This document shows positions 1-64,000 of a stretch of DNA of 64,000 nucleotides, piece after piece (the stretch's first letter is position 1; every line of letters begins with the position of its first letter). This stretch comes from Planctomyces sp. (GTDB lineage Bacteria > Planctomycetota > Planctomycetia > Planctomycetales > Planctomycetaceae). The translations under genes were made by a program, and so were the position numbers. The notes under the pieces are model-generated. The model ran no database searches, was not told where the DNA came from, and worked only from the letters and a program-made list of their open reading frames with translations. The stretch is from the NCBI GenBank assembly GCA_019636235.1, contig JAHBXW010000018.1, positions 1 to 64,000 on the forward strand, read 5' to 3'.

Positions 1-1046
1 GAAACGCAATCCAATCCCTTGAAGGGTCGATGCCCGGACACTGGAGCACTTTCAACGCGAAGAGTTTACTGGGAGCCGCATTGCTCGGCGCAGGTGATCT
101 TGAGGCATCTGATGTGCACTTGCTCGAAGGGTTTAATGGCATGATTGGTCTGGCGAGTGAAATGGGTGTTGAGGACAGAATCTGGATTGAGCGAAATATC
201 GAATGGCTGGCCACTGTGCGTGAGAAGAAGGGCGATTCGGTCGAAGCCGCGAACTGGCGCGAAAAGCTGGAGGCCTTTCGTTCTGCAAAAATTGTTGCGC
301 CGGAGTTGAGGAAGCAGGCTGCGCTATTGGCGCGAGGCGGGCAAACGAGTGAGGCCATTGCGATGTACGAAAAGGCGGCAGCGATTCCGGGGGAGTCGCT
401 CGATCACGCTGCTGTGTGGGAATTGTACGCGAGGACGATGCAGTGGGAGAAGGCTGTGGAATCTTGTCGCTTGTCGACGCCAGCGCACTGGAAGGGGCTG
501 CACCTTTACTATGAGACCAAGGCGTATGAGGAGTTGCGAGTCCATTTTCAGTCTCGCCTTCGTGACGTGCAAATGATGTTCGACCCTCGCGCCTCGTGGA
601 TGCCCCGGGAGTTTGTCCGTATAGCGGGTTTCGCTCCGCTGGAAGAGGGCGACAGAGATGCGGTTCGACGGCTGGCAGAGTTCGTAGCGTCTCGCGAAGG
701 CGTGCCCATGTGGCAGCTCATGGATGTGGGTGGGGCGATGTATCGGCTGGGGGAATTCGAGGCCTGGTGGGACAGTTTGCCGGCCGGGTCGGGGTTGAGG
801 GCTGGCGATGTGAACGCCCTGATCGTTGCGATTCTCCGGTTTCAGAAGCTTCAAGACCGTGAGAGTCGGGAATTGTTGGAGTCTCGAATCAGGGGCTTGG
901 AAGGCATTTGCCGCGCTGACGCTGCTCGAGGTGATCTTGGTCCGAACTGGCATAGTTACATTCGGCACATGGCCTGGATTCGGGAGGGCCGTCGCGTCTT
1001 GGAGGGGGGCGCTCCCGAAGTCGGAGTGTCGCGCGTCATGGAATGA
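1..1046 (+). CDS. C-terminal part of a TPR-repeat protein, probably a Ser/Thr protein kinase (5' end outside window)
   Basis: The frame is open from the left edge (first full codon at position 3) to the TGA at 1044-1046, giving 347 visible codons. The ATG at 30 is internal, because coding-like sequence continues upstream of it. The opening residues (MPGHWSTFNAKSLLGAALLG, then a helix ending LLEGFNGM) match the last TPR-rich segment of the large planctomycete kinases that carry an N-terminal kinase domain. The rest is helical with AIAMYEKAAAIPG-type TPR spacing. No kinase motif is visible because that half would lie outside the window. Base composition is less GC-rich than the neighbours. The TPR nature is fairly clear; the kinase assignment is inference from family resemblance. 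Confidence 0.7.
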   Translation, partial: NAIQSLEGSMPGHWSTFNAKSLLGAALLGAGDLEASDVHLLEGFNGMIGLASEMGVEDRIWIERNIEWLATVREKKGDSVEAANWREKLEAFRSAKIVAPELRKQAALLARGGQTSEAIAMYEKAAAIPGESLDHAAVWELYARTMQWEKAVESCRLSTPAHWKGLHLYYETKAYEELRVHFQSRLRDVQMMFDPRASWMPREFVRIAGFAPLEEGDRDAVRRLAEFVASREGVPMWQLMDVGGAMYRLGEFEAWWDSLPAGSGLRAGDVNALIVAILRFQKLQDRESRELLESRIRGLEGICRADAARGDLGPNWHSYIRHMAWIREGRRVLEGGAPEVGVSRVME

Positions 1047-1177
1047 GTACTGCGGTGGCGTTGGCCTCTCGGAGCGACGCCACTTCAGCTGTTTGCATCA
1101 GGTGGAAGGCGTGCTTTAACGCAGACGCACACGGGAAGAGTCGCTGCCGGCAATAAGGTTGCGTGAACGGTAGTGCG

Positions 1178-3346
1178 TTAGTTCGCGACCTCTACCGGTC
1201 CCAGTCCCAGCGCCGCCTCGCCGTCCCGCGCGTGGGCCATCAGCGACCAGGCCAGCCGCATTTTCAGATCCAGAATCGCCGGGATCATCACCGTCGTGGC
1301 ACTCTGCACCCCCTCAATGTCGTCCTCCGGGGGCAGCTCCCGCAGCGCATACCGGGCGATCGTCAGACGCTCTTCCGCCGCGGGCAGCGGGTAGGGCGTC
1401 CCCTCCAGCCGCCGACAGAGGGACTCCATCTGTCCGCGGAGCGACTCCGCAACGCCGCGGATCGCTGCCGTCAACTTGAACGGCGGCGCTTCGTCCGGCG
1501 TGGACGCCTGCAGCAAGCTGTGCAGCACGGCCAGGTCCAGTCGCATCGACACCAGTTCGGCCGTTGTGGAATCCGTCAGACGCAGGACGCTCAAGAGCCG
1601 GTCGCATTCGTCGATCAGGGGCTCCCGCGCGCATTCCGGCGCCGCCTCGATCTTGGCCCGGATGCCCTTGAACACTCGCCTGCCAAGCGCGCGCTCGAAC
1701 GACAGCGTGCGGACGATCGCCATCTCGCGCGCCTCCTCGACGTCCGCAGCGACCGGTTCCGGACGATCCAGAATGCACGGAATCTCACGGGCTCGCGTCA
1801 CCTGCAGCAGTCGGATCGCTTCGAGGTCGGGCAGCGTCTCCAGGTAGCGCCGCTGGCCCTCCTGGAACGTCGAGCGCTGGTCCCGCATTTTGGCCCGGTC
1901 CATCTCCAGGTCCGCCGCGCTGACGGCAGCATCGGGTTCGGGGCGACAGGAGCCTTCAGGTACAGGAAGCGAATTCAGGGCCGTCCATTCGACGATGGTG
2001 AATGCCGCCGCCGCCTCGAACTCCGCCGCCTGACGCCCCTCGATTTCCAGGACGCTGGCCGTCGGCCGCAGGTTCGTGGCCGCCGCCTCGCCGAACTGAG
2101 TGCGGTAAAACTCGCGGGTGTACGATTTGGATGTCGCCTCGAAATCCCGGAACAGCACAGAGGCCGGCGCCGTTTCATGAAACACGCCCGGCTGACCCTC
2201 GCGATTGGCACGGGCAATTCGCTCCGCCGGGGCGGGATGCGTATCGAATCGTGCCGCAATGTGATTCGCCGAGAGTGCGGCAATTTCCTCGCGCTGGCGG
2301 GGGGTCAACTGTCGCTCCAGCCCGACGACCAGCGCCGGCCAGTCGTCCACTCGGGCCCCCTCGCGATGGGACCGGATGTACGCCCCCTCCGCAATGTTCA
2401 CCGCCACGGACAGTTCGCCGAGACGCTGATGCACCTCGGCGATCGAAGCGGCGCCGGCGAAGCCCGCGGCCAAGGCGTCCGCATCGAATTCCATCTGGCG
2501 CGACAGCCGCCGGCTGAACAGCACGCCCAGCCGCATCAAATGCTCGAGAATCCACCGTGTGAACGAAACCAGGCCCCGCGCCAGATGGACGATCCATGCA
2601 AACAGATCGGAGGCGACCTCGGTCGCCCGTTCGAGCTCGGCATCCCATTCATCGCGTTCGAACACCACGCGCTGAAACCAGCGGTTGATCCTCTCGATCA
2701 CATAACCGAGTCGCATGCCCGCGCCCTGCGAGAAATGGCCAAACTCGTGCGCCAGCACGCTTCCCAACTGCTGCAGGTTCATCCCGCCGACGAGCGGCAG
2801 CCCGATCGTCAGCACCAGGTCATTGCCGGCCACCAGGCTCCGCCACCCCGAGCGGAAACCCGCCCAGGCGTTTACACCGCCGTCAATGTCGATGCGCCGC
2901 GGACGCGGAGCACGGACCGCGTCGCACAGGCGGTTCACGAACTCGAACAACAGCGGTTCCTCGTCGGGATTCAGAGAGTGGACGAGGCTCTTCGCCGGCC
3001 GCCGTGAAAACAGAGGCTTGAGCATGAACGCAATCACGATTCCGCAGATGGCCAATGGGGAGAGGTAGATCAATGCCAGCAAGTACGAAAACCCGCCGCT
3101 GAGAAACACCAGGCCCGTATGGTTCCTCAGATGCCACCACAGTCCCCACGCAATCAGGGCAATCAGCGCCAGATAGCTCAGCGGCAGCAGCACCATCAGC
3201 ACCGCCACGATGCCCAGGGCGAGCCTGTAGCCTGGCGCCGTGCGGACTCTCGGGGCTTTGACGTCCAGCGCCGCGAGGAGTGCACGGGGGTCCGGTCGAT
3301 CGTCCGCGGGCGCCTCCGCCAGCCCGACCGCTTCGGCAGTGCCCAT
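1178..3346 (-). CDS. M48-family zinc metalloprotease, integral membrane
   Basis: A 722-residue membrane peptidase of the M48 (HtpX/Ste24-like) class. The zinc-binding HEFGH is at about residues 200-204, and the third ligand lies in EFDADA at about 286. Two hydrophobic segments (about 43-68 and 79-110) precede the catalytic domain, which would sit at the membrane and cleave misfolded or membrane proteins. The remaining 400 residues are a long helical, Glu/Arg-rich extension not found in short HtpX proteins. The frame is open further upstream, but that part is low-quality coding. I chose the ATG at 3346 (MGTAEAV) because a GGAG precedes it. A TACGCT hexamer on the minus strand at 3429-3434 could be its -10. 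It is divergent from the glucose dehydrogenase gene. Confidence 0.85.
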   Translation of the reverse strand: MGTAEAVGLAEAPADDRPDPRALLAALDVKAPRVRTAPGYRLALGIVAVLMVLLPLSYLALIALIAWGLWWHLRNHTGLVFLSGGFSYLLALIYLSPLAICGIVIAFMLKPLFSRRPAKSLVHSLNPDEEPLLFEFVNRLCDAVRAPRPRRIDIDGGVNAWAGFRSGWRSLVAGNDLVLTIGLPLVGGMNLQQLGSVLAHEFGHFSQGAGMRLGYVIERINRWFQRVVFERDEWDAELERATEVASDLFAWIVHLARGLVSFTRWILEHLMRLGVLFSRRLSRQMEFDADALAAGFAGAASIAEVHQRLGELSVAVNIAEGAYIRSHREGARVDDWPALVVGLERQLTPRQREEIAALSANHIAARFDTHPAPAERIARANREGQPGVFHETAPASVLFRDFEATSKSYTREFYRTQFGEAAATNLRPTASVLEIEGRQAAEFEAAAAFTIVEWTALNSLPVPEGSCRPEPDAAVSAADLEMDRAKMRDQRSTFQEGQRRYLETLPDLEAIRLLQVTRAREIPCILDRPEPVAADVEEAREMAIVRTLSFERALGRRVFKGIRAKIEAAPECAREPLIDECDRLLSVLRLTDSTTAELVSMRLDLAVLHSLLQASTPDEAPPFKLTAAIRGVAESLRGQMESLCRRLEGTPYPLPAAEERLTIARYALRELPPEDDIEGVQSATTVMIPAILDLKMRLAWSLMAHARDGEAALGLGPVEVAN

Positions 3347-3994
3347 ATCGCCGTCTCCACCAGCCGCCGCCTGCTTGCCCTGGCCGCATGACCCAAAGAA
3401 TGTCCGCGGCCCGTCCCTGTCGGGGATTAGCGTACCCGGAAACGGCCGATTGGCAAATTCTGCGCTCTGCGCACATGCGGATTCGATCGTCATCGCCGTG
3501 GCCGTCCACATCCGGAGGCACACGGACCGGGGCTGAGCCGTCCGAGTCAGCGGCGTACCCTGGGGGCTCCTGTGCCGCATTCCCCGATGTTGTTCCCCTT
3601 TCCGCGGGACCTGGCAGTCTGTGACAGCGGGCTGGCCGCAGCGGGCGGTCTTCGCGAATCATTCCGCGCACCCGATTCACGGCACATGGGAAGCCAGCAA
3701 CCGGGAGATGTGGCGAATCTCGACCGCCGCCTTGGCCTTCAGAATGTCCGCAATCCGCTCTGCTTCCGCCTGTTGTTTCGGGGGTCAGTTCGAAGTCCAG
3801 CGTGGCATCCCTCCCTGGGAGAACGCATCCAGGTCCCTTGATAACTTGCCCGCCTCCACCAGATTGCACAGTTTCCCGCCGACTTTAGAGCAGCACACAC
3901 ATGGCAAGCCCGCGAGGGGACGTCGGTTGTGGCGCAACCGGGGCCGCCATACGCTGGTTGATTCCCCGTTCCCTGCCTCCATGCGCGCTGCCCG
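3347..3994. other. 648-nt divergent intergenic region
   Basis: It lies between the divergent protease and dehydrogenase genes, so both promoters should be here. The only coding-like signal is a frameshifted remnant on the minus strand at 3677-3889, listed separately. I see no intact gene. Confidence 0.6.
3677..3889 (-). pseudogene. Frameshifted coding remnant, possibly transposase-derived
   Basis: On the minus strand a protein-like segment runs KVGGKLCNLVEAGKLSRDLD then AFSQG. It must shift frame near 3810 to continue as RDATLDFELTPE, and shift back near 3778 to continue as QQAEAERIADILKAKA and end LLASHVP with a TGA at 3677-3679. Removing one A from GAAACAACAG restores ELTPEQQAEAERIADIL. 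Staying in one frame gives a TGA at 3785-3787. Such composition is not expected by chance in a GC-rich shadow. ELTPxQQAEAERIA followed by a LLAS motif resembles N-terminal regions of some transposases, but that family call is a guess. Confidence 0.4.
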
Positions 3995-5101
3995 ATGAAA
4001 GCTCTCGCTGTCCATCCCGGAAAACCTCATTCCGCACATCTGGCGGAGCTGCCGACTCCCACGCTGGCGGATGTCGCGGCGCCCCGGCGGGGAGTGATCG
4101 TCCGCACGCTGCAGGTGGGCGTCGACGCGACCGACGCGGAGATTGACGAGGCCCTGTATGGCCGCGCGCCCAAAGGGTTCGACTTCCTGGTGCTGGGTCA
4201 CGAGGTGTTCGGCGTCGTCGAAGAGGTCGGCCCCGACGTCACGCACGTCCGCCCCGGCGACTACTGCACCTGCACCGTCCGGCGTCCGGGACCCACCCTG
4301 TACGACCTCATCGGTCGCAACGACATCACCGGGCACGAAGAATACTACGAGCGCGGGATCAACCTGCTGCACGGGTTCATGACCGAGCGGTTCGTCGACG
4401 ATGCGGAGTTCATCGTCAAGGTGCCGGAAGGGCTGCGGCACCTGGGCGTGCTGTCGGAACCGGCGAGCGTGTGCGCCAAGGCCATCGCGCAGGCGTATCT
4501 GGCGCAGCAGCGACTGCAGGTGTGGGAGCCCCGAGTCGCGTTCGTGACGGGAGCGGGTCAGATCGGCCTGCTGACGACGATGATGCTGAGGCTCCGCGGG
4601 CTGCAGGTGTTTACGCTCGCTCGCACGCCGAACCCCGGCCTGAAAGAGGAGATCGTCCGCGCGTACGGGGCCCGGTATGTGAGCACGCAGGAGACGCCGA
4701 TCGAGGAGCTGGTCCGGGAGGTCGGCAAGCCGGACCTGATCGTCGAGGCCACGGGATCCAGCCAGGTCGCGTTCGACTGCATGCGATATCTGGCGATCAA
4801 CGGCGCGCTGGTCTGGACCAGCGTCACCGGCGGCGGTAAGTCGATCGCGAAGTTCCCCGCCGACCAGGTGAACCTGGAATGGGTGCTGGGCAACAAGCTG
4901 CTGGTCGGTTCGGTGAACGGCAACCGGCATCACTTCGCGCAGGGGCTGGCTGACCTGGCGCTGGGCGAGACGATGTTTCCCGGCGTGACGCAGCGGATCC
5001 TGACCAGCCCGGTCGAGGGCTTTGAGGATCCGGCGAAGATCATGCGCCTGCTGCGCGACGACAAATCGGCGCTGAAGGTGTTCGTCGACGTGGCGCGGTA
5101 A
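3995..5101 (+). CDS. Zinc-dependent glucose 1-dehydrogenase-like medium-chain dehydrogenase
   Basis: A 368-residue MDR-superfamily enzyme most like archaeal-type glucose 1-dehydrogenases, which oxidise glucose to gluconolactone with NAD(P). The GroES-like domain carries GHEVFG (His69, Glu70) and the SEPASV motif (Glu155). The Rossmann domain starts at GAGQIG (about 186-191). The usual catalytic Cys is replaced by Asp44 in [10 protein letters not shown], and the four-Cys structural zinc lobe is missing; the segment instead reads CTCTVRRP. Both traits are known in halophilic archaeal glucose dehydrogenase. Length is normal. The gene stands alone, convergent with the acyl-CoA ligase 32 nt downstream. 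The sugar substrate is inferred from the family. Confidence 0.8.
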
Positions 5102-5133
5102 GCGGCGTCGATCAGGCTCGACGAACCCAGACG

Positions 5134-6696
5134 TCAGCCGCTCAGGTGGCGATTGGCGTCCGCTTCGGCCATCCCGGCCAGCGCCAGCCGGTCCACTTTG
5201 CCAACCGCGTTCAGCGGCATCTCCCCCAGAACGACGACTTCGTCCGGCGCCTTGTAGCCCACGCGGTCTCGCGAAAACCGAATCAGCTCGGGGAGGGCCG
5301 GCGGCTCGCGGTCCGGACGAAACGCGACATACGCGCGCACCGTCTCGCCATGCACGAGATCATGCACGCCGATCACGCCCGCGCTGGCCACCGCCGGATG
5401 CTCCAGCAGCGAATCCTCGACCTCCTCCGGGCAGATATTCGAGCCATCATGGATGATGATCTGCTTCTTGCGGCCGCGAAACCACAGGTAGCCGTCCGCG
5501 TCCGCCGCCACGAGGTCCCCGGTGTCCAGCCATCCGTCGACGACCGTCTCCGCCGTCGCATCCGGCCGGTTCCAGTACCCGATCATGTTGCAGGGGGACC
5601 GGATCCAGAGCCGCCCGGGCGCGCCGCTCGGAACTTCGGCGCCGGCCTCATCGCGAAGGCTGGCTTCGTACCCCGGCGCCAGCCGGCCGATCGAGCCGAT
5701 CCGGTTTCCGGACGCCGCCGGATTCATGACCGACGTGCCGGTCTCCGTCATCCCGTAAAGCTCCTCGATCGGCTGGCCCGTCAGATCCGTGAACTCCCGC
5801 TCCAGCGCCGCCGGAACGCGGTCGCCCCCCGAGACGCAGCGGCGGATCGACGCGAAGTCCGGCCCTGACGCTCCATGATCCCGCACCAGACCGAACAGGG
5901 GCGCGGGCAGCATGCACAACAGCGTCGGTCGCACGTCGCGCAGCAGCGGCAGCAGTTCGCCGCCGTCGAACGTGCGGGCCATCGCGACGCGCGCTCCGGC
6001 CGCCAGTCCGGCCAGCAGGAACGAGGTCGCCGCCACATGCGACGCCGATGTGGCCGGCAGAAACACATCGTCCGGCGACAACTGCAAACCAGCGATGGCG
6101 CTCGCCAGGATCCAGCCGAACGTCGCCTGCGTGTGGGTCACCCCCTTGGGCTTTCCCGTGCTGCCGGAGGTGAAAAAGAGGAACGCAGGGGTGTCAGGGG
6201 GAACATCGGGCAACGCGGGCGGCGGACCGTCCCTGCCGATGAGATCCTCCAGCGCGGGAGCGGCGCCGGACCGTCCTCCGCAGGCGATGCGTCCCAGACG
6301 CAGCTCGGGAACCCGCCGGCTGGCCGCCAGCGCGTCGTCCCGTTCAACGTGGGCGACGAGCAGCGCCGCGCCGCTGACCTCGAGCGCGTGATCGACCTCG
6401 GGCGCCTGGTAGCGGTAATTGAGCGGCGTCGCCGTCAGCCCGGCCCGGAAGCAGGCGAGATAATGAACGAGCAGCTCCCCGCGGTTCGGCATCAGCGACG
6501 CGACGCGGTCCCCTGGCGAAAGCCCCAGCGCCAGGTATCTCCCGGCCAGACGCGTCGCCGCCCGATCCAGCTCGCTCCACGTCCAGCGCCGGTCCCGCAA
6601 CAGCAGCGCCGCATCAGCGGGTCGACGCCGCAGACCCTGCTCCAGCAGCCGGACGAGGTCAACCGGCCCGTTCAGCGGAGGTCCCTGGAGCGCCAT
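5134..6696 (-). CDS. AMP-dependent acyl-CoA synthetase / ligase
   Basis: A 520-residue member of the ANL adenylating family. It shows the P-loop-like FFTSGSTGKPKGVTHT (about 174-189), YGMTETG (about 314), GWLDTGDL (about 390) and the C-terminal GKVDR with its catalytic Lys near 500. These enzymes adenylate a carboxylic acid and transfer it to CoA or a carrier thiol. The family resembles medium/long-chain fatty-acid or aryl-CoA ligases, but the substrate cannot be read from sequence. I chose the ATG at 6696 (MALQGPP) because homologous fold elements begin straight after it; the open frame upstream is Arg-rich and unlikely to be coding. No obvious operon partner. Confidence 0.85.
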   Translation of the reverse strand: MALQGPPLNGPVDLVRLLEQGLRRRPADAALLLRDRRWTWSELDRAATRLAGRYLALGLSPGDRVASLMPNRGELLVHYLACFRAGLTATPLNYRYQAPEVDHALEVSGAALLVAHVERDDALAASRRVPELRLGRIACGGRSGAAPALEDLIGRDGPPPALPDVPPDTPAFLFFTSGSTGKPKGVTHTQATFGWILASAIAGLQLSPDDVFLPATSASHVAATSFLLAGLAAGARVAMARTFDGGELLPLLRDVRPTLLCMLPAPLFGLVRDHGASGPDFASIRRCVSGGDRVPAALEREFTDLTGQPIEELYGMTETGTSVMNPAASGNRIGSIGRLAPGYEASLRDEAGAEVPSGAPGRLWIRSPCNMIGYWNRPDATAETVVDGWLDTGDLVAADADGYLWFRGRKKQIIIHDGSNICPEEVEDSLLEHPAVASAGVIGVHDLVHGETVRAYVAFRPDREPPALPELIRFSRDRVGYKAPDEVVVLGEMPLNAVGKVDRLALAGMAEADANRHLSG

Positions 6697-7006
6697 GGCA
6701 TCGTTTCCCGTCCGGGCCGGCGTGTCACGACGACCAGCCAACCGATGTTTGCAGCGGGTGTGGTCCCGATGCTCCACAAATAGGCCCCTCGACCGAGCGC
6801 CACAAGTCGTGCACGGAACCTTGCCAGACTGACGGACTCAGAAATCTTGGACCGGAATTCGCTAATGGCTCTCGGCAGCGGCTGGTGTTGAGGTTTCCGG
6901 CCGTTCCCGTGGCGCCCGGCGCCGGGTGGGTGCGCTCGCATCCGTCGCGACGCGCGTCCAACCGCCAACTTGCCGCCCGACAGTTTTAACTCAAGGACGC
7001 TGCACC
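6697..7006. other. 310-nt divergent intergenic region
   Basis: It separates the ligase from the small DUF3309 gene. I see nothing in it beyond an AAGGAC ribosome-binding site just before 7007. Confidence 0.5.
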
Positions 7007-7171
7007 ATGACCATCTCCCTCGGAACGATACTGCTGATCGTCTTGCTCGTGCTCCTGGTGGGAGCAGTCCCCACGTGGCCGCATAGCCGAAGCTGGGGCT
7101 ACGGCCCCTCCGGCGGATTGGGCCTGTTGCTGGTCATCCTACTGGTGCTGGTGCTGATGGGCCGGATCTAG
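7007..7171 (+). CDS. DUF3309 small membrane protein
   Basis: A 54-residue protein with two hydrophobic segments (about 4-19 and 37-52) flanking the signature AVPTWPHSRSWGYGPSGG, diagnostic for DUF3309. Members are widespread short inner-membrane proteins of unknown function. The ATG at 7007 follows AAGGACGCTGCACC, a fair ribosome-binding site, and gives the family's normal length, so the longer in-frame upstream start is rejected. The gene is monocistronic and converges with the minus-strand gene ending at 7227. Confidence 0.85.
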   Translation: MTISLGTILLIVLLVLLVGAVPTWPHSRSWGYGPSGGLGLLLVILLVLVLMGRI

Positions 7172-7226
7172 TCGCGATCGTCAGCAGTGTGGGGAGGGCG
7201 CTTGATGGGGAGCGCCGCTATCCCCA

Positions 7227-7847
7227 TCACACGCAGATTTCCACCTCGATGAACTGGTCCGGCGTCGCCGCGTAAGCGGCCTGCATCGTCTGCAGAGTCT
7301 TCCAGCGCGTGATGTGGTGCGGACTGTCGAACTGCGGCGTTTCCGCCGGGAGGTTTTTCAGCACCTCTTTGCTGATCATCAGCGCCCGGATCTTGCGGGT
7401 CTTCAGGGCTCCTGCGGATTCGTGCGTCAGGCAGACGAGAAACCTCCCGCACTGAACGGGCTGCCCCAGGGCGCGGCGCACCTGCCCGTCAGCGAACTTC
7501 TCAGCGATTTCGTTCAGCACGGCGTTCAAGTAGTACCAGGCGTCCTCGACCGGCAGCTGCAGCAGGGGGTTCTGCTCGGTCGTCCGCCGCGCCGCGCTCG
7601 TCACCGCCTCGACGGCCGACTGGTTCAGGAAGACTTCCGTGCAGCTCTTTTCGAGCAGCGTCCGAATCAGCAGCCGCCCCTCGACGAGGACGTTCAAGGA
7701 CACGTTCAGCCGGTCCAGGAATTCTCGTTTCCGCCAGCGGGCCCGTGCCCGACGGTGTCCGATGAACCACCCGATGGCGCCAAACGCGGCCGCCATCAGG
7801 TACTTGATGCCGTGGTCGCGAAGGTTGTTCAACAGGGTGTCGAGCAT
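7227..7847 (-). CDS. Hypothetical protein with one N-terminal membrane segment
   Basis: A 206-residue protein I do not recognise. Residues about 12-31 (IKYLMAAAFGAIGWFIGH) form a membrane anchor followed by a positively charged stretch (RRARARWRKRE), so the rest is probably cytoplasmic. The body is mixed helix and strand with ordinary amino-acid composition and no catalytic motif. I chose ATG 7847 because the anchor starts there; sequence further upstream overlaps the region before the MFS gene and looks non-coding. No strong Shine-Dalgarno is visible. It is a single gene, divergent from the transporter. Confidence 0.65.
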   Translation of the reverse strand: MLDTLLNNLRDHGIKYLMAAAFGAIGWFIGHRRARARWRKREFLDRLNVSLNVLVEGRLLIRTLLEKSCTEVFLNQSAVEAVTSAARRTTEQNPLLQLPVEDAWYYLNAVLNEIAEKFADGQVRRALGQPVQCGRFLVCLTHESAGALKTRKIRALMISKEVLKNLPAETPQFDSPHHITRWKTLQTMQAAYAATPDQFIEVEICV

Positions 7848-8112
7848 GCGTGGATGATACCGTGAAGCCAAGCCGTCAGCCTGTGAGATTGACGCGTGTT
7901 CGGCCGCGGATCGACTGAGTGCAACGAGGGAAGCCCCGGTGGCTCCATCGCGGGCAACAACTGGAGTTTCGGACTTCGTCCTCCAACCCCGGCCAAACTC
8001 TTCTGGCGACCTCGCCATCTGATTCCCAGCGCCGGTCAAGTGGCGCACGGCGGCGAGGGCGGTATGCTGGCGGCCACCTGCCTCTTCCGCCCTCCCCGAC
8101 CAGGCCTCCGCG

Positions 8113-9702
8113 ATGCAGAAATCCGAATCGGCTGTTCAGCGCGGCATGTGGATGGCCCTGATCGCGGCATTTCTGGGATGGATGTTCGACGGCTTCGAGA
8201 TGGGCCTGTTCCCCCTCGTCGCCCAGCCCGCACTGCGGGAGTTGCTGCTGGCCGAGGGGATCGACCCCTCGACGGCCGAAGGGCTGATCGGCCGCTGGAT
8301 CGGCGTCATGACGGCCGGTTTCCTCGTGGGCGCGTCGACGGGAGGCGTGTTGTTCGGCTGGCTGGGCGACCGCATGGGGCGCGTCCGGGCCATGGCGGCC
8401 AGCGTGCTCACCTACGCGCTGTTCAGCGGCCTGTGCGGCTTCGCCACCGAGCCCTGGCATCTGTTTCTGTTTCGTTTTTTGGCGTCGCTGGGCATGGGGG
8501 GCGAATGGTCGCTGGGCGTGTCCCTGGTGATGGAGTTGTGGCCCAGCCGTTCGCGGGCCTGGCTGGCGGGGCTGATCGGCGCGGCGTCGAACGTCGGCTT
8601 CGTGCTCGTGGCGCTGCTGGGGCTGGGTCTGTCGCACATTCAGCCCTGGTTGGAATCGACATTGAGCGGCAGCTTTCTCCCGCAGGAGCTGGCCGCACGC
8701 CTGACGGCGAATTCGTCGTGGCGGCTGCTGATGATCTGCGGGGCGCTGCCGGCGCTGCTGACGTTCTTCATTCGATTGTTCGTTCCGGAGTCGGAGCGCT
8801 GGCTGGAGGAGAAGTCTCGCGGCTCGACGCGGCAGTGGTCCTCCAGCGACTTGCTGGCCGTTCTCGGGGGAACGGGGGCCGCGGTGGTGATGATTTACGT
8901 CTGGGCGGCGGAACGTCCGTTCGGCTACGCGCCGCTGCTGGCGGTGAAGGTGCTGGTGACGTTGATCGGGCTGGCGCTGGCATATCACGGATACACGATG
9001 CCCGTTCGGAAGTATCTGCAGAGAAGCGAGGCGCTGGCGGCGGGATCGCTGGGGGAGTGGACGTCGCCGCGCGTGCTGCGCCGGATGATGATCGGGGCCG
9101 GCCTCAGCGGCGTGGCCCTGCTGGGGACCTGGGCGTCCATCCAGAACGCGCCCCCCTGGGCGGGCAAACTGGCGGAACAGCAGGCCGCCGCGGAGGGGGT
9201 GACGGACGCGGCGGCGGTTCGCGCAGCCGCGACGCAGGCCCGCGCGACGACGCAAATCGCCTCTGGCTTCGGGGCCATCATCGGGACGATCGCCGCGGCC
9301 TTTCTGGGGAACTGGATCGGCCGGCGGTTGTCGTACGTCGCGCTGTGCGTCGGTTCGCTGGCGGCCTCGCTGATCTTTTTCCGGCTGAACTCGTCGTTTG
9401 GTCCGATGTTCCTCGTCTCGGCGCTGTTCGCCGGAGGCATGACGGCGTCGTTCTATGGCTGGCTGCCGCTGTACCTGCCGGAGCTGTTCCCGACGCGGAT
9501 CCGCGCGTTCGGTCAGGGGTTCGCGTTCAACTTCGGGCGGATCATTGCGGCGGTCGGAGCCCTGCAGTTCGGGTTCCTGATGGACAACGTGTTCGACGGC
9601 AGCTATCCCAAGGCCTGCACGGTGCTGAGCCTCGTGTACGTCGTCGGCATGGGATTGATCTGGCTGGCGCCCGAAACGCACAGGCAGCCGCTGCCGGAGT
9701 GA
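8113..9702 (+). CDS. MFS transporter (sugar/organic-acid porter type)
   Basis: A 529-residue major facilitator with about 12 membrane helices. Features include the N-terminal FDGFEMGLFPLV segment of the sugar/metabolite-H+ symporter group, the loop 2-3 motif GWLGDRMGRVRAMA, and a second half with YLPELFPTRIRAFGQG. A long hydrophilic insertion rich in Ala and Gln (about residues 350-378) precedes helix 8. The protein ends ETHRQPLPE, almost identical to the end of the second MFS protein at 34556-36055, so the two are paralogues. A TATGCT hexamer at 8063 may be its -10. Three nucleotides separate it from the next gene, indicating co-transcription. The substrate is unknown. Confidence 0.88.
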   Translation: MQKSESAVQRGMWMALIAAFLGWMFDGFEMGLFPLVAQPALRELLLAEGIDPSTAEGLIGRWIGVMTAGFLVGASTGGVLFGWLGDRMGRVRAMAASVLTYALFSGLCGFATEPWHLFLFRFLASLGMGGEWSLGVSLVMELWPSRSRAWLAGLIGAASNVGFVLVALLGLGLSHIQPWLESTLSGSFLPQELAARLTANSSWRLLMICGALPALLTFFIRLFVPESERWLEEKSRGSTRQWSSSDLLAVLGGTGAAVVMIYVWAAERPFGYAPLLAVKVLVTLIGLALAYHGYTMPVRKYLQRSEALAAGSLGEWTSPRVLRRMMIGAGLSGVALLGTWASIQNAPPWAGKLAEQQAAAEGVTDAAAVRAAATQARATTQIASGFGAIIGTIAAAFLGNWIGRRLSYVALCVGSLAASLIFFRLNSSFGPMFLVSALFAGGMTASFYGWLPLYLPELFPTRIRAFGQGFAFNFGRIIAAVGALQFGFLMDNVFDGSYPKACTVLSLVYVVGMGLIWLAPETHRQPLPE

Positions 9703-9705
9703 ATC

Positions 9706-10143
9706 ATGCCCTTTACAGAAACACAGCCGGGGGATGAGCGCGTCGGTCCCCGCGAGGGACGCGTGCTGATCGTCTGCGGAGACCTGTTTTTCGGGACGCA
9801 GGTGGCCAGCGTGGTGCGCGAGGCGGGTCTCGATCCGCTGCCGGAGATGCTGGCCGAACGCACGCTGGGACATCTGGCCGATTCCGCGGTGATCGCCGTG
9901 CTGCTTGATCTGGAGACGCGGGGCGTCGATCCGGCGGCGCTGCTGGCGTCGTTGCCGGCGTCCCGACCGCGGGTGGTTGCATTCGGACCGCACGTGCAGA
10001 CGCAACGGCTGGAGGCCGCCCGGGCGGCGGGCTGCGACGCCGTGCTGAGCCGCGGCCAGGTCACGTCGAGCGCGTCCCTGCTGAGGCGCGTGTTGCTGGG
10101 CGAGGACGAACCGTCGTCGTCGCCGGAAACCGAAGACGCTTGA
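9706..10143 (+). CDS. Receiver-like domain protein
   Basis: A 145-residue protein whose core (RVLIVCGDLFFGTQVASVVR, then VIAVLLDLE and RVVAFGPH) follows the alternating strand/helix pattern of a CheY-like receiver. LLDLE sits where the phospho-acceptor Asp would be. The usual acidic pair after strand 1 is replaced by CGD, so phosphorylation is uncertain. It lacks an output domain and ends in a Ser/Glu-rich tail. The start codon lies 3 nt after the MFS stop, so the two are translated from one message; RidA follows closely. A regulatory or sensing role linked to transport is speculation. Confidence 0.6.
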   Translation: MPFTETQPGDERVGPREGRVLIVCGDLFFGTQVASVVREAGLDPLPEMLAERTLGHLADSAVIAVLLDLETRGVDPAALLASLPASRPRVVAFGPHVQTQRLEAARAAGCDAVLSRGQVTSSASLLRRVLLGEDEPSSSPETEDA

Positions 10144-10180
10144 GTTCCAATTGTTCCTCGAAGGAAAGGATGTCGCCGCG

Positions 10181-10645
10181 ATGGGCGCCGAAGCGAAGCT
10201 CGCCGAGTTGAATGTCCAGTTGCCGAAGCCGCCCAAGCCGGCCGGCGTGTACAAGCCGGTCGTGCAGGTCGGCGCGATGTGCTACGTCTCCGGGCATGGG
10301 CCGCTGAGGCCGGACGGCTCGCTGGCCTGCGGCAAGGTGGGCTCGGAGGTTGATGAGCAGCAGGCCTATGAAGCCGCGCGGATCACCGGCCTGGCGATTC
10401 TGGCGACTCTCAAGACGCACCTGGGTTCGCTCGATCGCGTCGTGCGGCTGGTGAAATCGCTGGGCATGGTCAACGCGGTTCCAGAGTTCGAAAACCATCC
10501 CAAGGTCATCAACGGCTACAGCGACCTGATGCGGGAGGTGTTCGGGGAAAACGGCGTCGGCGCCCGCAGCGCCGTGGGCATGGGCTCGCTGCCCGGCAAC
10601 ATCTCCGTGGAAATCGAAGCGATCTTCGAAGTCGTCGGCAGTTGA
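10181..10645 (+). CDS. RidA (YjgF/YER057c/UK114) family protein
   Basis: A 154-residue RidA-type protein. Family members form trimers and hydrolyse reactive enamine/imine intermediates made by PLP enzymes. The sequence has the typical start (AKLAELNVQLPKPPKP) and core elements CYVSGHGPL, a helix containing AILATLKTHLGSLD, and the C-terminal GSLPGNISVEIEAI. The canonical active-site Arg region reads GVGARSAVGMGSLP, which fits the variant subgroup common in planctomycetes and proteobacteria. I chose the ATG at 10181 because AAGGAAAGGA lies just upstream; a TTG 30 nt earlier is less likely. It is probably the last gene of the MFS/receiver-like operon. Confidence 0.85.
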   Translation: MGAEAKLAELNVQLPKPPKPAGVYKPVVQVGAMCYVSGHGPLRPDGSLACGKVGSEVDEQQAYEAARITGLAILATLKTHLGSLDRVVRLVKSLGMVNAVPEFENHPKVINGYSDLMREVFGENGVGARSAVGMGSLPGNISVEIEAIFEVVGS

Positions 10646-11033
10646 ACGCGGCGGCCGATCCCGCGTCGCGGCTGCGAATGGTGGGCTGGTTTTGCCCTCC
10701 CAGTTTTCGCAGGCCGCCCGGTCGATCCGGCCGGACCGGCCCGCTCCCTGATGTCTTGCCGAGGTTGCCCGACTGACGTCGCTCTCCCGATGCGGGCATT
10801 TGCCCCCCGCCCGCACCGGAGCCGCGGGGGATTTCGAGACTGCTCTCCCCGGCCCGCCAGCCCGGGGTAGAATTGCCAGCCCCCACGGGACCGGTTGCGA
10901 CCGGCGCCCGTCGGCCGCGGCAGGATGGAACGGGCGGAGCAGTCGTCTGCGACGCCGACGCGGCCGGACACTCGACGGGATGCGCGACCGGACTCGCCCG
11001 CCCGCCCGCAGTTTCGCGAGGCGTACTGTGTCG
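10646..11033. other. 388-nt intergenic region
   Basis: Very GC-rich. A TAGAAT hexamer at 10868-10873 could be a -10 for the next gene, with an unusually long leader of about 160 nt. No gene or clear terminator seen. Confidence 0.4.
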
Positions 11034-12581
11034 ATGAATCGCTGGAGCCGATTCCTTCGAGGCCGTCCGCTGTCAGGCGCGGTCGCCGCGGGGCTGATTC
11101 TTGCGTCCGCCGCGCCCCTGCCCGCCGACCGGCCGTTTTTTCGTCCGGGCCGTTCGGCCGCCGCGCCGCCGGACACGGGCATCCCGGTGACGCCGGCCGT
11201 CGCGCCGCCTCCATTGACCCTGCCGCATGAAGTTCTGCGGGAAGGCCCCGCGCTGCCCACGCTTCCCGCGCCGGGCCTCGCGCCGTTCTTCGAACCCGAA
11301 AGCCTCACCAACGAAGTGCAGCGGGCCGTCTCCGCGACTGTCATCGCCCGGATCTCCGAGTCGTTCCTGAACCGCTTCATCGCCCATAACGACGTCACGG
11401 CCGGCGGCATCGCCGAATGCGTCCTCGGAGCCGACGTCCGCGGCGAACAGACGACCTCGACCGCGCTCCGCGTCGATCTCCTGCCCTCGGACAGCACGGC
11501 CCGGTTTGAAGTCATCCTGCAGGGCCAGACGCGCAGCCGCACGACGAGCAGCACCCGGCAGGCCTCCGTCGATTCCACCGGCAACCAGAAGTTCGACGTC
11601 CGCAAGCCCATCGACTTCGACGGCTGGCAGTTCATCACCCGGTCTCCCGGCGCGTTCGTCGAATCGACCCAGAAACATCACCAGGCCCGGACCCGCGCCA
11701 CGGCCGTGCCCGTCATTGGTTCGATCGCCGATTCGATCGCGCTGCTCGAAGCGAACCGCCGGCTGCCGATCGCCGAACAGGAGGGAGCCCGCCGCCTGAC
11801 GGAACGGGTGGCCCCGACGTTGAACGAATCGATCGACGAACAATTGGCGAAGGCGAACCGCGCACTGGCGGAGGCCCGCGAACGCACCGGACCGATCGGC
11901 TCAATCCTGCAGCAGGGTCTGCGCTGCCGAACGACCGATGAGGAAGTGCTGGTCGAACTGCAGGTGGGCGCGGCTCCGCCGGCGACGGCCGCGCCGCGAA
12001 TGACGAGTCACGGGGCAGCGCTGCGGATTCACGAATCGGCAATGACGGCCTGGCTGAGCGACACGGGGCTGGCCGGTCAGGAAATCGCGATCTCTGACCT
12101 CGAGAGCTGGCTGGCGACGGTGCGGGGCCGGCTGGGGTTCCGATCCGGTCCGGCTGGGGCTGCCGATCCAGACGAGGCGCCGGCGTTCGGCGCGCCGGCC
12201 GGGGCGACGCTGGTGCTGGCGAGCGAGCGCCCGCTGGCCGTCCGGTTCGACAACGACGAGTTTCAGATCGTGCTGCGGGTCGCCATCCGACCGATCGAGG
12301 GCGCGGAGCTGCCGGGGCAGCGGATCGTGATCGCCTACGCCTGCACGCATGAGGGAGAGGAGGTGCGTCTGCGGCCGTTGCCGGCCAGCGTCAGCGCCGA
12401 GGCGCCAGGGGGATTGATCAACGATGCGCTCGACACGCTGGTGCGGGATCAGATCGAGTCGCGGCTGGAGCCGGTCGTCCTGCCGGCCAGTCTTTCCGCG
12501 CCGGGCGCGCAGGGGGAGGCGCGGCTGTCGTTGGCGGGGTTGAGTCTGCGCGACGGCTGGCTGTCGCTGGATTGGGAGTGA
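11034..12581 (+). CDS. Exported protein of unknown function, possibly planctomycete-specific
   Basis: A 515-residue protein I do not recognise. It begins with a signal peptide (MNRWSRFLRGRPLSGAVAAG..., Ala-rich cleavage region near residue 30) and a Pro-rich linker, so it should act in the periplasm. The body has two similar halves of beta-rich character: residues about 85-290, including a DFDGWQFITRSPGAFVES segment, and about 320-500, including VRFDNDEFQIVLRVAIRPIE. A polar helix lies between them. No enzyme motif is seen. The open frame extends 78 codons upstream but is Arg-rich there, so I start at ATG 11034, where the leader begins. Confidence 0.65.
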   Translation: MNRWSRFLRGRPLSGAVAAGLILASAAPLPADRPFFRPGRSAAAPPDTGIPVTPAVAPPPLTLPHEVLREGPALPTLPAPGLAPFFEPESLTNEVQRAVSATVIARISESFLNRFIAHNDVTAGGIAECVLGADVRGEQTTSTALRVDLLPSDSTARFEVILQGQTRSRTTSSTRQASVDSTGNQKFDVRKPIDFDGWQFITRSPGAFVESTQKHHQARTRATAVPVIGSIADSIALLEANRRLPIAEQEGARRLTERVAPTLNESIDEQLAKANRALAEARERTGPIGSILQQGLRCRTTDEEVLVELQVGAAPPATAAPRMTSHGAALRIHESAMTAWLSDTGLAGQEIAISDLESWLATVRGRLGFRSGPAGAADPDEAPAFGAPAGATLVLASERPLAVRFDNDEFQIVLRVAIRPIEGAELPGQRIVIAYACTHEGEEVRLRPLPASVSAEAPGGLINDALDTLVRDQIESRLEPVVLPASLSAPGAQGEARLSLAGLSLRDGWLSLDWE

Positions 12582-12667
12582 TTGGGCCAGCGTCAGGGGC
12601 GATCTTGCATCGAGCGGTCGGCCTGCGAAGATGCATTGCTGAACACTCGGCGATGTGTGAGGGGGCG

Positions 12668-12994
12668 ATGGTCGATCGACTCGAAAGGCTGGCGCGACTG
12701 ATCCCGGAGGACGTGCTGGTTGCATTCTGCGCTCGCTGGCGTGTGCGGGAGTTGTCGATCTTCGGTTCGGCGCTGCGTGAGGACTTCCGTCCGGACAGCG
12801 ACATCGACGTCCTGGTCTCGTTCGACGATGCGGCGCCCTGGAGTCTGTGGGATCTGACGACGATGCAGGACGAGCTGGGCAGCCTGCTCGGACGGCGTGT
12901 GGATCTTGTGGAGCGGGAAGGCCTGCGGAATCCGTTTCGCCGCGAGCGGATCCTGAACACGCGACAGGTGATCTATGCCGCAGGCGAAGGATGA
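12668..12994 (+). CDS. mntA: MntA-type nucleotidyltransferase antitoxin
   Basis: A 108-residue minimal nucleotidyltransferase. The catalytic signature GSALREDFRPDSDIDVLV fits the GSX10DXD pattern of MntA antitoxins, which inactivate the HEPN partner by transferring AMP to a tyrosine. The third acidic residue is probably in the RRVDLVE strand. An ATG at 12653 is also possible, but GAGG at 12659-12662 sits at a suitable distance only for ATG 12668. The next gene begins 20 nt before this one ends, so the pair is translationally coupled, as expected for type VII toxin-antitoxin modules. Base composition here resembles the neighbouring genes. Confidence 0.85.
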   Translation: MVDRLERLARLIPEDVLVAFCARWRVRELSIFGSALREDFRPDSDIDVLVSFDDAAPWSLWDLTTMQDELGSLLGRRVDLVEREGLRNPFRRERILNTRQVIYAAGEG

Positions 12995-13346
12995 CCGCGC
13001 CGCGCTGTGGGACATGCTGACGGCTGCAAGAGCCGTTGTAAGCTTGGTTGATGGCAAGACTCTCGATAACTACGTCGCAGACTTAATGCTCCGAAGCGCC
13101 GTCGAGCGTCAAGTGGAGATCATTGGGGAAGCCGCACGTCGGGTCTCTCGAGAGTTTCAAGACAAGCATCCCGAGATCCCCTGGCGACCGATCCAAGCGC
13201 AGAGGCAAGTGCTCGCCCATGAATATGGCGAAATCAAGCATGATCGCCTCTGGCGAGTCGCGACCCTTCATGTTGGCGAACTGATAGAACAGTTGCAGCG
13301 ACTCGTGCCAGAGGCCCCGGCTGACGACGTGAACCCGGCATCCTGA
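12975..13346 (+). CDS. hepT: HepT-like HEPN-domain toxin (DUF86)
   Basis: A 123-residue all-helical HEPN ribonuclease. RQVLAHEY at about residues 76-83 matches RX4HXY exactly: Arg and His are the catalytic pair and the Tyr is the AMPylation site used by MntA. The N-terminal helix (DRAALWDMLTAARAVVSLV) and IIGEAARRVS are typical of DUF86. It is less GC-rich than surrounding genes (AACTACGTCGCAGACTTAAT), which suggests acquisition. It overlaps mntA by 20 nt and shares its promoter. Function follows from the family; toxicity here is untested. Confidence 0.88.
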   Translation: MPQAKDDRAALWDMLTAARAVVSLVDGKTLDNYVADLMLRSAVERQVEIIGEAARRVSREFQDKHPEIPWRPIQAQRQVLAHEYGEIKHDRLWRVATLHVGELIEQLQRLVPEAPADDVNPAS

Positions 13347-13411
13347 ATGTTGATCGTCGCCGTCACGAGGCTGTCCGTCGCCGGCTCAGCCGACGCGGGC
13401 CGGCCGCAAGG

Positions 13412-13525
13412 GAGCCGAAATCGGTCATCGGCTACACAGTCCGCGGAGGCAACATCGTCGCCATCAACGTGCTCGCCGATCCGGAACGCGTCCGCGCTCT
13501 GAACCTTCGATTTCCGGGAACATGA
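13412..13525 (+). pseudogene. 3' stub of an ECF sigma factor (SigJ-like)
   Basis: The short frame reads EPKSVIGYTVRGGNIVAINV then LADPERVRALNLRFPGT and ends with TGA at 13523-13525. GYTVRGGxIVAIxVLADPERxRxLxL is the characteristic C-terminal SnoaL-like end of SigJ/ECF41-type sigma factors. There is no start codon and no sigma-2 or sigma-4 region upstream, where the HepT gene ends. It is therefore a leftover 3' fragment, probably cut when the toxin-antitoxin pair was inserted or by deletion. The family match is strong; the cause is inference. Confidence 0.7.
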
Positions 13526-13636
13526 CGCAACGGAAGCCGTGCAGCTGCTGCACCCGCGGCATTGCCGGCTTTGCGCCCGGTTATGGGACGAATCCCGCGA
13601 ATTCGACGTCAGCCCAACAGGTCGCGGGCGCGGATG

Positions 13637-15943
13637 TCACCCCTTCTGGAACGTCAATTTCGTCCCCTGCTGCAGCGGCGAGAAGTCCAGCGAGCCGTCA
13701 GACTTCAGGTTGATCTCGCTGAGCATCACGCCGCCGGAATCCGGCTGCATGACGAGATTGTTCCCCCGCACCACGTAGGCGCCGGAGACCGTCTGCGGCT
13801 GGCCGTCCTTCGAGTACGACCATTGGAACGTGCCGTCGGCGCCCAGCGTCAGTGAGAACTGGCCGCTGGCGTCCTGCGCAGTCCACGCGCCTTCCAGCTG
13901 GTCCATCGGCCAGGCCGGCGCTTTGACGCTGTCCGCCGTCTCCTGCGCAGCGGCCGGATTGGCGGCGGCCGCCGCGGCGGCGGGCGGCTCGTACATCTTG
14001 ATCAGGTCGGCCGTCAGCTGGTCCTTCGGCTGGAGTTGGGCCACGGCCTTGAGCAGCGCCAGCGCGTCCTCCTGATGCCCGGCCGTCATGTAGTGGTAGG
14101 CCAGCAGGAACCGCACATCCGCCGCCTGCGCATCGGCCTTCACCGCCGCTTCGAGCTTCCGGAGCTGTGCGGTGTACACGTCCGGCTTGTCGTACAGGCT
14201 GATGAGCGTCGTCCAGTCCATCCCCGGACCGGCGGCGAGCACCGCGTGGATCACAGCCGCCGACTCGCGAAAACGGCCCAGCGCGAACAGGCACAGGCTG
14301 CGGAACTCGTTGATCGCGGCGTCCCGCGGCGCGGCCTGCAGCGCCTGATCCGTCAGCGACAGCGCCTCGTCGAACTGCTCCTGGTGAAACGCCGCCCGCG
14401 CCTGATTGAACGTGGCCGTCAGCGGGTCCGTCGCGGCTGAAGCGTCGTCGCTCCCGGAATCGGCGGACGCGGAATCGTCCGGCGGCTGCATCGTGGAGGG
14501 ATCGCCGACGACCGGCTCGGCGTACGACACGGCCGTGCCGCCGTCGTAATAGGGGTTGTAGTACCCGCTCACGCCGAACAGCGTGTTGACGGCGCTGATG
14601 CCCCACATCGTCGCGCCGAACGCCATTGCCGCGGGATACGTGTCCCACAAGTAGTCCCAGCGGCCGTTCCCCCAGGTCGGCGCGTAGCCGTTGTACCAGC
14701 CGCCCCAGTTGCGGGACCAATGACCGGCCGGCCCCGAGTAGCCCGCCCAGCCAAACGCGCCGTTCGGGCCGATCGCACCCCCATGACCCCAGACGTTCCC
14801 GTTCGGCCCCCAGCCGATCGTGTGGCCCCAGGCCCCGTTCGGACCGACGCCGGTCGAATGTCCCCAGTGTCCGCCGTTCGGTCCCCAGGCGCCGGTGTGG
14901 CCCCAGTAGCCGTTCGGCCCCCAGAACCCCACGTGGTTGATCTCGCCCCCGTTCGGACCTTCCCATTGCTGGTGATGCCAGCCGCTGTCCCCCCAGTGAT
15001 CGTCAAAGCGGTTGGACAGATCGTTCGTGCGCTGGGGAATCGACCCCTTCTGCCCCGGCGTCCATCCCGATCCGCCCCCCGCGGCCCCGCCCCCGGGACG
15101 GGAATCGGCCCCGGGCAGTCGCGTTCCAGAACCCCCGGCTCCAGGACGGGCCGGCCCCAGCCCCGGCAGCGACGCCGTATTGCCCCCAGGTCCTCGGCCA
15201 TCCAGCCCGGGAAAATTCTCCGGCCGATGCCCGCCGATGCCTGGAGTCTGGCCCGGCAGATTCAACGAGGAACGGCCGCCGTCTCCGCCCAGGCCAAACC
15301 GTCCCGCTCCATCGCCTCCCAGACCGAAACGCCCGCCGCCATCGTCCCCGAGACCAAAGCGGCCGGCGTCGCCGCCCCCCGCCCCGAGTCCGCCGCCGGG
15401 CGTGAGATCCCCGCGCGTGATCCCGCCATCGGCACTCAATTGCGGGCGCGAGCCGATCTGCAGTCCGCCGGCTCCCTGGCCGGGCGTGTGCAGAATGTTC
15501 GGTCGCTGCGACCCGCCTCCCAGGCCGCCCCCTGGACCCAGCCCGCCGCCCCCCAATCCGCCCGGACCGAGGCGACCGCTCCCGCCCTGTCCGCCAAGTC
15601 CACCGCCACCCCGATTGCCGCCGCCCAGCCCACCGCCGCCGAGGTTTCCGCCACCCAGCCCACCGCCGCCACCGAATCCTCCGCCGCTGGGGCGCGTCAT
15701 CGCGGGAGAGGGACCCGGTCGAAACCCGCCGCCCGACAGACCTCCCCCTCCCATCCCGCCGCCGAAGCCGCCTCCGCCGCCAAATCCACCGCCGCCGAAG
15801 CCGCCCCCGCCATGGAACCCGCCGCCCCCCAGCCCGCCGCCGCCGAGGCCCCCGCCCCCAAACCCGCGCGCGAATGCCGGACCGCCCGACAGCGCGACCG
15901 TCACCAGACCCACCACTGCCGAATGCCACACGGGGCGTATCAT
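13637..15943 (-). CDS. Glycine-rich exported protein with WGPNG repeats and TPR-like domain
   Basis: A 768-residue exported protein. After a signal peptide (MIRPVWHSAVVGLVTVALSG, cleavage near AFA) come about 240 residues dominated by GGGG(L/F)GGG and G-D-G-G repeats. Next is a Trp/His-rich block with six GPNG units (FWGPNGYWGHTGAWGPNGGH and so on, about 328-400) and a segment NTLFGVSGYYNPYYDGG. A TPR-like helical domain follows (about 500-650, FDEALSLTDQALQAAPRD), then a beta-rich C-terminal domain (about 680-768, LEGAWTAQDASGQFSLTLGA). The layout suggests a surface or periplasmic scaffold, but no function is known to me. The ATG at 15943 starts the leader; it is a monocistronic minus-strand gene. 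Confidence 0.75.
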   Translation of the reverse strand: MIRPVWHSAVVGLVTVALSGGPAFARGFGGGGLGGGGLGGGGFHGGGGFGGGGFGGGGGFGGGMGGGGLSGGGFRPGPSPAMTRPSGGGFGGGGGLGGGNLGGGGLGGGNRGGGGLGGQGGSGRLGPGGLGGGGLGPGGGLGGGSQRPNILHTPGQGAGGLQIGSRPQLSADGGITRGDLTPGGGLGAGGGDAGRFGLGDDGGGRFGLGGDGAGRFGLGGDGGRSSLNLPGQTPGIGGHRPENFPGLDGRGPGGNTASLPGLGPARPGAGGSGTRLPGADSRPGGGAAGGGSGWTPGQKGSIPQRTNDLSNRFDDHWGDSGWHHQQWEGPNGGEINHVGFWGPNGYWGHTGAWGPNGGHWGHSTGVGPNGAWGHTIGWGPNGNVWGHGGAIGPNGAFGWAGYSGPAGHWSRNWGGWYNGYAPTWGNGRWDYLWDTYPAAMAFGATMWGISAVNTLFGVSGYYNPYYDGGTAVSYAEPVVGDPSTMQPPDDSASADSGSDDASAATDPLTATFNQARAAFHQEQFDEALSLTDQALQAAPRDAAINEFRSLCLFALGRFRESAAVIHAVLAAGPGMDWTTLISLYDKPDVYTAQLRKLEAAVKADAQAADVRFLLAYHYMTAGHQEDALALLKAVAQLQPKDQLTADLIKMYEPPAAAAAAANPAAAQETADSVKAPAWPMDQLEGAWTAQDASGQFSLTLGADGTFQWSYSKDGQPQTVSGAYVVRGNNLVMQPDSGGVMLSEINLKSDGSLDFSPLQQGTKLTFQKG

Positions 15944-16012
15944 GGAAGTTCCCCACCGAGACCTGAGAATGTTCAAAACCTCATCCGGCGCGCGGACCAC
16001 TGATGTCCGTCC

Positions 16013-16939
16013 TCAGCGCGCCGCCGCCTCCCGGACCGGCGCGGGCGGCTGCCGCACGACCCGGTTCGAAAAACCGGGCAGGCTCTCGCCATCGACGACC
16101 CGTTCGCTCTGAGTGATCACCAGCGCATCGCCGCCATCCCGCTGATACGTCACGGTGGCCGCCTGCCGCGAACCGTCGGAGTCCACGCCGTTCAGCCGCA
16201 GCGACCAGGCGCCGTCGTCCGCGGCCGACCACCAGCCGTCCGCCGACCCGCCGTCGGAGCTGAACACCCACGACCGGAACTGACCCCGCTCCGCGTCCCA
16301 CCCGATGCGATGCGTTCCCGCCAGCGCTTCGCCGGTCGGCTGCCGGGCCGAAAACTCGCCGATCAGGAAGCTGCCGTCGTTCGACCAAGCCCAGTTCGTG
16401 TCGACGACCGAACCATGCGATTCCTGACGCCAATGACCCGTCAGCCAGCCCAGCGCCGGCTGCAGCCGATCGTGCGGCGACACGACAGGCGCCGCCAGCT
16501 CCCGCACGCTGGCCAGCAGCCAGGTCCCGTCCGTCTGCCGGACGTGCGTCGCCGTGTACCGCTGCAGCGTGGCCGGGCCCTCGGCCTGGGGTCGAAACAC
16601 GGTCAGTCCGTCCTCCACGACGACGCCGGCGGCGATCGGGCGGATGGAGAACACATCGATGGACAATGTGCCCGGGGGCGTGGCGGAGAACACGGCCGCG
16701 AACTCGTTGGAGATCGCTTCCCGTCCATGGAACACGACGCCCGTCGCGTCCACGTATTCGGCCTCGGGAGTGAACAGCCCGGCCAGGGTTTTGATGTCCC
16801 GCGCCGCGTACGATTTTTCGAACTGCTCGGCGGACTTGCGGATCGCGGCCTGCAGATCGTCCGGGGAGGCTTCAGCGCCGAGGGCGCACGCCGACGTGAG
16901 AAGCCACCCGATGACCACGGGAAGGCAGAGTCGCACCAT
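16013..16939 (-). CDS. Exported NTF2-like protein (SgcJ/EcaC, DUF4440 type)
   Basis: A 308-residue protein with a signal peptide (VRLCLPVVIGWLLTSACALG). Its first domain (about 25-145) is a SnoaL/NTF2-like fold of the SgcJ/EcaC family: IRKSAEQFEKSYAARDIKTL, LFTPEAEYVDATG, FHGREAI and YTATHVRQTDGTWLLASVRE. The second half (about 155-300) is a beta-rich lipocalin-like region (GWLTGHWRQESHGSVVDTNW, IGEFSA) often fused to this domain in planctomycetes. Such proteins may bind or isomerise small ligands; no active-site claim can be made. The start at 16939 follows a GAGGA. It lies 69 nt upstream of the Gly-rich gene on the same strand, so the two could be co-transcribed. Confidence 0.78.
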   Translation of the reverse strand: MVRLCLPVVIGWLLTSACALGAEASPDDLQAAIRKSAEQFEKSYAARDIKTLAGLFTPEAEYVDATGVVFHGREAISNEFAAVFSATPPGTLSIDVFSIRPIAAGVVVEDGLTVFRPQAEGPATLQRYTATHVRQTDGTWLLASVRELAAPVVSPHDRLQPALGWLTGHWRQESHGSVVDTNWAWSNDGSFLIGEFSARQPTGEALAGTHRIGWDAERGQFRSWVFSSDGGSADGWWSAADDGAWSLRLNGVDSDGSRQAATVTYQRDGGDALVITQSERVVDGESLPGFSNRVVRQPPAPVREAAAR

Positions 16940-17357
16940 GACCGAAATCCTCGAATGAGGGACAAAGAGAGCCCCCCAGACTCTACCCGTCACGATCGAA
17001 GATTTTCCAGCGTGCGCCCCCGGCCGGTTTCTGGCCATCGCGGCGGAACGGATGCGCCGCCGAGAGTCGAACGCATGGCGGTTCGGGGACGGCCTTCCGC
17101 CGGGCCGGAGATTGCAAACCGTGCGACCGAGTCGGGACTGTTCCCATCACCCGGCGATTGTCAGATCACCCTCAGGGATGAACAAACTCTTCCGGATGCC
17201 GGCGAATGTAAGGGTCGACCGCATCGGGAAGGTCCCGGAATTCATCCTGGAACCTGCTGTCCAGCGGCCCCAACGGCGAACGACCAGCGCACAGCCATCG
17301 CTGCGGCGCTGCCGCATCAAGCGCGACAGATGCCGTGAGACCGCGCCTCTGGAACGC
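16940..17357. other. 418-nt intergenic region with a coding-like remnant
   Basis: It lies between two minus-strand genes. The left half shows nothing. The right half (17172-17357) holds a start-less protein-like frame on the minus strand, listed separately. Confidence 0.5.
17172..17357 (-). pseudogene. Start-less coding remnant directly after the DUF1552 stop codon
   Basis: Reading on in the same frame past the DUF1552 TGA gives 61 codons to a TGA at 17172-17174. The end is strikingly protein-like: PLDSRFQDEFRDLPDAVDPY then IRRHPEEFVHP. There is no ATG or GTG, and only a mid-frame TTG (TTG GGG CCG CTG). It could be the 3' end of a decayed gene or a very short TTG-start peptide of 33 residues. 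I do not recognise a family. Confidence 0.35.
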
Positions 17358-18677
17358 TCAGATCAGCTCGCTGAGCGGACCCCGTTTGCAGAAGTCCGGA
17401 TTCCCGAACCGGTCGATCCGGTGGCCGAACCCGTGCGCGAACGACATCAGCAGCCGGTTGTGGGCCACCATCGGCAGGTGCAGCGAACGCCCCATCGTGA
17501 AGTCCAGGCCGTTCCCCACCAGCACGAACGGAATGTTGTTCAACGTGTGGGAGTTGCCCTGCCCCAGTTCGTTCGTCCAGACGACGAGCGTGTTGTCCAG
17601 CAGCGAACCCGGACCGCCCGGTTCGGGCGTCTCCGCCAGACGCTTCACCAGGTAGGCCACCTGCTCGCAATACCACTTGTTGATCCGCGTCAGCTTGTCG
17701 ACGGCCTCGTCATTGCTGTCCGGTTCGTGCGACAGCGTGTGGTGCCCTTCCTCGATGCCGATCCAGCGCATCTTCGGCTCGCCGACCGAATTCGTGATCT
17801 GCAATGTCGCCAAACGGGCGAAGTCGGCCGTGAAGCTGTTGACCATCAGGTCGATCTGCATCTTGCAGAGCTTCGGGATGTTGTCGTTCTCCTCGCGGAG
17901 TCCGGGCTCGAGTTCCGGGACGGCGTGGCCGACGTCCGGCGTCGCATCGGTCCGCAGCTCCTCTTCCATCTGCCGCACGAAGGTCGCGTGCTCCTCCAGC
18001 AACTGGCGATCCTCGGCGCTGACCAGCGGCTCGACGCGGCGCAGGTCATCGCGGATCGCATCGAGGACGCTCCGCAGGCTCTCCTGGTCCTTCATCTGAC
18101 CGTAGAGCTTGTTGAACATCTGGTACGGGTCGTCGATCGGGGCGATCGGCTTGTTCGGCCCCGCGTAGACCATGCGGGTCCAGGTGTCCGCCCGGTCGGG
18201 AACGACCACGCCGAACTCCAGCGACCCGAACCGCGTCCGCGTCTCGGGAGAGTTCTGCAGATACGCGCGGATCTCCTGGTCGATCGACAGGCCGCTGGCC
18301 CAGCCGGCCGGAGTGTCCGAGCCCCCCTGGATGTTCCCGGGGAACAGCTCGATGCCCGTCAGCAGGCAGCCCATGCCGCGCATGTGGTTGTCGCCGTCGC
18401 CGCGGACCTTGTCGCAAACGCCCTTCAGGACCAGCGTCCGGTCCTGGAACTCCTGCAGCGGAGTCAGAATCTCTTTGAGCGTGAACTCGGCCCCTTCCTC
18501 ATCCGGCCAGAAGTTCTTGGGGATGATCCCGTTGGGGCTGAACACGACGACCATCCGCTGCTTGCGGAGGCCCGTGCCCGCGAAGCCCAGGCTGGGCAGA
18601 TTGCAGACGAACGGGAGCGCAGCGGCGCTCATTCCGAGATCGCGGAGGAAGTCACGGCGGCTGCGGAATCGGCTCAT
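17358..18677 (-). CDS. DUF1552 exported protein (Tat leader)
   Basis: A 439-residue DUF1552 protein with a twin-arginine leader ([20 protein letters not shown]). Family signatures include [15 protein letters not shown], the [19 protein letters not shown] segment, [19 protein letters not shown] and the C-terminal [23 protein letters not shown]1552 proteins have an alkaline-phosphatase-like fold by family annotation, and their substrate is unknown. The gene follows the DUF1592 gene with a 78-nt gap, an arrangement repeated at 53-56 kb. A TAATAT hexamer on the minus strand (18720-18725) may give it its own promoter. The ATG at 18677 follows GGAG. Confidence 0.9.
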
Positions 18678-18719
18678 GGCGGGGCTCCGTGCGGACTCTC
18701 GACGAATCAATGGACCTTG

Positions 18720-18725
18720 ATATTA
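18720..18725 (-). promoter_or_regulatory. Candidate -10 element (TAATAT) for the DUF1552 gene
   Basis: TAATAT on the minus strand lies 42 nt before ATG 18677, in a short AT-rich patch inside a GC-rich gap. No clear -35 is visible. Confidence 0.3.
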
Positions 18726-18755
18726 CCCCGGGGCGGTCCCAGGGACCAGCGAAAT

Positions 18756-21086
18756 TCAGGGTTCCAGCCGGGCCTGGGCCGGATCGGCGGACGCCGCCGT
18801 GCCGGGACGCAATGCCGCCTCCGCGGCGATCGACGCCATCAGCCGGCGGATGTGGAAGCCGTCGGCGACGAACGACCGCTGCAGGTCCGGCAGCGCCGAT
18901 TCGCCGTACGCGCGAATCGCCTGCTTGACCTGGAAGTGAAACATCTGCCGGACGAAGGCTTCCGTGGCGTCCTCGCTGCCGGCCAGGAATTCCGCGAGTT
19001 CGCGCACGTCGGAGAACCGGACTAAGTCCCCCGTTCGTGAGAAATACTCGCCGCTGGCATCGATGGGCTGAGACTTCTCCACTTCGCGGTATCGGCCGAC
19101 GGCGTCAAAGTTTTCCAGCGAAAAGCCGAGCCCGTTGATCATCGTGTGGCAGGACTGACACATGTCCGGACTGGTCTGCAGGATCACGCGCTCCCGTGTC
19201 GTCAGGTCGGCGTGCAGGTCCGGCGCGAGGGGCGCCACCGCCACAGGAGGCTGCTTCAGCGTCCGCCCCAGCAGGCTCCGCGACAGAAACACGCCGCGAT
19301 GGATGGGCGAACTCGAACCGTGATACGCGAACCCGGACAGCAGGTACGGGTGCGACATCACGCCCCGTCGCGGCTCGTTCGGGATCTCGACCCGCTGGAA
19401 GTCCGCGTCCTCCGGCAGGTCCACGCCGTAGTACGCCGCCAGCCGGCCGTTGAGAAACAGCGCCGTGCCGGTCAGCAGTTCGCGAAAGTCCGAAGCCTCG
19501 CTGCCGTACACGGCATCCAGCCCCAGTTCCAGCGACGTTCGGAGATCGGACCGCAACTCCGGCGTGAAGCCCGGGTGCGCCGACTCGTCCTTGGCGAGAT
19601 CGCCGAAGTGGTCGATCCGCAGCCACTGCCGGCAGAACTCGTGAAACTTCGCCTGCGCCCGGTGGTCCTGCACCATCCGGTCGGCCTGCGCCCGGACCTG
19701 CTCGGCAGTCCGCAGTTCGTCCCGCGCCGCCGCCTCCAGCAGCGGACCGTCGGGCAGCGAGTCCCACAGCGCGAACGACAGCCGCGATGCGACCGACCAG
19801 GGATCATTGTCCGCGTGCCCCAGTTCCCGATACAGGAACCGCGGCGACTTCAGCGCCAGGAGCACGACCCGCTTGATCGCCGTCTCCTCGTCCGGCGCCT
19901 CATCGAAATGCCGATCGACGAACGTCGCGTGCAGCGGCTCTTCCAGCGGCCTGCGGAACGCGCGTTCGACGAACCGCAGCGCGAACGCACGCAGCTTCGC
20001 GTTGCGGTCCTCCGCATCCTCGCGCGTGTCGGCCAGCCGCAGTCGACGGGTCGCGATCCAGTCCGCCGCCTCGAGCGCCGCGTGGGTCGTCGCCTCGTCC
20101 CACTCCCGCGAAATCATCGTCCCGCGCTCGTACCCGACGCTCCGATCGTCCGGCGGGAACGGCGTGGCGATGACCAGCCGCTCGGGGGGCGTTTGAGGCC
20201 ACAATGACCGCTGGGGAATCGTCTCCAGCGCATGCCCGGGACGCTTCCATTTCAGCGTCATCGAGGCCGTCTTTTCCGGCTTGGACTTGATCAGCTCGAG
20301 CTGCAGGTAATAGGCCCGGCCGCCCAGCAGCGGCAGCACGGCCTGGAACTCCCGGCCATCCCCCGACTTCACCGAAGCGTCGATCAGCGGCACGTCCGGA
20401 TTGTTCACGAACAGCCGCATGCCGTTTTCGGTTTCGACGACAAACTCATACTCGCCGTCGTCGGGCGCGATGACGGACCCCGTCCAGCGCGCGGAATACT
20501 CCTCGTTGGAGGGAATCAGCTCGGCGTCCGGCGTCGCCTCGCCGAAATCGAAGCGGACCTGCGGATCGATCCGCTGAATGACGCTGTTGCGTCGTCCGCG
20601 CGGATTGCGGCTGGCGTGGTACTCGGCGCGGAGGCCGCGGTCATCCCCCCAGTCTCCGGGGCCGACGAACGACGCGATCAGGTCGGCCAGCGCCTGCCGG
20701 TACTGGCGGACGGTCAGCCGCGACAGTTCGATTCGGGCCGGCTTGTTCCGGAACTGCGCCGTGGGAGAATAGAACGCTTCGTGAATGTGCTCGGCGATCA
20801 GCGCGGACTGCTCGGCGTCCAGCACTTCCGGCTCGCCCTGCGGCATCTTCTCGTCGATGTACCGGCTGAGTTCTTCAAGCGAACGGTCGCCAATCAGCGG
20901 GTCGGCGTACGCGTCGGCGACGCCTTCGCCCTGCTCGCCGTGACAGCTGGCGCAGTGCTCCTGATAAAGTGCGGCGCCGAGCGGGGGATCGACGACGTCT
21001 TCGCCGCGGCCGACGACGGCGGTCAGCGCCGTCAGGACGAACCCGAAAGCCGCGAGGAACGGAGGAGCGGTGCGACGGTGAGTCAT
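18756..21086 (-). CDS. DUF1592 cytochrome-like protein with PA14 domain
   Basis: A 776-residue exported protein. A signal peptide is followed by a c-type haem motif (CASCHG, Cys45, Cys48, His49) in a cytochrome-c domain whose Met ligand may be in DEKMPQGE. Then come DUF1587 (LSRLTVRQYRQALADLI), a PA14 carbohydrate-binding-type domain (about 185-290, WTGSVIAPDDGEYEFVVETE), DUF1592, DUF1588 with a second MCQSCH motif near 640, and DUF1585 at the C-terminus. This order is the planctomycete PSD-type protein. The role is unknown; periplasmic electron transfer coupled to polymer binding is a reasonable guess. It is the first gene of a pair with DUF1552. Confidence 0.9.
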   Translation of the reverse strand: MTHRRTAPPFLAAFGFVLTALTAVVGRGEDVVDPPLGAALYQEHCASCHGEQGEGVADAYADPLIGDRSLEELSRYIDEKMPQGEPEVLDAEQSALIAEHIHEAFYSPTAQFRNKPARIELSRLTVRQYRQALADLIASFVGPGDWGDDRGLRAEYHASRNPRGRRNSVIQRIDPQVRFDFGEATPDAELIPSNEEYSARWTGSVIAPDDGEYEFVVETENGMRLFVNNPDVPLIDASVKSGDGREFQAVLPLLGGRAYYLQLELIKSKPEKTASMTLKWKRPGHALETIPQRSLWPQTPPERLVIATPFPPDDRSVGYERGTMISREWDEATTHAALEAADWIATRRLRLADTREDAEDRNAKLRAFALRFVERAFRRPLEEPLHATFVDRHFDEAPDEETAIKRVVLLALKSPRFLYRELGHADNDPWSVASRLSFALWDSLPDGPLLEAAARDELRTAEQVRAQADRMVQDHRAQAKFHEFCRQWLRIDHFGDLAKDESAHPGFTPELRSDLRTSLELGLDAVYGSEASDFRELLTGTALFLNGRLAAYYGVDLPEDADFQRVEIPNEPRRGVMSHPYLLSGFAYHGSSSPIHRGVFLSRSLLGRTLKQPPVAVAPLAPDLHADLTTRERVILQTSPDMCQSCHTMINGLGFSLENFDAVGRYREVEKSQPIDASGEYFSRTGDLVRFSDVRELAEFLAGSEDATEAFVRQMFHFQVKQAIRAYGESALPDLQRSFVADGFHIRRLMASIAAEAALRPGTAASADPAQARLEP

Positions 21087-21411
21087 CGCGCGTCTGCTGA
21101 TTGGGCGGCGCATCGCGGGAGGCGACGGGCCACGGGGGGATTCAGGGGAACGCCGGGGACGAAGTTGGTCGGCGCGTCGCTCGGAGGGAGTTGAATTCTA
21201 CCCGAACTCCGCGCGTCTCGACACTCGGAACCGGCCGGATCGCCTGCGCATTGGCGCGGCCGCCGCTCCACAGGCCCCAAGGCCCGGCGGGGAATTCCGA
21301 TCAGATTCCCGAAGCCGCGGGACCCGGAACTGATACACTCAGGGAGGCAGCGGCATCCCCGCCGCGGCCCCCAAACCGCGTGTACTGGGTCCACACGGCG
21401 GGAGAGCGTGT
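21087..21411. other. 325-nt divergent intergenic region
   Basis: It separates the DUF1592 gene from the PP2C gene. A TACACT hexamer at 21334-21339 is the only signal noted; no gene seen. Confidence 0.5.
21334..21339 (+). promoter_or_regulatory. Candidate -10 element (TACACT) for the PP2C gene
   Basis: TACACT, in the context ACTGATACACTCAG, lies 72 nt before ATG 21412. The same hexamer recurs before other genes in this window. Confidence 0.35.
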
Positions 21412-22335
21412 ATGGCGTTCTCGCATGATGACACTACCGAACTGCCGCCTTCCGACAATCCGAGGCAGCGGTTCTTCGGTCCTTCGCCCGAGCGCGTCCG
21501 GGTCGACATCGCGGGCATCTCCGATCCGGGACGCGTCCGCGAAAACAACGAGGATCACTACCTGATCGTCCGCCGGCGGCGGTCGCGGACGGTCCTGGGA
21601 ACCAATCTCCCCGCCGAGGATGTCCCCGAGCTCAACGAGGACGCATTCTCGCTGGTCATCGCCGACGGCATGGGGGGCGCCGCGTTTGGCGAGTTCGCCA
21701 GCCGACACGCGCTGCGGACCGCCTGGGAACTCGGGCTCAGCGAGATCAAGTGGCCGCTGAAGATCGACCCGGATGAATCCCGCGAGGTGCTCGAAAAGCT
21801 CACGGCCTATGTCGAGTTGCTGCATGAGGCGCTGCTCGACGAGATCCGTTTCCACCCGGAACTGGAGGGGATGGGAACGACCTTCACGCTGGCTTACACC
21901 GTCGGCTTCGACGGCTTCCTGTGCCACGTCGGCGACTCCCGGGCCTACCTGCTGCGGGACGGCGCCATTCAGTGCCTGACCCGCGATCACACGCTGGCCC
22001 GCACGGCGCTCGACGCCGGCATGACGATCGACGACGAACAGCAGCTCAAGTATCTGAACCGCGTGCTCGTCAAATGCCTGGGCGGCAAAGAGGGCGCGAT
22101 CAACCCCGACGTTCAACACTTCGTCCTGCAGCCCGGCGACCGGTTGATGCTCTGCACCGACGGCCTGTCGGACCTGGTGACGGATGAAGAAATCGCGGCC
22201 TGCGTAGCGCAACACTCGGAGTCGGAGGCGGCTTGCCGGGCGCTCGTCGATCTGGCGCTCGACCGGGGCGGAACGGACAATGTCACTGTCCTGATGGGCA
22301 AATACGAGCGGGACGAATCCGAGCCGCTTCGCTGA
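21412..22335 (+). CDS. PP2C-family protein Ser/Thr phosphatase
   Basis: A 307-residue stand-alone PP2C phosphatase. The metal-binding motifs are complete: GRVRENNEDHY, IADGMGG, GMGTTFTLAY, GDSRAYLLRDG, CTDGLSDLV and the C-terminal GGTDNVTVLMG. It removes phosphate from Ser/Thr residues using Mn or Mg, and would oppose the Hanks-type kinases common in planctomycetes. No kinase lies beside it. An insertion of about 20 residues after the first Asp motif (RRRRSRTVLGTNLPAEDVPE) is basic and may be a loop. GGGAGAG precedes the ATG. A second PP2C lies at 48662-49636 and is not a close copy. Confidence 0.92.
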   Translation: MAFSHDDTTELPPSDNPRQRFFGPSPERVRVDIAGISDPGRVRENNEDHYLIVRRRRSRTVLGTNLPAEDVPELNEDAFSLVIADGMGGAAFGEFASRHALRTAWELGLSEIKWPLKIDPDESREVLEKLTAYVELLHEALLDEIRFHPELEGMGTTFTLAYTVGFDGFLCHVGDSRAYLLRDGAIQCLTRDHTLARTALDAGMTIDDEQQLKYLNRVLVKCLGGKEGAINPDVQHFVLQPGDRLMLCTDGLSDLVTDEEIAACVAQHSESEAACRALVDLALDRGGTDNVTVLMGKYERDESEPLR

Positions 22336-22351
22336 CGCGCCGGCACTTGCC

Positions 22352-22374
22352 CGCGGCGCCAGCCGGGCGCCGCG
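22352..22374. terminator. Hairpin between convergent genes
   Basis: A perfect 9-bp stem (CGCGGCGCC, loop AGCCG, GGCGCCGCG) between the convergent PP2C and DUF1802 genes. There is no T-run, so termination is only likely by position. Confidence 0.4.
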
Positions 22375-22402
22375 CGTCGCGCCAGCCTCCCTGGCGTCCG
22401 CG

Positions 22403-22966
22403 TCAGTCCGGCCAGCCGGCCAGGCGCCGGGCGGCCTCGGCCCCGAGCTCAGGATGCAGCGGCGTCAGCCCCGCCGTCGGCAGCGGCGAGTCCAACTCCA
22501 CCCAGCTGTGGCAGCCGGCGAACCTCGGCAGTTCGGCCAGGTCGAACGGAGTCGGGGCCTGGAACACGTCCACCGCCGCCACGAACAGCCCCGGGCGGCG
22601 ATACTCGAACCGCTGGCGGACCGCCGCGTCGGACAGGATGTGCAGGTCGCGGACCTCAGCGAGGCGAACCGGATCGAGGACATACTTTACGGCGAGAACG
22701 ACTGCGTACAGCGAAATCCTCAGTCGTGCCGGAGGAGGCGCCGCATCGGCGACCGACGACAGCGCCAGTTGGCCCTCAGGCGAGAGCTGGTCCGGCTGCT
22801 GATGGAACTGTGTCGGATACAGCCAGAATTCCGGGCGTTCGATCCGGAAGCCGCCGGGGCCTTCGGCGATGCCCCCTTTGCGGAGCAGGATCGACTGCCG
22901 TCCGGCGGCCAGCGCCGCGCAGACCGCCGCCCATTCCTTCAGCGCTGTTCCGTTCGCCGTCTGCAC
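22403..22966 (-). CDS. DUF1802 family protein
   Basis: A 187-residue protein matching DUF1802: an N-terminal AL(K)EWAAVCAALAAGRQSILL, then LLRKGGIAEGPGGFRIERPE, FWLYPTQFHQQPDQL and a late FEYRRPGLFVAAVDVFQ. Members are soluble proteins of unknown function found in cyanobacteria and planctomycetes. No catalytic motif is evident. A 78-nt gap separates it from the upstream small gene on the same strand, so the two are probably one transcript. Confidence 0.85.
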   Translation of the reverse strand: MQTANGTALKEWAAVCAALAAGRQSILLRKGGIAEGPGGFRIERPEFWLYPTQFHQQPDQLSPEGQLALSSVADAAPPPARLRISLYAVVLAVKYVLDPVRLAEVRDLHILSDAAVRQRFEYRRPGLFVAAVDVFQAPTPFDLAELPRFAGCHSWVELDSPLPTAGLTPLHPELGAEAARRLAGWPD

Positions 22967-23044
22967 GAGAAGCCTGTCGCGGCGCGGGTCGAACCCGGGC
23001 TCGCAGAACGCGACGCCGGTTGTGCGCCGTCGCCGCCGCGGCGC

Positions 23045-23284
23045 TCAGCGATGATAGCCCAGCGACACCATCACGTCGTACAGTTCTTCGAACGTGATGA
23101 ACCGGCGGCGGTGCAGCAGCTTGTACTGATCGACGGCCCGGGCCAGTTCGTCGACTTCCGGCCGGCTCGAACTCCGGGCATCGGAGAACTGACGGCGCTC
23201 GACGCCTGGCGCTCCAGTCGGGCCGCGGCGACGGTCCGGAAACGTGGTCTCATTCGCGATCGGTGAATCGAACATCAGAGCCAT
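23045..23284 (-). CDS. Small conserved protein, 79 aa
   Basis: A 79-residue soluble protein with a disordered N-terminal half and a helical C-terminal half: ELARAVDQYKLLHRRRFITF then EELYDVMVSLGYHR. This C-terminal helix pair looks like a conserved short planctomycete family with no assigned function. GAGGTG lies upstream of the ATG at a normal distance. It is co-directional with and 78 nt upstream of the DUF1802 gene. Confidence 0.65.
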   Translation of the reverse strand: MALMFDSPIANETTFPDRRRGPTGAPGVERRQFSDARSSSRPEVDELARAVDQYKLLHRRRFITFEELYDVMVSLGYHR

Positions 23285-23533
23285 CAGTGCACCTCGAACA
23301 CGAATTTCCGTCCGACCGCAACTGCCCGCCGCTGCGCCGGAGGTGCGCAGTCATCCGTCGGAAGCCTAACCCTCACCGCTGGGCGAACCGGCATTTCCGC
23401 ATTCGCGGCGGTCGAATTCCGGCCGAACGCGCCGGCTGCGCCGATTCTGCGGGAGGCAGGGAACGTGCGGGGCGCTTTATTGCATCGCGGCTGAGCCCGC
23501 CGGGGCGACGCGACGACTGCCGCTGGCAGACCC

Positions 23534-23539
23534 TATCAT
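23534..23539 (+). promoter_or_regulatory. Candidate -10 element (TATCAT) for gpsA
   Basis: TATCAT lies 37 nt before the chosen gpsA start at 23577. No convincing -35 hexamer. Confidence 0.35.
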
Positions 23540-23576
23540 GCCGCTGGACGACACATTCTCCCCAGGAGAGCATTTC

Positions 23577-24566
23577 ATGCGTGTGGCCGTGCTCGGCGCC
23601 GGAGGAATGGGAACCGCCTGCGCGCTCGTGCTGGGCGAGCAGAGCCGCCATGCCGTGACGCTCTGGGGCCGGGACCCGCAGACGATGGCCGCGATGGCGG
23701 AGCACCGGGAGAACCGCCGGCTGCTGCCGGGCATTCCGCTGCCGCCGGAGCTGGTCCTGACATCGGACATCGGTCAGGCCGCTTCCGGGGCCGAAGCTTA
23801 CGTCGTCGCCATTCCCACGCGCTACTTGCGGGATACGCTGGCGGCACTCGCGCCGGCCATCCCACCGCGCGCGGCGGTCGTCAGCGTCGTCAAGGGCATC
23901 GAAAACGAGACGCTGCTGCGCCCGAGTTCCATCATCCGCGACTGTCTCGGCCCCCGGCCGATCATCGTCCTCAGCGGCCCCTGCCACGCGGAAGAGGCGG
24001 CGCGGCGGCTGCCGGCCAGCCTGGTGGCCGCCTGCGAGGATCCGGACTGGGCCGCGCGGACCCAGGAAATGTTCACCACGGACCGCTTTCGCGTGTACAC
24101 CAATCGGGATGTGGCGGGAGTCGAGCTGGCCGGGGCGCTGAAGAACGTGATTGCCATCGCGGCGGGGATCTCCGACGGACTGGGCTATGGCGACAACGCC
24201 AAGGCGGCGCTGATGACGCGCGGGATCGTGGAGATGACTCGCTTCGGCGTGGCGCTCGGGGCGCAGGCCTCGACGTTTCAGGGGCTGGCCGGCATTGGCG
24301 ATCTGATCACCACTTGCGTCAGTCCGCACGGCCGGAACCGCCGCGTCGGCGAGCGGCTGGCCCGCGGCGAACCGCTCGACGCCATCACGGCCAGCCTGGG
24401 GGGCGTCGCGGAAGGCGTGAACGCCTGCGCGGGGGCAATCGGGCTCGCCCACCGGCAGGGCGTCGACATGCCGATCGCCACGGAGGTCGCCCGGGTCCTG
24501 TTCGAGGGCAAGTCCCCGCTGGATGCGACGGACAGCCTGATGCAGCGGCCGTTGCGGGGCGAGTGA
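23577..24566 (+). CDS. gpsA: Glycerol-3-phosphate dehydrogenase [NAD(P)+]
   Basis: A 329-residue cytosolic enzyme that reduces dihydroxyacetone phosphate to sn-glycerol-3-phosphate, the backbone for phospholipids. The dinucleotide site is GAGGMG (7-12). Other signatures are VSVVKGIENET, LSGPCHAEEAARRLPASLVA, the catalytic-Lys region LAGALKNVIAIAAGISDGLG, GIGDLITTC and GRNRRVGE. Length matches the family. I chose ATG 23577 because CAGGAGAGC precedes it and the Rossmann strand begins there; an ATG at 23538 is too early. The gene stands alone in front of the toroid-type exported protein gene. Confidence 0.96.
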   Translation: MRVAVLGAGGMGTACALVLGEQSRHAVTLWGRDPQTMAAMAEHRENRRLLPGIPLPPELVLTSDIGQAASGAEAYVVAIPTRYLRDTLAALAPAIPPRAAVVSVVKGIENETLLRPSSIIRDCLGPRPIIVLSGPCHAEEAARRLPASLVAACEDPDWAARTQEMFTTDRFRVYTNRDVAGVELAGALKNVIAIAAGISDGLGYGDNAKAALMTRGIVEMTRFGVALGAQASTFQGLAGIGDLITTCVSPHGRNRRVGERLARGEPLDAITASLGGVAEGVNACAGAIGLAHRQGVDMPIATEVARVLFEGKSPLDATDSLMQRPLRGE

Positions 24567-24617
24567 GCCGGCGCCGCGACTCGGGGAGCCCTCCGTTTCC
24601 GACGGTCCGACCTGTGT

Positions 24618-24623
24618 TATCAT
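24618..24623 (+). promoter_or_regulatory. Candidate -10 element (TATCAT)
   Basis: TATCAT lies 71 nt before ATG 24695, in the gap after gpsA. TTTCCG at 24596 would be a weak -35 at 16-nt spacing. Confidence 0.3.
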
Positions 24624-24694
24624 GGAGGAACGGCACGCTGCGGCTGGTCCAGTCGGCGTGGCGACGTTGGCCCCCTTTCCCCCCAGACGATCCC

Positions 24695-26431
24695 ATGCGC
24701 ATCTCGCCTCGCTGGCTGCTGACGATCGCCTTCGCCCTGCCCCTGTTCGGCGGAGGCGGAACAGCTCGGGCCGCGGACCCCGCGCAGGTTCAGCAGGCCA
24801 TTGCGCGCGGGGCCAACTGGCTGCGCGGCAATTTGTCGAAGGCGGTGGGAGGCAAGCGCTGGATCATGGCGCTGGCCGCGATGAAGGGGGGCGTGTCCGC
24901 GAACGATCCGGAGATTCGCAACACGATCAACGAAGTCCTGAAACGGGTGAATGAGGCCGGGGAGTACTCGCCCGATCCGGACCACTATTACAGCGCCGGC
25001 GTGGCGGCTGTGCTGTTGGCGGACGCCGACCCGGAGCAATACCGGCCCGCGCTGGATGCGCTCGCCGCTTATCTGATCGCCGGGCAGCGCGAGAACGGCA
25101 GCTGGGACTATCCGACGCCGCGCGGCACCGATGGGGACACCAGCGTGTCGCATTACGCGTTGCTCGGACTGTGGGCCTGCGCGCGGGCCGAATGCAGCGT
25201 CCCCGGAGAGGTCTGGGAGAAGGCCATTCAATGGCACGTCCGCCAGCAGAATTCCGACGGCGGCTTCGCTTACACGCCGGGCTTCGACACCGACCAGAAG
25301 GGGGGCGGGCGAGCCGCCTCGATGCCCAACATGGCCATCAACGCGGTCGGCAGCATCGCGATCGCCTGGATCAACATCAATCCGAACACGCCGCCGTCGC
25401 TGGATGCGGACCCGCCCAAGCTGCGGACTGCGGCCTCCGCGTCCACTCCGAAGAACAACGATGCCCTGGAGGCGGTGCCGCTGGCCGAGCCCGTGCTGGC
25501 GACCTCGGGATCCGGCGCCGTTCCCGACGGCGCGGCGAACACGATGCGCCGCGCGTTCAACTGGTATGCGAACCGCTACTCGATCGAGAACAAGACGACC
25601 TCGCACAACTCGTACTACTACTATTCGCTGGAACGCATGGCCGCGATGATCAACGTCACGAAGATCGACGGCCATGACTGGTACGCCGAAGTGTCGGACT
25701 ACCTGCTTACGAAGCAGACGCCTGAAGGCAGTTGGAACATGGGCTCGTTCGACGGCGAGGAACTCGACACGACGTTCGCACTGCTGTCGCTGGTGCGCTC
25801 CACGGCCAAGCTGATGAAGCGTTCGGACGGCACGCCGACGTTCGGCCAGGGCCTGCTGGTCGGCGGACGGGGTCTGCCCGAGAACCTTCAGGACGGATTG
25901 GGACAGAAGAAGAAGGAGCGGAAGAACACGCCGCTCGACGACCTGCTGAAGTCGCTGGCCAGCGCCACCGACCTGGACGTGGAGGACGTGCAGGAGGAGC
26001 TGATCGAACAGGTGCAGATCGGCAACCGCGAGGAGCTGGTCCGCCAGAAGGACCTGCTGGTGAAGCTCGTCCGCCATCCCAACGCGGAGGTTCGACGGAC
26101 GGCGGCCTGGGCGCTGGGCCGGACGAACGACATTGGGCTGGCGCAACACCTGATTACGGCGCTGCAGGATTCGGACGTGGGGGTCAACGTCGAGGCGCAC
26201 AATGCGCTGTGCTGGATCAGCCGCAAGTCGCTGGGGTTCGATCTGTCGCTGGATCCGCTCGAGGGGCTGCCGCTGGACGCGGGGCCGGACGTCAAGGACG
26301 CCGCCGTGAAGGCCTGGCGGTCCGAGGCCTTGAAGAACTGGGGGAGCTGGTACCTGGCGAACCGTCCCTACCGCGAGCGCGGCGACGAGTTCGAAGCCCA
26401 GCTCCGCGAGAAACTGGCCACCCTGAATTGA
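24695..26431 (+). CDS. Exported prenyltransferase/squalene-cyclase-like toroid protein with HEAT repeats
   Basis: A 578-residue protein with a signal peptide (RWLLTIAFALPLFGGGGTARA). Residues about 30-370 form an alpha/alpha toroid as in squalene cyclases and prenyltransferase beta subunits, with repeats such as RENGSWDYP, NSDGGFAYT and TPEGSWNMGSFDGEELDTTF. The acidic DXDD motif of cyclases is absent, so it is probably a binding scaffold, not a cyclase. Residues about 445-530 are HEAT-like (VRHPNAEVRRTAAWALGRTN). Planctomycete genomes hold many such proteins of unknown role. The start is placed where the leader begins, 128 nt after gpsA. Confidence 0.82.
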   Translation: MRISPRWLLTIAFALPLFGGGGTARAADPAQVQQAIARGANWLRGNLSKAVGGKRWIMALAAMKGGVSANDPEIRNTINEVLKRVNEAGEYSPDPDHYYSAGVAAVLLADADPEQYRPALDALAAYLIAGQRENGSWDYPTPRGTDGDTSVSHYALLGLWACARAECSVPGEVWEKAIQWHVRQQNSDGGFAYTPGFDTDQKGGGRAASMPNMAINAVGSIAIAWININPNTPPSLDADPPKLRTAASASTPKNNDALEAVPLAEPVLATSGSGAVPDGAANTMRRAFNWYANRYSIENKTTSHNSYYYYSLERMAAMINVTKIDGHDWYAEVSDYLLTKQTPEGSWNMGSFDGEELDTTFALLSLVRSTAKLMKRSDGTPTFGQGLLVGGRGLPENLQDGLGQKKKERKNTPLDDLLKSLASATDLDVEDVQEELIEQVQIGNREELVRQKDLLVKLVRHPNAEVRRTAAWALGRTNDIGLAQHLITALQDSDVGVNVEAHNALCWISRKSLGFDLSLDPLEGLPLDAGPDVKDAAVKAWRSEALKNWGSWYLANRPYRERGDEFEAQLREKLATLN

Positions 26432-26471
26432 AGCGGCAAACGATCCGCGGTCGCCCCGCGTGCTCCCCCTC

Positions 26472-27461
26472 ATGAAGCGCCGACCGCATCGCGATGCTCC
26501 CCGCCGGACCGGGCGTCCGGACCGTTCCCGACCGTCCGGCGCTCCCCCGCAGTCGTCGCGTCCGCCGGCTGCTTCCCGAGCGCCCGCGTCCGAAGCGGCC
26601 CACGACGAGGACGCCAACGGGCGCTCCGGCACCCGTCGCGGCCAGCACGCCGACGAGCAGAAATATCACGGGCGGCACGCCTGCCGCGCGCTGTTCGAGG
26701 AACGTCCGGACGACATTATCCGCGTCTACGTCGCCCGCGAACGGATGAAGGAGTTCAGCGAACTCCTCAAGTGGTGCGCGGCCCGGCGCCGGGCTTATCA
26801 CATCGTCGAGGGGGAAAACCTCGAACGGCTCGCCGAGACGGTCCACCATCAGGGGATCATCGTGCTGGCGAAAAAGCCGCGCTCCGCCGGGGAGGCGGAC
26901 TTCGCGCGACGTCTCGCGGGGGGCGAACTCGCGGGTCCGGTGCTGTTGCTGGATGGCGTGCAGAACCCGCACAACCTGGGGTCGATCCTGAGGACGTCGG
27001 CCAACTTCGGCGTCCGTGCGGTGCTGGGCCGCGTTGAAGAACTGCCATCGGTGACGGCATCGGCAGCCCGGGTCGCGGAGGGGGGCGCGGAGCGCGTGCC
27101 CGTCCTGCGACTGCGGGATCCGCGGGAGGCGCTCAACGCGCTCAAGGCGGCCGGGCATCGGGTTTGCGTCGCCACGAATCATCCCGGCGGCAACGTCTAC
27201 GAGGCGGCCCTGCCGGCGAACTGCGTCATCGTCCTCGGAAACGAAGTGTCGGGAGTGTCGCCGGCCATCGCAGCACTGGCGGACGCCTCCCTGCAGATTC
27301 CGGGCAGCGGCGCGGTCGAAAGTCTGAACGTCGCCGTCGCCTGCGGCATTCTGCTCAGCGAGATCGTTCGCCGGCATGGCCTGAAGCCGCCTCCCGGGGC
27401 GCTCCGACCACCTGCCGAACCTGATCGGCCGTCACGGGGGAAATCACGCCGCGCTCGGTGA
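26472..27461 (+). CDS. TrmH/SpoU-family RNA 2'-O-ribose methyltransferase (RlmB-like)
   Basis: A 329-residue SPOUT methyltransferase. After an Arg/Pro-rich, probably disordered 65-residue extension comes a substrate-binding domain (YHGRHACRALFEERPDDIIR, HQGIIVLAKKP). The knotted catalytic domain follows with motif 1 (LLDGVQNPHNLGSILRTS), motif 2 (IVLGNEVSGVS) and motif 3 (IPGSGAVESLNVAVACGILL). It would methylate a 2'-OH in 23S rRNA or tRNA with SAM. RlmB is the closest named relative, but rRNA versus tRNA cannot be fixed. An upstream GTG at 26460 is possible. The 3' end overlaps mtnA on the opposite strand by 107 nt. Confidence 0.85.
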   Translation: MKRRPHRDAPRRTGRPDRSRPSGAPPQSSRPPAASRAPASEAAHDEDANGRSGTRRGQHADEQKYHGRHACRALFEERPDDIIRVYVARERMKEFSELLKWCAARRRAYHIVEGENLERLAETVHHQGIIVLAKKPRSAGEADFARRLAGGELAGPVLLLDGVQNPHNLGSILRTSANFGVRAVLGRVEELPSVTASAARVAEGGAERVPVLRLRDPREALNALKAAGHRVCVATNHPGGNVYEAALPANCVIVLGNEVSGVSPAIAALADASLQIPGSGAVESLNVAVACGILLSEIVRRHGLKPPPGALRPPAEPDRPSRGKSRRAR

Positions 27462-28446
27462 TGATGCCGCGGATGAGGCTGGCCGGAGTGACGTCGAACG
27501 CCGGGTTGTAAACGTCGGCGGCCGCGGGCGCGAGCAACTTTCCCTGGGGCGCTGCAACCTCCTCGCGGGATCGTTCCTCGATGGGAATCGACTCGCCGTC
27601 CGCCAGCGACAGATCGAACGTGCTGGTCGGCGCCGCGACGTAAAACGGAATGCCGTGCGCCTGCGCGAGCTGGGCGACGGAATACGTGCCAATCTTGTTG
27701 GCCGTGTCGCCGTTCGCCGCGATCCGGTCGGCCCCGACGACGACCGCCTGGACGCGTCCCTGCCGCATCACCCAGCCCGCCATGCTGTCGCAAATGACGG
27801 TGCACGATATGTTCTGCTGAGTGAGTTCCCAGGCGGTGAGCCGCGCCCCCTGCCACAGCGGCCGCGTTTCATCGGCGTACACGCACAACGGCGCGCCCTG
27901 CCGCACGGCCTCGACGATGACGGCCAGCGCCGTGCCCGATCCGGCCGTGGCCAGCGCCCCGGCGTTGCAGTGCGTGAGCACGCCGTTCAGTCCCGCGAGC
28001 AGCGGCGCGCCGTGCCGGCCGATGGCGTCGCACATGCGGCGGTCCTCGGCTTCAATCTCCTTCGCCTCCTCCCACACCCGCCGCAGACACTCGCCGGACG
28101 ATGCGTCGCAGTCCACGTCCGCGACCCGGCGCACGCGATCGAGAGCCCAGAACAGGTTCACCGCCGTCGGCCGGCTGCTCGCCAGCTCGCGGCAGACTTC
28201 GTCCAGCCTTCGATTGAACGCGGCGCGATCGCCCTCCGCAACGGTCTGCAGGCCCAGCACGACCCCATAGGCCGCCGAGACGCCGATCGCCGGCGCGCCG
28301 CGAACCTGCAGCGTCCGGATCGCCCTCCACACATCCGTCGCCGTGCGGCAGTCGATCCACTCCGTCTCCGCGGGCAGGCGCGTCTGATCCAGCAGCCGGA
28401 GCAGGCCGGTCTCATCGCCGATCCAGGTGATCGGTTTCACGGTCAT
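27355..28446 (-). CDS. mtnA: S-methyl-5-thioribose-1-phosphate isomerase
   Basis: A 363-residue methionine-salvage enzyme that converts methylthioribose-1-phosphate to methylthioribulose-1-phosphate. Diagnostic segments are VRGAPAIGVSAAYGVVLGL, LTHCNAGALATAGSGTALAV (catalytic Cys), VGADRIAANGDTANKIGTYS (catalytic Asp) and the C-terminal ITERGVISPVTADQVRQVV. It belongs to the eIF-2B alpha-like fold. No other salvage gene is nearby, so mtnA is scattered here. The family-conserved end lies inside the overlap with the convergent methyltransferase gene, so the overlap is real and not a mis-set stop. Confidence 0.95.
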   Translation of the reverse strand: MTVKPITWIGDETGLLRLLDQTRLPAETEWIDCRTATDVWRAIRTLQVRGAPAIGVSAAYGVVLGLQTVAEGDRAAFNRRLDEVCRELASSRPTAVNLFWALDRVRRVADVDCDASSGECLRRVWEEAKEIEAEDRRMCDAIGRHGAPLLAGLNGVLTHCNAGALATAGSGTALAVIVEAVRQGAPLCVYADETRPLWQGARLTAWELTQQNISCTVICDSMAGWVMRQGRVQAVVVGADRIAANGDTANKIGTYSVAQLAQAHGIPFYVAAPTSTFDLSLADGESIPIEERSREEVAAPQGKLLAPAAADVYNPAFDVTPASLIRGIITERGVISPVTADQVRQVVGAPREAASGHAGERSR

Positions 28447-28581
28447 CGCGGGAACTCCATACAGGGCGTCGGCGCTACGATCGTCGACTCGCGACGGAAT
28501 GCCAAGTCGCGAAGGGGCGAGTCGTGACGGGGACCGGGCAGGCCGTTACGATCACCCCGAATCGACCGACAAAGATTTCGC

Positions 28582-29520
28582 ATGGACCTTCAGTACGGGT
28601 TTGAACGGCCCTCAGCCTACCGCGGCGGTTTCCTATCGATCGGGAACTTCGATGGCGTCCACCGGGGGCACCAGGCGATGGCCTCCCGGCTGACGACGCT
28701 CGCGCGGGAAGCGCAGCGGCCGTCCGTCGTGCTGACATTCGATCCCCCGCCTGCGGCGATTCTCGCCCCCGGAAACATCCCCCCGCGGCTGACGACGCCC
28801 GAGCAAAAGGCGGCGCTGCTCGCCGCCCAGGGCGTGGATTGCGTGATCGTCTACCCGACGGATCGGTCGCTGCTGCAACTCCCTCCGGAACGGTTCTTCC
28901 AGGTGATCATTCGCGAGGAATTCGCGGCGCGGGGCCTGGTCGAGGGGCCGAACTTCCGATTCGGCCGCGACCGCACGGGAGACGTCGACACGTTGCGGGA
29001 GTATTGTGACGCCGCCGGAATGCGGTTGGAGGTGATTGCGCCGGCGACGGAAGCGGGGGGGCGATTGATTTCCTCGACAGACGTCCGGGCGGCGATCCTG
29101 GAGGGGCGCGTCGACGATGCGCGTCGGATGCTGGGACGGCCGTACGCGATCAGCGGCACGGTCGGCGAGGGGGCGCGGCGCGGGCGATCGATCGGGTTCC
29201 CGACGGCGAATTTGGAAGCGGTGGAGACGCTGTTGCCTCACGATGGCGTGTACGCCGGACGCTGCCTCGCCGGCGGCCGGGTCCGGGGGTGCGCGGTGAA
29301 CATCGGACCGAACCCGACGTTCGGCGAGGGCGCGCGGAAGATCGAGGCCCACCTCGTCGACTTCGAGGGAGACCTGTACGGCCAGCCGCTGACGGTCGAA
29401 TTCCTGCGGCGGATCCGGGACGTGCGGCGGTTCGAACACGCAGAGGCGCTGCGGTCGCAACTGGAACTGGACGTGGAGCGGGCCAGGGAGGCGAACGAAG
29501 CGGAAGGACTGGCTCCCTGA
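28582..29520 (+). CDS. ribF: Bifunctional riboflavin kinase / FMN adenylyltransferase
   Basis: A 312-residue RibF. The N-terminal FAD-synthetase domain has the nucleotidyltransferase motif SIGNFDGVHRGHQAMASRL and a NFRFGRDRTGD segment. ISSTDVRAAILEG leads into the riboflavin-kinase barrel with GRSIGFPTANLE, DGVYAGR and NIGPNPTFGEGARKIEAHLV. It makes FMN and then FAD in the cytosol. Length is normal. ATG 28582 lies 30 nt after a possible TACGAT -10 (28547-28552), and the NrnA-type gene follows after 58 nt, so the three forward genes here are probably one operon. Confidence 0.95.
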   Translation: MDLQYGFERPSAYRGGFLSIGNFDGVHRGHQAMASRLTTLAREAQRPSVVLTFDPPPAAILAPGNIPPRLTTPEQKAALLAAQGVDCVIVYPTDRSLLQLPPERFFQVIIREEFAARGLVEGPNFRFGRDRTGDVDTLREYCDAAGMRLEVIAPATEAGGRLISSTDVRAAILEGRVDDARRMLGRPYAISGTVGEGARRGRSIGFPTANLEAVETLLPHDGVYAGRCLAGGRVRGCAVNIGPNPTFGEGARKIEAHLVDFEGDLYGQPLTVEFLRRIRDVRRFEHAEALRSQLELDVERAREANEAEGLAP

Positions 29521-29578
29521 GAGCCGCGGACGGCGGCGCCGGCGCGGAACCGCCGAACACGACACGCTGGAGACACTC

Positions 29579-30577
29579 ATGGGGATCGACTGGAAACCGC
29601 TGCTGGACATCATTCACGGCGCGCAGCGGTTCGTGATCACAAGCCACGTCCGGCCGGACGGCGACGCCCTCGGCTCGGAACTCGGACTGGCCGGCGCCCT
29701 CCAGTCGCTGGGCAAGGACGTGCGGATCATCAACCCCTCCGCGACGCCCAACCATCTGATGTTTCTGGACCCCCAGCAGCAGGTCCGCAAACTGGGCGAC
29801 GGCGTGACGGCCGCCAATGCCCTGGAAGCCGATGTCCACATCATCGTCGACACCAGCGCCTGGCAGCAGCTCGACTGCGTGCGGACCGTCTTCGAGAAGA
29901 CCGCCGCGATCAAAGTCGTCATCGACCACCATCAAAGTTCCGATGATCTTGGCGCGCATGAATTCAAGGATGTCGCCGCGGCGGCCACCGGCGTCCTGGT
30001 GCTCGAGCTGATCGAGGCGCTCGGCGTCCAGCCGACCGTCGACCAGGCCATCGCGCTGTTCACCGCGATCGCCACCGACACGGGCTGGTTTCGGTTTCCC
30101 AACACCGATGCCAGGACGCTCGACGCCGCCCGGCGGCTGGTCGTGGATGGCGTACAGCCGGCGGTCGTGTACCGCGAACTGTACGAGCGGTCGACGCTCA
30201 GCCGGCTGAAGCTGCATGGCCGGGTGCTCAGCCGGGTGGCGGTTGATTTCGACGGCCGGCTGGCCCACACGTTCGTGCTGCAGAAGGACTTCGAGGAGTT
30301 GCAGGCGCACCCCTCTGACACGGAGGACCTCGTGAACGACTGCCTGACGGTCAACGGGGCGCAGTGCGCGATCATTCTCGTCGAGCAGAAATCAGGGCAG
30401 GTGAAGATCAGCTTCCGCAGCCGTTCGGGGCTGGATGTGGCGAAGATCGCGGAGCAGTTCGGCGGCGGCGGCCACCGGCAGGCGTCCGGGGCGATGCTGC
30501 CCGGTCCGTTCGCCAGCGCCCGGGAGCGCGTGCTCAAGGTGCTGGGGGATGAGTTGACCGGAGAGTCGCCGGCATGA
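29579..30577 (+). CDS. DHH/DHHA1 phosphoesterase, NrnA-like (nano-RNase / pAp phosphatase)
   Basis: A 332-residue DHH-family enzyme. Motifs are FVITSHVRPDGDALGSELGL near the N-terminus, the DTSAW strand, VVIDHHQSSDD (the DHH), and in the DHHA1 domain ISFRSRSGLDVAKIAEQFGG leading to GGHRQASGAM. NrnA proteins degrade 2-5 nt RNA oligomers and dephosphorylate pAp, clearing inhibitors of RNA turnover and sulfur metabolism. All metal-binding residues look present. The stop overlaps the start of the PspC gene by 4 nt (ATGA), showing translational coupling. It is placed behind ribF, as in many bacteria. Confidence 0.9.
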   Translation: MGIDWKPLLDIIHGAQRFVITSHVRPDGDALGSELGLAGALQSLGKDVRIINPSATPNHLMFLDPQQQVRKLGDGVTAANALEADVHIIVDTSAWQQLDCVRTVFEKTAAIKVVIDHHQSSDDLGAHEFKDVAAAATGVLVLELIEALGVQPTVDQAIALFTAIATDTGWFRFPNTDARTLDAARRLVVDGVQPAVVYRELYERSTLSRLKLHGRVLSRVAVDFDGRLAHTFVLQKDFEELQAHPSDTEDLVNDCLTVNGAQCAIILVEQKSGQVKISFRSRSGLDVAKIAEQFGGGGHRQASGAMLPGPFASARERVLKVLGDELTGESPA

Positions 30578-30921
30578 GCCTCAGCGACGAGCTGGAGCGG
30601 CTGAGCGGGCTGCACGCGCGGGGCGTGCTGACGGACGACGAATTCGCGCGGGCCAAGGAACTGGTGCTGTCCGGTTCGGTCCGCCCGATCGCGCGGGAGT
30701 TTCAGACGTCGCTGAATTCGCTGCGGCGGTCGAGGCGGGACGCATACCTGGGGGGCGTCTGCACGGGGCTGTCCGAAATCACGGGGCTGCCGGTGTGGAT
30801 CTGGCGGGCGGCGTTCGTGATTCTGGCGGCGTCGTTCGGCGTGGGGATCGTCTTGTACCTCGTGCTGTGGCTGCTGATCCCTCCGGATTCGCTCGTGGAA
30901 CGTCCATCAGCCGATGGATGA
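30574..30921 (+). CDS. SHOCT-like plus PspC-domain membrane protein
   Basis: A 115-residue protein. The N-terminal helix pair (LSDELERLSGLHARGVLTDD, EFARAKELVL) resembles a SHOCT domain. The C-terminal part (RRDAYLGGVCTGLSEITGLP, VWIWRAAFVILA) is a PspC domain with one or two membrane helices (about 72-100). PspC proteins respond to membrane stress in some bacteria. The start overlaps the NrnA-type stop as ATGA, so it is co-translated with it. The partner may be incidental; the link to phage-shock-type regulation is inference only. Confidence 0.8.
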   Translation: MSLSDELERLSGLHARGVLTDDEFARAKELVLSGSVRPIAREFQTSLNSLRRSRRDAYLGGVCTGLSEITGLPVWIWRAAFVILAASFGVGIVLYLVLWLLIPPDSLVERPSADG

Positions 30922-30942
30922 CGGGCGTCGCTGCCGCTCGCG

Positions 30943-32607
30943 TCAGATCATGTCGCCGCCGCTGGGCGTCGCCGCCAGCTTGAACCAGTAGAACCCGTGC
31001 GGCCCGAGGCTCAGGAAATACTGCGGCCGCTCGATCGGCGGGAACGGCGTGTTGCCCATCAGTTCAATCGGCGTGGCCCCCACGAACTTCGACAGGTCCA
31101 GCTGCACGGGCTGCGCGAAACGCGACAGGTTGTTGACGCACAGCACCGTCTCCTCGCCGTACGTGCGCAAGTAGCTGATCACCCGCTCGTTGCCGCCATC
31201 GATGAACTCCAGCGACCCGCGGGCGAACACGGGATGCTGCTTGCGGAGCCGGATCATCCGTTTGATCCAGTTCAGCAGCGAGGTCGGCGAGCGGAGCGCC
31301 GCTTCCACGTTGATCGCCTGGTAATGATAGATGGGGTCGGTGATGACGGGCTGGTACAGCCGCGAGGGGTCGGCCGTCGAGAACCCGGCGTTGCGGTCCC
31401 CCGTCCACTGCATGGGCGTGCGGACGCCGTTGCGGTCGCCCAGGTAGATGTTGTCCCCCATGCGGATCTCGTCCCCGTAGTACAGCACCGGGCTGCCCGG
31501 CAGAGAGAACAGCATGCTGTGCAGGAGTTCGATCTGTTTGCGGCCGTTGTCCATCAGCGGGGCCAGCCGGCGGCGGATGCCCAGGTTCAGCCGCATCCGG
31601 GGATCCTGCGCGTACTCGCGGTACATGTAGTCGCGGTCTTCGTCCGTCACCATTTCCAGCGTCAGCTCGTCATGGTTCCTGAGAAAGATGGCCCACTGGC
31701 AGCCGGGTGGAATCGACGGCAGCTGCTCCATGATGTCGACGATCGGCCGCCGTTGCTCCCGGCGGATGGCCATGAACATGCGGGGCATCAACGGGAAGTT
31801 GAACGCCATGTTGAATTCGTCGTCGTCCCCGAAGTACGGCAGCAGGTCGGCCGGCCACTGGTTGGCCTCTGCCAGAAGCAGCGTGCCGGGGCTGCGCTCG
31901 TCGCAGAACGTCCGCAGCTCTTTCAGAAACTCGTGCGTCTCGGGGAGGTTCTCGCAGGACGTGCCCTCGCGCTCGATGAGATACGGCACGGCGTCGACGC
32001 GGAAGCCGTCGATGCCCCGGTCCAGCCAGAAGCCCACGATGTCGAGGATTTCGCGGCGGACCTCGGGGTTGTCGTAGTTCAGGTCGGGCTGGTGCGAAAA
32101 GAAGCGATGCCAGAAGTACTGCCGGGCGACCGGGTCCCAGGTCCAGTTGCTGGGCTCGGTGTCGCGAAAAATGATCCGCACGTTCTGGTACTGCTCGTCG
32201 GTGTCGCTCCAGACGTAGTAATTGCGCTTGGGCGAATCGGGATTCGCGCGGGCTTCCTGGAACCAGGCGTGCTTGTCCGAGGTGTGGTTCAGCACCAGGT
32301 CGGCGATGATCCGGATGCCGCGCGCGTGCGCGGCTTCGCACAGGGTTTCGAAATCGCTGACGGTCCCGATCCGCGGATCGATCTTCAGGAAATCGGCGAT
32401 GTCGTAGCCGTCGTCCTTCAGCGGAGATTCGTAAATCGGCATCAGCCACAGACAGGTGACGCCGAGATCGGCGAGGTAGTCGAGCCGCTGCGTCAACCCC
32501 CGCAGGTCGCCGATGCCATCGCCGGTGCTGTCCTGAAATCCGCGGACGTAAACCTGGTAGAAGACGGCGTCCTTGAACCATTGGACGTCAGTGCCGGCGA
32601 TCATCAT
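30943..32607 (-). CDS. treS: Trehalose synthase (maltose alpha-D-glucosyltransferase)
   Basis: A 554-residue GH13 enzyme that interconverts maltose and trehalose. The TIM-barrel shows WLMPIYESPLKDDGYDIADF, IADLVLNHTSDKHAWFQEAR, the nucleophile Asp205 in GFRVDAVPYL, the acid/base Glu247 in LLLAEANQWPADLLPYFG and Asp313 in FLRNHDELTLEM. The EANQWP and HDELTLEM segments separate TreS from ordinary alpha-amylases. No fused maltokinase follows; the protein ends after the C-terminal beta domain. GAGGA precedes the double ATG. It is 155 nt downstream of otsA on the same strand, so the two are probably co-regulated. Confidence 0.93.
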   Translation of the reverse strand: MMIAGTDVQWFKDAVFYQVYVRGFQDSTGDGIGDLRGLTQRLDYLADLGVTCLWLMPIYESPLKDDGYDIADFLKIDPRIGTVSDFETLCEAAHARGIRIIADLVLNHTSDKHAWFQEARANPDSPKRNYYVWSDTDEQYQNVRIIFRDTEPSNWTWDPVARQYFWHRFFSHQPDLNYDNPEVRREILDIVGFWLDRGIDGFRVDAVPYLIEREGTSCENLPETHEFLKELRTFCDERSPGTLLLAEANQWPADLLPYFGDDDEFNMAFNFPLMPRMFMAIRREQRRPIVDIMEQLPSIPPGCQWAIFLRNHDELTLEMVTDEDRDYMYREYAQDPRMRLNLGIRRRLAPLMDNGRKQIELLHSMLFSLPGSPVLYYGDEIRMGDNIYLGDRNGVRTPMQWTGDRNAGFSTADPSRLYQPVITDPIYHYQAINVEAALRSPTSLLNWIKRMIRLRKQHPVFARGSLEFIDGGNERVISYLRTYGEETVLCVNNLSRFAQPVQLDLSKFVGATPIELMGNTPFPPIERPQYFLSLGPHGFYWFKLAATPSGGDMI

Positions 32608-32762
32608 GGGTCCTCGGGGCGTCGTCTGGAGAGGTTCGTCTGCAGGGCTAAGGCGGTTCGCGTCGCAGGGCGATCACTGGCAAATCGGATGCCGGCGCTC
32701 GCGCGGCGGGGGGAATCGTGGCGAATCTCGGGAGTTTCGGGAATCGCACTCGGCACGCCGCT

Positions 32763-34247
32763 TCAGGGGGAGTCCGGCAGGTCGAAATGCAGCAGCGTGG
32801 ACAGGATTTTGCCCCCCCAGCGATACACGTTGTTGCGGGCCACCGTCTCCCGCATGCGATGCATCCGCCGCCGCTGTTCCTCGGACGGCATGTCGATCGC
32901 CAGCGCGATCGCGTCCGCGATCTCGTGCGTCGCGAACGGGTTGACCGGCAGCGCATCGTCCAGCTCGCGTATCGCCCCCGTGAAGCGGCTGAGAATCAGC
33001 ACGCCCTGCTCGTCGTCCCGGCTGGCGACGAACTCCTTGGCGACGAGGTTCATGCCGTCGTGCAGCGAGCTGACGATGAAGAACCGGCACAGGCGGTGCA
33101 GCGCCGCCATCTGCACGGAGTCGTGATGCTCCTTGAGCAGGACGATCGGCCGCCACCGCCCCTGCCGCCAGCGCCAGTTGATCTGCTCGACCGCCTCGTC
33201 CACCTCGTCCTCAATCCGGCGATAGCTCTCCAGATGCGTCCGGCTGGGAACGGCGATCTGCACGAACTGCAGCCGGCCCGCCTGCTCGGGATGCTGCGAC
33301 AGGAACCGGTCCAGACCCCGCAGCCGCTCCACGATGCCCTTGGTGTAGTCCAGGCGCTCGATGCCGCCGCCCAGAATCCGATCCCCCAGATTCAACCGCC
33401 GCCGCCAGCCATCCATCGCTTCGGCGACGCGGGGCGAGGCGGCCAGCCGGGAGCTGTCCTCGAAATCGATGCTGATTGGAAACGACGAAACGCGGGTCGC
33501 CGCCCCGCCGCGGACGACCTCCGACCGCTCGTGGTCGATCCGCGACTCCGCGAACCGGTCCACCGACTCGAAGAAGTTCTGGCAGTCGTAACGCAGATGA
33601 AACCCCAGCAGGTCGTTGCCCAGCAGGCCGTCGAGGATCTCGTCCTTCCAGGGACAGACCCGGAACACTTCGGGATTCGGCCACGGCACATGCCAGAACT
33701 GTGCCACGACCAGGTTCTTCCGCCCCTCGTTCTTCAGCAGTCGCGGCAGCAGGCAGAAGTGGTAATCCTGAATGAACACGAAGGACGGTTCGCTGCCGGC
33801 CTCCTCGAGCACCGCCTGCGCGAACTTCTCATTGACGCGGCGGTAGGTCTCCCAGTCCTCCGCGACGAACCGCGGACGCGTGAACGTCACGTGGCACATC
33901 GGCCACAGGCACTCGTTCGAGGACCCGAAGTAGAACCCCTTCTCCTCCTCCTTCGACAGCCACACGCGGCGCAACGTGTACCGCGGATCCTCCGGCGGAA
34001 CCCGCACGCAGTCCCGCTCATCGACGACGGCGTGATCCGCATCCCCGCTGCCGTGGCCGACCCACACGCCCCCGCTGGCCATCATGATCGGGTTCACGGC
34101 CGTGGCCATGCCGCTGGCCGGTTTTGAACAGACGATCCGATCCTCGTCGAAGCGATGGACGTAGGGTTCGCGATTGGCGACGACGATGAACCGGTAACCG
34201 GCCAGCCGCCCCTCGATCAGCTCCTGCAGCGACTCCCGGGTCCACAT
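32763..34247 (-). CDS. otsA: Trehalose-6-phosphate synthase-type GT20 glycosyltransferase
   Basis: A 494-residue GT-B enzyme that joins a UDP- or ADP-linked glucose to glucose-6-phosphate. Key segments are FIVVANREPYVHRF, SGGVWVGHGSG, VVAQFWHVPWPNPEVFR, NDLLGFHLRYDCQNFFE, GIERLDYTKGIVERLRGLD (Arg/Lys that grip the sugar nucleotide) and SSLHDGMNLVAKEFVA. The fold also fits glucosylglycerol-phosphate synthases, so the acceptor is not certain, although the treS neighbour favours trehalose. No trehalose-6-phosphate phosphatase (otsB) is seen near it. The start at 34247 faces the second MFS gene. Confidence 0.88.
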   Translation of the reverse strand: MWTRESLQELIEGRLAGYRFIVVANREPYVHRFDEDRIVCSKPASGMATAVNPIMMASGGVWVGHGSGDADHAVVDERDCVRVPPEDPRYTLRRVWLSKEEEKGFYFGSSNECLWPMCHVTFTRPRFVAEDWETYRRVNEKFAQAVLEEAGSEPSFVFIQDYHFCLLPRLLKNEGRKNLVVAQFWHVPWPNPEVFRVCPWKDEILDGLLGNDLLGFHLRYDCQNFFESVDRFAESRIDHERSEVVRGGAATRVSSFPISIDFEDSSRLAASPRVAEAMDGWRRRLNLGDRILGGGIERLDYTKGIVERLRGLDRFLSQHPEQAGRLQFVQIAVPSRTHLESYRRIEDEVDEAVEQINWRWRQGRWRPIVLLKEHHDSVQMAALHRLCRFFIVSSLHDGMNLVAKEFVASRDDEQGVLILSRFTGAIRELDDALPVNPFATHEIADAIALAIDMPSEEQRRRMHRMRETVARNNVYRWGGKILSTLLHFDLPDSP

Positions 34248-34555
34248 GCGACAGGCTCCTCGTCCACCGTCGCTCGCGCGGCGTCCGTTCTGAACGTCGC
34301 GGAGGGCTCAACGAGCGCTGCAGTCATTGCAGCGACGCTCCGGGACGGCGTCGCCGCCGTGGGTCCGGGATCGCAAGGTTTGTGGGTTTCATTCGATGCG
34401 CGAAACGGCGGGTTGTCAACGCCGAATCCCGTTGTCGCCGGTCGCGCCCTGGCCGAGCGCCGCGACGCCGGCGCTTGCAAATGCCTTCCCGAGCGATCAG
34501 GTTGGGGAACCCGCGACGCGCCCCTTCGACGTCCCCCCCTCTGCGAGCTCGCCCC
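34248..34555. other. 308-nt divergent intergenic region
   Basis: It separates otsA from the divergent MFS gene. The MFS frame is open through part of it, but the sequence there is Arg-rich and unlike the family. No other feature seen. Confidence 0.45.
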
Positions 34556-36055
34556 ATGCACGGCATTGACGCCACACCCGCACCGCAGGACCTGGACCCG
34601 AACTCGTCGCGCCCCTGGTACTCCCTGTTGAACCGGTATCACTGGTTCGTGCTGGGCGTGGCCGCGCTGGGCTGGCTGTTCGACTGCCTCGATCAGCAGT
34701 TGTTCGTGCTGGCGCGGCCGGCGGCGATGGAGGGACTGCTGCCGACGGCCAGCCAGGCGGACCGGGTCTGGTGGGGGGACATCTCGACGTCGGTCTTCAT
34801 TGCCGGCTGGGCGACAGGCGGCCTGTTCTTCGGCATGCTGGGGGACCGGATCGGCCGTGCGAAGACGATGATCATCACGATCCTCGCCTACTCCCTGTGC
34901 ACCGGGCTGAGCGCAGCGTCGCGAACCGTGTACGACTTCGCGTTCTACCGCTTCCTGACGGGCCTGGGGGTCGGCGGGGAGTTCGCGGTCGGCGTGGCGC
35001 TGGTGGCGGAAGTGATGCCCGGCCGCGCCCGGCCCTATGCGCTGGGACTGCTGCAGGCGCTGTCGGCGATCGGCAACATTTCCGCGGCGATGATCAACCT
35101 GGGCCTGGGACTGGCCGACGGTGAAGGCCTGCCGATCGCTCCCTGGCGGATCATGTTTCTGATCGGCGCGTTCCCGGCGCTGCTGGCGCTGGTGATTCGC
35201 GCGCGGCTCAGGGAACCGGAAGCCTGGCAGCGGGCCTCGCACGACGGCCTCGTGCAGAAGCAACTCGGCTCGTACCGCGAACTGTTTTCGCATCCCGTCT
35301 GGCGGCGGCATGCGCTGCTGGGGCTGGTGCTCGCCTGTTCGGGCGTGATCGGCCTGTGGGCCATCGGGTTCTATTCGCCCGACCTGGCCCGCCGGGTGCA
35401 GCAGCCCGTGGCGATCGAGAAGGTGTACGCCGCGCAGATCAGCGCCGCCGAAGCCGCGAACGACACGCCCCGCGTGGAGCAACTGGCTCGCATCAGGGAC
35501 GACGTGCTGCAGCAGCGGGACAGCGCAGCGTCGGACGCCGACGTCCGCGATTCCACCGACCGCCTGGTCCGCGGAGAGCTGACCAAGTATCAGAGCGCCA
35601 TGGCCGTATGCATCAACATCGGCGCGTTCCTGGGCATGTTCTGCTTCGGGCCCGTGTCGCAGCGCATCGGCCGCAAACCGACCTTCGTCATCGCGCTGCT
35701 CGGCGCGTTCTTCAGCACGGCGGCCCTGTTCTGGCACCTCGAGGAGATGTGGCAGATCTTCGTGCTCGGGCCGATCATGGGCTTTTTCCAGCTGGCCCTG
35801 TTCGGCGGCTACGCGATCTACTTCCCCGAGCTGTTCCCCACGCGACTGCGGTCCACCGGCACGAGCTTCTGCTACAACGTCGGCCGGTTTCTGGCGGCCT
35901 TCGGCCCGCTGATCAAGTCTCAGCTCAACGTGTATTTCTCGGACACGTCCGAACCGATGCGCTACGCCGGAGTGACGATGTGCGTCGTGTTCCTGGTCGG
36001 GCTGGTCGTCCTGCCGTTCCTGCCCGAGACGCGCAATCAACCGCTGCCCGAGTGA
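34556..36055 (+). CDS. MFS transporter, paralogue of the 8-9.7 kb transporter
   Basis: A 499-residue major facilitator with about 12 helices: FDCLDQQLFVLARPAAME, GMLGDRIGRAKTMIIT, FGPVSQRIGRKPTFVIA and ELFPTRLRSTGTSFCYN. A hydrophilic segment of about 75 residues between helices 7 and 8 (VEQLARIRDDVLQQRD and so on) is helical and charged. The C-terminus ETRNQPLPE matches the other transporter's ETHRQPLPE. I start at ATG 34556 (MHGIDAT); sequence upstream is not membrane-like. It lies divergent to otsA/treS, so a sugar or metabolite substrate is plausible but not shown. Confidence 0.86.
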   Translation: MHGIDATPAPQDLDPNSSRPWYSLLNRYHWFVLGVAALGWLFDCLDQQLFVLARPAAMEGLLPTASQADRVWWGDISTSVFIAGWATGGLFFGMLGDRIGRAKTMIITILAYSLCTGLSAASRTVYDFAFYRFLTGLGVGGEFAVGVALVAEVMPGRARPYALGLLQALSAIGNISAAMINLGLGLADGEGLPIAPWRIMFLIGAFPALLALVIRARLREPEAWQRASHDGLVQKQLGSYRELFSHPVWRRHALLGLVLACSGVIGLWAIGFYSPDLARRVQQPVAIEKVYAAQISAAEAANDTPRVEQLARIRDDVLQQRDSAASDADVRDSTDRLVRGELTKYQSAMAVCINIGAFLGMFCFGPVSQRIGRKPTFVIALLGAFFSTAALFWHLEEMWQIFVLGPIMGFFQLALFGGYAIYFPELFPTRLRSTGTSFCYNVGRFLAAFGPLIKSQLNVYFSDTSEPMRYAGVTMCVVFLVGLVVLPFLPETRNQPLPE

Positions 36056-36075
36056 CCGGAGCGCTTCTCGGGGGA

Positions 36076-37920
36076 TCAGTTCGACTGATCAACCGGGTCG
36101 AGCGGCAGCGGCGGCAGGATCGCCGATTTGGGCATGGTGACGAGCGGAGGCTTGGGCGCCATCTGCGATGCGGTCCTGGGTTTCTCCAGCCCTTCCGTGT
36201 TCCGACGAACGATCTTCAGCGGCGGCGGGGACGGCGGATCGGCCGCCAGTTGCGGCTGGATCGGCAGGTCCTCGGGCGTCGGAACGATCGGCGTCGGCGG
36301 GTCCGGTTCCAGGGCGGCCGTGTCCATCGGCGGTTTGATCGCCGGCAGGTCCGGCAGCACCGGGGCGCCAGGCTCTTCCGCGGGCATCGAGTCCGCGGGC
36401 TGTTCCGGCATTGGAGCGGGAGGATCAGCGGCGGCGACTTGAGGCGGCTCGGGCGCTGTCTCCGGCATCGGCGGCGGATCGGGCATCGACTCCGGCGGCG
36501 GATCGTCGGACATCGGCGACGGCGCCTCCGACATCGGCATCGGCGTTTCGGACGGGGTCTCCGTCGTGGGCGTCTCGGCCGTGCCCGGAGGAGTGGGGGC
36601 GACGCCGATCGGCTGGTCCGGATCGCGCGAGGCGACCACCGGCGGCTTCGGGTCGCGGGGCGTGTTCTGCGCGAGCAACGGCTTGGGGTCGACAGGCGTG
36701 ATCGTCCGCGGGCTCATCCGCTCGCGATACAGCACCACGGCGTGCAGCGCGTGGAACAGCGGACCCGGGTCGATCTCCTGGTTGCTGAACTGCACCAGGT
36801 CCGTCGCCACGCGGCCCACCGCCGCCTTGACCCACTGCTCCTTCAACTGCTGTTGCGGCAGCGCCATCATCAGCCATTCCAGCATGTGGCCGGACGACTT
36901 GAGCCGTTCGTTGGGATCCTTCGTGTGGCCCACGTCCTTGAAGAAGTGGGCCGAGAACGAGCCGTCCTGATTCTGCATCCGGCGGGCCAGCTCGATGTGC
37001 CGCTGAATCTTCTGATCGGCCTCGACCCACACGCCGGCCAGCCGGCCATGCTTCTGCAGGTAGGAGTTCCGCGCGTAGCTCAGGGCAAACAATCCGTGCG
37101 TCCCGCCGCAGGGGGACCGGGTGACCTCGTCATTCGTCTGGATCCGGACCAGATCCTCCATGGCCCAGCGCCGCCCCTGGGCGTTCACCCAGTTGGCATC
37201 CGGCTCGATGTAGTGCGTCAGGAACCACAGCGTCCAACTGATCTCCTCGTTGGAATTCACCATCATCTGCGCGTGCCGGACCATGTCGGCCATGCTGACC
37301 GATTCGCCGTTGGCGACGCGGATGCGGTGATCGAGCGGCAGGTTGGCCATCGTCATCAGCGCCAGGAACTGATTGACGTGCCCCTCGAAGTAATAGGGCT
37401 GGGAGAACGGGTGGCCGCGCCCGCCATAGCGCGTCTTCTCGAACCAGTGCTCGCCGCGGAACACCGGATCCTGCGAGATCCAGTCCACTGCGCTGACCAT
37501 GCCGCGGTTCGTCTTGAGTTCCAGATCGTGTCGCAGCGCGAGCAGACCGTGCATGATCTGCCACGGAGTGTGCTGCATCTGCGGGCCGATGTTCTCGGCG
37601 TTGAGGAACCGCCGCTTGGTGATGCGGATGGCCTCCTCGACGCGGCGCAGCACGGGATCTTCGGGATCGTCGGGGCTGTTCAGACCCGCGTAATTATTCG
37701 CCGGGGGCGCGTTGGGCACGTCCGGCGGCTTCTGGATCCTGGGCGCCTCTTCGGGCTGATCCTTCTGATCTTTCGCCTTCCGCCCCAGCCGGAACAGCGC
37801 GGCCGGCGTGAAGCCCTTGTCGGCGCCCGGCAGCAGCGTCGCGAAGGCCGTCACCAGCAGGAGGCTGAGCAGCACCGCCATGCGGCGTCCCGACTGCGGC
37901 GGCGGATTGAACCGACTCAT
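36076..37920 (-). CDS. Membrane-anchored toroid-like protein with Pro-rich tail
   Basis: A 614-residue protein I cannot name. A signal anchor (MAVLLSLLLVTAFATLLPGA, about 14-33) is followed by a helical alpha/alpha-toroid-like domain (about 65-400: ITKRRFLNAENIGPQMQHTP, WQIMHGLLALRH, RMQNQDGSFSAHFF, LEWLMMALPQQQL). Residues about 410-614 are very rich in Pro, Glu and Met (SETPMPMSEAPSPMSDDPPP) and probably disordered. It resembles the exported toroid protein at 24.7 kb in fold type only. AAGGAGGGG lies before ATG 37920. It is convergent with the MFS gene with a 20-nt gap. Confidence 0.72.
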   Translation of the reverse strand: MSRFNPPPQSGRRMAVLLSLLLVTAFATLLPGADKGFTPAALFRLGRKAKDQKDQPEEAPRIQKPPDVPNAPPANNYAGLNSPDDPEDPVLRRVEEAIRITKRRFLNAENIGPQMQHTPWQIMHGLLALRHDLELKTNRGMVSAVDWISQDPVFRGEHWFEKTRYGGRGHPFSQPYYFEGHVNQFLALMTMANLPLDHRIRVANGESVSMADMVRHAQMMVNSNEEISWTLWFLTHYIEPDANWVNAQGRRWAMEDLVRIQTNDEVTRSPCGGTHGLFALSYARNSYLQKHGRLAGVWVEADQKIQRHIELARRMQNQDGSFSAHFFKDVGHTKDPNERLKSSGHMLEWLMMALPQQQLKEQWVKAAVGRVATDLVQFSNQEIDPGPLFHALHAVVLYRERMSPRTITPVDPKPLLAQNTPRDPKPPVVASRDPDQPIGVAPTPPGTAETPTTETPSETPMPMSEAPSPMSDDPPPESMPDPPPMPETAPEPPQVAAADPPAPMPEQPADSMPAEEPGAPVLPDLPAIKPPMDTAALEPDPPTPIVPTPEDLPIQPQLAADPPSPPPLKIVRRNTEGLEKPRTASQMAPKPPLVTMPKSAILPPLPLDPVDQSN

Positions 37921-38192
37921 GGGCCTCACCCCTCCTTGAGCTTCCGGACGTCGCGACCGCGACGTCGGCGCCGGCGGCCTCCCACCGCCGTCCACTGGGT
38001 CATCAAATGCGCCGCGGGACCGTACTGGAAACGCCGGACGCCGGAAAGATGACTTTGGACCGCGGCGCATCAGGACGCCGCGCGCCGGACCAACCCGCAG
38101 AATTCGCCGAATTCCGCGCGATACCTCGCATCGCCCCCCCGGGTTCTATGTCTTGTGAGATGTCTGGTTCAGCACTCGGACTCAGGTGAGTT

Positions 38193-39590
38193 ATGACGAA
38201 GTGGGCGAGGATCGCGGCCTGCGCCGCGGCGATGGCGGCGGCGTACACAGGCGCACGCGCCGACGATGCGGAGCCGATCCCGGGCGCCGCGCGGGATTCG
38301 CAGGATGTGGTGCGCGGCCAGGACGCCGGACGTCCGGGCCCGGGACGCTTTCGCGGTCGCGACGATGGACCGGGGCCCAATCGTGAGGCCCAGCCGGAGT
38401 TCAGCCGGGATCAGGTCCGCCAGCTGTTCGAGCGGCTGCTGGCCGAACTCAGTCGCTCCTCGGAACCGCAAGGAGGCCAACCGCCGCAAGGCCGCGCTGA
38501 CGATCGACGCGCGCCGGAACGCGCCATCGGCAGGAGCGGTCGCGGCGGTCCCGGACCAGACCGGCAGGGGCCTCCTGAACGTCGCTTCGGCCCCGGCGCG
38601 GATCGCGGTCCCGAGCGTCCGCTCGCAACGCGGCCTCAGTCGGGAGAGTCTGACGCGGCGCGAGCGCCCTTTCCCTTCCGGCCCGCCATCATCCTCGTCC
38701 TGGATCGGAATGGCGATGGCCGCGTCAGCCGCGAAGAACTGGCTCGCGCCGTCGAGCGGTTTGAAACACTGGATCGCGACGGCGACGGACAACTCGACCT
38801 GCGCGAGCTGCTGAGCCGCGGCGACGGCCCCGACCGGGGCGGATTCGGTCCTGGCGCGGCGCGGTTCGGTGAAGGCCGCGGATTCGGAGGCGGGGGATTC
38901 GGCCGAGGGGAGTTTGGGCGAGGCGAATTTGGTCGAGGGGAGTTCGGACCGCGCGAACCGGGTCGGCCGCAACGGCCGGAATTCGACCGCGGCGATGATC
39001 GTCGCCCCGGCGAGGCCCGCGGACCGGATGGACCTGGACGGCAGGATGGCGATCGCCCCCGTCCAGAAGCGCAGGGTCGCCCGGGACCGGATGACCGCAG
39101 TGCCGAGGGACCGCGCGGCTTTGATGGCCGTCGGGGACCGTTCGCACGCGGTCCGGAAGGACGCGGTCCGGAAGGACGTGGACCGGAAGGGCGTGGACCC
39201 GAAGGGCGTGGACCCGAAGGACGTGGACCCGAAGGACGTGGACCCGAAGGACGTGGACCCGAAGGACGCGGTCCGGAAGGACGTGGTCCCGAAGGGCGTG
39301 GACCCGAAGGACGTGGACCCGAAGGACGCGGTCCGGAAGGACGTGGTCCCGAAGGACGTGGTCCGGAAGGACGTGGACCGCGCGGACCCCGGAACATTGA
39401 GCGCGGCGGCCGCGGAGCCGGACCGTTCTCTCAGCTCGATCCCAACGACGACGGCGTCATCACTCGCGATGAAGCCAATGACCGGCTCGCTGCTCGGTTC
39501 GACGCCATCGATTCCGACGGGGATGGCCGGATCACTCGTGAGGAACTCCGGCTCGCGTTCGAAAATCGCCTCGACGCCTCCGGCGAATGA
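38193..39590 (+). CDS. Exported EF-hand protein with a GPEGR tandem-repeat linker
   Basis: A 465-residue exported calcium-binding-type protein. After the signal peptide (ARIAACAAAMAAAYTGARAD) come two pairs of EF-hand loops: LDRNGDGRVSREE and LDRDGDGQLDLRE near 170-210, and LDPNDDGVITRDE and IDSDGDGRITREE near 415-455. All have the D-x-[DN]-x-[DN]G pattern needed to bind calcium. Between the pairs is a 200-residue Gly/Arg/Pro/Glu-rich linker containing 15 GPEGR units (39150-39374). The ATG at 38193 starts the leader. It is a single gene with a hairpin 45 nt after the stop. Periplasmic calcium binding is inferred from the motifs. Confidence 0.85.
   Translation: MTKWARIAACAAAMAAAYTGARADDAEPIPGAARDSQDVVRGQDAGRPGPGRFRGRDDGPGPNREAQPEFSRDQVRQLFERLLAELSRSSEPQGGQPPQGRADDRRAPERAIGRSGRGGPGPDRQGPPERRFGPGADRGPERPLATRPQSGESDAARAPFPFRPAIILVLDRNGDGRVSREELARAVERFETLDRDGDGQLDLRELLSRGDGPDRGGFGPGAARFGEGRGFGGGGFGRGEFGRGEFGRGEFGPREPGRPQRPEFDRGDDRRPGEARGPDGPGRQDGDRPRPEAQGRPGPDDRSAEGPRGFDGRRGPFARGPEGRGPEGRGPEGRGPEGRGPEGRGPEGRGPEGRGPEGRGPEGRGPEGRGPEGRGPEGRGPEGRGPEGRGPEGRGPRGPRNIERGGRGAGPFSQLDPNDDGVITRDEANDRLAARFDAIDSDGDGRITREELRLAFENRLDASGE
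39150..39374 (+). repeat. 15 tandem copies of a 15-bp unit (GPEGR)
   Basis: The unit, in the form GGACCCGAAGGACGT with third-position variation (GGTCCG/GGACCC, GGGCGT/GGACGC), repeats in phase from 39150 and encodes GPEGR each time. Variants cluster in blocks (three GGxCCG units, then GGACCC units, then mixed), which suggests slippage or unequal exchange. It ends at GGACCGCGCGGACCC. Confidence 0.9.
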
Positions 39591-39634
39591 CAGGCGGCGC
39601 GCGCCACCCAGGAGGATGACTCCCTCTGGCGGCC

Positions 39635-39660
39635 CGACCCCGCGCACCCGCGCGGGGTCG
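39635..39660 (+). terminator. Hairpin after the EF-hand gene
   Basis: An 11-bp GC-rich stem (CGACCCCGCGC, loop ACCC, GCGCGGGGTCG) 45 nt after the TGA. No T-run follows. Confidence 0.5.
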
Positions 39661-39708
39661 TGTCGTTCAGGGACCTGCCGCGGCCGCCCGGCTGCTCCGT
39701 GCGTGCGA

Positions 39709-39714
39709 TATACT
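39709..39714 (+). promoter_or_regulatory. Candidate -10 element (TATACT) for the MazG-like gene
   Basis: TATACT lies 36 nt before ATG 39751 and downstream of the terminator-like hairpin. No strong -35. Confidence 0.4.
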
Positions 39715-39750
39715 CCCCCCATTCCGCTTCGTGAATCCGGGAGTCGACGC

Positions 39751-40062
39751 ATGGCCGAGTCGTTGTCGTTGTCTGAGCTGCAGTCGCTGATTGATCGCAT
39801 GTATTCCCGCAAGGACGAAGCGCGCGGCGTCGACGGGACATTCATGTGGCTGATGGAGGAAGTCGGCGAACTGGCGGCCGCTCTCCGCAGCGGCACGCAG
39901 CAGGAGCAGGCCCGGGAGTTCGCGGACGTGCTCGCCTGGCTGGCGACGATTGCGAACGTCGCCGGCATCGACCTCAACGCGGCCGTCCTGGAGAAATATG
40001 GGCGCGGCTGCCCCGGCTGCGGGCAGATGGTCTGCGCCTGCGGCGATGCCGAAAAGCCATAG
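39751..40062 (+). CDS. MazG-like nucleotide pyrophosphohydrolase with Cys-rich tail
   Basis: A 103-residue all-helical protein of the MazG/NTP-PPase class, which hydrolyses NTPs or dNTPs to monophosphates and PPi. FMWLMEEVGELAAALRSG carries the E-x2-E pair and REFADVLAWLATIANVAGID the E-x3-D pair, together forming the magnesium site. The C-terminus (KYGRGCPGCGQMVCACGDAE) adds four cysteines in CPxC and CxC pairs, a possible zinc knuckle not usual for the family. The frame is open far upstream over the EF-hand gene, but ATG 39751, preceded by GGGAG, gives the family length. Confidence 0.85.
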   Translation: MAESLSLSELQSLIDRMYSRKDEARGVDGTFMWLMEEVGELAAALRSGTQQEQAREFADVLAWLATIANVAGIDLNAAVLEKYGRGCPGCGQMVCACGDAEKP

Positions 40063-40079
40063 GCCGAGTCAATCAAGAA

Positions 40080-40105
40080 CACGGGGGCGTTGCATCGCCC
40101 CCGTG
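40080..40105. terminator. Bidirectional-looking hairpin between convergent genes
   Basis: A perfect 10-bp stem (CACGGGGGCG, loop TTGCAT, CGCCCCCGTG) midway between the convergent MazG-like and ferritin-like genes. Strong stem but no T-run on either side. Confidence 0.6.
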
Positions 40106-40131
40106 GCTGATCTTGCGCAGAACCGTGGGGC

Positions 40132-40635
40132 TCAGTGCCCCGAATCGAGTTCCGCCAGGAAACCGCGGAACTGCGACCAGTGCGCGTCCTCATCGGAAAG
40201 CAGCTGCGTGCACAGGTCGGCCGTCACCGGATCATCGTCCGACGTCGCGCGAATGATGTCGCGGTAATGGGCGATGGCCCCCTCCTCCGCGGCCAGCACG
40301 CCCTCCACCACCGACCGCACATCGGTCGTGGACTGCGGCGGACGCAACGACTCCTGATCGAACTGCAGCTCCAGGGACCCCGGCACACGCCCGCCCAGCT
40401 GCTTGATCCGTTCCGCCAGCCGCCGCGCGTGCCCCAGTTCCTCGGTGACGTCGGCCGCCAGCGACCGCTTCACTTCCTCGGCGCGGATGCCGTCCAGGTG
40501 AACGCTGTTCGCGAGATAGTTGGCGACTGTCTCGATCTCCATCCGGTACGCCTTCTGGAGGAGGGCGATCGTTTCACCGGCGTTGGGAAGCGGTTCGCTG
40601 AGGCTGCGGTGAGCTGTGGACTTCTTCTCGGCCAT
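40132..40635 (-). CDS. Ferritin-like / bacterioferritin-type protein
   Basis: A 167-residue four-helix-bundle protein. Iron-site residues are visible in MEIETVANYL (helix 1), DVTEELGHARRLAERI with the E-x2-H pattern (helix 2), AAEEGAIAHYRDII (helix 3) and LLSDEDAHWSQFRGFL (helix 4). It may oxidise and store iron or protect against peroxide. The N-terminal 20 residues are polar and disordered. It opens the stress-type gene group that continues to about 48 kb, but points the other way from it. I could not decide between bacterioferritin and Dps-like because no haem ligand is clear. Confidence 0.8.
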   Translation of the reverse strand: MAEKKSTAHRSLSEPLPNAGETIALLQKAYRMEIETVANYLANSVHLDGIRAEEVKRSLAADVTEELGHARRLAERIKQLGGRVPGSLELQFDQESLRPPQSTTDVRSVVEGVLAAEEGAIAHYRDIIRATSDDDPVTADLCTQLLSDEDAHWSQFRGFLAELDSGH

Positions 40636-41054
40636 GTCTGACTCCTGACTCCTGGGATCGTCCGATCAAGCAGTCGTCCCGCGGCGCGTCGGACGGCGTC
40701 GTCGCGGTCGGAATCGCGGGTCGGCCCCGTGTTCTCGAATGCCCGTCAAACCGTGCAACCGGTATGCCGAGGCCCTGTCGGCCCGGCCCCCGCGCGACGG
40801 AACCTGGTTCGCGACCGCACGCCGGCAATGGCCATCGAACGCTCACCGACCAGGCCCCCGGAGGCATGCCCTGCGCGACGCATCACGAGAGCTGAAAATG
40901 CCTTACGTGTGATTGACCGCCCCCAGACGGCCGCCGCCAAAGCGATTCGGCACGCCGGCTGCATTTGTGGTCTCTTCGGAATGAGACGACAGAATGACGC
41001 GGCTTGGCTGTTGTGGCCCGTCGCGGCTGCCCTTATCACACAAGGAGTTCACCG
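40636..41054. other. 419-nt divergent intergenic region
   Basis: It separates the ferritin-like gene from csbD. Only the AAGGAG site before 41055 is clear; I see no gene and no convincing promoter. Confidence 0.45.
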
Positions 41055-41267
41055 ATGAATGCCGATCAGTTGAAAGGCAACTGGAAGATCTTTCGCGGAA
41101 AAGTGAAGGAGAAGTGGGGCCAGTTGACTGACGACGAACTCGATGTCGTCGACGGTCGGATGGATCAATTGAGCGGCGCGATCCAGCGTCGTTATGGCCT
41201 CGCCAAGGAGGAAACGGAGAAGGAGCTGGACCGGCTGTTCGCCCAGTGCGACACCGAGTGTCGCTGA
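41055..41267 (+). CDS. CsbD family stress protein
   Basis: A 70-residue CsbD protein with the signature MNADQLKGNWKIFRGKVKEK followed by WGQLTDDELDVVDGRMDQL and a helical end. CsbD-like proteins are made under general stress in many bacteria; their molecular role is unknown. A strong AAGGAG precedes ATG 41055, which decides the start over an earlier in-frame one. It is the first of two CsbD-like genes here. Confidence 0.93.
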   Translation: MNADQLKGNWKIFRGKVKEKWGQLTDDELDVVDGRMDQLSGAIQRRYGLAKEETEKELDRLFAQCDTECR

Positions 41268-41356
41268 GTTCGTCGAGGTGTTTCGCGGCCTGTCGGCGCG
41301 ATTCCGCCAGGCCGCGACTTTTCCTGCTCCCCTGTTCGTGAACGGACGGTTGACCT

Positions 41357-41578
41357 GTGGTTGCCGGAGCTTCCAATCATCTGAACGCCGACTGGGCGGA
41401 TCGAGCTCGCCAGCAGTGGCCGTTCCTGTCTCCCGGCGATCTCGACGAGATCGGCGGGCGGGTGGATCGGCTGTACCGCATCCTGCTGAAGCACCAGGTC
41501 TCCCGCGGCGACGCCGCCGCGCAGCTCCATCAGTTCATGAGCCACGAACGTCGCACTTGCAGTTGCAGCGCTGGCTGA
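41357..41578 (+). CDS. Second, divergent CsbD-like small protein
   Basis: A 73-residue protein beginning with GTG. The centre (WPFLSPGDLDEIGGRVDRLY, RILLKHQVSRGDAAAQLHQF) follows the CsbD-like pattern W-x2-L-x2-D-L-x2-I-x-G-x-x-x-x-L, which suggests a distant relative of the gene just upstream. The Cys-containing tail (RRTCSCSAG) is unusual. No good Shine-Dalgarno is visible, so expression is uncertain. It is co-directional with csbD after 89 nt. Confidence 0.5.
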   Translation: MVAGASNHLNADWADRARQQWPFLSPGDLDEIGGRVDRLYRILLKHQVSRGDAAAQLHQFMSHERRTCSCSAG

Positions 41579-42236
41579 ACGCCGCGCGGCCGGATCACGA
41601 CTTGCACGATCCGCTCGCCGCTCACTTCGGGTCCCAACGCTTCGAGTTGCTGCTCTCCGAACGGCCGCCTCTTTCTCGCCGTCCGCTCTGCTGACTCTCC
41701 GAACGCGGCGCAACGCGTCGCCGCACGCGTCGGGATCGCTTGAGATCAACACGACTTCTCGCTTCGGTCCCTCTGCACGAGTCAGCCAGGGCACTGCACG
41801 CGGCTCGGCTGTCGCCGGTCCGCGGTTCCGTCGTGGTGGATCGGCGCCCCCTTCAGGAAACGCCGCCAGCGGTCGGGCGGCATTCGCGCGACGTGTCCAA
41901 CGACCCGCCAGAACGGGCGGCCTGCCGAAATCGGAATTGAATTCTTCGCCGCCGCCCCGCGGCCAATCATCGATGCATGTGGATGTTTCGATCCCGCGCC
42001 ATCGCTTGAGGTTGCATGCGGTCGGCGACTGGATCGGCCGCCTCGCTGATCGGCCCGCATCGGCGTCAAGTCGCCGGACCGCAGGGGCGATTGCCAGCCC
42101 AACGGCACGGCGGCTGCATTGCTGCTCGGGCGTGATGAGCTTTCAACGGCTGCCTGGCCGAGCCCGAAGTCCGGGCGTTCCGGGGAGCGTCTTCCCGCTG
42201 GCCAGCCGGCCTCTCAAGATCGAGGAGCATAGTACG
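41579..42236. other. 658-nt region without a recognised gene
   Basis: Several short frames exist on both strands, but none has a ribosome site, family resemblance or balanced composition. The GAGGAG before 42237 belongs to the lipoprotein gene. Confidence 0.4.
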
Positions 42237-42842
42237 ATGTCACGTCAGGGAATCTTTGGATTGGGAATCGCCGGCGCGCTCGCCTTCGCCGGATGCGGAA
42301 CGGATCAGGCCGACGTCATGGAAGCGCGGCGCGATCTCGAAGAGACGCAGATCGATGCGTCACGGCAGGTCGCGGAAGCCGAACAGGACGCCGCGGAGAT
42401 CCGTCACGAGGCGATGCGCTACAACGCTGAGAACCAGGCGGAAGCCGAGCGCGACGCCGCGGAAACGGTCCGCGACGCCCGTGAAGACGCGGCCGAGGAC
42501 ATTCAGGACGCCCGTGAGGATCTCCGCGAGACCGAGCGGGATGCCGCTGAAACGGCTGCGGAGCGCCGCGATGACGGCCTGACGACCGGCGCCGCGCTGA
42601 ATACGGATGTCTCCCGCAAGCAGGCGGATGTCGCCGCCGCCGAGCAGAAGCTCGACGCCGCGCAGCAGCGTCTGGCCGACGCCCAGGCCGCGTTCCGCAC
42701 GGCTCAGGCCGGTGAGAACCAGGCCGAGATCGACGCCGCCCAGGAAGCGGTCGAAACCGCCCAGAGCGATGTCGACAACGCCCGCCAGGAACTGGCGGAC
42801 GAACAGCAGGAACTGGCCCGACTGCAGAACCCGACTCAGTAA
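42237..42842 (+). CDS. Coiled-coil lipoprotein
   Basis: A 201-residue lipoprotein. The leader ends in a lipobox (LAFAGC, Cys20), so it should be attached to a membrane. The rest is almost entirely Ala/Glu/Asp/Arg/Gln heptad-type sequence (RDAREDAAEDIQDAREDLRE, KQADVAAAEQKLDAAQQRLA), predicting two long coiled coils broken by a short linker (RRDDGLTTGAALNTD). It may be a structural spacer or tether in the periplasm. GAGGAG precedes ATG 42237; the open frame 100 codons upstream is not used. The GlsB-type gene follows after 151 nt. Confidence 0.8.
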   Translation: MSRQGIFGLGIAGALAFAGCGTDQADVMEARRDLEETQIDASRQVAEAEQDAAEIRHEAMRYNAENQAEAERDAAETVRDAREDAAEDIQDAREDLRETERDAAETAAERRDDGLTTGAALNTDVSRKQADVAAAEQKLDAAQQRLADAQAAFRTAQAGENQAEIDAAQEAVETAQSDVDNARQELADEQQELARLQNPTQ

Positions 42843-42993
42843 TCTGAGTCAGACGTCGGGTGAGAGGTCGCGAACCGGTTGGCCCCGCGAGGTCGGCCGG
42901 TTCGCTTTGCATTCGCACCTTGGGGCGAACAGTCTTTAAGAAAAAGTCGTCGGCAACGATCCACATCCGGGGAACACAGAGAGGTATCGCAAC

Positions 42994-43257
42994 ATGGAAC
43001 TGCTTGGCGCAATTCTGGGATGGTGCTTGTTCGGAGTGCTGGCGGGCGGCCTGGCGCGCCTGCTGGTTCCGGGACCGCAGCCGATGGGCTGCCTGGGGAC
43101 GATTTTGCTGGGCGTGGCCGGATCCTTTACCGGCGGCTTCGCCGTGTGGCTGTTGAGCGGCGGCAGCCCGCTGCAGCCGTCAGGATTCATCGCTTCGCTG
43201 CTGGGCGCGATCGTCATTCTCGTGCTCGCGAATCGCAATCGCCGCCGCCGGATCTGA
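42994..43257 (+). CDS. GlsB/YeaQ/YmgE family stress-response membrane protein
   Basis: An 87-residue membrane protein with the transglycosylase-associated (GlsB/YeaQ) signature: [39 protein letters not shown] and [17 protein letters not shown]. Three membrane helices and a basic C-terminus are expected. Such proteins are induced by acid or envelope stress; biochemical function is unknown. It fits with the CsbD genes upstream. A strong intrinsic terminator follows at 43315. Confidence 0.92.
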
Positions 43258-43721
43258 ACGAACGAAGAGCATCCGACCTGCTGGCTGCCGGCCAGATGCA
43301 TCGCCAACCTTCGTGAGCGAGGACGCGCCAGCGCGCGTCCTCGCTCGTTTTGTTTTCTGCGCTGAAAAGAACTTCGCGCAGATTGCAGTTCCAGCTCTTC
43401 GCAACCGGCTGGCCGCGAGACAGACGAACTGCGCGTTCGCGCCCCACGCTTTGCCTGGGGTCCCGCGGCCCGGGCGGCTGGCCGCACCGCTCCTCCCCCG
43501 GTCAGCACGCGTGTCGCTGACGACGTCAACGGCAGGCGCAGCAGCCTGCGCGAGGAAATCCGCCACAGCCGGGCCGCTCAACGCTTTCGCAGTCAACGCG
43601 GAGCTGGAATGCGGAGACCGGCACAAGAGATGCGGAACATCTCAGCGCGGCCTGCCGCCGGGACGCATGACTGAGACCACCGGCGGCGCCCTTTCCGAGC
43701 GGGCCTCTCGGAGCGACTTCC
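43258..43721. other. 464-nt intergenic region
   Basis: It holds the terminator at 43315-43355. The remaining part shows no recognisable gene. Confidence 0.5.
43315..43355 (+). terminator. Rho-independent terminator
   Basis: A perfect 14-bp stem (GAGCGAGGACGCGC, loop CAGC, GCGCGTCCTCGCTC) followed by GTTTTGTTTT. It ends the GlsB-type transcript and is the clearest terminator in the window. Confidence 0.88.
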
Positions 43722-44063
43722 ATGAACGACGCCTTCCCCCGAATGCTGGCAGCGCTGTGTCTCCTCTTCGCGCTCCTCGTGGAGAACTCGCACGGCGATG
43801 CGGCCCAGAAATACATCGGCACAATCCACTCGGCCGACGCGAACCAGGTGACGCTGATGGTCGGCACCGAACTGGTGACGTTTCGGGTCGAAGACGAAAC
43901 GGCCATTACGCTCGACGGCAAGACCGCCAGGGCCGCCGACCTGCGCGACGGCGATCAGGCGACCGTCAACGCCGAAAAGGGCCAGGACTTCGTGCTCCGC
44001 GCCGTGGATGTGACGGCGACGCGCAAACCAGTCAAACACACCGCGGGCGAGAACACGCACTGA
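43722..44063 (+). CDS. Small exported protein, unknown function
   Basis: A 113-residue protein with a signal peptide (MLAALCLLFALLVENSHGDA). The mature part is a small beta-rich domain: KYIGTIHSADANQVTLMVGT, ELVTFRVEDETAITLDGKTA, RAADLRDGDQATVNA. This resembles the DUF5666-like or OB-type exported domains that follow such a pattern, but I cannot name the family. It is 42 nt before the next gene and probably co-transcribed. Confidence 0.7.
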   Translation: MNDAFPRMLAALCLLFALLVENSHGDAAQKYIGTIHSADANQVTLMVGTELVTFRVEDETAITLDGKTARAADLRDGDQATVNAEKGQDFVLRAVDVTATRKPVKHTAGENTH

Positions 44064-44105
44064 CGAGCCGGGCTCCGGCCGTCCGAACCGACAGGAACAA
44101 CTGCC

Positions 44106-44537
44106 ATGCTGGCGATGGTCACCCACCAGGACGAGGCCCACAGCGACCTCGAATACCTGCTCCTCGACGATCTTTTTGAGCTGCTCGAGGAGCCGGCCGA
44201 CGCCGAGAACCGCCGCGCCATATTGGCGCTGCTCGAATTCCTGCTGACGACAGGAAGAGAGGCATTCTCGGCGATGGATGAGTCCGACGTTTCCTCGGAA
44301 CTGCTGTCCAGTTCGCAGTGGCGACGGCAGATCATCGGCCTCCACGCGGACCGGGATCGACTGTACGCGCAACTCGACTCGCTGAACGAACAGTTGCAGA
44401 ACTGCCGAAACCCGCGCGAGAGCGTGAATGCCGCGCGGGATGCGGTCCTGGTGTGGATCAACCGTTTGCAGCGGCACCGCCGCCAGCGGCTGCGGGTTCG
44501 CAGGGAATCCGCTCCGCGGCTCCGCAGCCACGTATGA
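44106..44537 (+). CDS. Hypothetical helical protein, 143 aa
   Basis: A 143-residue soluble, helical protein I do not recognise. The N-terminal half is acidic (LEYLLLDDLFELLEEPADAE), the middle shows a coiled-coil-like stretch (HADRDRLYAQLDSLNEQLQN) and the C-terminus is strongly basic (RLQRHRRQRLRVRRESAPRL). The basic end could bind nucleic acid, though this is not shown. AGGAA precedes the ATG. It lies between two exported-protein genes on the same strand. Confidence 0.6.
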   Translation: MLAMVTHQDEAHSDLEYLLLDDLFELLEEPADAENRRAILALLEFLLTTGREAFSAMDESDVSSELLSSSQWRRQIIGLHADRDRLYAQLDSLNEQLQNCRNPRESVNAARDAVLVWINRLQRHRRQRLRVRRESAPRLRSHV

Positions 44538-44689
44538 ATCGACGAGCGGACGGTCGACAGCAGTCAGTCCGCGAAACGAAGCAGCAGTCCACCGGATGCG
44601 ATCGCATTCGGCCATCAACAATCCGTCGAACGCGACCAGTGGGCGGCTCGCGTGCGGCGTTCTTCAAAGACAGGAATGGAGTGAGAGCG

Positions 44690-47044
44690 ATGATTCCCCA
44701 AAGCACACGGCGCCCGTCGCGGCGCTGGTTTCAATCAGCGATCGTCGGCGGGTGCGCCGCACTCGCGCTGTCCACCGCGCAGGCCCAGACGACCGGGAAT
44801 GCCCCGCCGGCCGGCAACGTTCCCGTGAACCCCAACGCGACCGGTGTGGGCGGAACCTCCGGTGCTGCGGGCGCCGCGCAGACTCCGAATGCGACGGGCA
44901 CGGGGGCAGCCGGCGCGGCGGGCCAGGCAGCGCCCAATGCGCCGACCACCATCCAAACCCCGCAGACCGCGAATCCCGGAACGGGCGCCACGCAAGTGCC
45001 GCCGAACGCGACACCCCCGGTCCCTGGCCAGCCCCGGCCGAACGCCGCGCGGAATCCCAACCTGCAGGGGCGTCCGAACGCCGCTCAGACCCCGGCCGCT
45101 CAGACCCCGGCGGCCGGCGAGGAGGCAGCGGCGTTCCTGTCCGGACGCATCTCGAACCTCGACAGCCGGTCGCTCACGCTGATGAACGGCGGCCGCTCGA
45201 CGCTGTTCAACTACACGCCCCGCACGCTCATTGAAATCGAAGGCCGCCGCGGGTCGTTCCGCGACCTCCGCTCGCTGCCGGCGACAACGGACGTTCAGAT
45301 CTATCGCGATCCCACGAACCCCACGCGGATTCAGCGGATCGTCGTCGGCGGCAACGCCGATGCCCAGGTCGAAGGCGCCGCGGACGCCGAGGCTACGGCC
45401 GACATTGGCGCGTCCGTCGGCGCCTCCGCCGACCAGCCTCAGTCCGCCACGCCGCGCCGCAACAGCACGGGCGTCAACAACCGGACGAACGCGAACCCGC
45501 GTCCCAACGCGCAACGCGGGCAGCGGCCGGGCGCGGAGAACATCGATCCCAACACGCCCATCGAAGCGCCCGGGTTCGATATCCTTCCCGATTCGCAGCG
45601 ACCCCCGCGCGCCAGCGACAGCGCTCCCGCAGCGCCCCGGTCGCAGGGCGTGACGCGCGAACAGCGTCGCGGCAGCGCTCCCGCGGCTCCCTTCGACAAC
45701 GACGAAGGCGTGAACCAGAGCACCGCGCCCGGGCGCCCCGATCCCGAGGATCCCCGGACGCGCCCGCTTGCGCCCGGAACCCGGGCGAATGAACCCGTCC
45801 GCGCTCCCGGAGCGCGGCCCAATGAGCCCATCCGCGCTCCCGGCGCCCGGTCCAACGAGCCGATCCGCGCTCCCGGAGCGCGGCCCAATGAGCCCATCCG
45901 CGCTCCCGGCGCAGACCTCAATGAACCGGTGCGTGCGCCGGGCGCAGATCCCAATGAACCGATTCGCGCGCCCGGCGGGCGTGACGTGATCCGCCGCAGC
46001 GACGGCACGATTTCCGGCCGCACTGCCGGCAATTCCCGAGCCGCCGCCGCGGCGCAGGTTCCGGCCGTTGACCTCGGCGTGTCGCTGCAGGCCGCGCGAG
46101 GCGGCGTCGGCGTCACGGCCGTCGTGCCGTCCGGCATTGCCGGGAATGGCGGTTTCGTCGTGGGCGACACCATCCGCTCGATCGACGGCGTCGCCGTTCG
46201 CAACGACAACGACATCTATCGCGCCCTGCATGCCCATCAGGCGGGCGATCGCGTGACCGTGCAGGTTCTCCGTGAAGGCACGCCGCGCGACTTGACGCTC
46301 ACACTGCCGTCGACCTTCCAGCCCGCCATGCTGGACGAGGCGGTGGCCGAGACTGCCGTAGCGGGCGCCGCCGGTCTGGCCGGAACTCCGGCAGCGGATC
46401 CTTCGACCCGGATTGAAACCCAGGCCGAGACCGGCATCTCCGGAACACAGTTGGGGACGGACCGCCTGGACCCGAATGGGCTGCCGACGACGACCGGACA
46501 GGGCGCCGCCAGCCAGGGTCTGTCGACCGAAGGCCTGACGCTGGAGGGCGCGACGGATGAGACGCCGGCGGCCCGTCCCACGCGACGCGTCGAGCCTTCT
46601 CTGTCGAGCGTCGATGTCCGCAAAGTGTCGCCGATTGATCTCGGCTGGCAGCTTCGCGACACGACCGTAGGAGTGGCCGTGGTGAGCATCGCGGACGACG
46701 GGGCGCTTGGGCAGGGCGACCTCCGCGGCGGCGACATCATCGAGAGCGTCAATGGCCGCATCGTGACGACGCCCGGCGCGCTGTATTACGAGCTGCATCA
46801 GGTCGGCGCTGGCGAGGGGGTGAACCTCGGAATCCTTCGCGAGGGCGAACGTCAGACGGCCCGCGTCACGCTGCCGGCGACGCATCGTCCCGAGCTGCTG
46901 GACAACGCGGCGGTCAGCGCGGCCGGGGCGACAACCGGCCAGGAGGCCCTGACTCCCGCGGATGTGCGGTCCCTGATGCAGGAAGTTCGCGAGCTGCGCG
47001 CGGAAATCGAGGCGCTCAAGGCGGCCCGCGGCGCGACGCCCTGA
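44690..47044 (+). CDS. Exported protein with two PDZ domains and Asn/Pro-rich repeats
   Basis: A 784-residue exported protein. After a signal peptide (RRWFQSAIVGGCAALALSTA) comes a low-complexity Ala/Pro/Asn region. A short beta domain follows (about 145-225, FLSGRISNLDSRSLTLMNGG), then a linker with 11-residue repeats (RAPGARPNEPI, about 360-430). The first PDZ lies at about 459-540 (GGFVVGDTIRSIDGVAVRND) and the second at about 648-739 (DLRGGDIIESVNGRIVTTPG). A terminal helix contains SLMQEVRELRAEIEALKAA. No protease domain is present, so it is more likely a scaffold binding C-termini in the periplasm. The start is the ATG at 44690 after GAGTGAGAGCG. Confidence 0.82.
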   Translation: MIPQSTRRPSRRWFQSAIVGGCAALALSTAQAQTTGNAPPAGNVPVNPNATGVGGTSGAAGAAQTPNATGTGAAGAAGQAAPNAPTTIQTPQTANPGTGATQVPPNATPPVPGQPRPNAARNPNLQGRPNAAQTPAAQTPAAGEEAAAFLSGRISNLDSRSLTLMNGGRSTLFNYTPRTLIEIEGRRGSFRDLRSLPATTDVQIYRDPTNPTRIQRIVVGGNADAQVEGAADAEATADIGASVGASADQPQSATPRRNSTGVNNRTNANPRPNAQRGQRPGAENIDPNTPIEAPGFDILPDSQRPPRASDSAPAAPRSQGVTREQRRGSAPAAPFDNDEGVNQSTAPGRPDPEDPRTRPLAPGTRANEPVRAPGARPNEPIRAPGARSNEPIRAPGARPNEPIRAPGADLNEPVRAPGADPNEPIRAPGGRDVIRRSDGTISGRTAGNSRAAAAAQVPAVDLGVSLQAARGGVGVTAVVPSGIAGNGGFVVGDTIRSIDGVAVRNDNDIYRALHAHQAGDRVTVQVLREGTPRDLTLTLPSTFQPAMLDEAVAETAVAGAAGLAGTPAADPSTRIETQAETGISGTQLGTDRLDPNGLPTTTGQGAASQGLSTEGLTLEGATDETPAARPTRRVEPSLSSVDVRKVSPIDLGWQLRDTTVGVAVVSIADDGALGQGDLRGGDIIESVNGRIVTTPGALYYELHQVGAGEGVNLGILREGERQTARVTLPATHRPELLDNAAVSAAGATTGQEALTPADVRSLMQEVRELRAEIEALKAARGATP
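45770..45978 (+). repeat. Tandem 33-bp repeats encoding RAPGAxxNEPI
   Basis: About six to seven copies of an 11-residue unit (APGARPNEPIR, APGARSNEPIR, APGADLNEPVR, APGADPNEPIR) in the linker of the PDZ protein. The segment CCCGGAGCGCGGCCCAATGA occurs identically in two of them, pointing to recent duplication. Confidence 0.85.
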
Positions 47045-47101
47045 CGGCGTCCGCCCGGACATCGATCCGCTCGCCTGGCAGGGAGCTGTGTCCCTGGGAA
47101 G

Positions 47102-47141
47102 CCGGCGGTTCGTGAGGCGTGCCTGCCTTGCGGACCGCCGG
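47102..47141 (+). terminator. Possible hairpin after the PDZ-protein gene
   Basis: CCGGCGGT pairs with ACCGCCGG across a 24-nt loop, followed by TTCCGTTTG. The loop is long, so this is tentative. Confidence 0.3.
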
Positions 47142-47236
47142 TTCCGTTTGTCACTGTGCGCTGCGTCCGGACAGGCGGGGCCGAATGTCGGCCGCCTGGA
47201 ACCGCGTTCGAGAGACCCGGCGCCCATTGACCGTTT

Positions 47237-48676
47237 ATGACGCTCCGCCACGCAGTCATCGGACTGCTGATCCTATACGTCCTGTCGCTGCTGCTGATCC
47301 GGGTCGTGATCCTTACGCGTCGCCGCCATCCGGCGAGTTCGGTGGCCTGGATCTTCGCAATCGTCGCGCTGCCCTTTGTCGGCGGGTTGTTCTTCCTGGT
47401 GTTCGGCATCAACCGGGTCAATCGCCGGAAGCGTCGCCGTCGTCAGGTTGTGCAGACTGTGGAGGCGCGGCGGCCCAGCCTGGAAGGGTTTACGTCTCCC
47501 GTAGACGAGGATCCCAACGCCTGCGAGACCGAACGCCGGATCGCGCGACTGGCCGCGCGCGTCGAGGGCGGCCCCGTCACCGTCGGCAACGCGATCGTCC
47601 TGTTCAACGACACCAACATCGCGTTGCGGCGGATCGAAGAGGCGATCGAAGCGGCCCGCTCGACGATTCACCTCGAGTACTACATCTGGCAGCCCGATCG
47701 CACGGGCAAGCGCGTCCGCGATCTGCTTGTCGCCAAGGCCCGCCAGGGGGTGCAGGTGCGGTTTCTGTATGACGGGCTGGGCTCGTTGCGGCTGACGCGA
47801 AAGTTCCTCCGGCCGCTGGTCGGCGGCGGAGCCGTGGCCGCGCCGTTCGTCCCCGGACGCAACTTCCGCGAACGCTGGTCGATCAACCTCCGCAGCCACC
47901 GCAAGATCGTCGTTGTCGACGGCGAGACGGGCTTTACCGGCGGCATGAACATCGGCGATGAGTACCACGGCCGCGACAAAGCCATCGGCTACTGGCGCGA
48001 TACGCACCTCATGCTCCAGGGCCCCGCCGTGCTGCAGCTGCAGCAGGTGTTCGCCGAGGACTGGTACTATGCGACCGGCGAGGAACTCTCGGGGGACGCG
48101 ATCTTTCCCCAGCCCCGGAGGTGCGGCTACACGTTGGCCCAGGTCATCAGCAGCGGACCGGACGGCGAGACCCGCGAGCTGCATTCGGTGATGTTCGCGG
48201 CCATCAACGAGGCCCGCACGCACATTCTGCTGACGACGTCCTACTTCGTCCCCACGGAGCCGCTGACGATGGCATTATGCACGGCCGCCGCGCGGGGAGT
48301 TCGCGTCCGGCTGATCGTTCCCGCCAGGTCCGATCACCGCTGGGTGGTCCTCGCCGGACGATCCTATTACGGCGAACTTCTCGAGGCGGGCGTCGAGATT
48401 CATGAGTACCGCCGGGGCATGATGCACGCCAAGACCCTGACCGTCGACGGCGTCTGGTCGCTGGTCGGCACCGCCAACTTCGACCCCCGCTCGCTGCTCC
48501 TGAACTTCGAAGTCGGGCTGGCCCTGTACGACGCCGCCATCGCCCGCGAACTCGAGCAGCACTTCGAGGCCGATCTGGAACACTGCCGCAGCATCCGCCG
48601 CGAGGAGTGGGAACGTCGTCCGGTCCGGTCGATCTTCGCGGAGAACGTCTGCCGACTGTTCTCACCCGTTTTGTAG
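47237..48676 (+). CDS. cls: Cardiolipin synthase
   Basis: A 479-residue membrane enzyme of the phospholipase D superfamily that condenses two phosphatidylglycerols into cardiolipin. Two N-terminal helices (about 5-25 and 35-58) precede two HKD motifs: INLRSHRKIVVVDGETGFTG with GGMNIGDEY, and GMMHAKTLTVDGVWSLVGTA with ANFDPRSLLLNFE. Length and layout are those of ClsA-type enzymes. The 3' end overlaps the convergent PP2C gene by 15 nt. It follows the envelope-type PDZ protein gene by 192 nt. Confidence 0.94.
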   Translation: MTLRHAVIGLLILYVLSLLLIRVVILTRRRHPASSVAWIFAIVALPFVGGLFFLVFGINRVNRRKRRRRQVVQTVEARRPSLEGFTSPVDEDPNACETERRIARLAARVEGGPVTVGNAIVLFNDTNIALRRIEEAIEAARSTIHLEYYIWQPDRTGKRVRDLLVAKARQGVQVRFLYDGLGSLRLTRKFLRPLVGGGAVAAPFVPGRNFRERWSINLRSHRKIVVVDGETGFTGGMNIGDEYHGRDKAIGYWRDTHLMLQGPAVLQLQQVFAEDWYYATGEELSGDAIFPQPRRCGYTLAQVISSGPDGETRELHSVMFAAINEARTHILLTTSYFVPTEPLTMALCTAAARGVRVRLIVPARSDHRWVVLAGRSYYGELLEAGVEIHEYRRGMMHAKTLTVDGVWSLVGTANFDPRSLLLNFEVGLALYDAAIARELEQHFEADLEHCRSIRREEWERRPVRSIFAENVCRLFSPVL

Positions 48677-49636
48677 CGGCAGCGTCGATTCCGCCGGTAT
48701 CACAGGAATTTCGGGGGCCGTGTCGCTGAGCGAATCGGCGCGATCCGCCTCTTCGGATTGCTGCTGGGCGATGGCCGCGGCCGCCGCCCGACCGTCCGGC
48801 TCGTCCTGATCCAGAAACCTCGCCACGACAACCGTCACGTTGTCCGTGCCGCCCCGCGCGTTCGTCAGCTTCACCAGCTCGGCGCACGTCTCGCTGGCCA
48901 GCCGCGGACGCGACAGCGCTTCCTCCAGCTCCCCCGGCCCCACGTGCCGGATCAGTCCGTCCGTGCACAACAGCAGCACGTCGCCGATCCGCAGATCGAA
49001 CTGGTGCACCTCCGGCTGGACCTTCGCATCCCCCGAGCCGATCGCGTTCCACAGCATGTGGGCCCACCGCGTGTGCGCAAGTTCGGACGACTTGTATCGC
49101 CCCCCCTGCGACAGCGCCGCCGCCATCGTGTGGTCGTTGGTGATCTGCGTCAGCACTCCGTCCCGGAGCAGGTAGCAGCGGCTGTCCCCCGCATGCAAAA
49201 TCGTGGTCCGCGGCCAGTGGATGTAAGCGGCCGTCAACGTCGTGCCCATGCCCCGGGCGCCCGTCTGCTGAGCCGCCTCGTCCTGCAATCGCTCCTGGCA
49301 GCGCTCGAGCGCCCGCTCCAGCGACTGTCGCAGGTCCTCATCCCCCTCGGCGTCCCGGCTGAAGAACCAGGGCATCGTGTTCAGGATCGACGAGGTCAGG
49401 CTCTCGACCGCCAGGCGGCTGGCCTGCTCGCCGTGCGCGTGCCCCCCCATCCCGTCCGCGACGAGCAGCATCATGCCCTGGGAGCCGCCGAAGACCGTCT
49501 CGTCGTCATCGACGCTGAGGCTCGACTGATGTATCCGCATCGCCTTGTTGAGGTCGGCGATCAGAAACTGGTCTTCGTTGAGCGGCCGCTTCAGCCCCGC
49601 GTCGGTGATTCCAAAACAGTCCATTTTGCCGCGCAT
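48662..49636 (-). CDS. PP2C-family protein Ser/Thr phosphatase
   Basis: A 324-residue PP2C phosphatase. Metal and phosphate motifs are complete: ITDAGLKRPLNEDQFLIADL, VADGMGGHAHGEQASRLAVE, GMGTTLTAAYI, HAGDSRCYLLRDG, CTDGLIRHVGPGELEEAL and GGTDNVTVVVARF. The C-terminal 50 residues are Ala/Glu/Gln-rich and unrelated to catalysis. The start could be ATG 49636 (MRGKMDCFG) or 49624; I prefer the first because AAGGAT lies upstream. It is only distantly similar to the other PP2C. No kinase gene is nearby. Confidence 0.9.
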   Translation of the reverse strand: MRGKMDCFGITDAGLKRPLNEDQFLIADLNKAMRIHQSSLSVDDDETVFGGSQGMMLLVADGMGGHAHGEQASRLAVESLTSSILNTMPWFFSRDAEGDEDLRQSLERALERCQERLQDEAAQQTGARGMGTTLTAAYIHWPRTTILHAGDSRCYLLRDGVLTQITNDHTMAAALSQGGRYKSSELAHTRWAHMLWNAIGSGDAKVQPEVHQFDLRIGDVLLLCTDGLIRHVGPGELEEALSRPRLASETCAELVKLTNARGGTDNVTVVVARFLDQDEPDGRAAAAAIAQQQSEEADRADSLSDTAPEIPVIPAESTLPLQNG

Positions 49637-50170
49637 CAGTGGGTGATCCTTACAATCCGGCGTGCGCCCGCGCGAGCCGCTGGGGCTCGTCGGCGGCCGC
49701 GGAAATGCGGTCGCCCCGCCGTCCCTCGCCCGAAAGGCAAACAACGTACCGCGAGGGTTTTCGGCGATGACGCCTCCGGAAGTCGCGTCCGTCCAACAGC
49801 TTGGAACGCACGCGGAAACGACGTTTGGCGAAGACGCATGCGGGTCCGCGCCGAATGGTCGGTGCGCGATCTCCCGACGCGCTCTCCGGCATCTGAACAA
49901 CCGCAGACGCGGCACACGTGCGGCGCCGCACGCATCCGGCGCACGCGAAATCCGCCTGACGGGACCAGCGAATGGCCCGCACAAACGCTGTCCGAGTTTG
50001 AAGTTCCGTTCGTTGATCGGGCCTCCGGCTGTCCCGGTCGACGCGTCCGCGCCGTTCGGCACAACGCTTGCACTCTGCAAAGTCGCACGGACGTCAGCCC
50101 GCGGACACAGGCGCTGGTCATGGAGACCGGCGACGGCTGACGATGCGATCCCCTACAAGGTTCAAAAACC
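49637..50170. other. 534-nt divergent intergenic region
   Basis: It lies between the PP2C gene and the small forward gene. I found no coding-like stretch, repeat or clear promoter. Confidence 0.45.
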
Positions 50171-50425
50171 ATGATCTGCCCGGCCAACAAGTCATTGAAC
50201 GGCTCCCTGTCCTCCGAGCAGCGCCCCCCTTACGAGCCAACCCCCGCGGAGATCCGCGCGGCTTGCGCCGAAATCCAGGCCGGCTGGACCGATGCCGAAC
50301 GCCGTCGCCGCTCGAGCCATCGCTCGACGTCGCGGATGTTCCACCGCATGGCCCTCGAGACCGACCGCACTCCAGCCACGGAAAGCTGGGACGAAGCGCG
50401 CCTGAATCTGCTGGACGTCGCCTGA
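50171..50425 (+). CDS. Small conserved protein, 84 aa
   Basis: An 84-residue soluble protein. The segment PYEPTPAEIRAACAEIQAGW followed by TDAERRRRSS looks like a short conserved planctomycete/proteobacterial family in which a PTPEEI helix is followed by a W-S/T-x2-E-R-x-R-R motif. The rest is basic and then acidic (ESWDEARLNLLDVA). No function is known. No strong ribosome site. It is convergent with the HEAT gene. Confidence 0.6.
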   Translation: MICPANKSLNGSLSSEQRPPYEPTPAEIRAACAEIQAGWTDAERRRRSSHRSTSRMFHRMALETDRTPATESWDEARLNLLDVA

Positions 50426-50552
50426 TCGAGCGGGCCGGTGAATCTCAGGATCGCAAACTGACGACGAAACGCGGCAGGCCCGCCTGAGGAATGTGGGGCA
50501 CGCAAGAGCGGGCGGAAACGGCACGGATGCCGCTGACCGCCTCAGGCACGCA

Positions 50553-52901
50553 TCAGGGCGATGATGCGTCCGCAGCCTCTGCTTCCGGCGACTCGATCGC
50601 CGTGATGGCTTGCTTCAACGCATCCTTGAGCCGGTTGTTGTTGCCGGCCTCGCGATCCATTTGCTTGAGTTCGGGCAGCGCTTCCCTGGCCGCCGGACCC
50701 AGCTTCCGCAGATAGAACACCGCGTAGAACTTGGCGCCGCGCTCCTCGCTGCGAAGCGCCTCAAGCAGCACTGGCAGCGCCGACTCGTCGACCTCGTCGA
50801 TCTCCTTCAGCGCTTCTCGCGCCGCATCCCGGTCCTGCTCGCTGCCGAGCAGCTTCAGGATCTCCGGCACCGATGCCCGGGCCGGCGCGCCGATGCGAGC
50901 CAGCATCTGCATCGTCGCGGTTCGAACCTGCCAGTCGTCGTCGGCCAGGCCGGCCCGAACCAGCTCCGCCGTGGCTTCATCCTTCGGCGACACGCCACCG
51001 AGGGCCCGCACGGCCGCCACCCGCATGTCCGAATCCGGATGGTTCAGGAACTTGGCCAGTTCCCCCGCGCTGTGGCTGGCGGCGGCGCCCAGGGCGCCCA
51101 GCGCCTCGACGGCCGCCCGCACCACCTCGTTCTCCGGAGCCGTGAGCTGCGACATCAACGCCGGCGCCGCTTCCGCAGCCGCCGATCCGATGCGTCCCAG
51201 GGCTTCGGCGCTCCGCATCCGCACGCGCGAATCCGCATCCGCAAGCGCGGCCGTCAGCGCCGGAACCGAGCCGGATGCCGCGGCCCCGAGCGTTCCCAGC
51301 GCCTCCGCTGCCGCTGACCGGATCCCGGCGTTCTCATCCGCCAGCGCGAGCGTCAACACGTCGGACAGCTTCTCCGCGACGGCGGGCGACGACGTCAGCG
51401 CCCGCACCGCCCCCTCGCGAACGACCAGGTCCGGATCCTGCAGAGCGCCCCGCAGCGCCTGCTGCAGCTCCTCCCCCTCGGCCCCGCTGTCGAGCAGCGC
51501 GGCAATGGCCGCGGCCCGCACGCCGGGGTCGGCGTCCGAAGTCGCGGCCATCAACTGCGGCCGGTAGTCGGCCGCGCGCCGCCCGACGAGCGCCAGCGAC
51601 CGCGCCGCGGCGATCCGCACGACCGGTTCCGGATCGTTCAAGCGGTCGCCGATCAGCTCGACCGTCGCCGCCGGCACGTTCCCCAGCCCGACCAGCCCCC
51701 GCACCGCGACCGCACGCACCGACGGGGATTCATGCGCCAACGCCCGCATCAGACCGTCCGTCGCCGCCGGCCCCATGCCGGTCAGCGATTTCGCCAGCTT
51801 CTCCTGAGAAATCTCCCCTTCTTCCGCCGCCGCCAGCAGCACCGGAACCGCTCCCGATCCAATGCGGGCGATGGCGCTGGTCAGCGCGTCATCGTCCTCT
51901 TCGGAGTCGCGGAGCGACGCGATCAGCGCGGGAATCGCCGGTTCGGCCCGGGAACCCAGCGCCCCCAGCGCGAACGCCGCCGAACGCCGCGTCCGGGATT
52001 CCCCGCTGGTCAACATCTGCTCCAGGGTCGGCAAGACTTTTGGAGCGGCGTCGCCCAGCTTGAGCAGCGCCGTGATCCCCTGATCCTGTACGGCGGATTC
52101 CGGATCGGCCAGCGCCGCGGCGACCAGCGGAGCCAGTTCCCCGCGCGGCAACGAAGACCGCGCCAGCGCGCCCAGCGCCGCCGCCCGCGTCTCCGGCTCC
52201 ATATGCCCCGCCGCGCACTTGAGAATCTCCAGCGTCGATTCGCGGCTCGCCGAAAACTGCGACAGCGCCTGCAGCACCGCCTGCCGCGTCGACGCCGAGC
52301 GGTTCATCACCGCTCCCGCCAACGCTTCCTCCGCCGCCGGCCCGATCTGTCCCAAAGCCCCAGCGGCGGCCGTCAGCACTGATCCCTGGCTGTCCGACAG
52401 CGCCTGCGCCAGCCCGGCAATCGCCGGCGACGCGGCCGGCCCCATCCAGCCCAGCGCTTCCGCAGCGCCCGCCCGGATGTTCGCCGAGGAGTTCTCCAGC
52501 GCCTGCTGGAGTTCCGGCAGCGCGGCCGGGCCGATCGAGCCCAGCGCATAGGCCGTGCGATACCGCCGCTGCTGATCCCGCTGATCCAGGTTGCCGATCA
52601 GCGCCGGGACATGCTCTGCGGCGGCCGGCCCCCGGAGCGCGATTCCCCGCAGCGCCTCGGCCCGGACCTGCTCGTCCGAATCCGAAATCACAGCGATCAG
52701 CTCTTTGAGAATCTCCGCATCGGCCGGCCCCGGCTCCAACCTCGCCAGGGCATACGCCGCATCCCGGCGGACCTCCAACTCCGAACCTTTAAGGTCGGCG
52801 AGCAGCTTCTGGACGTCGGGGGCGTCATCGGCGCTGCGGACGACCGCCGCCCCAGTGAGGGCCGTGGAAAACGCCAGGCCGGGTACGATCAATCCGCGCA
52901 T
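50553..52901 (-). CDS. Exported HEAT/PBS-lyase-repeat protein
   Basis: A 782-residue protein made almost wholly of HEAT-like repeats. After a signal peptide (RGLIVPGLAFSTALTGAAVV) there are about 20 units of the form D-x2-V-R-x2-A-A-x-A-L-G-x-I/L-G-x2-A (for example SDEQVRAEALRGIALRGPAA and ADSRVRMRSAEALGRIGSAA). The last 130 residues end in a more polar repeat (LRSEERGAKFYAVFYLRKLG). Such superhelical proteins usually bind other proteins; partners here are unknown. I start at ATG 52901, where the leader begins. It is 116 nt downstream of the DUF1552 gene on the same strand, so it could belong to that operon. Confidence 0.85.
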   Translation of the reverse strand: MRGLIVPGLAFSTALTGAAVVRSADDAPDVQKLLADLKGSELEVRRDAAYALARLEPGPADAEILKELIAVISDSDEQVRAEALRGIALRGPAAAEHVPALIGNLDQRDQQRRYRTAYALGSIGPAALPELQQALENSSANIRAGAAEALGWMGPAASPAIAGLAQALSDSQGSVLTAAAGALGQIGPAAEEALAGAVMNRSASTRQAVLQALSQFSASRESTLEILKCAAGHMEPETRAAALGALARSSLPRGELAPLVAAALADPESAVQDQGITALLKLGDAAPKVLPTLEQMLTSGESRTRRSAAFALGALGSRAEPAIPALIASLRDSEEDDDALTSAIARIGSGAVPVLLAAAEEGEISQEKLAKSLTGMGPAATDGLMRALAHESPSVRAVAVRGLVGLGNVPAATVELIGDRLNDPEPVVRIAAARSLALVGRRAADYRPQLMAATSDADPGVRAAAIAALLDSGAEGEELQQALRGALQDPDLVVREGAVRALTSSPAVAEKLSDVLTLALADENAGIRSAAAEALGTLGAAASGSVPALTAALADADSRVRMRSAEALGRIGSAAAEAAPALMSQLTAPENEVVRAAVEALGALGAAASHSAGELAKFLNHPDSDMRVAAVRALGGVSPKDEATAELVRAGLADDDWQVRTATMQMLARIGAPARASVPEILKLLGSEQDRDAAREALKEIDEVDESALPVLLEALRSEERGAKFYAVFYLRKLGPAAREALPELKQMDREAGNNNRLKDALKQAITAIESPEAEAADASSP

Positions 52902-53017
52902 GCGATGATGTGCTCTGAACTGTCGGTGAGTCGGGGCCTCGAACTCGATCCGTGATCTGGTCCGCAATGCCGCGGGGAACGGGGCGCCGCCTGGGACGCC
53001 CCGCGCCGCCGCACGTT

Positions 53018-54382
53018 TCAGACCTGCAGGCCGTGCAGTCGGCCCGTGCTGTCGCCGATGAAGTCCGACGGCGCGCCGACGCGGTCCAGCATCGACAACA
53101 GCAGGTTGCACATCGGCGTCTCAGTCGGGTACTGGATGTGCCGCCCCGTGTCGATCGTCCCCCCCGCGCGTCCCGCCATCAGCACCGGCAGGTTGTCGTG
53201 GTTGTGGCGGTTGCCGTCGCCCAGGCCGCTGCCGTACAGCACCATGCAGTTGTCGAGCAGCGAGCCGTTGCCTTCCGGAATCGACTTCAGCCGCTGCAGC
53301 AGGTAGGACAGCTGCGTGACATGGAAGTGATTGATCTTGCGGATCTTGGCATGCTTCTGCGGATCGCCGCCATGGTGCGACAGGTCATGATGCCCGTCCG
53401 GAACCTCGATTTGGCGGTAGCTGCGGTTGCTGCCCGCGTCGGCGAACATGACTGTGGCGATGCGGGTCGAGTCGGTCTGGAAGGCCAGGACGACCATGTC
53501 GCACATCAGCCGCAGATGCTCGGCGTAATCCTTCGGCGTTCCTTCCGGAACGGGGAAGTCCGCCAGCTCCTCCGGCAGTTCGGGCGCGGCGGACTGTTCG
53601 ATCCGCCGTTCAATTTCCCGCACGCCCGTCAGGTATTCGTCGAGCTTGCGCTGATCGCTTTTCCCGAGCCGCGTCTGCAGCGTGCGGGCGTCGTCCGCGA
53701 CGAAGTCCAGCAGGCTCTTCTTGAGAGCCTCGCGCTGGCCGCGGCCCCGCGTCGCCTCGGAAGCGTTGCCCGAACCGAACATCCGCTCGAAGACCAGCTT
53801 CGGATTCGTCTCCTTCGCCAGCGGATTCGCTTCGCCGGCCCAGGAAATGTTCGACGAGTACGCGCAGCTGTATCCGGAATCGCAGTTGCCGGCGCTGCGG
53901 CCCCCTTCGCAGCCCAGCTCCAGCGAGGCGAACCGCGTCTCGCGGCCGATGGCGCGGGCCGCCATCTGGTCGACCGACATGCCGGATCGGATGTTGGCGC
54001 CGGCCGTCTTGCGAGGCTGCGCGCCGGTCAGAAACACCGACGCGCTGCGGGCATGGTCGCCGGGGCCGTCCCCGTTCGCCCGCCCCTTGTCATGCGTCAG
54101 GCCGGACAGCACCAGCAGATCGTCCTGCACCGGCGCCAGCGGCTCGAGAACATAGGGCAGCTTGAACCCGAACCCCTGCGTCGCGGGAGTCCAGTCCTGC
54201 ATATGCACGCCGTTGGGGACGAAAATGCAGGCCATCCGCTGCGGCGGTCCGCCGGCCGCGGCCCGCGCGATCTCCGACCCGAACAGCCGCGCTGAACGCG
54301 TCGACTCCAGGAACGGCAGCGCCAGCGAAACTCCCAGACCTCTTAGCATCATGCGACGGGCAGCGAAGTGTTGTCCGCTCAT
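53018..54382 (-). CDS. DUF1552 exported protein (second copy)
   Basis: A 454-residue DUF1552 protein with a twin-arginine-like leader (AARRMMLRGLGVSLALPFLE). Conserved segments are ACIFVPNGVHMQDWTPATQG, PVQDDLLVLSGLTHDKGR, DGHHDLSHHGGDPQKHAKI and SLLDNCMVLYGSGLGDGNRH. It differs clearly from the 17-18 kb copy, so this is an old duplication or separate acquisition. The start overlaps the upstream DUF1592 stop by one base (TGATG), giving strong translational coupling. As for the family, the fold resembles alkaline phosphatases and the substrate is unknown. Confidence 0.92.
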   Translation of the reverse strand: MSGQHFAARRMMLRGLGVSLALPFLESTRSARLFGSEIARAAAGGPPQRMACIFVPNGVHMQDWTPATQGFGFKLPYVLEPLAPVQDDLLVLSGLTHDKGRANGDGPGDHARSASVFLTGAQPRKTAGANIRSGMSVDQMAARAIGRETRFASLELGCEGGRSAGNCDSGYSCAYSSNISWAGEANPLAKETNPKLVFERMFGSGNASEATRGRGQREALKKSLLDFVADDARTLQTRLGKSDQRKLDEYLTGVREIERRIEQSAAPELPEELADFPVPEGTPKDYAEHLRLMCDMVVLAFQTDSTRIATVMFADAGSNRSYRQIEVPDGHHDLSHHGGDPQKHAKIRKINHFHVTQLSYLLQRLKSIPEGNGSLLDNCMVLYGSGLGDGNRHNHDNLPVLMAGRAGGTIDTGRHIQYPTETPMCNLLLSMLDRVGAPSDFIGDSTGRLHGLQV

Positions 54383-56310
54383 CAGGGGTCTCCTTTGGCT
54401 TCCCGAAGTAGGAAGGGATCGCTCAACACAATCCCGGTGACGAGTGCACTCATGCGGTACTCATGGTCCGCCAGCCGCTTCGTGATCGCCTTGACGGCGC
54501 AGCGGTCGTAGGAAACAAGTCCCCGGCCAATCGCATAGGTTAACAGCTTTTCCGTCAGGCATCGCGAAAAAGCCTCCCGTTTTCGCTCGGCCAGCACGTC
54601 CATCAACTCGCCCGCATCCGCGAACTCCGCGCCCCCCGGAAGAGTCCCCGAGGGATCGATCGCAAACCGGCCGTCCAGCGCGCGGTACGCGCCGATCGCG
54701 TCAAAGTTCTCCAGCCCGAAACCCAGGCTGTCCATCTGAAAATGACACACCGAGCAGGACGGGTTGCTGCGATGCTGTTCCATCCGCTCCCGGAGCGTGC
54801 CCAGCAGGTCGGCTTCCTCGTCGAGCGGCTCGATGCCGGCCGGCGGCGGCGGGGGCGGCTCGCCCAGGATGTTGTCCATGATCCACTTGCCGCGCTTCAC
54901 CGGCGATGTGCGCGTGGGGTTCGATGTCAGCGTCAGGATGCTGGCCTGCGTCAACACGCCGCGACGTCCCTCGGGCAGCGAGACCTTCACGAACTCCTCG
55001 CCCTCGACGCCCGGAATGCCGTAGTGCTGCGCGAGCCGCCCATTCACGTAGGAAAAGTCGGCCGTCAGGAATTCGAGCACGCTGCGGTCCTCGCGGATGA
55101 TGTTCTCCACGAACATCTGCGTCTCCCGCAGGGCCGCCGCCCGCAGCCCCGCATCGAACGCCGGGAACCGCTCCGGATCCGGTGCGATCGTCGCCACGTC
55201 CCGCAACTGCAGCCATTGCCCGGCGAAATTGTCCACCAGCGCCCGCGACTTGTCGTCGCGAAGCATCCGCACGACCTGCTCTTCCAGCACGTCGACCTTC
55301 GTCAGTTCGCCGCGCCGGGCGACGTCAAACAGCGCCTCGTCCGGCATGCTGCTCCACAGGAAGTACGACAGCCGGGTCGCGATTTCGAAGTCGTTCAGCT
55401 CGCGGATGCCGTCCTCATCCCCCGGTTCGGGGTCGCTCTCGACGCGGAACAGGAAGTGGGGCGAGATCAGCGCGGCCTGCACGACCAGCCGCATGCCGTT
55501 CTGCCGCTGGCCCCCCGAACCGCCCTGGCGGTCCCCCTGTCGGGCGCGGCGACGGCCGCCGCCTTCGCCGCTGGTCGCCGAATTGTGCAGCGTCACCAGC
55601 CGGTCCAGCTCCGCGTCCGTCACCGGACGACGCCACGCGCGAAACACGAAGTCCGCGATGTTCGCCCGCACCGACTCCGGCGCGCCCGCCGGCTCATGCG
55701 TCAACAGCCGCCCGCGCAGCTCCTCGCTCGCGAACACGTCGTCCGCGATCCGTTCCGCCGCCGTCAGATACTTCTCCATCAGCACCGGCGGCAGCGTCAG
55801 CACGTCCGCGATGTTGTCGAACCCGTTCCCGACGTCGTCCGACGGAAAATCGTCCGCCGGCCGAAACCGCACGCCCAACAGGTCCCGCACCGTGTTGTTG
55901 TATTCCGCCCGATTCAGCCGTCGCAGCGTCACCCGCCCGGGATGCCGCTCGCCGGAGCAGTCGAACCGATCCAGCTCCGCGTGGATCGCCCGCATCACAT
56001 CCTGCAGCTCCTGCTCGCTGGGCTGCTCCTGATCGGACGGCGGCATCTGCCGGCCCTCAAGCATCAGCAGCACCCGCTCCCAGACGCCGAAATCCTGCTG
56101 GACGTTCGCCGAGTCCCGGTACACGTCGAGGCCGAGCTTGGCCTCCGGCTCGGACCCGCTGTGGCAGCCGTTGCAGTGCGTTTCGAGAAACGGGGCGATG
56201 TCGCGGGAGAATGACGGCTCGGCGGATTCCTCCGCCTTGGCCGATGCCCCGAACGCCGCGCCGACGACCAGCGCGAGAAGGGGTCGGGTGAGCCGGTCAG
56301 TCCAGGCCAT
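54382..56310 (-). CDS. DUF1592 cytochrome-like protein (second copy, no PA14)
   Basis: A 642-residue exported protein. The signal peptide is followed by a planctomycete cytochrome-type CNGCH motif (Cys46, Cys49, His50), a QMPPSDQEQPSEQEL segment, DUF1587 (LRRLNRAEYNNTVRDLLGVR), DUF1595, DUF1592 (RLSYFLWSSMPDEALFDVA), DUF1588 with a second CSVCH, and DUF1585 (LLTYAIGRGLVSYDRCAVKA). Unlike the 19-21 kb relative, it has no PA14 insertion. A good TATACT lies upstream on the minus strand (56461-56466). It is the first gene of an operon with DUF1552. Periplasmic electron transfer is inferred from the haem motifs only. Confidence 0.92.
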   Translation of the reverse strand: MAWTDRLTRPLLALVVGAAFGASAKAEESAEPSFSRDIAPFLETHCNGCHSGSEPEAKLGLDVYRDSANVQQDFGVWERVLLMLEGRQMPPSDQEQPSEQELQDVMRAIHAELDRFDCSGERHPGRVTLRRLNRAEYNNTVRDLLGVRFRPADDFPSDDVGNGFDNIADVLTLPPVLMEKYLTAAERIADDVFASEELRGRLLTHEPAGAPESVRANIADFVFRAWRRPVTDAELDRLVTLHNSATSGEGGGRRRARQGDRQGGSGGQRQNGMRLVVQAALISPHFLFRVESDPEPGDEDGIRELNDFEIATRLSYFLWSSMPDEALFDVARRGELTKVDVLEEQVVRMLRDDKSRALVDNFAGQWLQLRDVATIAPDPERFPAFDAGLRAAALRETQMFVENIIREDRSVLEFLTADFSYVNGRLAQHYGIPGVEGEEFVKVSLPEGRRGVLTQASILTLTSNPTRTSPVKRGKWIMDNILGEPPPPPPAGIEPLDEEADLLGTLRERMEQHRSNPSCSVCHFQMDSLGFGLENFDAIGAYRALDGRFAIDPSGTLPGGAEFADAGELMDVLAERKREAFSRCLTEKLLTYAIGRGLVSYDRCAVKAITKRLADHEYRMSALVTGIVLSDPFLLREAKGDP

Positions 56311-56624
56311 GCCGTCGTCCTGCGGGGGTTCGGATCCGCGGTTCCGGGCGTCCCATCCAGGACGTTATCGGTCTCGCAGCTCAATGAGGAACAGACGTTC
56401 GGCGGCGCCGCGCCAGGCAGGTGGGAAGGAGGCGGGGCCGCACCAGGAAGGTCAATCTTAAGTATAACCCCGGTCAGACGATCTGGCACCGCCGGATCAC
56501 GGGAAATCGGGACCGTTCCGGCGAAGTGCGCGATTCGCTCCCGAGCGCCGGCATTCTGAAGTCCAGTTCATATTCCACAACCGGAGAATCCGTCTCCGCC
56601 TGCTCCTCAAGATTCCGGGGTTCC
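56311..56624. other. 314-nt intergenic region with a coding-like remnant
   Basis: It lies between the DUF1592 gene and miaB, both on the minus strand. It holds a candidate promoter at 56461-56466 and a start-less acidic frame at 56474-56626, listed separately. Confidence 0.45.
56461..56466 (-). promoter_or_regulatory. Candidate -10 element (TATACT) for the DUF1592/DUF1552 operon
   Basis: TATACT, in GGTTATACTTAAG on the minus strand, is the most AT-rich spot of the gap. It is 150 nt before ATG 56310. No clear -35. Confidence 0.4.
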
Positions 56625-56626
56625 TC
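56474..56626 (-). pseudogene. Start-less acidic coding-like stretch downstream of miaB
   Basis: In the frame shifted by one base from miaB, the minus strand reads EEPRNLEEQAETDSPVVEYE then LDFRMPALGSES... and stops at TGA 56474-56476, 51 codons in all. The acidic, balanced composition looks coding, but there is no start except a late ATG. It may be the 3' end of a lost gene, or chance. Confidence 0.25.
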
Positions 56627-58208
56627 ACACCAGAATCGGCAGCAGCCCGGCGCTTCCGTGTTGGACCTCCCGCGTCACGATCCGGCCCATCAATGTCGTC
56701 CCCGTGCAGTCGTCGATTTCGATGTCTGCCAGCGTCCCGGCCAGCCGCGGATTGCCGTCGAACACCACGATCCGGTCGCAGGTCGTCCGCCCAACCAATT
56801 GCTGGACGCCGACCGGCGCCGGTTGCGGCTGCCCGACGACCGGCGAATCATCCCGGTGAACCACCGACAGCGGCACGAAATCCGGATCGTGCGAACCTCC
56901 GCCGCTGCTGTGCGTCTCCGGCGACTCACCCCCGCCATGCCACCCCGGCAGCGCCTCGGCCCCCCGCCCCTTCGCCGACCGCTTGCTCAGGCCCTCCACC
57001 AGCACTTCCACCCGGCGGCCCAGAAACTCCGCGTTGTCCTCCTCGCTGATCTCCGTCTGCAACGCCAGCAGCTCCTGGTTCCGCCGCCGCTTGACGTCCT
57101 CCGGCACATCGTCCGGCAACAGCTCGTGCGCCTTCGTCCCCGGCCGCGGGCTGTACTTGAAAATGAAGCTGTTCTTGAAGCGATGTTCCCGCACCGCATC
57201 GAGGCTCTTCTGAAACGACTCCTCCGACTCGCCGCAGAAGCCCACGATGAAGTCGCTCGATACCGCACAGCCCGGGACCGTCGTCCGGATGCGGTCCATC
57301 ATCTCCCGGTAGTCCTCAACCGTGTAGCCCCGCTTCATCCGCTTCAGGACGTCGTTGCAGCCGGCCTGCAACGGCACATGCAGATACCGGGACGCCTTCG
57401 GCAGGTCGCGGACGGCCTGCAGCAGGTCGTCGCTCATGTCCTTGGGATAGTTCGTGACGAACTTGATCCGCAGGATGCCGGGGATCTCGTGGATCGCCGC
57501 GACCAGATCGCTCAACCGCCAGGTTCTGCCGTCCTCGACGACGCGATAGCTGTTGACCGTCTGGCCCAGCAGCGTGACTTCAAGGACTCCCTGTTCAGCG
57601 AGGCGACGGGTCTCGTGGAGGATGTCGCGCGGCGGGCGGCTCTGCTCGGGGCCGCGCGTCATCGGCACCACGCAGTAGGTGCAGAACTTGTCGCAGCCGA
57701 TCATGATCCGCACGTAGGCCTGCCAGGGAGACGGCCGCATCTCCGGATCGCGGAGCGGGTCGTAGCTTTCGAAGCTCGCGGCGACGTCCGCGCGCGTGCC
57801 GTCCCGTCGGCCCAGGCTGAGAGCCGTCTGCCGCTCCCGCGTCGATCGGGCGGCGTCGACCAGCCGCGGAATCTCGGAGAGCTGCCCCGTGCCGACGATC
57901 AGGTCGACGTGCGGCGCCCGCTGGAATATCTGTTCCTGGTCCTTCTGCGCCATGCAGCCGATGACGCCGATCACCTGGTTGGGACGTTTGCGGCGGGCGA
58001 ACTTCAGCCGGCCCAGCTGGCTGTAGATCTTCTGTTCGGCGTGCTCGCGAACCGAACAGGTGTTGAACAGGACGGTGTCCGCCGCCTTGTAGTCGGACGT
58101 CAGCGAATAGCCCTGCTGCCGGAGAGCGGCGACGACGAGCTCGCTGTCGAGCACGTTCATCTGACAGCCGACCGTTTCGATGTACAGAAGTCCGTTGTGC
58201 TGAGACAT
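56625..58208 (-). CDS. miaB: tRNA-2-methylthio-N6-dimethylallyladenosine synthase
   Basis: A 527-residue radical-SAM methylthiotransferase that adds a methylthio group to i6A37 of tRNA. The N-terminal cluster cysteines are in GCQMN, FNTCSVREHAEQK and IGCMAQKD; the radical-SAM CxxxCxxC is in GCDKFCTYCVVPMTRG. Other family segments are LLGQTVNSY, HVPLQAGCNDVLKRMKRGYT and SSDFIVGFCGESEE. The C-terminal TRAM domain is split: about 55 residues rich in Gly, Ser and His (about 417-470, including GGGESPETHSSGGGSHDPDF) separate VEVLVEGLSKRSAKGRG from VGRTTCDRIVVFDG. Family members are usually about 440-480 residues. TACCAT on the minus strand (58252-58257) may be the -10. Confidence 0.95.
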   Translation of the reverse strand: MSQHNGLLYIETVGCQMNVLDSELVVAALRQQGYSLTSDYKAADTVLFNTCSVREHAEQKIYSQLGRLKFARRKRPNQVIGVIGCMAQKDQEQIFQRAPHVDLIVGTGQLSEIPRLVDAARSTRERQTALSLGRRDGTRADVAASFESYDPLRDPEMRPSPWQAYVRIMIGCDKFCTYCVVPMTRGPEQSRPPRDILHETRRLAEQGVLEVTLLGQTVNSYRVVEDGRTWRLSDLVAAIHEIPGILRIKFVTNYPKDMSDDLLQAVRDLPKASRYLHVPLQAGCNDVLKRMKRGYTVEDYREMMDRIRTTVPGCAVSSDFIVGFCGESEESFQKSLDAVREHRFKNSFIFKYSPRPGTKAHELLPDDVPEDVKRRRNQELLALQTEISEEDNAEFLGRRVEVLVEGLSKRSAKGRGAEALPGWHGGGESPETHSSGGGSHDPDFVPLSVVHRDDSPVVGQPQPAPVGVQQLVGRTTCDRIVVFDGNPRLAGTLADIEIDDCTGTTLMGRIVTREVQHGSAGLLPILV

Positions 58209-58251
58209 GGAAAGGCAGGTGGGACGGGCGGACGATTCCGAGAAAAGCGTC

Positions 58252-58257
58252 CCATGG
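58252..58257 (-). promoter_or_regulatory. Candidate -10 element (TACCAT) for miaB
   Basis: TACCAT on the minus strand lies 43 nt before ATG 58208. No clear -35. Confidence 0.3.
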
Positions 58258-58368
58258 TAAGCGGCGGCGGCGCCTGCGAGAACCGGGAATCCTTCAGCGG
58301 CGGGCGCGCGGCCCCTGGGCGCTGACGATTCCGCACGCGCTGTTTCCGCACGCGTTCGAATTCGCAGC

Positions 58369-58374
58369 TACACT
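58369..58374 (+). promoter_or_regulatory. Candidate -10 element (TACACT) for the NeuD-like gene
   Basis: TACACT, in the context GCAGCTACACTGG, lies 57 nt before ATG 58432. It is identical to the hexamer before xylB. Confidence 0.35.
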
Positions 58375-58431
58375 GGTGCAGGCCGTCCCTGCGCTCGCAG
58401 GGGGCGGCTCGGGCCTGGTCGAAGTTCCTTT

Positions 58432-59145
58432 ATGTCGCGATTTTCGCAGCCGTTGATGATCTGGGGCGCGGGCGGACATGCCAAAGTCGTCGCCGATTCG
58501 GCACGGCTCGCCGGCTGGACGATCGGCGGCTTTGTCGACGACTCCCACCCCTTGCGGCACGGGCGGCCGTTCTTTGGGGGACTGGTCGTCGGAGGGCGGG
58601 AGACGCTCCATTCCGGGATCGCCGTCGCGCTGGCGCTCGCGGACTGCCACGCCCGTCTGCACTGCGCCCAGTACGCGCTGGACCGCCAGTTGTGGCTGCC
58701 GGTGCTGGCGCATCCCCGAGCCTGCATCGCTTCGTCGGCCCGGATTGCGGAAGGTTCGTTTCTGGCCGCCGGGGCGACGATCAACCCCGATGTTGTCCTG
58801 GGCGTGGCGGTCATAGTGAACACCGGGGCCACCGTCGATTACGACTGCGAGCTCGACGACGGCGTCCATGTCGCCCCGGGCGTGCATCTGGCGGCCGGGG
58901 TGAGCATCGGCGAGCGCACGCTCGTCGGCATCGGCGCGGTTGTGAAGCCGGGCGTCCGCATCGGCAGCGACTGCACCATCGGCGCCGGCGCCGTCGTGAT
59001 CCGCAACATTCCTGACGGCACGACAGTGTACGGATCGCCCGCCCGACCCCGGCCCGCGCTGGCTGACATCGCCGACTCGACGCGGGACGCTTCCGAGCCG
59101 CCCCCCGGCGACAGCCCGACGCCGCCCGCGGCTGCGGCCCCGTGA
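58432..59145 (+). CDS. NeuD/PglD-like sugar O-acyltransferase (left-handed beta-helix)
   Basis: A 237-residue acyltransferase. The N-terminal part is a small Rossmann-like domain (LMIWGAGGHAKVVADSARLA, GWTIGGFVDD). From about 100 the hexapeptide repeats form a left-handed beta-helix: ARIAEGSFLAAGATINPDVV, IVNTGATVDYDCELDDGVHV, IGERTLVGIGAVVKPGVRIG, then the closing GSPARP. The catalytic His lies in CELDDGVHVAPG. Relatives acetylate sialic acid or UDP-sugars for surface glycans. The Pro/Ala-rich C-terminal 30 residues are extra. No glycan-synthesis genes are nearby, so the substrate is open. Confidence 0.85.
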   Translation: MSRFSQPLMIWGAGGHAKVVADSARLAGWTIGGFVDDSHPLRHGRPFFGGLVVGGRETLHSGIAVALALADCHARLHCAQYALDRQLWLPVLAHPRACIASSARIAEGSFLAAGATINPDVVLGVAVIVNTGATVDYDCELDDGVHVAPGVHLAAGVSIGERTLVGIGAVVKPGVRIGSDCTIGAGAVVIRNIPDGTTVYGSPARPRPALADIADSTRDASEPPPGDSPTPPAAAAP

Positions 59146-59265
59146 TGAGCGATGCCCGGCGGACGGACCGGCTGGCTTGCATTTCGTCGCGCCGGCGCGG
59201 AGTCTGATGACGCTGATCGTCGACGCTGCTTCCCAAGATGCGACCACCTCTGACGGGCGACGCTG

Positions 59266-59676
59266 ATGGCCGACAAACTGAAGAAGAAGTCCGCGAAGAA
59301 TGGCTCCCAGGCGACGCTCATCACACGCATCGTCGTGTTCGGCATCCTGGGGGTGTTGCTGATCCTCGCGCTGCTCGACTTTCGCAAGAAGCAGGGGGCG
59401 CAGACATCGGCCACGAAAATCCGCGAGCACCTGGCGGCCAAGGAGCGGACGTCTGAGGACATGCTCAAGTCGGAGCTGACGGCGTTGTTGACCGGTTCCC
59501 CGGCGGTCAGTTCGATTTCGCCGTCCAGCGTGGCCGCGCTGGGGCTGGCCGCCGCGGCCGAGCGACTGGATTGGAAGGGCCCTTTCCGGACCTACACCAT
59601 CTTCGTCGGATACGGGGCCGGCGAGAACCCGCCGGTGGAAGTCATCGAAGGCCCGGGCGAGCCAGCCGACGAGTGA
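59266..59676 (+). CDS. Single-pass membrane protein, unknown
   Basis: A 136-residue protein I do not recognise. A basic N-terminus (ADKLKKKSAKNGSQATLITR) leads into one membrane helix (about 21-41, IVVFGILGVLLILALLDF). The outer part (helical KIREHLAAKERTSEDMLKSE, then FRTYTIFVGYGAGENPPVEV) would face the periplasm. No motif is apparent. It is co-directional with the NeuD-like gene after 120 nt and converges with the enolase-family gene. Confidence 0.6.
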   Translation: MADKLKKKSAKNGSQATLITRIVVFGILGVLLILALLDFRKKQGAQTSATKIREHLAAKERTSEDMLKSELTALLTGSPAVSSISPSSVAALGLAAAAERLDWKGPFRTYTIFVGYGAGENPPVEVIEGPGEPADE

Positions 59677-59721
59677 CGTCCGCCGGCCCCTCGAAGCGGA
59701 GCGGGCCGTCAGCCGCCGCTG

Positions 59722-61074
59722 TCAGAAGCCCAGTCCGTCGCCGACCAGCGCGCCGGTGCCGACGGTTCCGTCCTTGATGTCGAACATGGACGGGAATGTG
59801 CGCGCCCACTTCTTGTTCGCCGCGGGGCAATACTGCCGGCCGTTGCCTTCAACCGCCGCGACGGTCGGGATGCGGGCCGCCAGGCTGGCGGAGTGCAGGA
59901 ACGAGAATCCCGGGCAGGTGAGGTCCTGCACGCACAGGAACATGCCGAACTTCTGCGCGGCGGCCGCCGCGAACAGCGCCTCCGACTGCCCTTTGCAGGC
60001 CTTGAGGGCCACGCCGCTGTAACCCTGTTCGCGGGCCAGCTGGAGCGCCTCGTAGTCGACCAGCGATTCGTCAATGACGACCGGCTTGAGCTTCGCGGCC
60101 GCGTGCATCTTGTTTTCAGGATGCGCCGCCAGGTCGCGGTGCGTCGGCTGCTCGATGTACTGAATCCGCTCATACGCGGCCGGCGACTGCTCCCGCACCT
60201 GCTGCAGGAAATCGAGCACGTACTCGACGTTCGCACACTTCTCGTTGAAATCAACTGAGTACCACCACTCGGTCGCCTGCCGCTTCTGCTGCGCCTCGGC
60301 GACGACCCGCTCGACGTCCAGCACGCGCCGCACGTCCCAGGCCAGATCGTCCCCGGCCAGCTTGATCTTGAGATGCGTCAACCCATCCGCGCGGACCCAG
60401 TCGCCAAGCGTCTCGGGCAGGCCATCGCCGATCTTCGTGGCCACGTCCGAGGCCGACAGCGGGTCGAGCGCCCCGACCAGGTGATACAGGGGCATCCGGG
60501 GCTTGGGCTCGCGGAGCGTGTACTGATCCAGATATTCCCCCTTGAAGTCCTGATCCAGGTACTCCGAGAGGTCCCGGTTCATGAACTGCTTCGACAGCGC
60601 GTTGTAGCTGTTGACGTGATTCGCGCGGCCATAGGCGTCGTGGATCGCGGCGTCGAGCGGACTGGCGGCGACGAGTTCCGCGAGCCGCGGCATCGGTTCG
60701 GCGATGCCGAACTTCTGGGCCACCTTCTTGCCCAGGTGGTCGTACTCGCCGGACAGGTCGAACATCAGGTCCAGGGGATGCTCGAACTGGTCGAAGTCCG
60801 TGCAGATGTCGACGACCTGTTCGGCGAAGGCCGCCATCGCCTCCTCGGTCTGTTCCGGAGAGACTTCCGCGGAAGGCCAGGCCCAGAGATTCCCCAGAGG
60901 CATGCTCCCGAATCCGACGGCGTGCTTCTTCCCCCGGCTTTCGACGGTGACCTGCACGTTGACCAGCCGGGACCTGTCCATGACGCGACCACCGAACTTG
61001 AGCGGCGTCCGGAACGGACAGTTTTCAAATGAGACTTCAGCCTCCACGACGCGGATGTCGGACGCCTTGGGCAT
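59722..61074 (-). CDS. Enolase-superfamily enzyme (mandelate racemase/muconate lactonizing type)
   Basis: A 450-residue enzyme. The capping domain (IRVVEAEVSFENCPFRTPLK) is followed by a barrel with the usual acid/base and metal residues: LTHLKIKLAGDD (Lys pair), WYSVDFNEKC (Asp), IEQPTHRDL (Glu) and VVIDESLVDYEAL (Asp-Glu). The C-terminal GVALKACKGQSEA and VQDLTCPGFSFLH follow. Members abstract a proton alpha to a carboxylate; sugar-acid dehydratases are common, which would fit the nearby xylulokinase, but substrate is not readable. I chose ATG 61074 over a TTG 12 nt upstream. Confidence 0.82.
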   Translation of the reverse strand: MPKASDIRVVEAEVSFENCPFRTPLKFGGRVMDRSRLVNVQVTVESRGKKHAVGFGSMPLGNLWAWPSAEVSPEQTEEAMAAFAEQVVDICTDFDQFEHPLDLMFDLSGEYDHLGKKVAQKFGIAEPMPRLAELVAASPLDAAIHDAYGRANHVNSYNALSKQFMNRDLSEYLDQDFKGEYLDQYTLREPKPRMPLYHLVGALDPLSASDVATKIGDGLPETLGDWVRADGLTHLKIKLAGDDLAWDVRRVLDVERVVAEAQQKRQATEWWYSVDFNEKCANVEYVLDFLQQVREQSPAAYERIQYIEQPTHRDLAAHPENKMHAAAKLKPVVIDESLVDYEALQLAREQGYSGVALKACKGQSEALFAAAAAQKFGMFLCVQDLTCPGFSFLHSASLAARIPTVAAVEGNGRQYCPAANKKWARTFPSMFDIKDGTVGTGALVGDGLGF

Positions 61075-61289
61075 GACCTCGATCAAAGTGCGAGTAGGGC
61101 GGGACAGTCGGCGGCCGAATGACGCGCCAAGGAGCGGCGAAGCAGTGCACGCACAGGCCGCACTTCGACACCGTGCGGATTCTATCGGGCAGTTTTGAAG
61201 CCTTTCAAGAACGGATTTGCCAGTGCGTTCAGTTCGAGCGCCCGCGGCCGGCCCTCAGCGTCTGAAACCGACCGCGCCGAAAACCGCGA

Positions 61290-61319
61290 TTGCCCGGGTT
61301 TGAAAGGGTCGACTACGCT
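61290..61319 (+). promoter_or_regulatory. Candidate promoter before the 231-aa exported protein gene
   Basis: TTGCCC (61290-61295) and TACGCT (61314-61319) with an 18-nt spacer, 37 nt before ATG 61357. It is one of the few pairs here with sensible -35/-10 spacing, though the -35 is weak. Confidence 0.35.
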
Positions 61320-61356
61320 GATCGGCAGGCCACGATCGCTCGTCGAAGGAATCCGC

Positions 61357-62052
61357 ATGTCCGAACTTTCAGCCGCTCCCCCGCCCCCGCCCGCCACATC
61401 CCGGCTTCGCAGCCCGACCCGGCTGGGACTCGCCGCGCTCCTGGCTCTGACGACGCTCGCGCACAGCCGTCTGCCGGCGGCGGACCCCGCCGAGGCCCCC
61501 AACCCGCTCGACGCCTGCGAAGTCTATCCGCTGGGCGTGGGGCGCGAGTGGACCTTCCAGAGCGGTCCCGCCGAGCTGCACGAACGGGTCACAAAGCACG
61601 AACTCATCGGCGAGGAGCTCTGCGCCCGCGTCGAAACAACGCTCAATAACCGCATCGTCTCTTATGAGCACATCGCCGTCCGGGACGACGGCGTGTACCG
61701 CGTGGCCATCGCCGGCAAGCCCATCGAACCCCCGCTCCGGTTCATCATGCTGCCCGCCCGGGCCGGCGATACGTGGAAGGTCGACTCGCAGATCGTCGGG
61801 CAGTCTGTCCGGGGCGAGTTCAAAACCGACGTCCAGACGGTGAAGATCGGCGGCGAGGAAGTCTCCGCGCTGGTCGTGGACGGCAGGAACTTCCGCGCCG
61901 GCGACAACGAGATCGCGTTCAAGTACTTCTTCGTGCCGCAGGTCGGCAAGGCGAAGCAGATCGTCGAAACCAACGGTCAGACCGTCACCCTCGAACTCCG
62001 CGCGCTCCCCAACCCCGCGGCCGCCAAACGCCGCACCGCCCGCTCCGAATAG
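61357..62052 (+). CDS. Exported protein of unknown function, 231 aa
   Basis: A 231-residue exported protein. A Pro-rich start is followed by a signal segment (RLGLAALLALTTLAHSRLPA). The mature part is beta-rich with alternating strands: YPLGVGREWTFQSGPAELHE, CARVETTLNNRIVSYEHIAV, GEEVSALVVDGRNFRAGDNE, IAFKYFFVPQVGKAKQIVET. This looks like an outer-surface or lipocalin-like beta-sheet domain; I know no named family. GAAGGAATCC precedes the ATG. It precedes xylB by 174 nt on the same strand, which may be coincidence because xylB has its own promoter-like hexamer. Confidence 0.65.
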   Translation: MSELSAAPPPPPATSRLRSPTRLGLAALLALTTLAHSRLPAADPAEAPNPLDACEVYPLGVGREWTFQSGPAELHERVTKHELIGEELCARVETTLNNRIVSYEHIAVRDDGVYRVAIAGKPIEPPLRFIMLPARAGDTWKVDSQIVGQSVRGEFKTDVQTVKIGGEEVSALVVDGRNFRAGDNEIAFKYFFVPQVGKAKQIVETNGQTVTLELRALPNPAAAKRRTARSE

Positions 62053-62180
62053 TCCGGACGCCGCCACGCGCGGACGCGGGAATGCGGACTCCTTCTCCTC
62101 CGCAGCGACAAGCCGCCGCGCGCGGCGGGCTTTCACGCTGCCGCGCGGTTCGACGCTTCGTACCCCCGCGTCGCGCCTGC

Positions 62181-62186
62181 TACACT
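62181..62186 (+). promoter_or_regulatory. Candidate -10 element (TACACT) for xylB
   Basis: TACACT, in GCCTGCTACACTGCC, lies 40 nt before ATG 62227. TTCGTA at 62157 is a weak -35 at 18-nt spacing. Confidence 0.4.
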
Positions 62187-62226
62187 GCCGCGCGTTCTGA
62201 CCGGCCCCTCACTGATTCGACCTCCC

Positions 62227-63762
62227 ATGAGCGTGTTCCTCGGCATCGACATCGGAACCAGCGGCACCAAGACGCTCGCCGTGCGCGAGGACGGCGAGAT
62301 CATCGCCTCCGCCGTCGCCGAATACCCCCTCTACACGCCCCGGCCCGGCTGGTCCGAACAACAGCCCGATGACTGGTGGCTGGCCACCGTGTCCAGCGTG
62401 CAGCACGTCCTCAAAAGCGGCCGCATCAAGCCCGGCGACGTCCGCGGCATCGGGCTGTCCGGCCAGATGCACGGCAGCGTGTTCCTGGACCGCGAAGGCC
62501 ACGTCATCCGCCCCGCGCTGCTCTGGAACGATCAGCGGACCGCCGCCGAGTGCGCGGAAATTGAGGAGCGCGCCGGGGGCCGCCGCAAACTGATCGGCAT
62601 GGTCGCCAATCCGGCCCTCACCGGTTTCACCGCCCCGAAGATCCTGTGGCTCCGCAACCACGAACCGAAGCACTACGACCGACTCCGACAGATCCTGCTG
62701 CCCAAGGACTATGTCCGGTTCCGGCTGACCGGCGAATTCGCCACCGAGGTCAGCGACGCCTCGGGCACGCTGCTGCTGGATGTGAAGCGCCGCGCCTGGA
62801 GCCAGGCGCTGCTCGACAAACTGGAGATTGACCGCGGCCTGCTGCCGCAGGTGTACGAATCGGAGGAGGTGTCGGGCCGACTCGGAGCGACGGCGGCGGA
62901 GGCCCTGGGCCTGACCGTCGGCGTGCCTGTCGTGGGGGGCGGCGGCGACCAGGCGGCCAGCGCCGTCGGCAACGGCATCGTCCGCCGGGGCGTCATCTCC
63001 GCGACCATGGGGACCAGCGGCGTCATGTTCGCCCACAGCGACGACGTGCAGATCGATCCCGAGGGGCGCGTCCATACGTTCTGCCACGCCGTCCGCGGCA
63101 AATGGCACGTGATGGGCTGCGTCCTGTCCGCGGGGGGCAGCCTGCAGTGGTATCGCAATCAGCTCGGCCACTGCGAGGCGGCGACAGCCCGCGCCATGAA
63201 CGTCGACCCGTATGAGCTGCTGTCGCAGGAGGCCGCTGCCGCGCCTCCCGGATCCGAGGGGCTGTTCTTCCTGCCCTACCTGACCGGCGAGCGCACGCCG
63301 CACGCCGACCCCAACGCCCGCGGGGCCTGGATCGGCCTCAGCCTGCGGCACGGCAAGGCGCATCTCGTCCGCTCGGTGATGGAAGGCGCCACGTTCGCCA
63401 TGCGGGACTGCCTGGAGATCATCCAGGGCATGGGCGTCCCCGTGAAGGAGATCCGACTGTCCGGCGGCGGAGCCCGCGGACGCGTGTGGCGCCAGATGCA
63501 GGCCGACATTTACGGCCAGAAGGTCAGCGTCATCAACGCCTCGGAAGGCCCGGCCTACGGCGTGGCGCTGTTGGCCGCCGTCGGCGCCGGGGCCTACCGC
63601 AACGTCGTCGAGGCCTGCGACGCCACGATCCGCGTCGTCGAAACGACCCCCACCGATGCCAAAGCCCGCCGCGCGTATGACGCCGCCCACCCCATCTACC
63701 AGCAGTTGTATCGCTCGCTCCGTGCTGACTTCGCGACGATCGCCAAACACGTCGAAGGCTGA
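62227..63762 (+). CDS. xylB: Xylulokinase
   Basis: A 511-residue FGGY-family sugar kinase that phosphorylates D-xylulose for the pentose phosphate pathway. The N-terminal ATP-binding strand is [20 protein letters not shown]. The sugar site shows [18 protein letters not shown] and [11 protein letters not shown]. The catalytic Asp is in [18 protein letters not shown], and the second domain has [20 protein letters not shown] and [18 protein letters not shown]. Length is normal. No xylose isomerase (xylA) is in view. The MFS gene 42 nt downstream may import its substrate. Confidence 0.93.
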
Positions 63763-63804
63763 TCGGCGGAGACCCCGCCCGCCGCGGCTGGAGCAGCAGT
63801 TCCG

Positions 63805-64000
63805 ATGACCGCCGATTCCCCCGGAGCGGCGACCGAAACCGTCTACGACCGCGTCTTCTGGCAGGCCTACGTCGCCAATGTCGTCCTGGTGACAGGCACG
63901 GCCATGAACTTTCGCTTCGCGGAGTTCGTGACGGCCCTCGGCGGCACTGAGCAGGACGCCGGCATGGTCGCCGGCACGGCGCTGTATGTCTCGCTGCTGG
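63805..64000 (+). CDS. MFS transporter, N-terminal part (runs off the window)
   Basis: Sixty-five codons from ATG 63805 to the right edge. The start reads MTADSPGAATETVYDRVFWQ, followed by a first membrane helix (AYVANVVLVTGTAMNFRFAE) and the beginning of the second (GMVAGTALYVSLL), as in major facilitator proteins. It lies 42 nt after xylB on the same strand, so the two are likely co-transcribed. Substrate unknown; the rest lies outside the window. Confidence 0.7.
   Translation, partial: MTADSPGAATETVYDRVFWQAYVANVVLVTGTAMNFRFAEFVTALGGTEQDAGMVAGTALYVSLL

Follow-up and report, generated by a model that had tools for sequence, protein, structure and literature searches.

A predicted class I HEPN/MNT (type VII) toxin-antitoxin pair adjoining the orphan 3′ end of a SigJ/ECF41-type sigma factor gene in a planctomycete

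In the 64,000-nucleotide stretch of planctomycete DNA analysed here (the window), we found a chromosomal gene pair that appears, by sequence criteria, to be a class I HEPN/MNT (type VII) toxin-antitoxin system and is followed by the last codons of a sigma factor gene. We consider it quite likely that the pair represents a single-copy type VII operon, most likely acquired horizontally, and that the sigma stub is a foreign dead fragment, which either arrived with the pair or settled at the same junction. The find is ordinary and leaves the established picture of how such pairs work unchanged. What is added is a well-defined HEPN/MNT subclade, most frequent in Planctomycetota and present here and there in several further phyla, with a window member that scores below the NCBIfam equivalog cut-offs, as well as a foreign sigma-gene scrap seen at a toxin-antitoxin border.

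The first gene, mntA (12668–12994, plus strand), encodes a 108-aa MNT-domain nucleotidyltransferase, the predicted antitoxin, which matches Pfam NTP_transf_2 at E=2e-17; the second, hepT (12975–13346, plus strand), encodes a 123-aa HEPN-domain protein, the putative RNase toxin, which matches the Pfam HepT-like family PF01934 at E=1e-20, both above the gathering scores. The original prediction, made from the letters of this DNA, had pointed to a 20-nt gene overlap, a GSX10DXD motif and an exact RX4HXY motif; all three were confirmed, and both motifs are exact. The end of mntA at 12994 and the start of hepT at 12975 define the overlap (12975–12994, plus strand), which is likewise 20 nt long in the closest relatives, L103 and L104. 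The GSX10DXD of MntA reads GSALREDFRPDSDID (12764–12808, plus strand; G33, S34, D45 and D47), with D79 as the third conserved Asp, and the RX4HXY of HepT reads RQVLAHEY (13203–13226, plus strand; R77, H82 and Y84), of which Y84 presumably accepts the AMP. The published class I HEPN/MNT criteria are neighbouring PF01909 and PF01934 genes with GSX10DXD and RX4HXY (PMC7641770); here, the PF01934 and PF01909 genes are adjacent and both motifs are present.

The NCBIfam equivalog models, both with a curated cut-off of 60 bits, gave lower scores, which count against the proposed explanation: 47.4 bits (E=1.4e-12) for MntA against the MntA_antitoxin model NF047752, and 23.9 bits for HepT against NF047751. 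Type VII is not defined by these cut-offs, and the HepT model is matched at E≤0.01 by 18/18 HepTs of the subclade described below. MntA also has hits to PADLOC's candidate defence models PDC-S09, the best at E=2.1e-25, and HepT has none. The HepT-like gene in the window was the only one found in the genome.

A single-protein scan of 84,980 species genomes gathered 49 relatives of HepT, 17 of which are 51–74% identical to the window protein over the matched segment. The subclade including the window comprises at least 18 pairs (HepT identity 46–74%) from Planctomycetota, Nitrospirota, Armatimonadota, Sumerlaeota, Zixibacteria and Goldiibacteriota, together with one Actinomycetes bin. In all 17 subclade relatives mntA lies directly 5′ of hepT (in L110 it is cut by the contig end), and the two genes overlap by 11 or 20 nt, most often by 11 nt. 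R77, H82 and Y84 do not vary across the 18 rows of the HepT alignment, nor do G33, S34, D45, D47 and D79 across the 13 rows of the MntA alignment. In a tree of the joined MntA and HepT proteins, the window is sister to L103, an uncultured Planctomycetaceae bacterium (98/96); the Planctomycetota rows do not form one group, although a single origin is compatible with the starred branches. L103 (CAIYBH010000005.1) resembles the window in its MntA and HepT, which are 73–74% identical, and in the 20-nt overlap, but it has other neighbour genes and no sigma stub. The distribution is patchy: with a profile of the subclade, a relative was detected at E≤1e-20 in 82 of the 392 genomes of the phylum and none in the sister species G001; the pair is missing there and in most of the family.

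As had been predicted, hepT is less GC-rich than its flanks (58.9%, the 0.9th percentile of the window's 372-nt stretches, i.e., the lowest ~1%), and mntA reaches 63.6%, against a window mean of 0.676 and a mean of 67.7% (minimum 64.1%) for the 28 other window ORFs. At third codon positions, the GC content is 0.64 in hepT, 0.75 in mntA and 0.68 in the sigma stub vs. a mean of 0.85 (minimum 0.80) in the same 28 ORFs. The low GC of hepT fits recent acquisition but falls short of demonstrating it; that the pair was acquired by transfer, and in what order the events leading to the stub took place, are what we infer. Counting against this explanation, the pairs closest to it also come from Planctomycetota, so a distant-phylum transfer is not established for the pair itself.

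The structure of HepT was predicted by AlphaFold2 from the subclade alignment (pLDDT 82.5, with the motif loop, residues 80–85, poorly predicted) and compared with the PDB by Foldseek. Ranks 1–13 were all solved HepT/HEPN toxins, with the helical HEPN fold ranked first, a best TM-score of 0.67, a probability of up to 0.99 and all E-values above 0.1; a sequence profile search reached 6m6u only at E=0.77. This fold ranking agrees with HEPN membership of the modelled protein without proving it; stronger evidence comes from the Pfam match. With HepT/MntA of Shewanella oneidensis (SO_3166/SO_3165; PMC7641770; PDB 6m6u, 7bxo), a type VII toxin-antitoxin, the window pair shares the PF01934/PF01909 neighbourhood, RX4HXY and GSX10DXD, whereas the two HepTs are about 10–15% identical in the structural alignment, and the function of the window protein is predicted only. 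The HEPN-MNT structures 7ae2, 7ae6, 7ae8 and 7ae9 resemble the window pair as two-protein modules and, going by the predicted HepT structure, may share the HEPN fold (the best TM-score quoted above), at 13–17% identity to the window HepT, whose function is likewise only predicted.

By homology with the Shewanella pair, we infer RNase activity and AMPylation for the window pair. HepT would dimerise and cleave RNA, while MntA, presumably co-translated from the overlapping gene 5′ of hepT, would hold ATP and Mg2+ in its GSX10DXD site and add AMP to Tyr84 of HepT, serially as in Shewanella HepT/MntA, thereby silencing the toxin.

Downstream of hepT, past a 68-nt junction (13347–13414, plus strand) with no recognisable coding content, there is the orphan 3′ end of a SigJ-like sigma factor gene that the original prediction had placed there (13415–13525, plus strand; 36 codons), as tblastn, profile and pairwise alignment indicated. 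The stub codons (13415–13522) and the TGA read PKSVIGYTVRGGNIVAINVLADPERVRALNLRFPGT, and no usable start codon precedes them. A tblastn search of 7.3 Gb of plasmids with the stub returned 12 plasmid records, mostly from Streptomyces, other Actinomycetota and Rhizobium, with E-values from 2e-3 (best) to 3 over the whole list. Three of the matched genes are annotated as sigma factors, unannotated matches in Nonomuraea, Nocardia and Embleya belong to ORFs of the same SigJ-type family, and one match, in Haloarcula, sits in an oxidoreductase. The matched sigma proteins fit SigJ (NF007214) and SigX4 (TIGR02957) almost from end to end and also match the solved SigJ 5xe7. A SigJ-type profile of seven actinobacterial/rhizobial proteins detected the stub at E=5.6e-8 and nothing else in the window below 0.05, while the reversed-window control gave no match below 0.4; since the stub itself had led to the sequences in this profile, the tblastn E-value is the less biased figure.

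The stub corresponds to the final 36 residues of SigJ/ECF41 proteins of Actinomycetota and Rhizobiales (NF007214; PDB 5xe7), with 13–17 identities in 29–35 columns to actinobacterial SigJ genes, but it lacks sigma-2, sigma-4 and almost the whole C-terminal extension, the part that regulates ECF41-type sigma factors (PMC3426412). Because only the end of that extension remains, the stub is a remnant and not a member of the SigJ/ECF41 family. On the Streptomyces parvus plasmid pG-2_2 (L073, around 1500), we observed a SigJ-like gene that is apparently frame-disrupted, as the frame read at its 3′ end fails to continue into the sigma domains.

Comparisons within the family bear on the source of the fragment. 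Nine SigJ proteins from Streptomyces, Nonomuraea, Nocardia, Embleya and Rhizobium were aligned pairwise with the stub; eight scored 65–92, values flattered by the choice of this set via the stub, and the ninth was the frame-disrupted one of S. parvus. All the ECF41 proteins of Planctomycetota, gathered from 40, 120 and 392 genomes, scored at most 47, and a Planctomycetota ECF41 profile gave the stub 3.0 bits (E=3). The endings differ as well: DPxR in the stub-type sigma factors of Actinomycetota and Rhizobiales vs. mostly NPDKL/NPEKL in Planctomycetota ECF41. No DPxR-type sigma factor was found in the incompletely sampled Planctomycetota, a result unaffected by the stub-based selection. Across the 392 genomes of the phylum the stub itself found only the window, in a search that is weak for 36 aa, and full-length sigma queries were used in its place. 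The genome yielded no other stub match and no full-length or intact SigJ-type gene. Since the stub is of the actinobacterial/rhizobial type, unlike the sampled Planctomycetota ECF41, it more likely formed part of acquired DNA than of a resident gene that the cassette had cut, although its shortness counts against this explanation.

The sister species G001 carries an ECF41 gene of the Planctomycetota type (L089, 8639–9412, minus strand) that keeps its sigma domains, loses homology in the C-terminal extension beyond roughly position 196 of the profile and adjoins an IS630-like transposase ORF. We rejected it as the other half of the window stub, as its sigma type differs.

Two doubts concern the identity of the features themselves. 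A fragment of 36 codons, with no curated-family match on its own and modest tblastn E-values, could resemble a sigma factor by chance, but this is very improbable: the matches inside annotated sigma genes all fall at the very C-terminal end, those in Nonomuraea, Nocardia and Embleya terminate ORFs of the same family, and one such locus gives a 75% nucleotide match over 73 nt. The pair, for its part, might be an inactive or repurposed HEPN/MNT module, e.g., a housekeeping modifier rather than a toxin-antitoxin. The low identity of the fold matches to characterised members (10–17%), the scores of both proteins below the NCBIfam cut-offs and a report that the motif of a Legionella pair is not the catalytic (RNase) site (PMC11586414) speak for such a module; we nevertheless regard it as unlikely, for the motif residues and the third Asp are all intact and subclade-invariant, both reading frames are open, and the overlap is maintained.

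The other alternatives concern the junction. When a cassette inserts into a gene, both halves of that gene stay behind. According to the original prediction, the module had inserted into, or replaced, a sigma gene; however, only 86 nt separate the stop of the upstream gene (12581) from mntA (12668), and a six-frame profile search revealed no sigma 5′ part either there or elsewhere in the window, so the claim of insertion finds no support. With no 5′ half and a stub of the wrong type, insertion into a resident sigma gene was rejected. Even in the broader form, where a resident SigJ/ECF41 gene was interrupted or for the most part replaced by the cassette and kept only its 3′ end, such an origin seems doubtful to us. 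The stub does lie 68 nt past hepT in the same orientation, and the genome keeps no intact SigJ-type gene; against this, the stub is unlike the type found in Planctomycetota, and in G001 the matching ends of both flanks lack a sigma gene. There, the left-flank homologue (at 5057 kb) is followed by a convergent moaA-like gene (named from its sequence), and the right-flank gene occurs in two paralogous copies (at 5561 kb and 910 kb), adjoining a kinase-like gene and another gene; neither the pair nor the stub is present in these stretches. With the flank homologues so far apart, G001 offers no clean empty site, and none is demonstrable because the gene order has changed too much. Another scenario, in which an unsampled donor with an HEPN/MNT module directly beside a SigJ gene supplied the pair and the SigJ-type fragment together, is also rather improbable; this linkage was seen in none of the relatives examined. 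That such pairs are repeatedly linked with sigma fragments was rejected, as the stub had no match at E<0.05 in any of the 49 related loci. The simplest reading is an acquired or assembled junction that holds the pair and a sigma scrap.

Around the pair, we found nothing notable among direct repeats, tRNAs and promoter- or terminator-like sites, and no target-site duplication or tRNA marking an insertion nearby, which also counts against the proposed explanation. The junction has weak nucleotide matches to plasmids of Gemmatirosa and Ancylobacter, which were judged to be due to chance. As to the flanking genes, the one on the right (13637–16000, minus strand) encodes a 787-aa Gly-rich protein with TPR repeats, which has two paralogues in G001, at about 5561 kb and 910 kb. 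The one on the left (11022–12581, plus strand) encodes a 519-aa protein without a Pfam match that is conserved across most of the family, 43 of 59 genomes having a relative.

Follow-up and report, generated by a model that had tools for sequence, protein, structure and literature searches.

The window, by which we mean the whole 64-kb stretch of DNA that was analysed, carries at 38193-39590 on the plus strand a gene for a 465-residue EF-hand protein, identified from the ORF list, from Pfam and from the G+C content by codon position (0.84/0.62/0.69 outside the GPEGR array discussed below). On one side, at 36076-38070 on the minus strand, lies a divergent neighbour of 664 residues with no assigned function, for which neither Pfam nor NCBIfam returned a match at 0.01. 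On the other side a MazG-like gene with its own ATG at 39751 occupies 39751-40062 (plus strand), and adjoining it at 40132-40635 (minus strand) is a gene for a Ferritin-like/Dps-like protein, which scores above the Pfam Ferritin cut-off and below the NCBIfam cut-offs. Repeats are found elsewhere in the window as well. A 33-bp tandem array of the PGARPNEPIRA type at 45773-45977 makes a second repeat linker, situated in a long plus-strand frame (44282-47044) with repeats of PDZ-like appearance; several short arrays at 14783-15867 fall in a stretch, Gly-rich there, of a 791-residue minus-strand frame (13637-16012) with an export-like start.

From its N-terminus onwards, the EF-hand protein would consist of a signal peptide, a first EF-hand pair (pair A), a 205-residue disordered linker rich in Gly, Pro, Glu, Arg and Asp, and a second EF-hand pair (pair B). 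Residues 1-23 (38193-38261, plus strand) have a basic N-terminus, an Ala-rich core and the sequence ARA-DD, features by which we take them to be the likely signal peptide; the AlphaFold2 model places a helix at residues 2-19, and the ortholog in a congeneric genome begins alike. The protein is probably exported. Three EF-hand families of Pfam match above their gathering cut-offs, PF13202 at 69.3 bits (25.9), PF00036 at 63.3 bits (25.4) and PF13499 at 51.9 bits (30). Four loops, two on each side of the linker, have the canonical 12-residue form (D1, D/N3, D5, G6, E12): DRNGDGRVSREE and DRDGDGQLDLRE in pair A, at residues 167-206 (38691-38810, plus strand), and DPNDDGVITRDE and DSDGDGRITREE in pair B, at residues 412-452 (39426-39548, plus strand). 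The protein probably binds calcium through them. The AlphaFold2 model, built on an alignment of 11 sequences, has a mean pLDDT of 53.7 and a pTM of 0.26; the block means of pLDDT are 62-80 over pair A, 89-96 over residues 411-460, which cover pair B, and 33-48 across the linker. With 88% of its residues being G, P, E, R or D, the linker is predicted to be disordered, and the earlier note's description of a charged flexible linker joining two EF-hand pairs stands. In a Foldseek search of the PDB that allowed E up to 10, 82 matches were returned, none of them at 0.001 or below; the best 50 of these 82 were calmodulin and other EF-hand entries, judged by their titles. A sequence search of the PDB gave three weak matches, to an EF-hand protein, a lanmodulin and a calmodulin-like kinase.

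Within the linker, at 39150-39374 on the plus strand, TRF, the ORF translation and the parsing of units identify exactly 15 uninterrupted GPEGR units of 15 bp each, which encode residues 320-394. The count and the coordinates reproduce those of the earlier note, and tandem units that preserve the frame in this way constitute a coding minisatellite. Its TRF scores (329 at period 15 and 384 at period 60) are the highest among the 23 rows for the window. The array is flanked by the units GPFAR and GPRGP; a degenerate 15-bp mini-array of the GEFGR type, detected by TRF at 38882-38957 (plus strand) in the same linker, had been absent from the earlier note. The 15 units are of eight distinct kinds in the order ABCDEEEFBGEFBHB, and they vary only at positions 3, 6, 12 and 15 of the unit, all of them silent third-codon positions, just as had been claimed. 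Since 13 of the 45 single-base changes possible in a GPEGR unit are silent, hand arithmetic puts the chance that four changes are all silent at about 0.7%, a figure biased by the definition of an exact run: such a run stops at the first amino-acid change, and silent-only variation is thus partly built in.

The earlier note also held that the variants are arranged in blocks, which is borne out in part. The longest exact repeat inside the array is 59 bp long, with copies at 39237-39295 and 39297-39355 (plus strand, from the unit parsing). When the unit order or the columns were shuffled, the p values were 0.057 and 0.035 for the longest repeated unit run, 0.07 and 0.06 for the similarity of neighbouring units, and 0.19 and 0.17 for the similarity at a lag of four units; they are borderline or not significant, and the number of distinct units gave a p of 0.50. 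The arrangement in blocks departs only weakly from randomness.

The relatives of the protein show what has been kept around the linker. A search with the whole protein had matches in 45 of 59 genomes, its own included, many of them due to low complexity or to the EF-hands alone; it found no relative in the contigs of its own genome and missed the ortholog in G001. Of the 170 genomes listed for the family, G001 is the one other member of the genus. Its homolog was found by searching with pair B alone. The gene in G001 is divergent to a homolog (L134:9746-11041) of the 664-residue neighbour, with 57% identity over 433 residues, and for this reason it is taken as the syntenic ortholog. It encodes 469 residues, in which a relaxed pattern recognises seven EF-loop motifs and the strict one six, as against four here. 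Its linker is 125 residues long, has 30-33-bp repeats of a different kind and lacks the GPEGR array, so that the unit count is 15 in one of the two congeneric orthologs and 0 in the other. With the folded ends and the neighbour kept and other repeats in the linker, repeat content therefore differs within one genus. This synteny was seen for the congener only, as no homolog of the 664-residue neighbour appeared in the sequence stretches examined around the other relatives. The MazG-like gene has matches in 52 other genomes, and a scan of 29 of these loci showed no ORF with EF-hand motifs within about 1.5 kb of any of them.

The order of pair A, linker and pair B was parsed by pattern in the GPEGR protein and in 16 chosen loci, and was present in 12 of the latter, namely 11 from the same family and L103 from a planctomycete MAG; the pattern did not detect it, and may have missed it, in L067, L074, L006 and L079. 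The linker measures 21-75 residues in the 11 same-family relatives and 101 in L103, and in one of the relatives (G012) the equivalent linker has repeats of the RGEGDRP type. Most relatives have more EF-hand loops, which suggests that the GPEGR protein may have lost some. In both congeneric genomes a large protein (L003 and L127) also has an EF-hand pair close to its C-terminus; parts of its sequence look thioredoxin-like and copper-monooxygenase-like.

We read the locus as a gene for an exported EF-hand protein with a coding minisatellite of GPEGR units in its disordered linker, grown by in-frame duplication and serving as a flexible tether, and would give this reading a probability of roughly 0.8. 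The array, its silent variation, the architecture, the predicted disorder and the presence and absence between congeners are observed. Its growth would have involved duplication of both 15-bp units and 60-bp blocks, through slippage or unequal recombination, and the amino-acid sequence of the unit would be retained as the array changes. Such changes would be tolerated because the linker gains or loses entire pentapeptides at each event and the reading frame is always preserved. The linker may then act as a tether that sets the reach between two putative calcium-binding modules.

The most serious competitor, which we nevertheless consider unlikely, is that the array is under selection for a function of its own and is not a neutral tether; GPEGR would then be a recurrent spacer or ligand in exported planctomycete proteins, one that could, for example, bind a surface polymer. 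A GTDB-wide scan for DNA encoding (GPEGR)3 gave 22 records, of which 15 (14 isolates) are from Planctomycetota and seven are not; one of the carrier contigs, CAIUHT010000879.1 from an uncultured Planctomycetaceae, agrees in contig number and position with G187, a genome of the same family as ours, and it is on this agreement that we assign the window to the planctomycetes. The repeat recurs in proteins that are unrelated to each other. Among EF-hand carriers, L103 scores above the Pfam cut-off, L096 and L107 score below it, and L099 is assigned by motif only; CotH carriers are L094 by Pfam and L111 by resemblance; L095 is a BatA/VWA protein; and for L084, L098, L102 and L105 no Pfam family was convincing. 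The frame was judged doubtful in three of the 15 Planctomycetota records (L101, L106 and L113). By genome, (GPEGR)3 occurs in three of 170 of the family and in five of 392 of the phylum, our own being included in both counts, compared with 0 and 1 of 392 for two control repeats of the same composition. This difference is small and only suggestive, because two of the five (G270 and G358, which by the array data are the genomes of L101 and L113) have the doubtful frames and leave three of 392. Against a selected element there is also the congeneric ortholog without the array, as well as the other repeats that occupy the same place in relatives. On the same side are the arrays of Planctomycetes bacterium TBK1r (L105:4184-5323): they have 19 exact GPEGR units in three runs, the greatest unit total among the arrays compared for codons, together with GPDGR and GPDAR variants.

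The codons of the array differ from those in the rest of its gene. The Gly codon GGC is used in 0 of 30 cases, compared with 31 of 69 in the rest of the ORF, and the Arg codon CGT in 12 of 15, compared with 8 of 68. A special mRNA structure over the array was considered and rejected: the minimum free energy (MFE) is -85.5, and shuffling the codons of the array gives -86.3 ± 2.8. Synonymous sequences drawn from the codon usage of the ORF fold more strongly (-143.8 ± 10.7), but under a fairer null, in which one random unit is repeated, the z value of the array is only +1.32. The same comparison was extended to the other arrays, with L107 omitted as the same gene as L093. A positive z, meaning less mRNA folding than predicted by the codon usage of the array's own ORF, was obtained for 16 of 16 Planctomycetota arrays and for three of seven others; the 23 arrays pooled have a mean z of +0.74 (Wilcoxon p 8.8e-5) and a chosen 13 of the 16, without the doubtful frames, a mean of +0.97 (p 2.4e-4), in a post hoc comparison of few units per array with phylogenetic dependence among them. 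The three arrays left out of the 13 likewise have z above zero, and two of those retained are close to it (L084 at +0.13 and L102 at +0.02). In 13 of 16 cases, all but the three doubtful frames, CGT is commoner inside the array than elsewhere in its ORF; GGC is rarer there in 14 of 16, with L105 and L113 as exceptions. A tentative and rather speculative extension would be that exported proteins of planctomycetes (among them EF-hand, CotH and VWA proteins) have convergently acquired GPEGR as a recurring spacer module, built in each lineage by duplication and surviving only with codons (CGT, GGA and GGT, not GGC or CGC) that keep the mRNA and the single-stranded DNA weakly structured.

Somewhat less probable than a selected element is that the count of 15 units in this record is a product of the assembly, by collapse or expansion. 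The genome is in 45 contigs, two exact copies of 59 bp are present in the array, and contigs of three other planctomycete MAGs start or end in or beside such arrays. Two of these contigs (L096 and L099) start inside GPEGR arrays. The third MAG, isolate RH-20APR16-plancto3, has one gene assembled twice, at L107:1-597 and L093:1-443: L107 has pair A, nine units and then the following sequence, apparently at a contig end, and L093 starts inside the array and has at least 14 units with the same following sequence. The two counts may reflect length polymorphism within the population that was sampled, or else an artefact of assembly. For the record studied here, what speaks against an artefact is that most of the array is marked by a defined succession of eight different unit types, and that the array is internal to a 103-kb contig. 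The earlier note had thought that the array probably expands and contracts. Its absence from the syntenic ortholog in G001 supports this indirectly, as do the nine versus at least 14 units of RH-20APR16-plancto3; the argument from blocks is weak.

The array has one further consequence, already noticed in the earlier note and confirmed here, for the calling of genes. A frame stays open throughout the array because the 15-bp unit repeats the same five codons in each frame, for which one stop-free unit suffices. None of the six frames has a stop within the array, and this makes false long ORFs possible, such as a 253-residue frame of GPRPS repeats at 38636-39397 (minus strand) and a 397-residue frame at 38869-40062 (plus strand), in which another frame of the array is fused to the real MazG-like gene, as seen from Pfam and from comparison with other genomes. 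The MazG open frame is 415 residues long here, compared with 102-209 in 51 of the 52 other matching genomes; in the remaining genome it is 348. That the true product comes from another frame or strand, for example the GPRPS frame, is nonetheless extremely improbable, for all that six of six frames are open, since the EF-hand families match the plus frame, that frame is maintained in homologs with signal-like starts, and the 253-residue minus-strand frame gave nothing in Pfam at 0.01.

Overall, the interpretation given in the earlier note is largely right, and we see the array as a disordered, fast-evolving linker of repeats with nothing out of the ordinary about it, one more example of a kind already known. 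A possible novelty is that one pentapeptide recurs, with low-structure codons, in exported planctomycete proteins of unrelated families. The locus offers a case in which the linker between two predicted calcium-binding modules differs in repeat content between two congeneric species with the folded ends constant. Arrays of this sort can also break assemblies and, on either strand, create long ORFs that are false. Should the phylum-wide recurrence of GPEGR and its codon bias hold, they would provide a test of whether protein function or the tolerance of DNA and mRNA shapes repeat linkers.

Lanmodulin (NCBIfam NF053806) is, like this protein with its putative export, an exported EF-hand protein. 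A Pro at position 2 of the loop is the hallmark of lanmodulins; it is present in one of the four loops here and absent from the other three. Identity with lanmodulin was rejected at 42.9 bits against the NCBIfam equivalog cut-off of 135, and so was that with the XopAW family of EF-hand effectors, at 41.3 bits against a cut-off of 120. Nor is this a collagen-like protein, as the array has a period of five residues and not the G-X-Y period of three. Compared by description only, calsymin of Rhizobium etli, a secreted bacterial protein described with three EF-hand domains (PMC10574481), shares the presence of several EF-hand domains and would share secretion, whereas the domains here form two pairs. 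Low-complexity regions of prokaryotes are described as Gly/Pro-rich, with DNA slippage proposed as their origin and GGC as the prevalent Gly codon in bacteria (PMC6821194); our array is likewise Gly/Pro-rich but lacks that codon altogether. In the parts of the literature consulted on GPEGR, planctomycete EF-hand proteins, calsymin and repeat linkers, no account of GPEGR arrays was found. The 11 parsed same-family relatives and the congener have shorter linkers and no GPEGR arrays, and among the exported multi-EF-hand proteins of Planctomycetota that were compared, most have retained more than the four EF-hand loops seen here. What the GPEGR protein shares with the latter (in G001, G026, G002, G012, G005 and others) is the entire plan, a signal-like start followed by pair A, a linker rich in G, P, E, R and D, and pair B.
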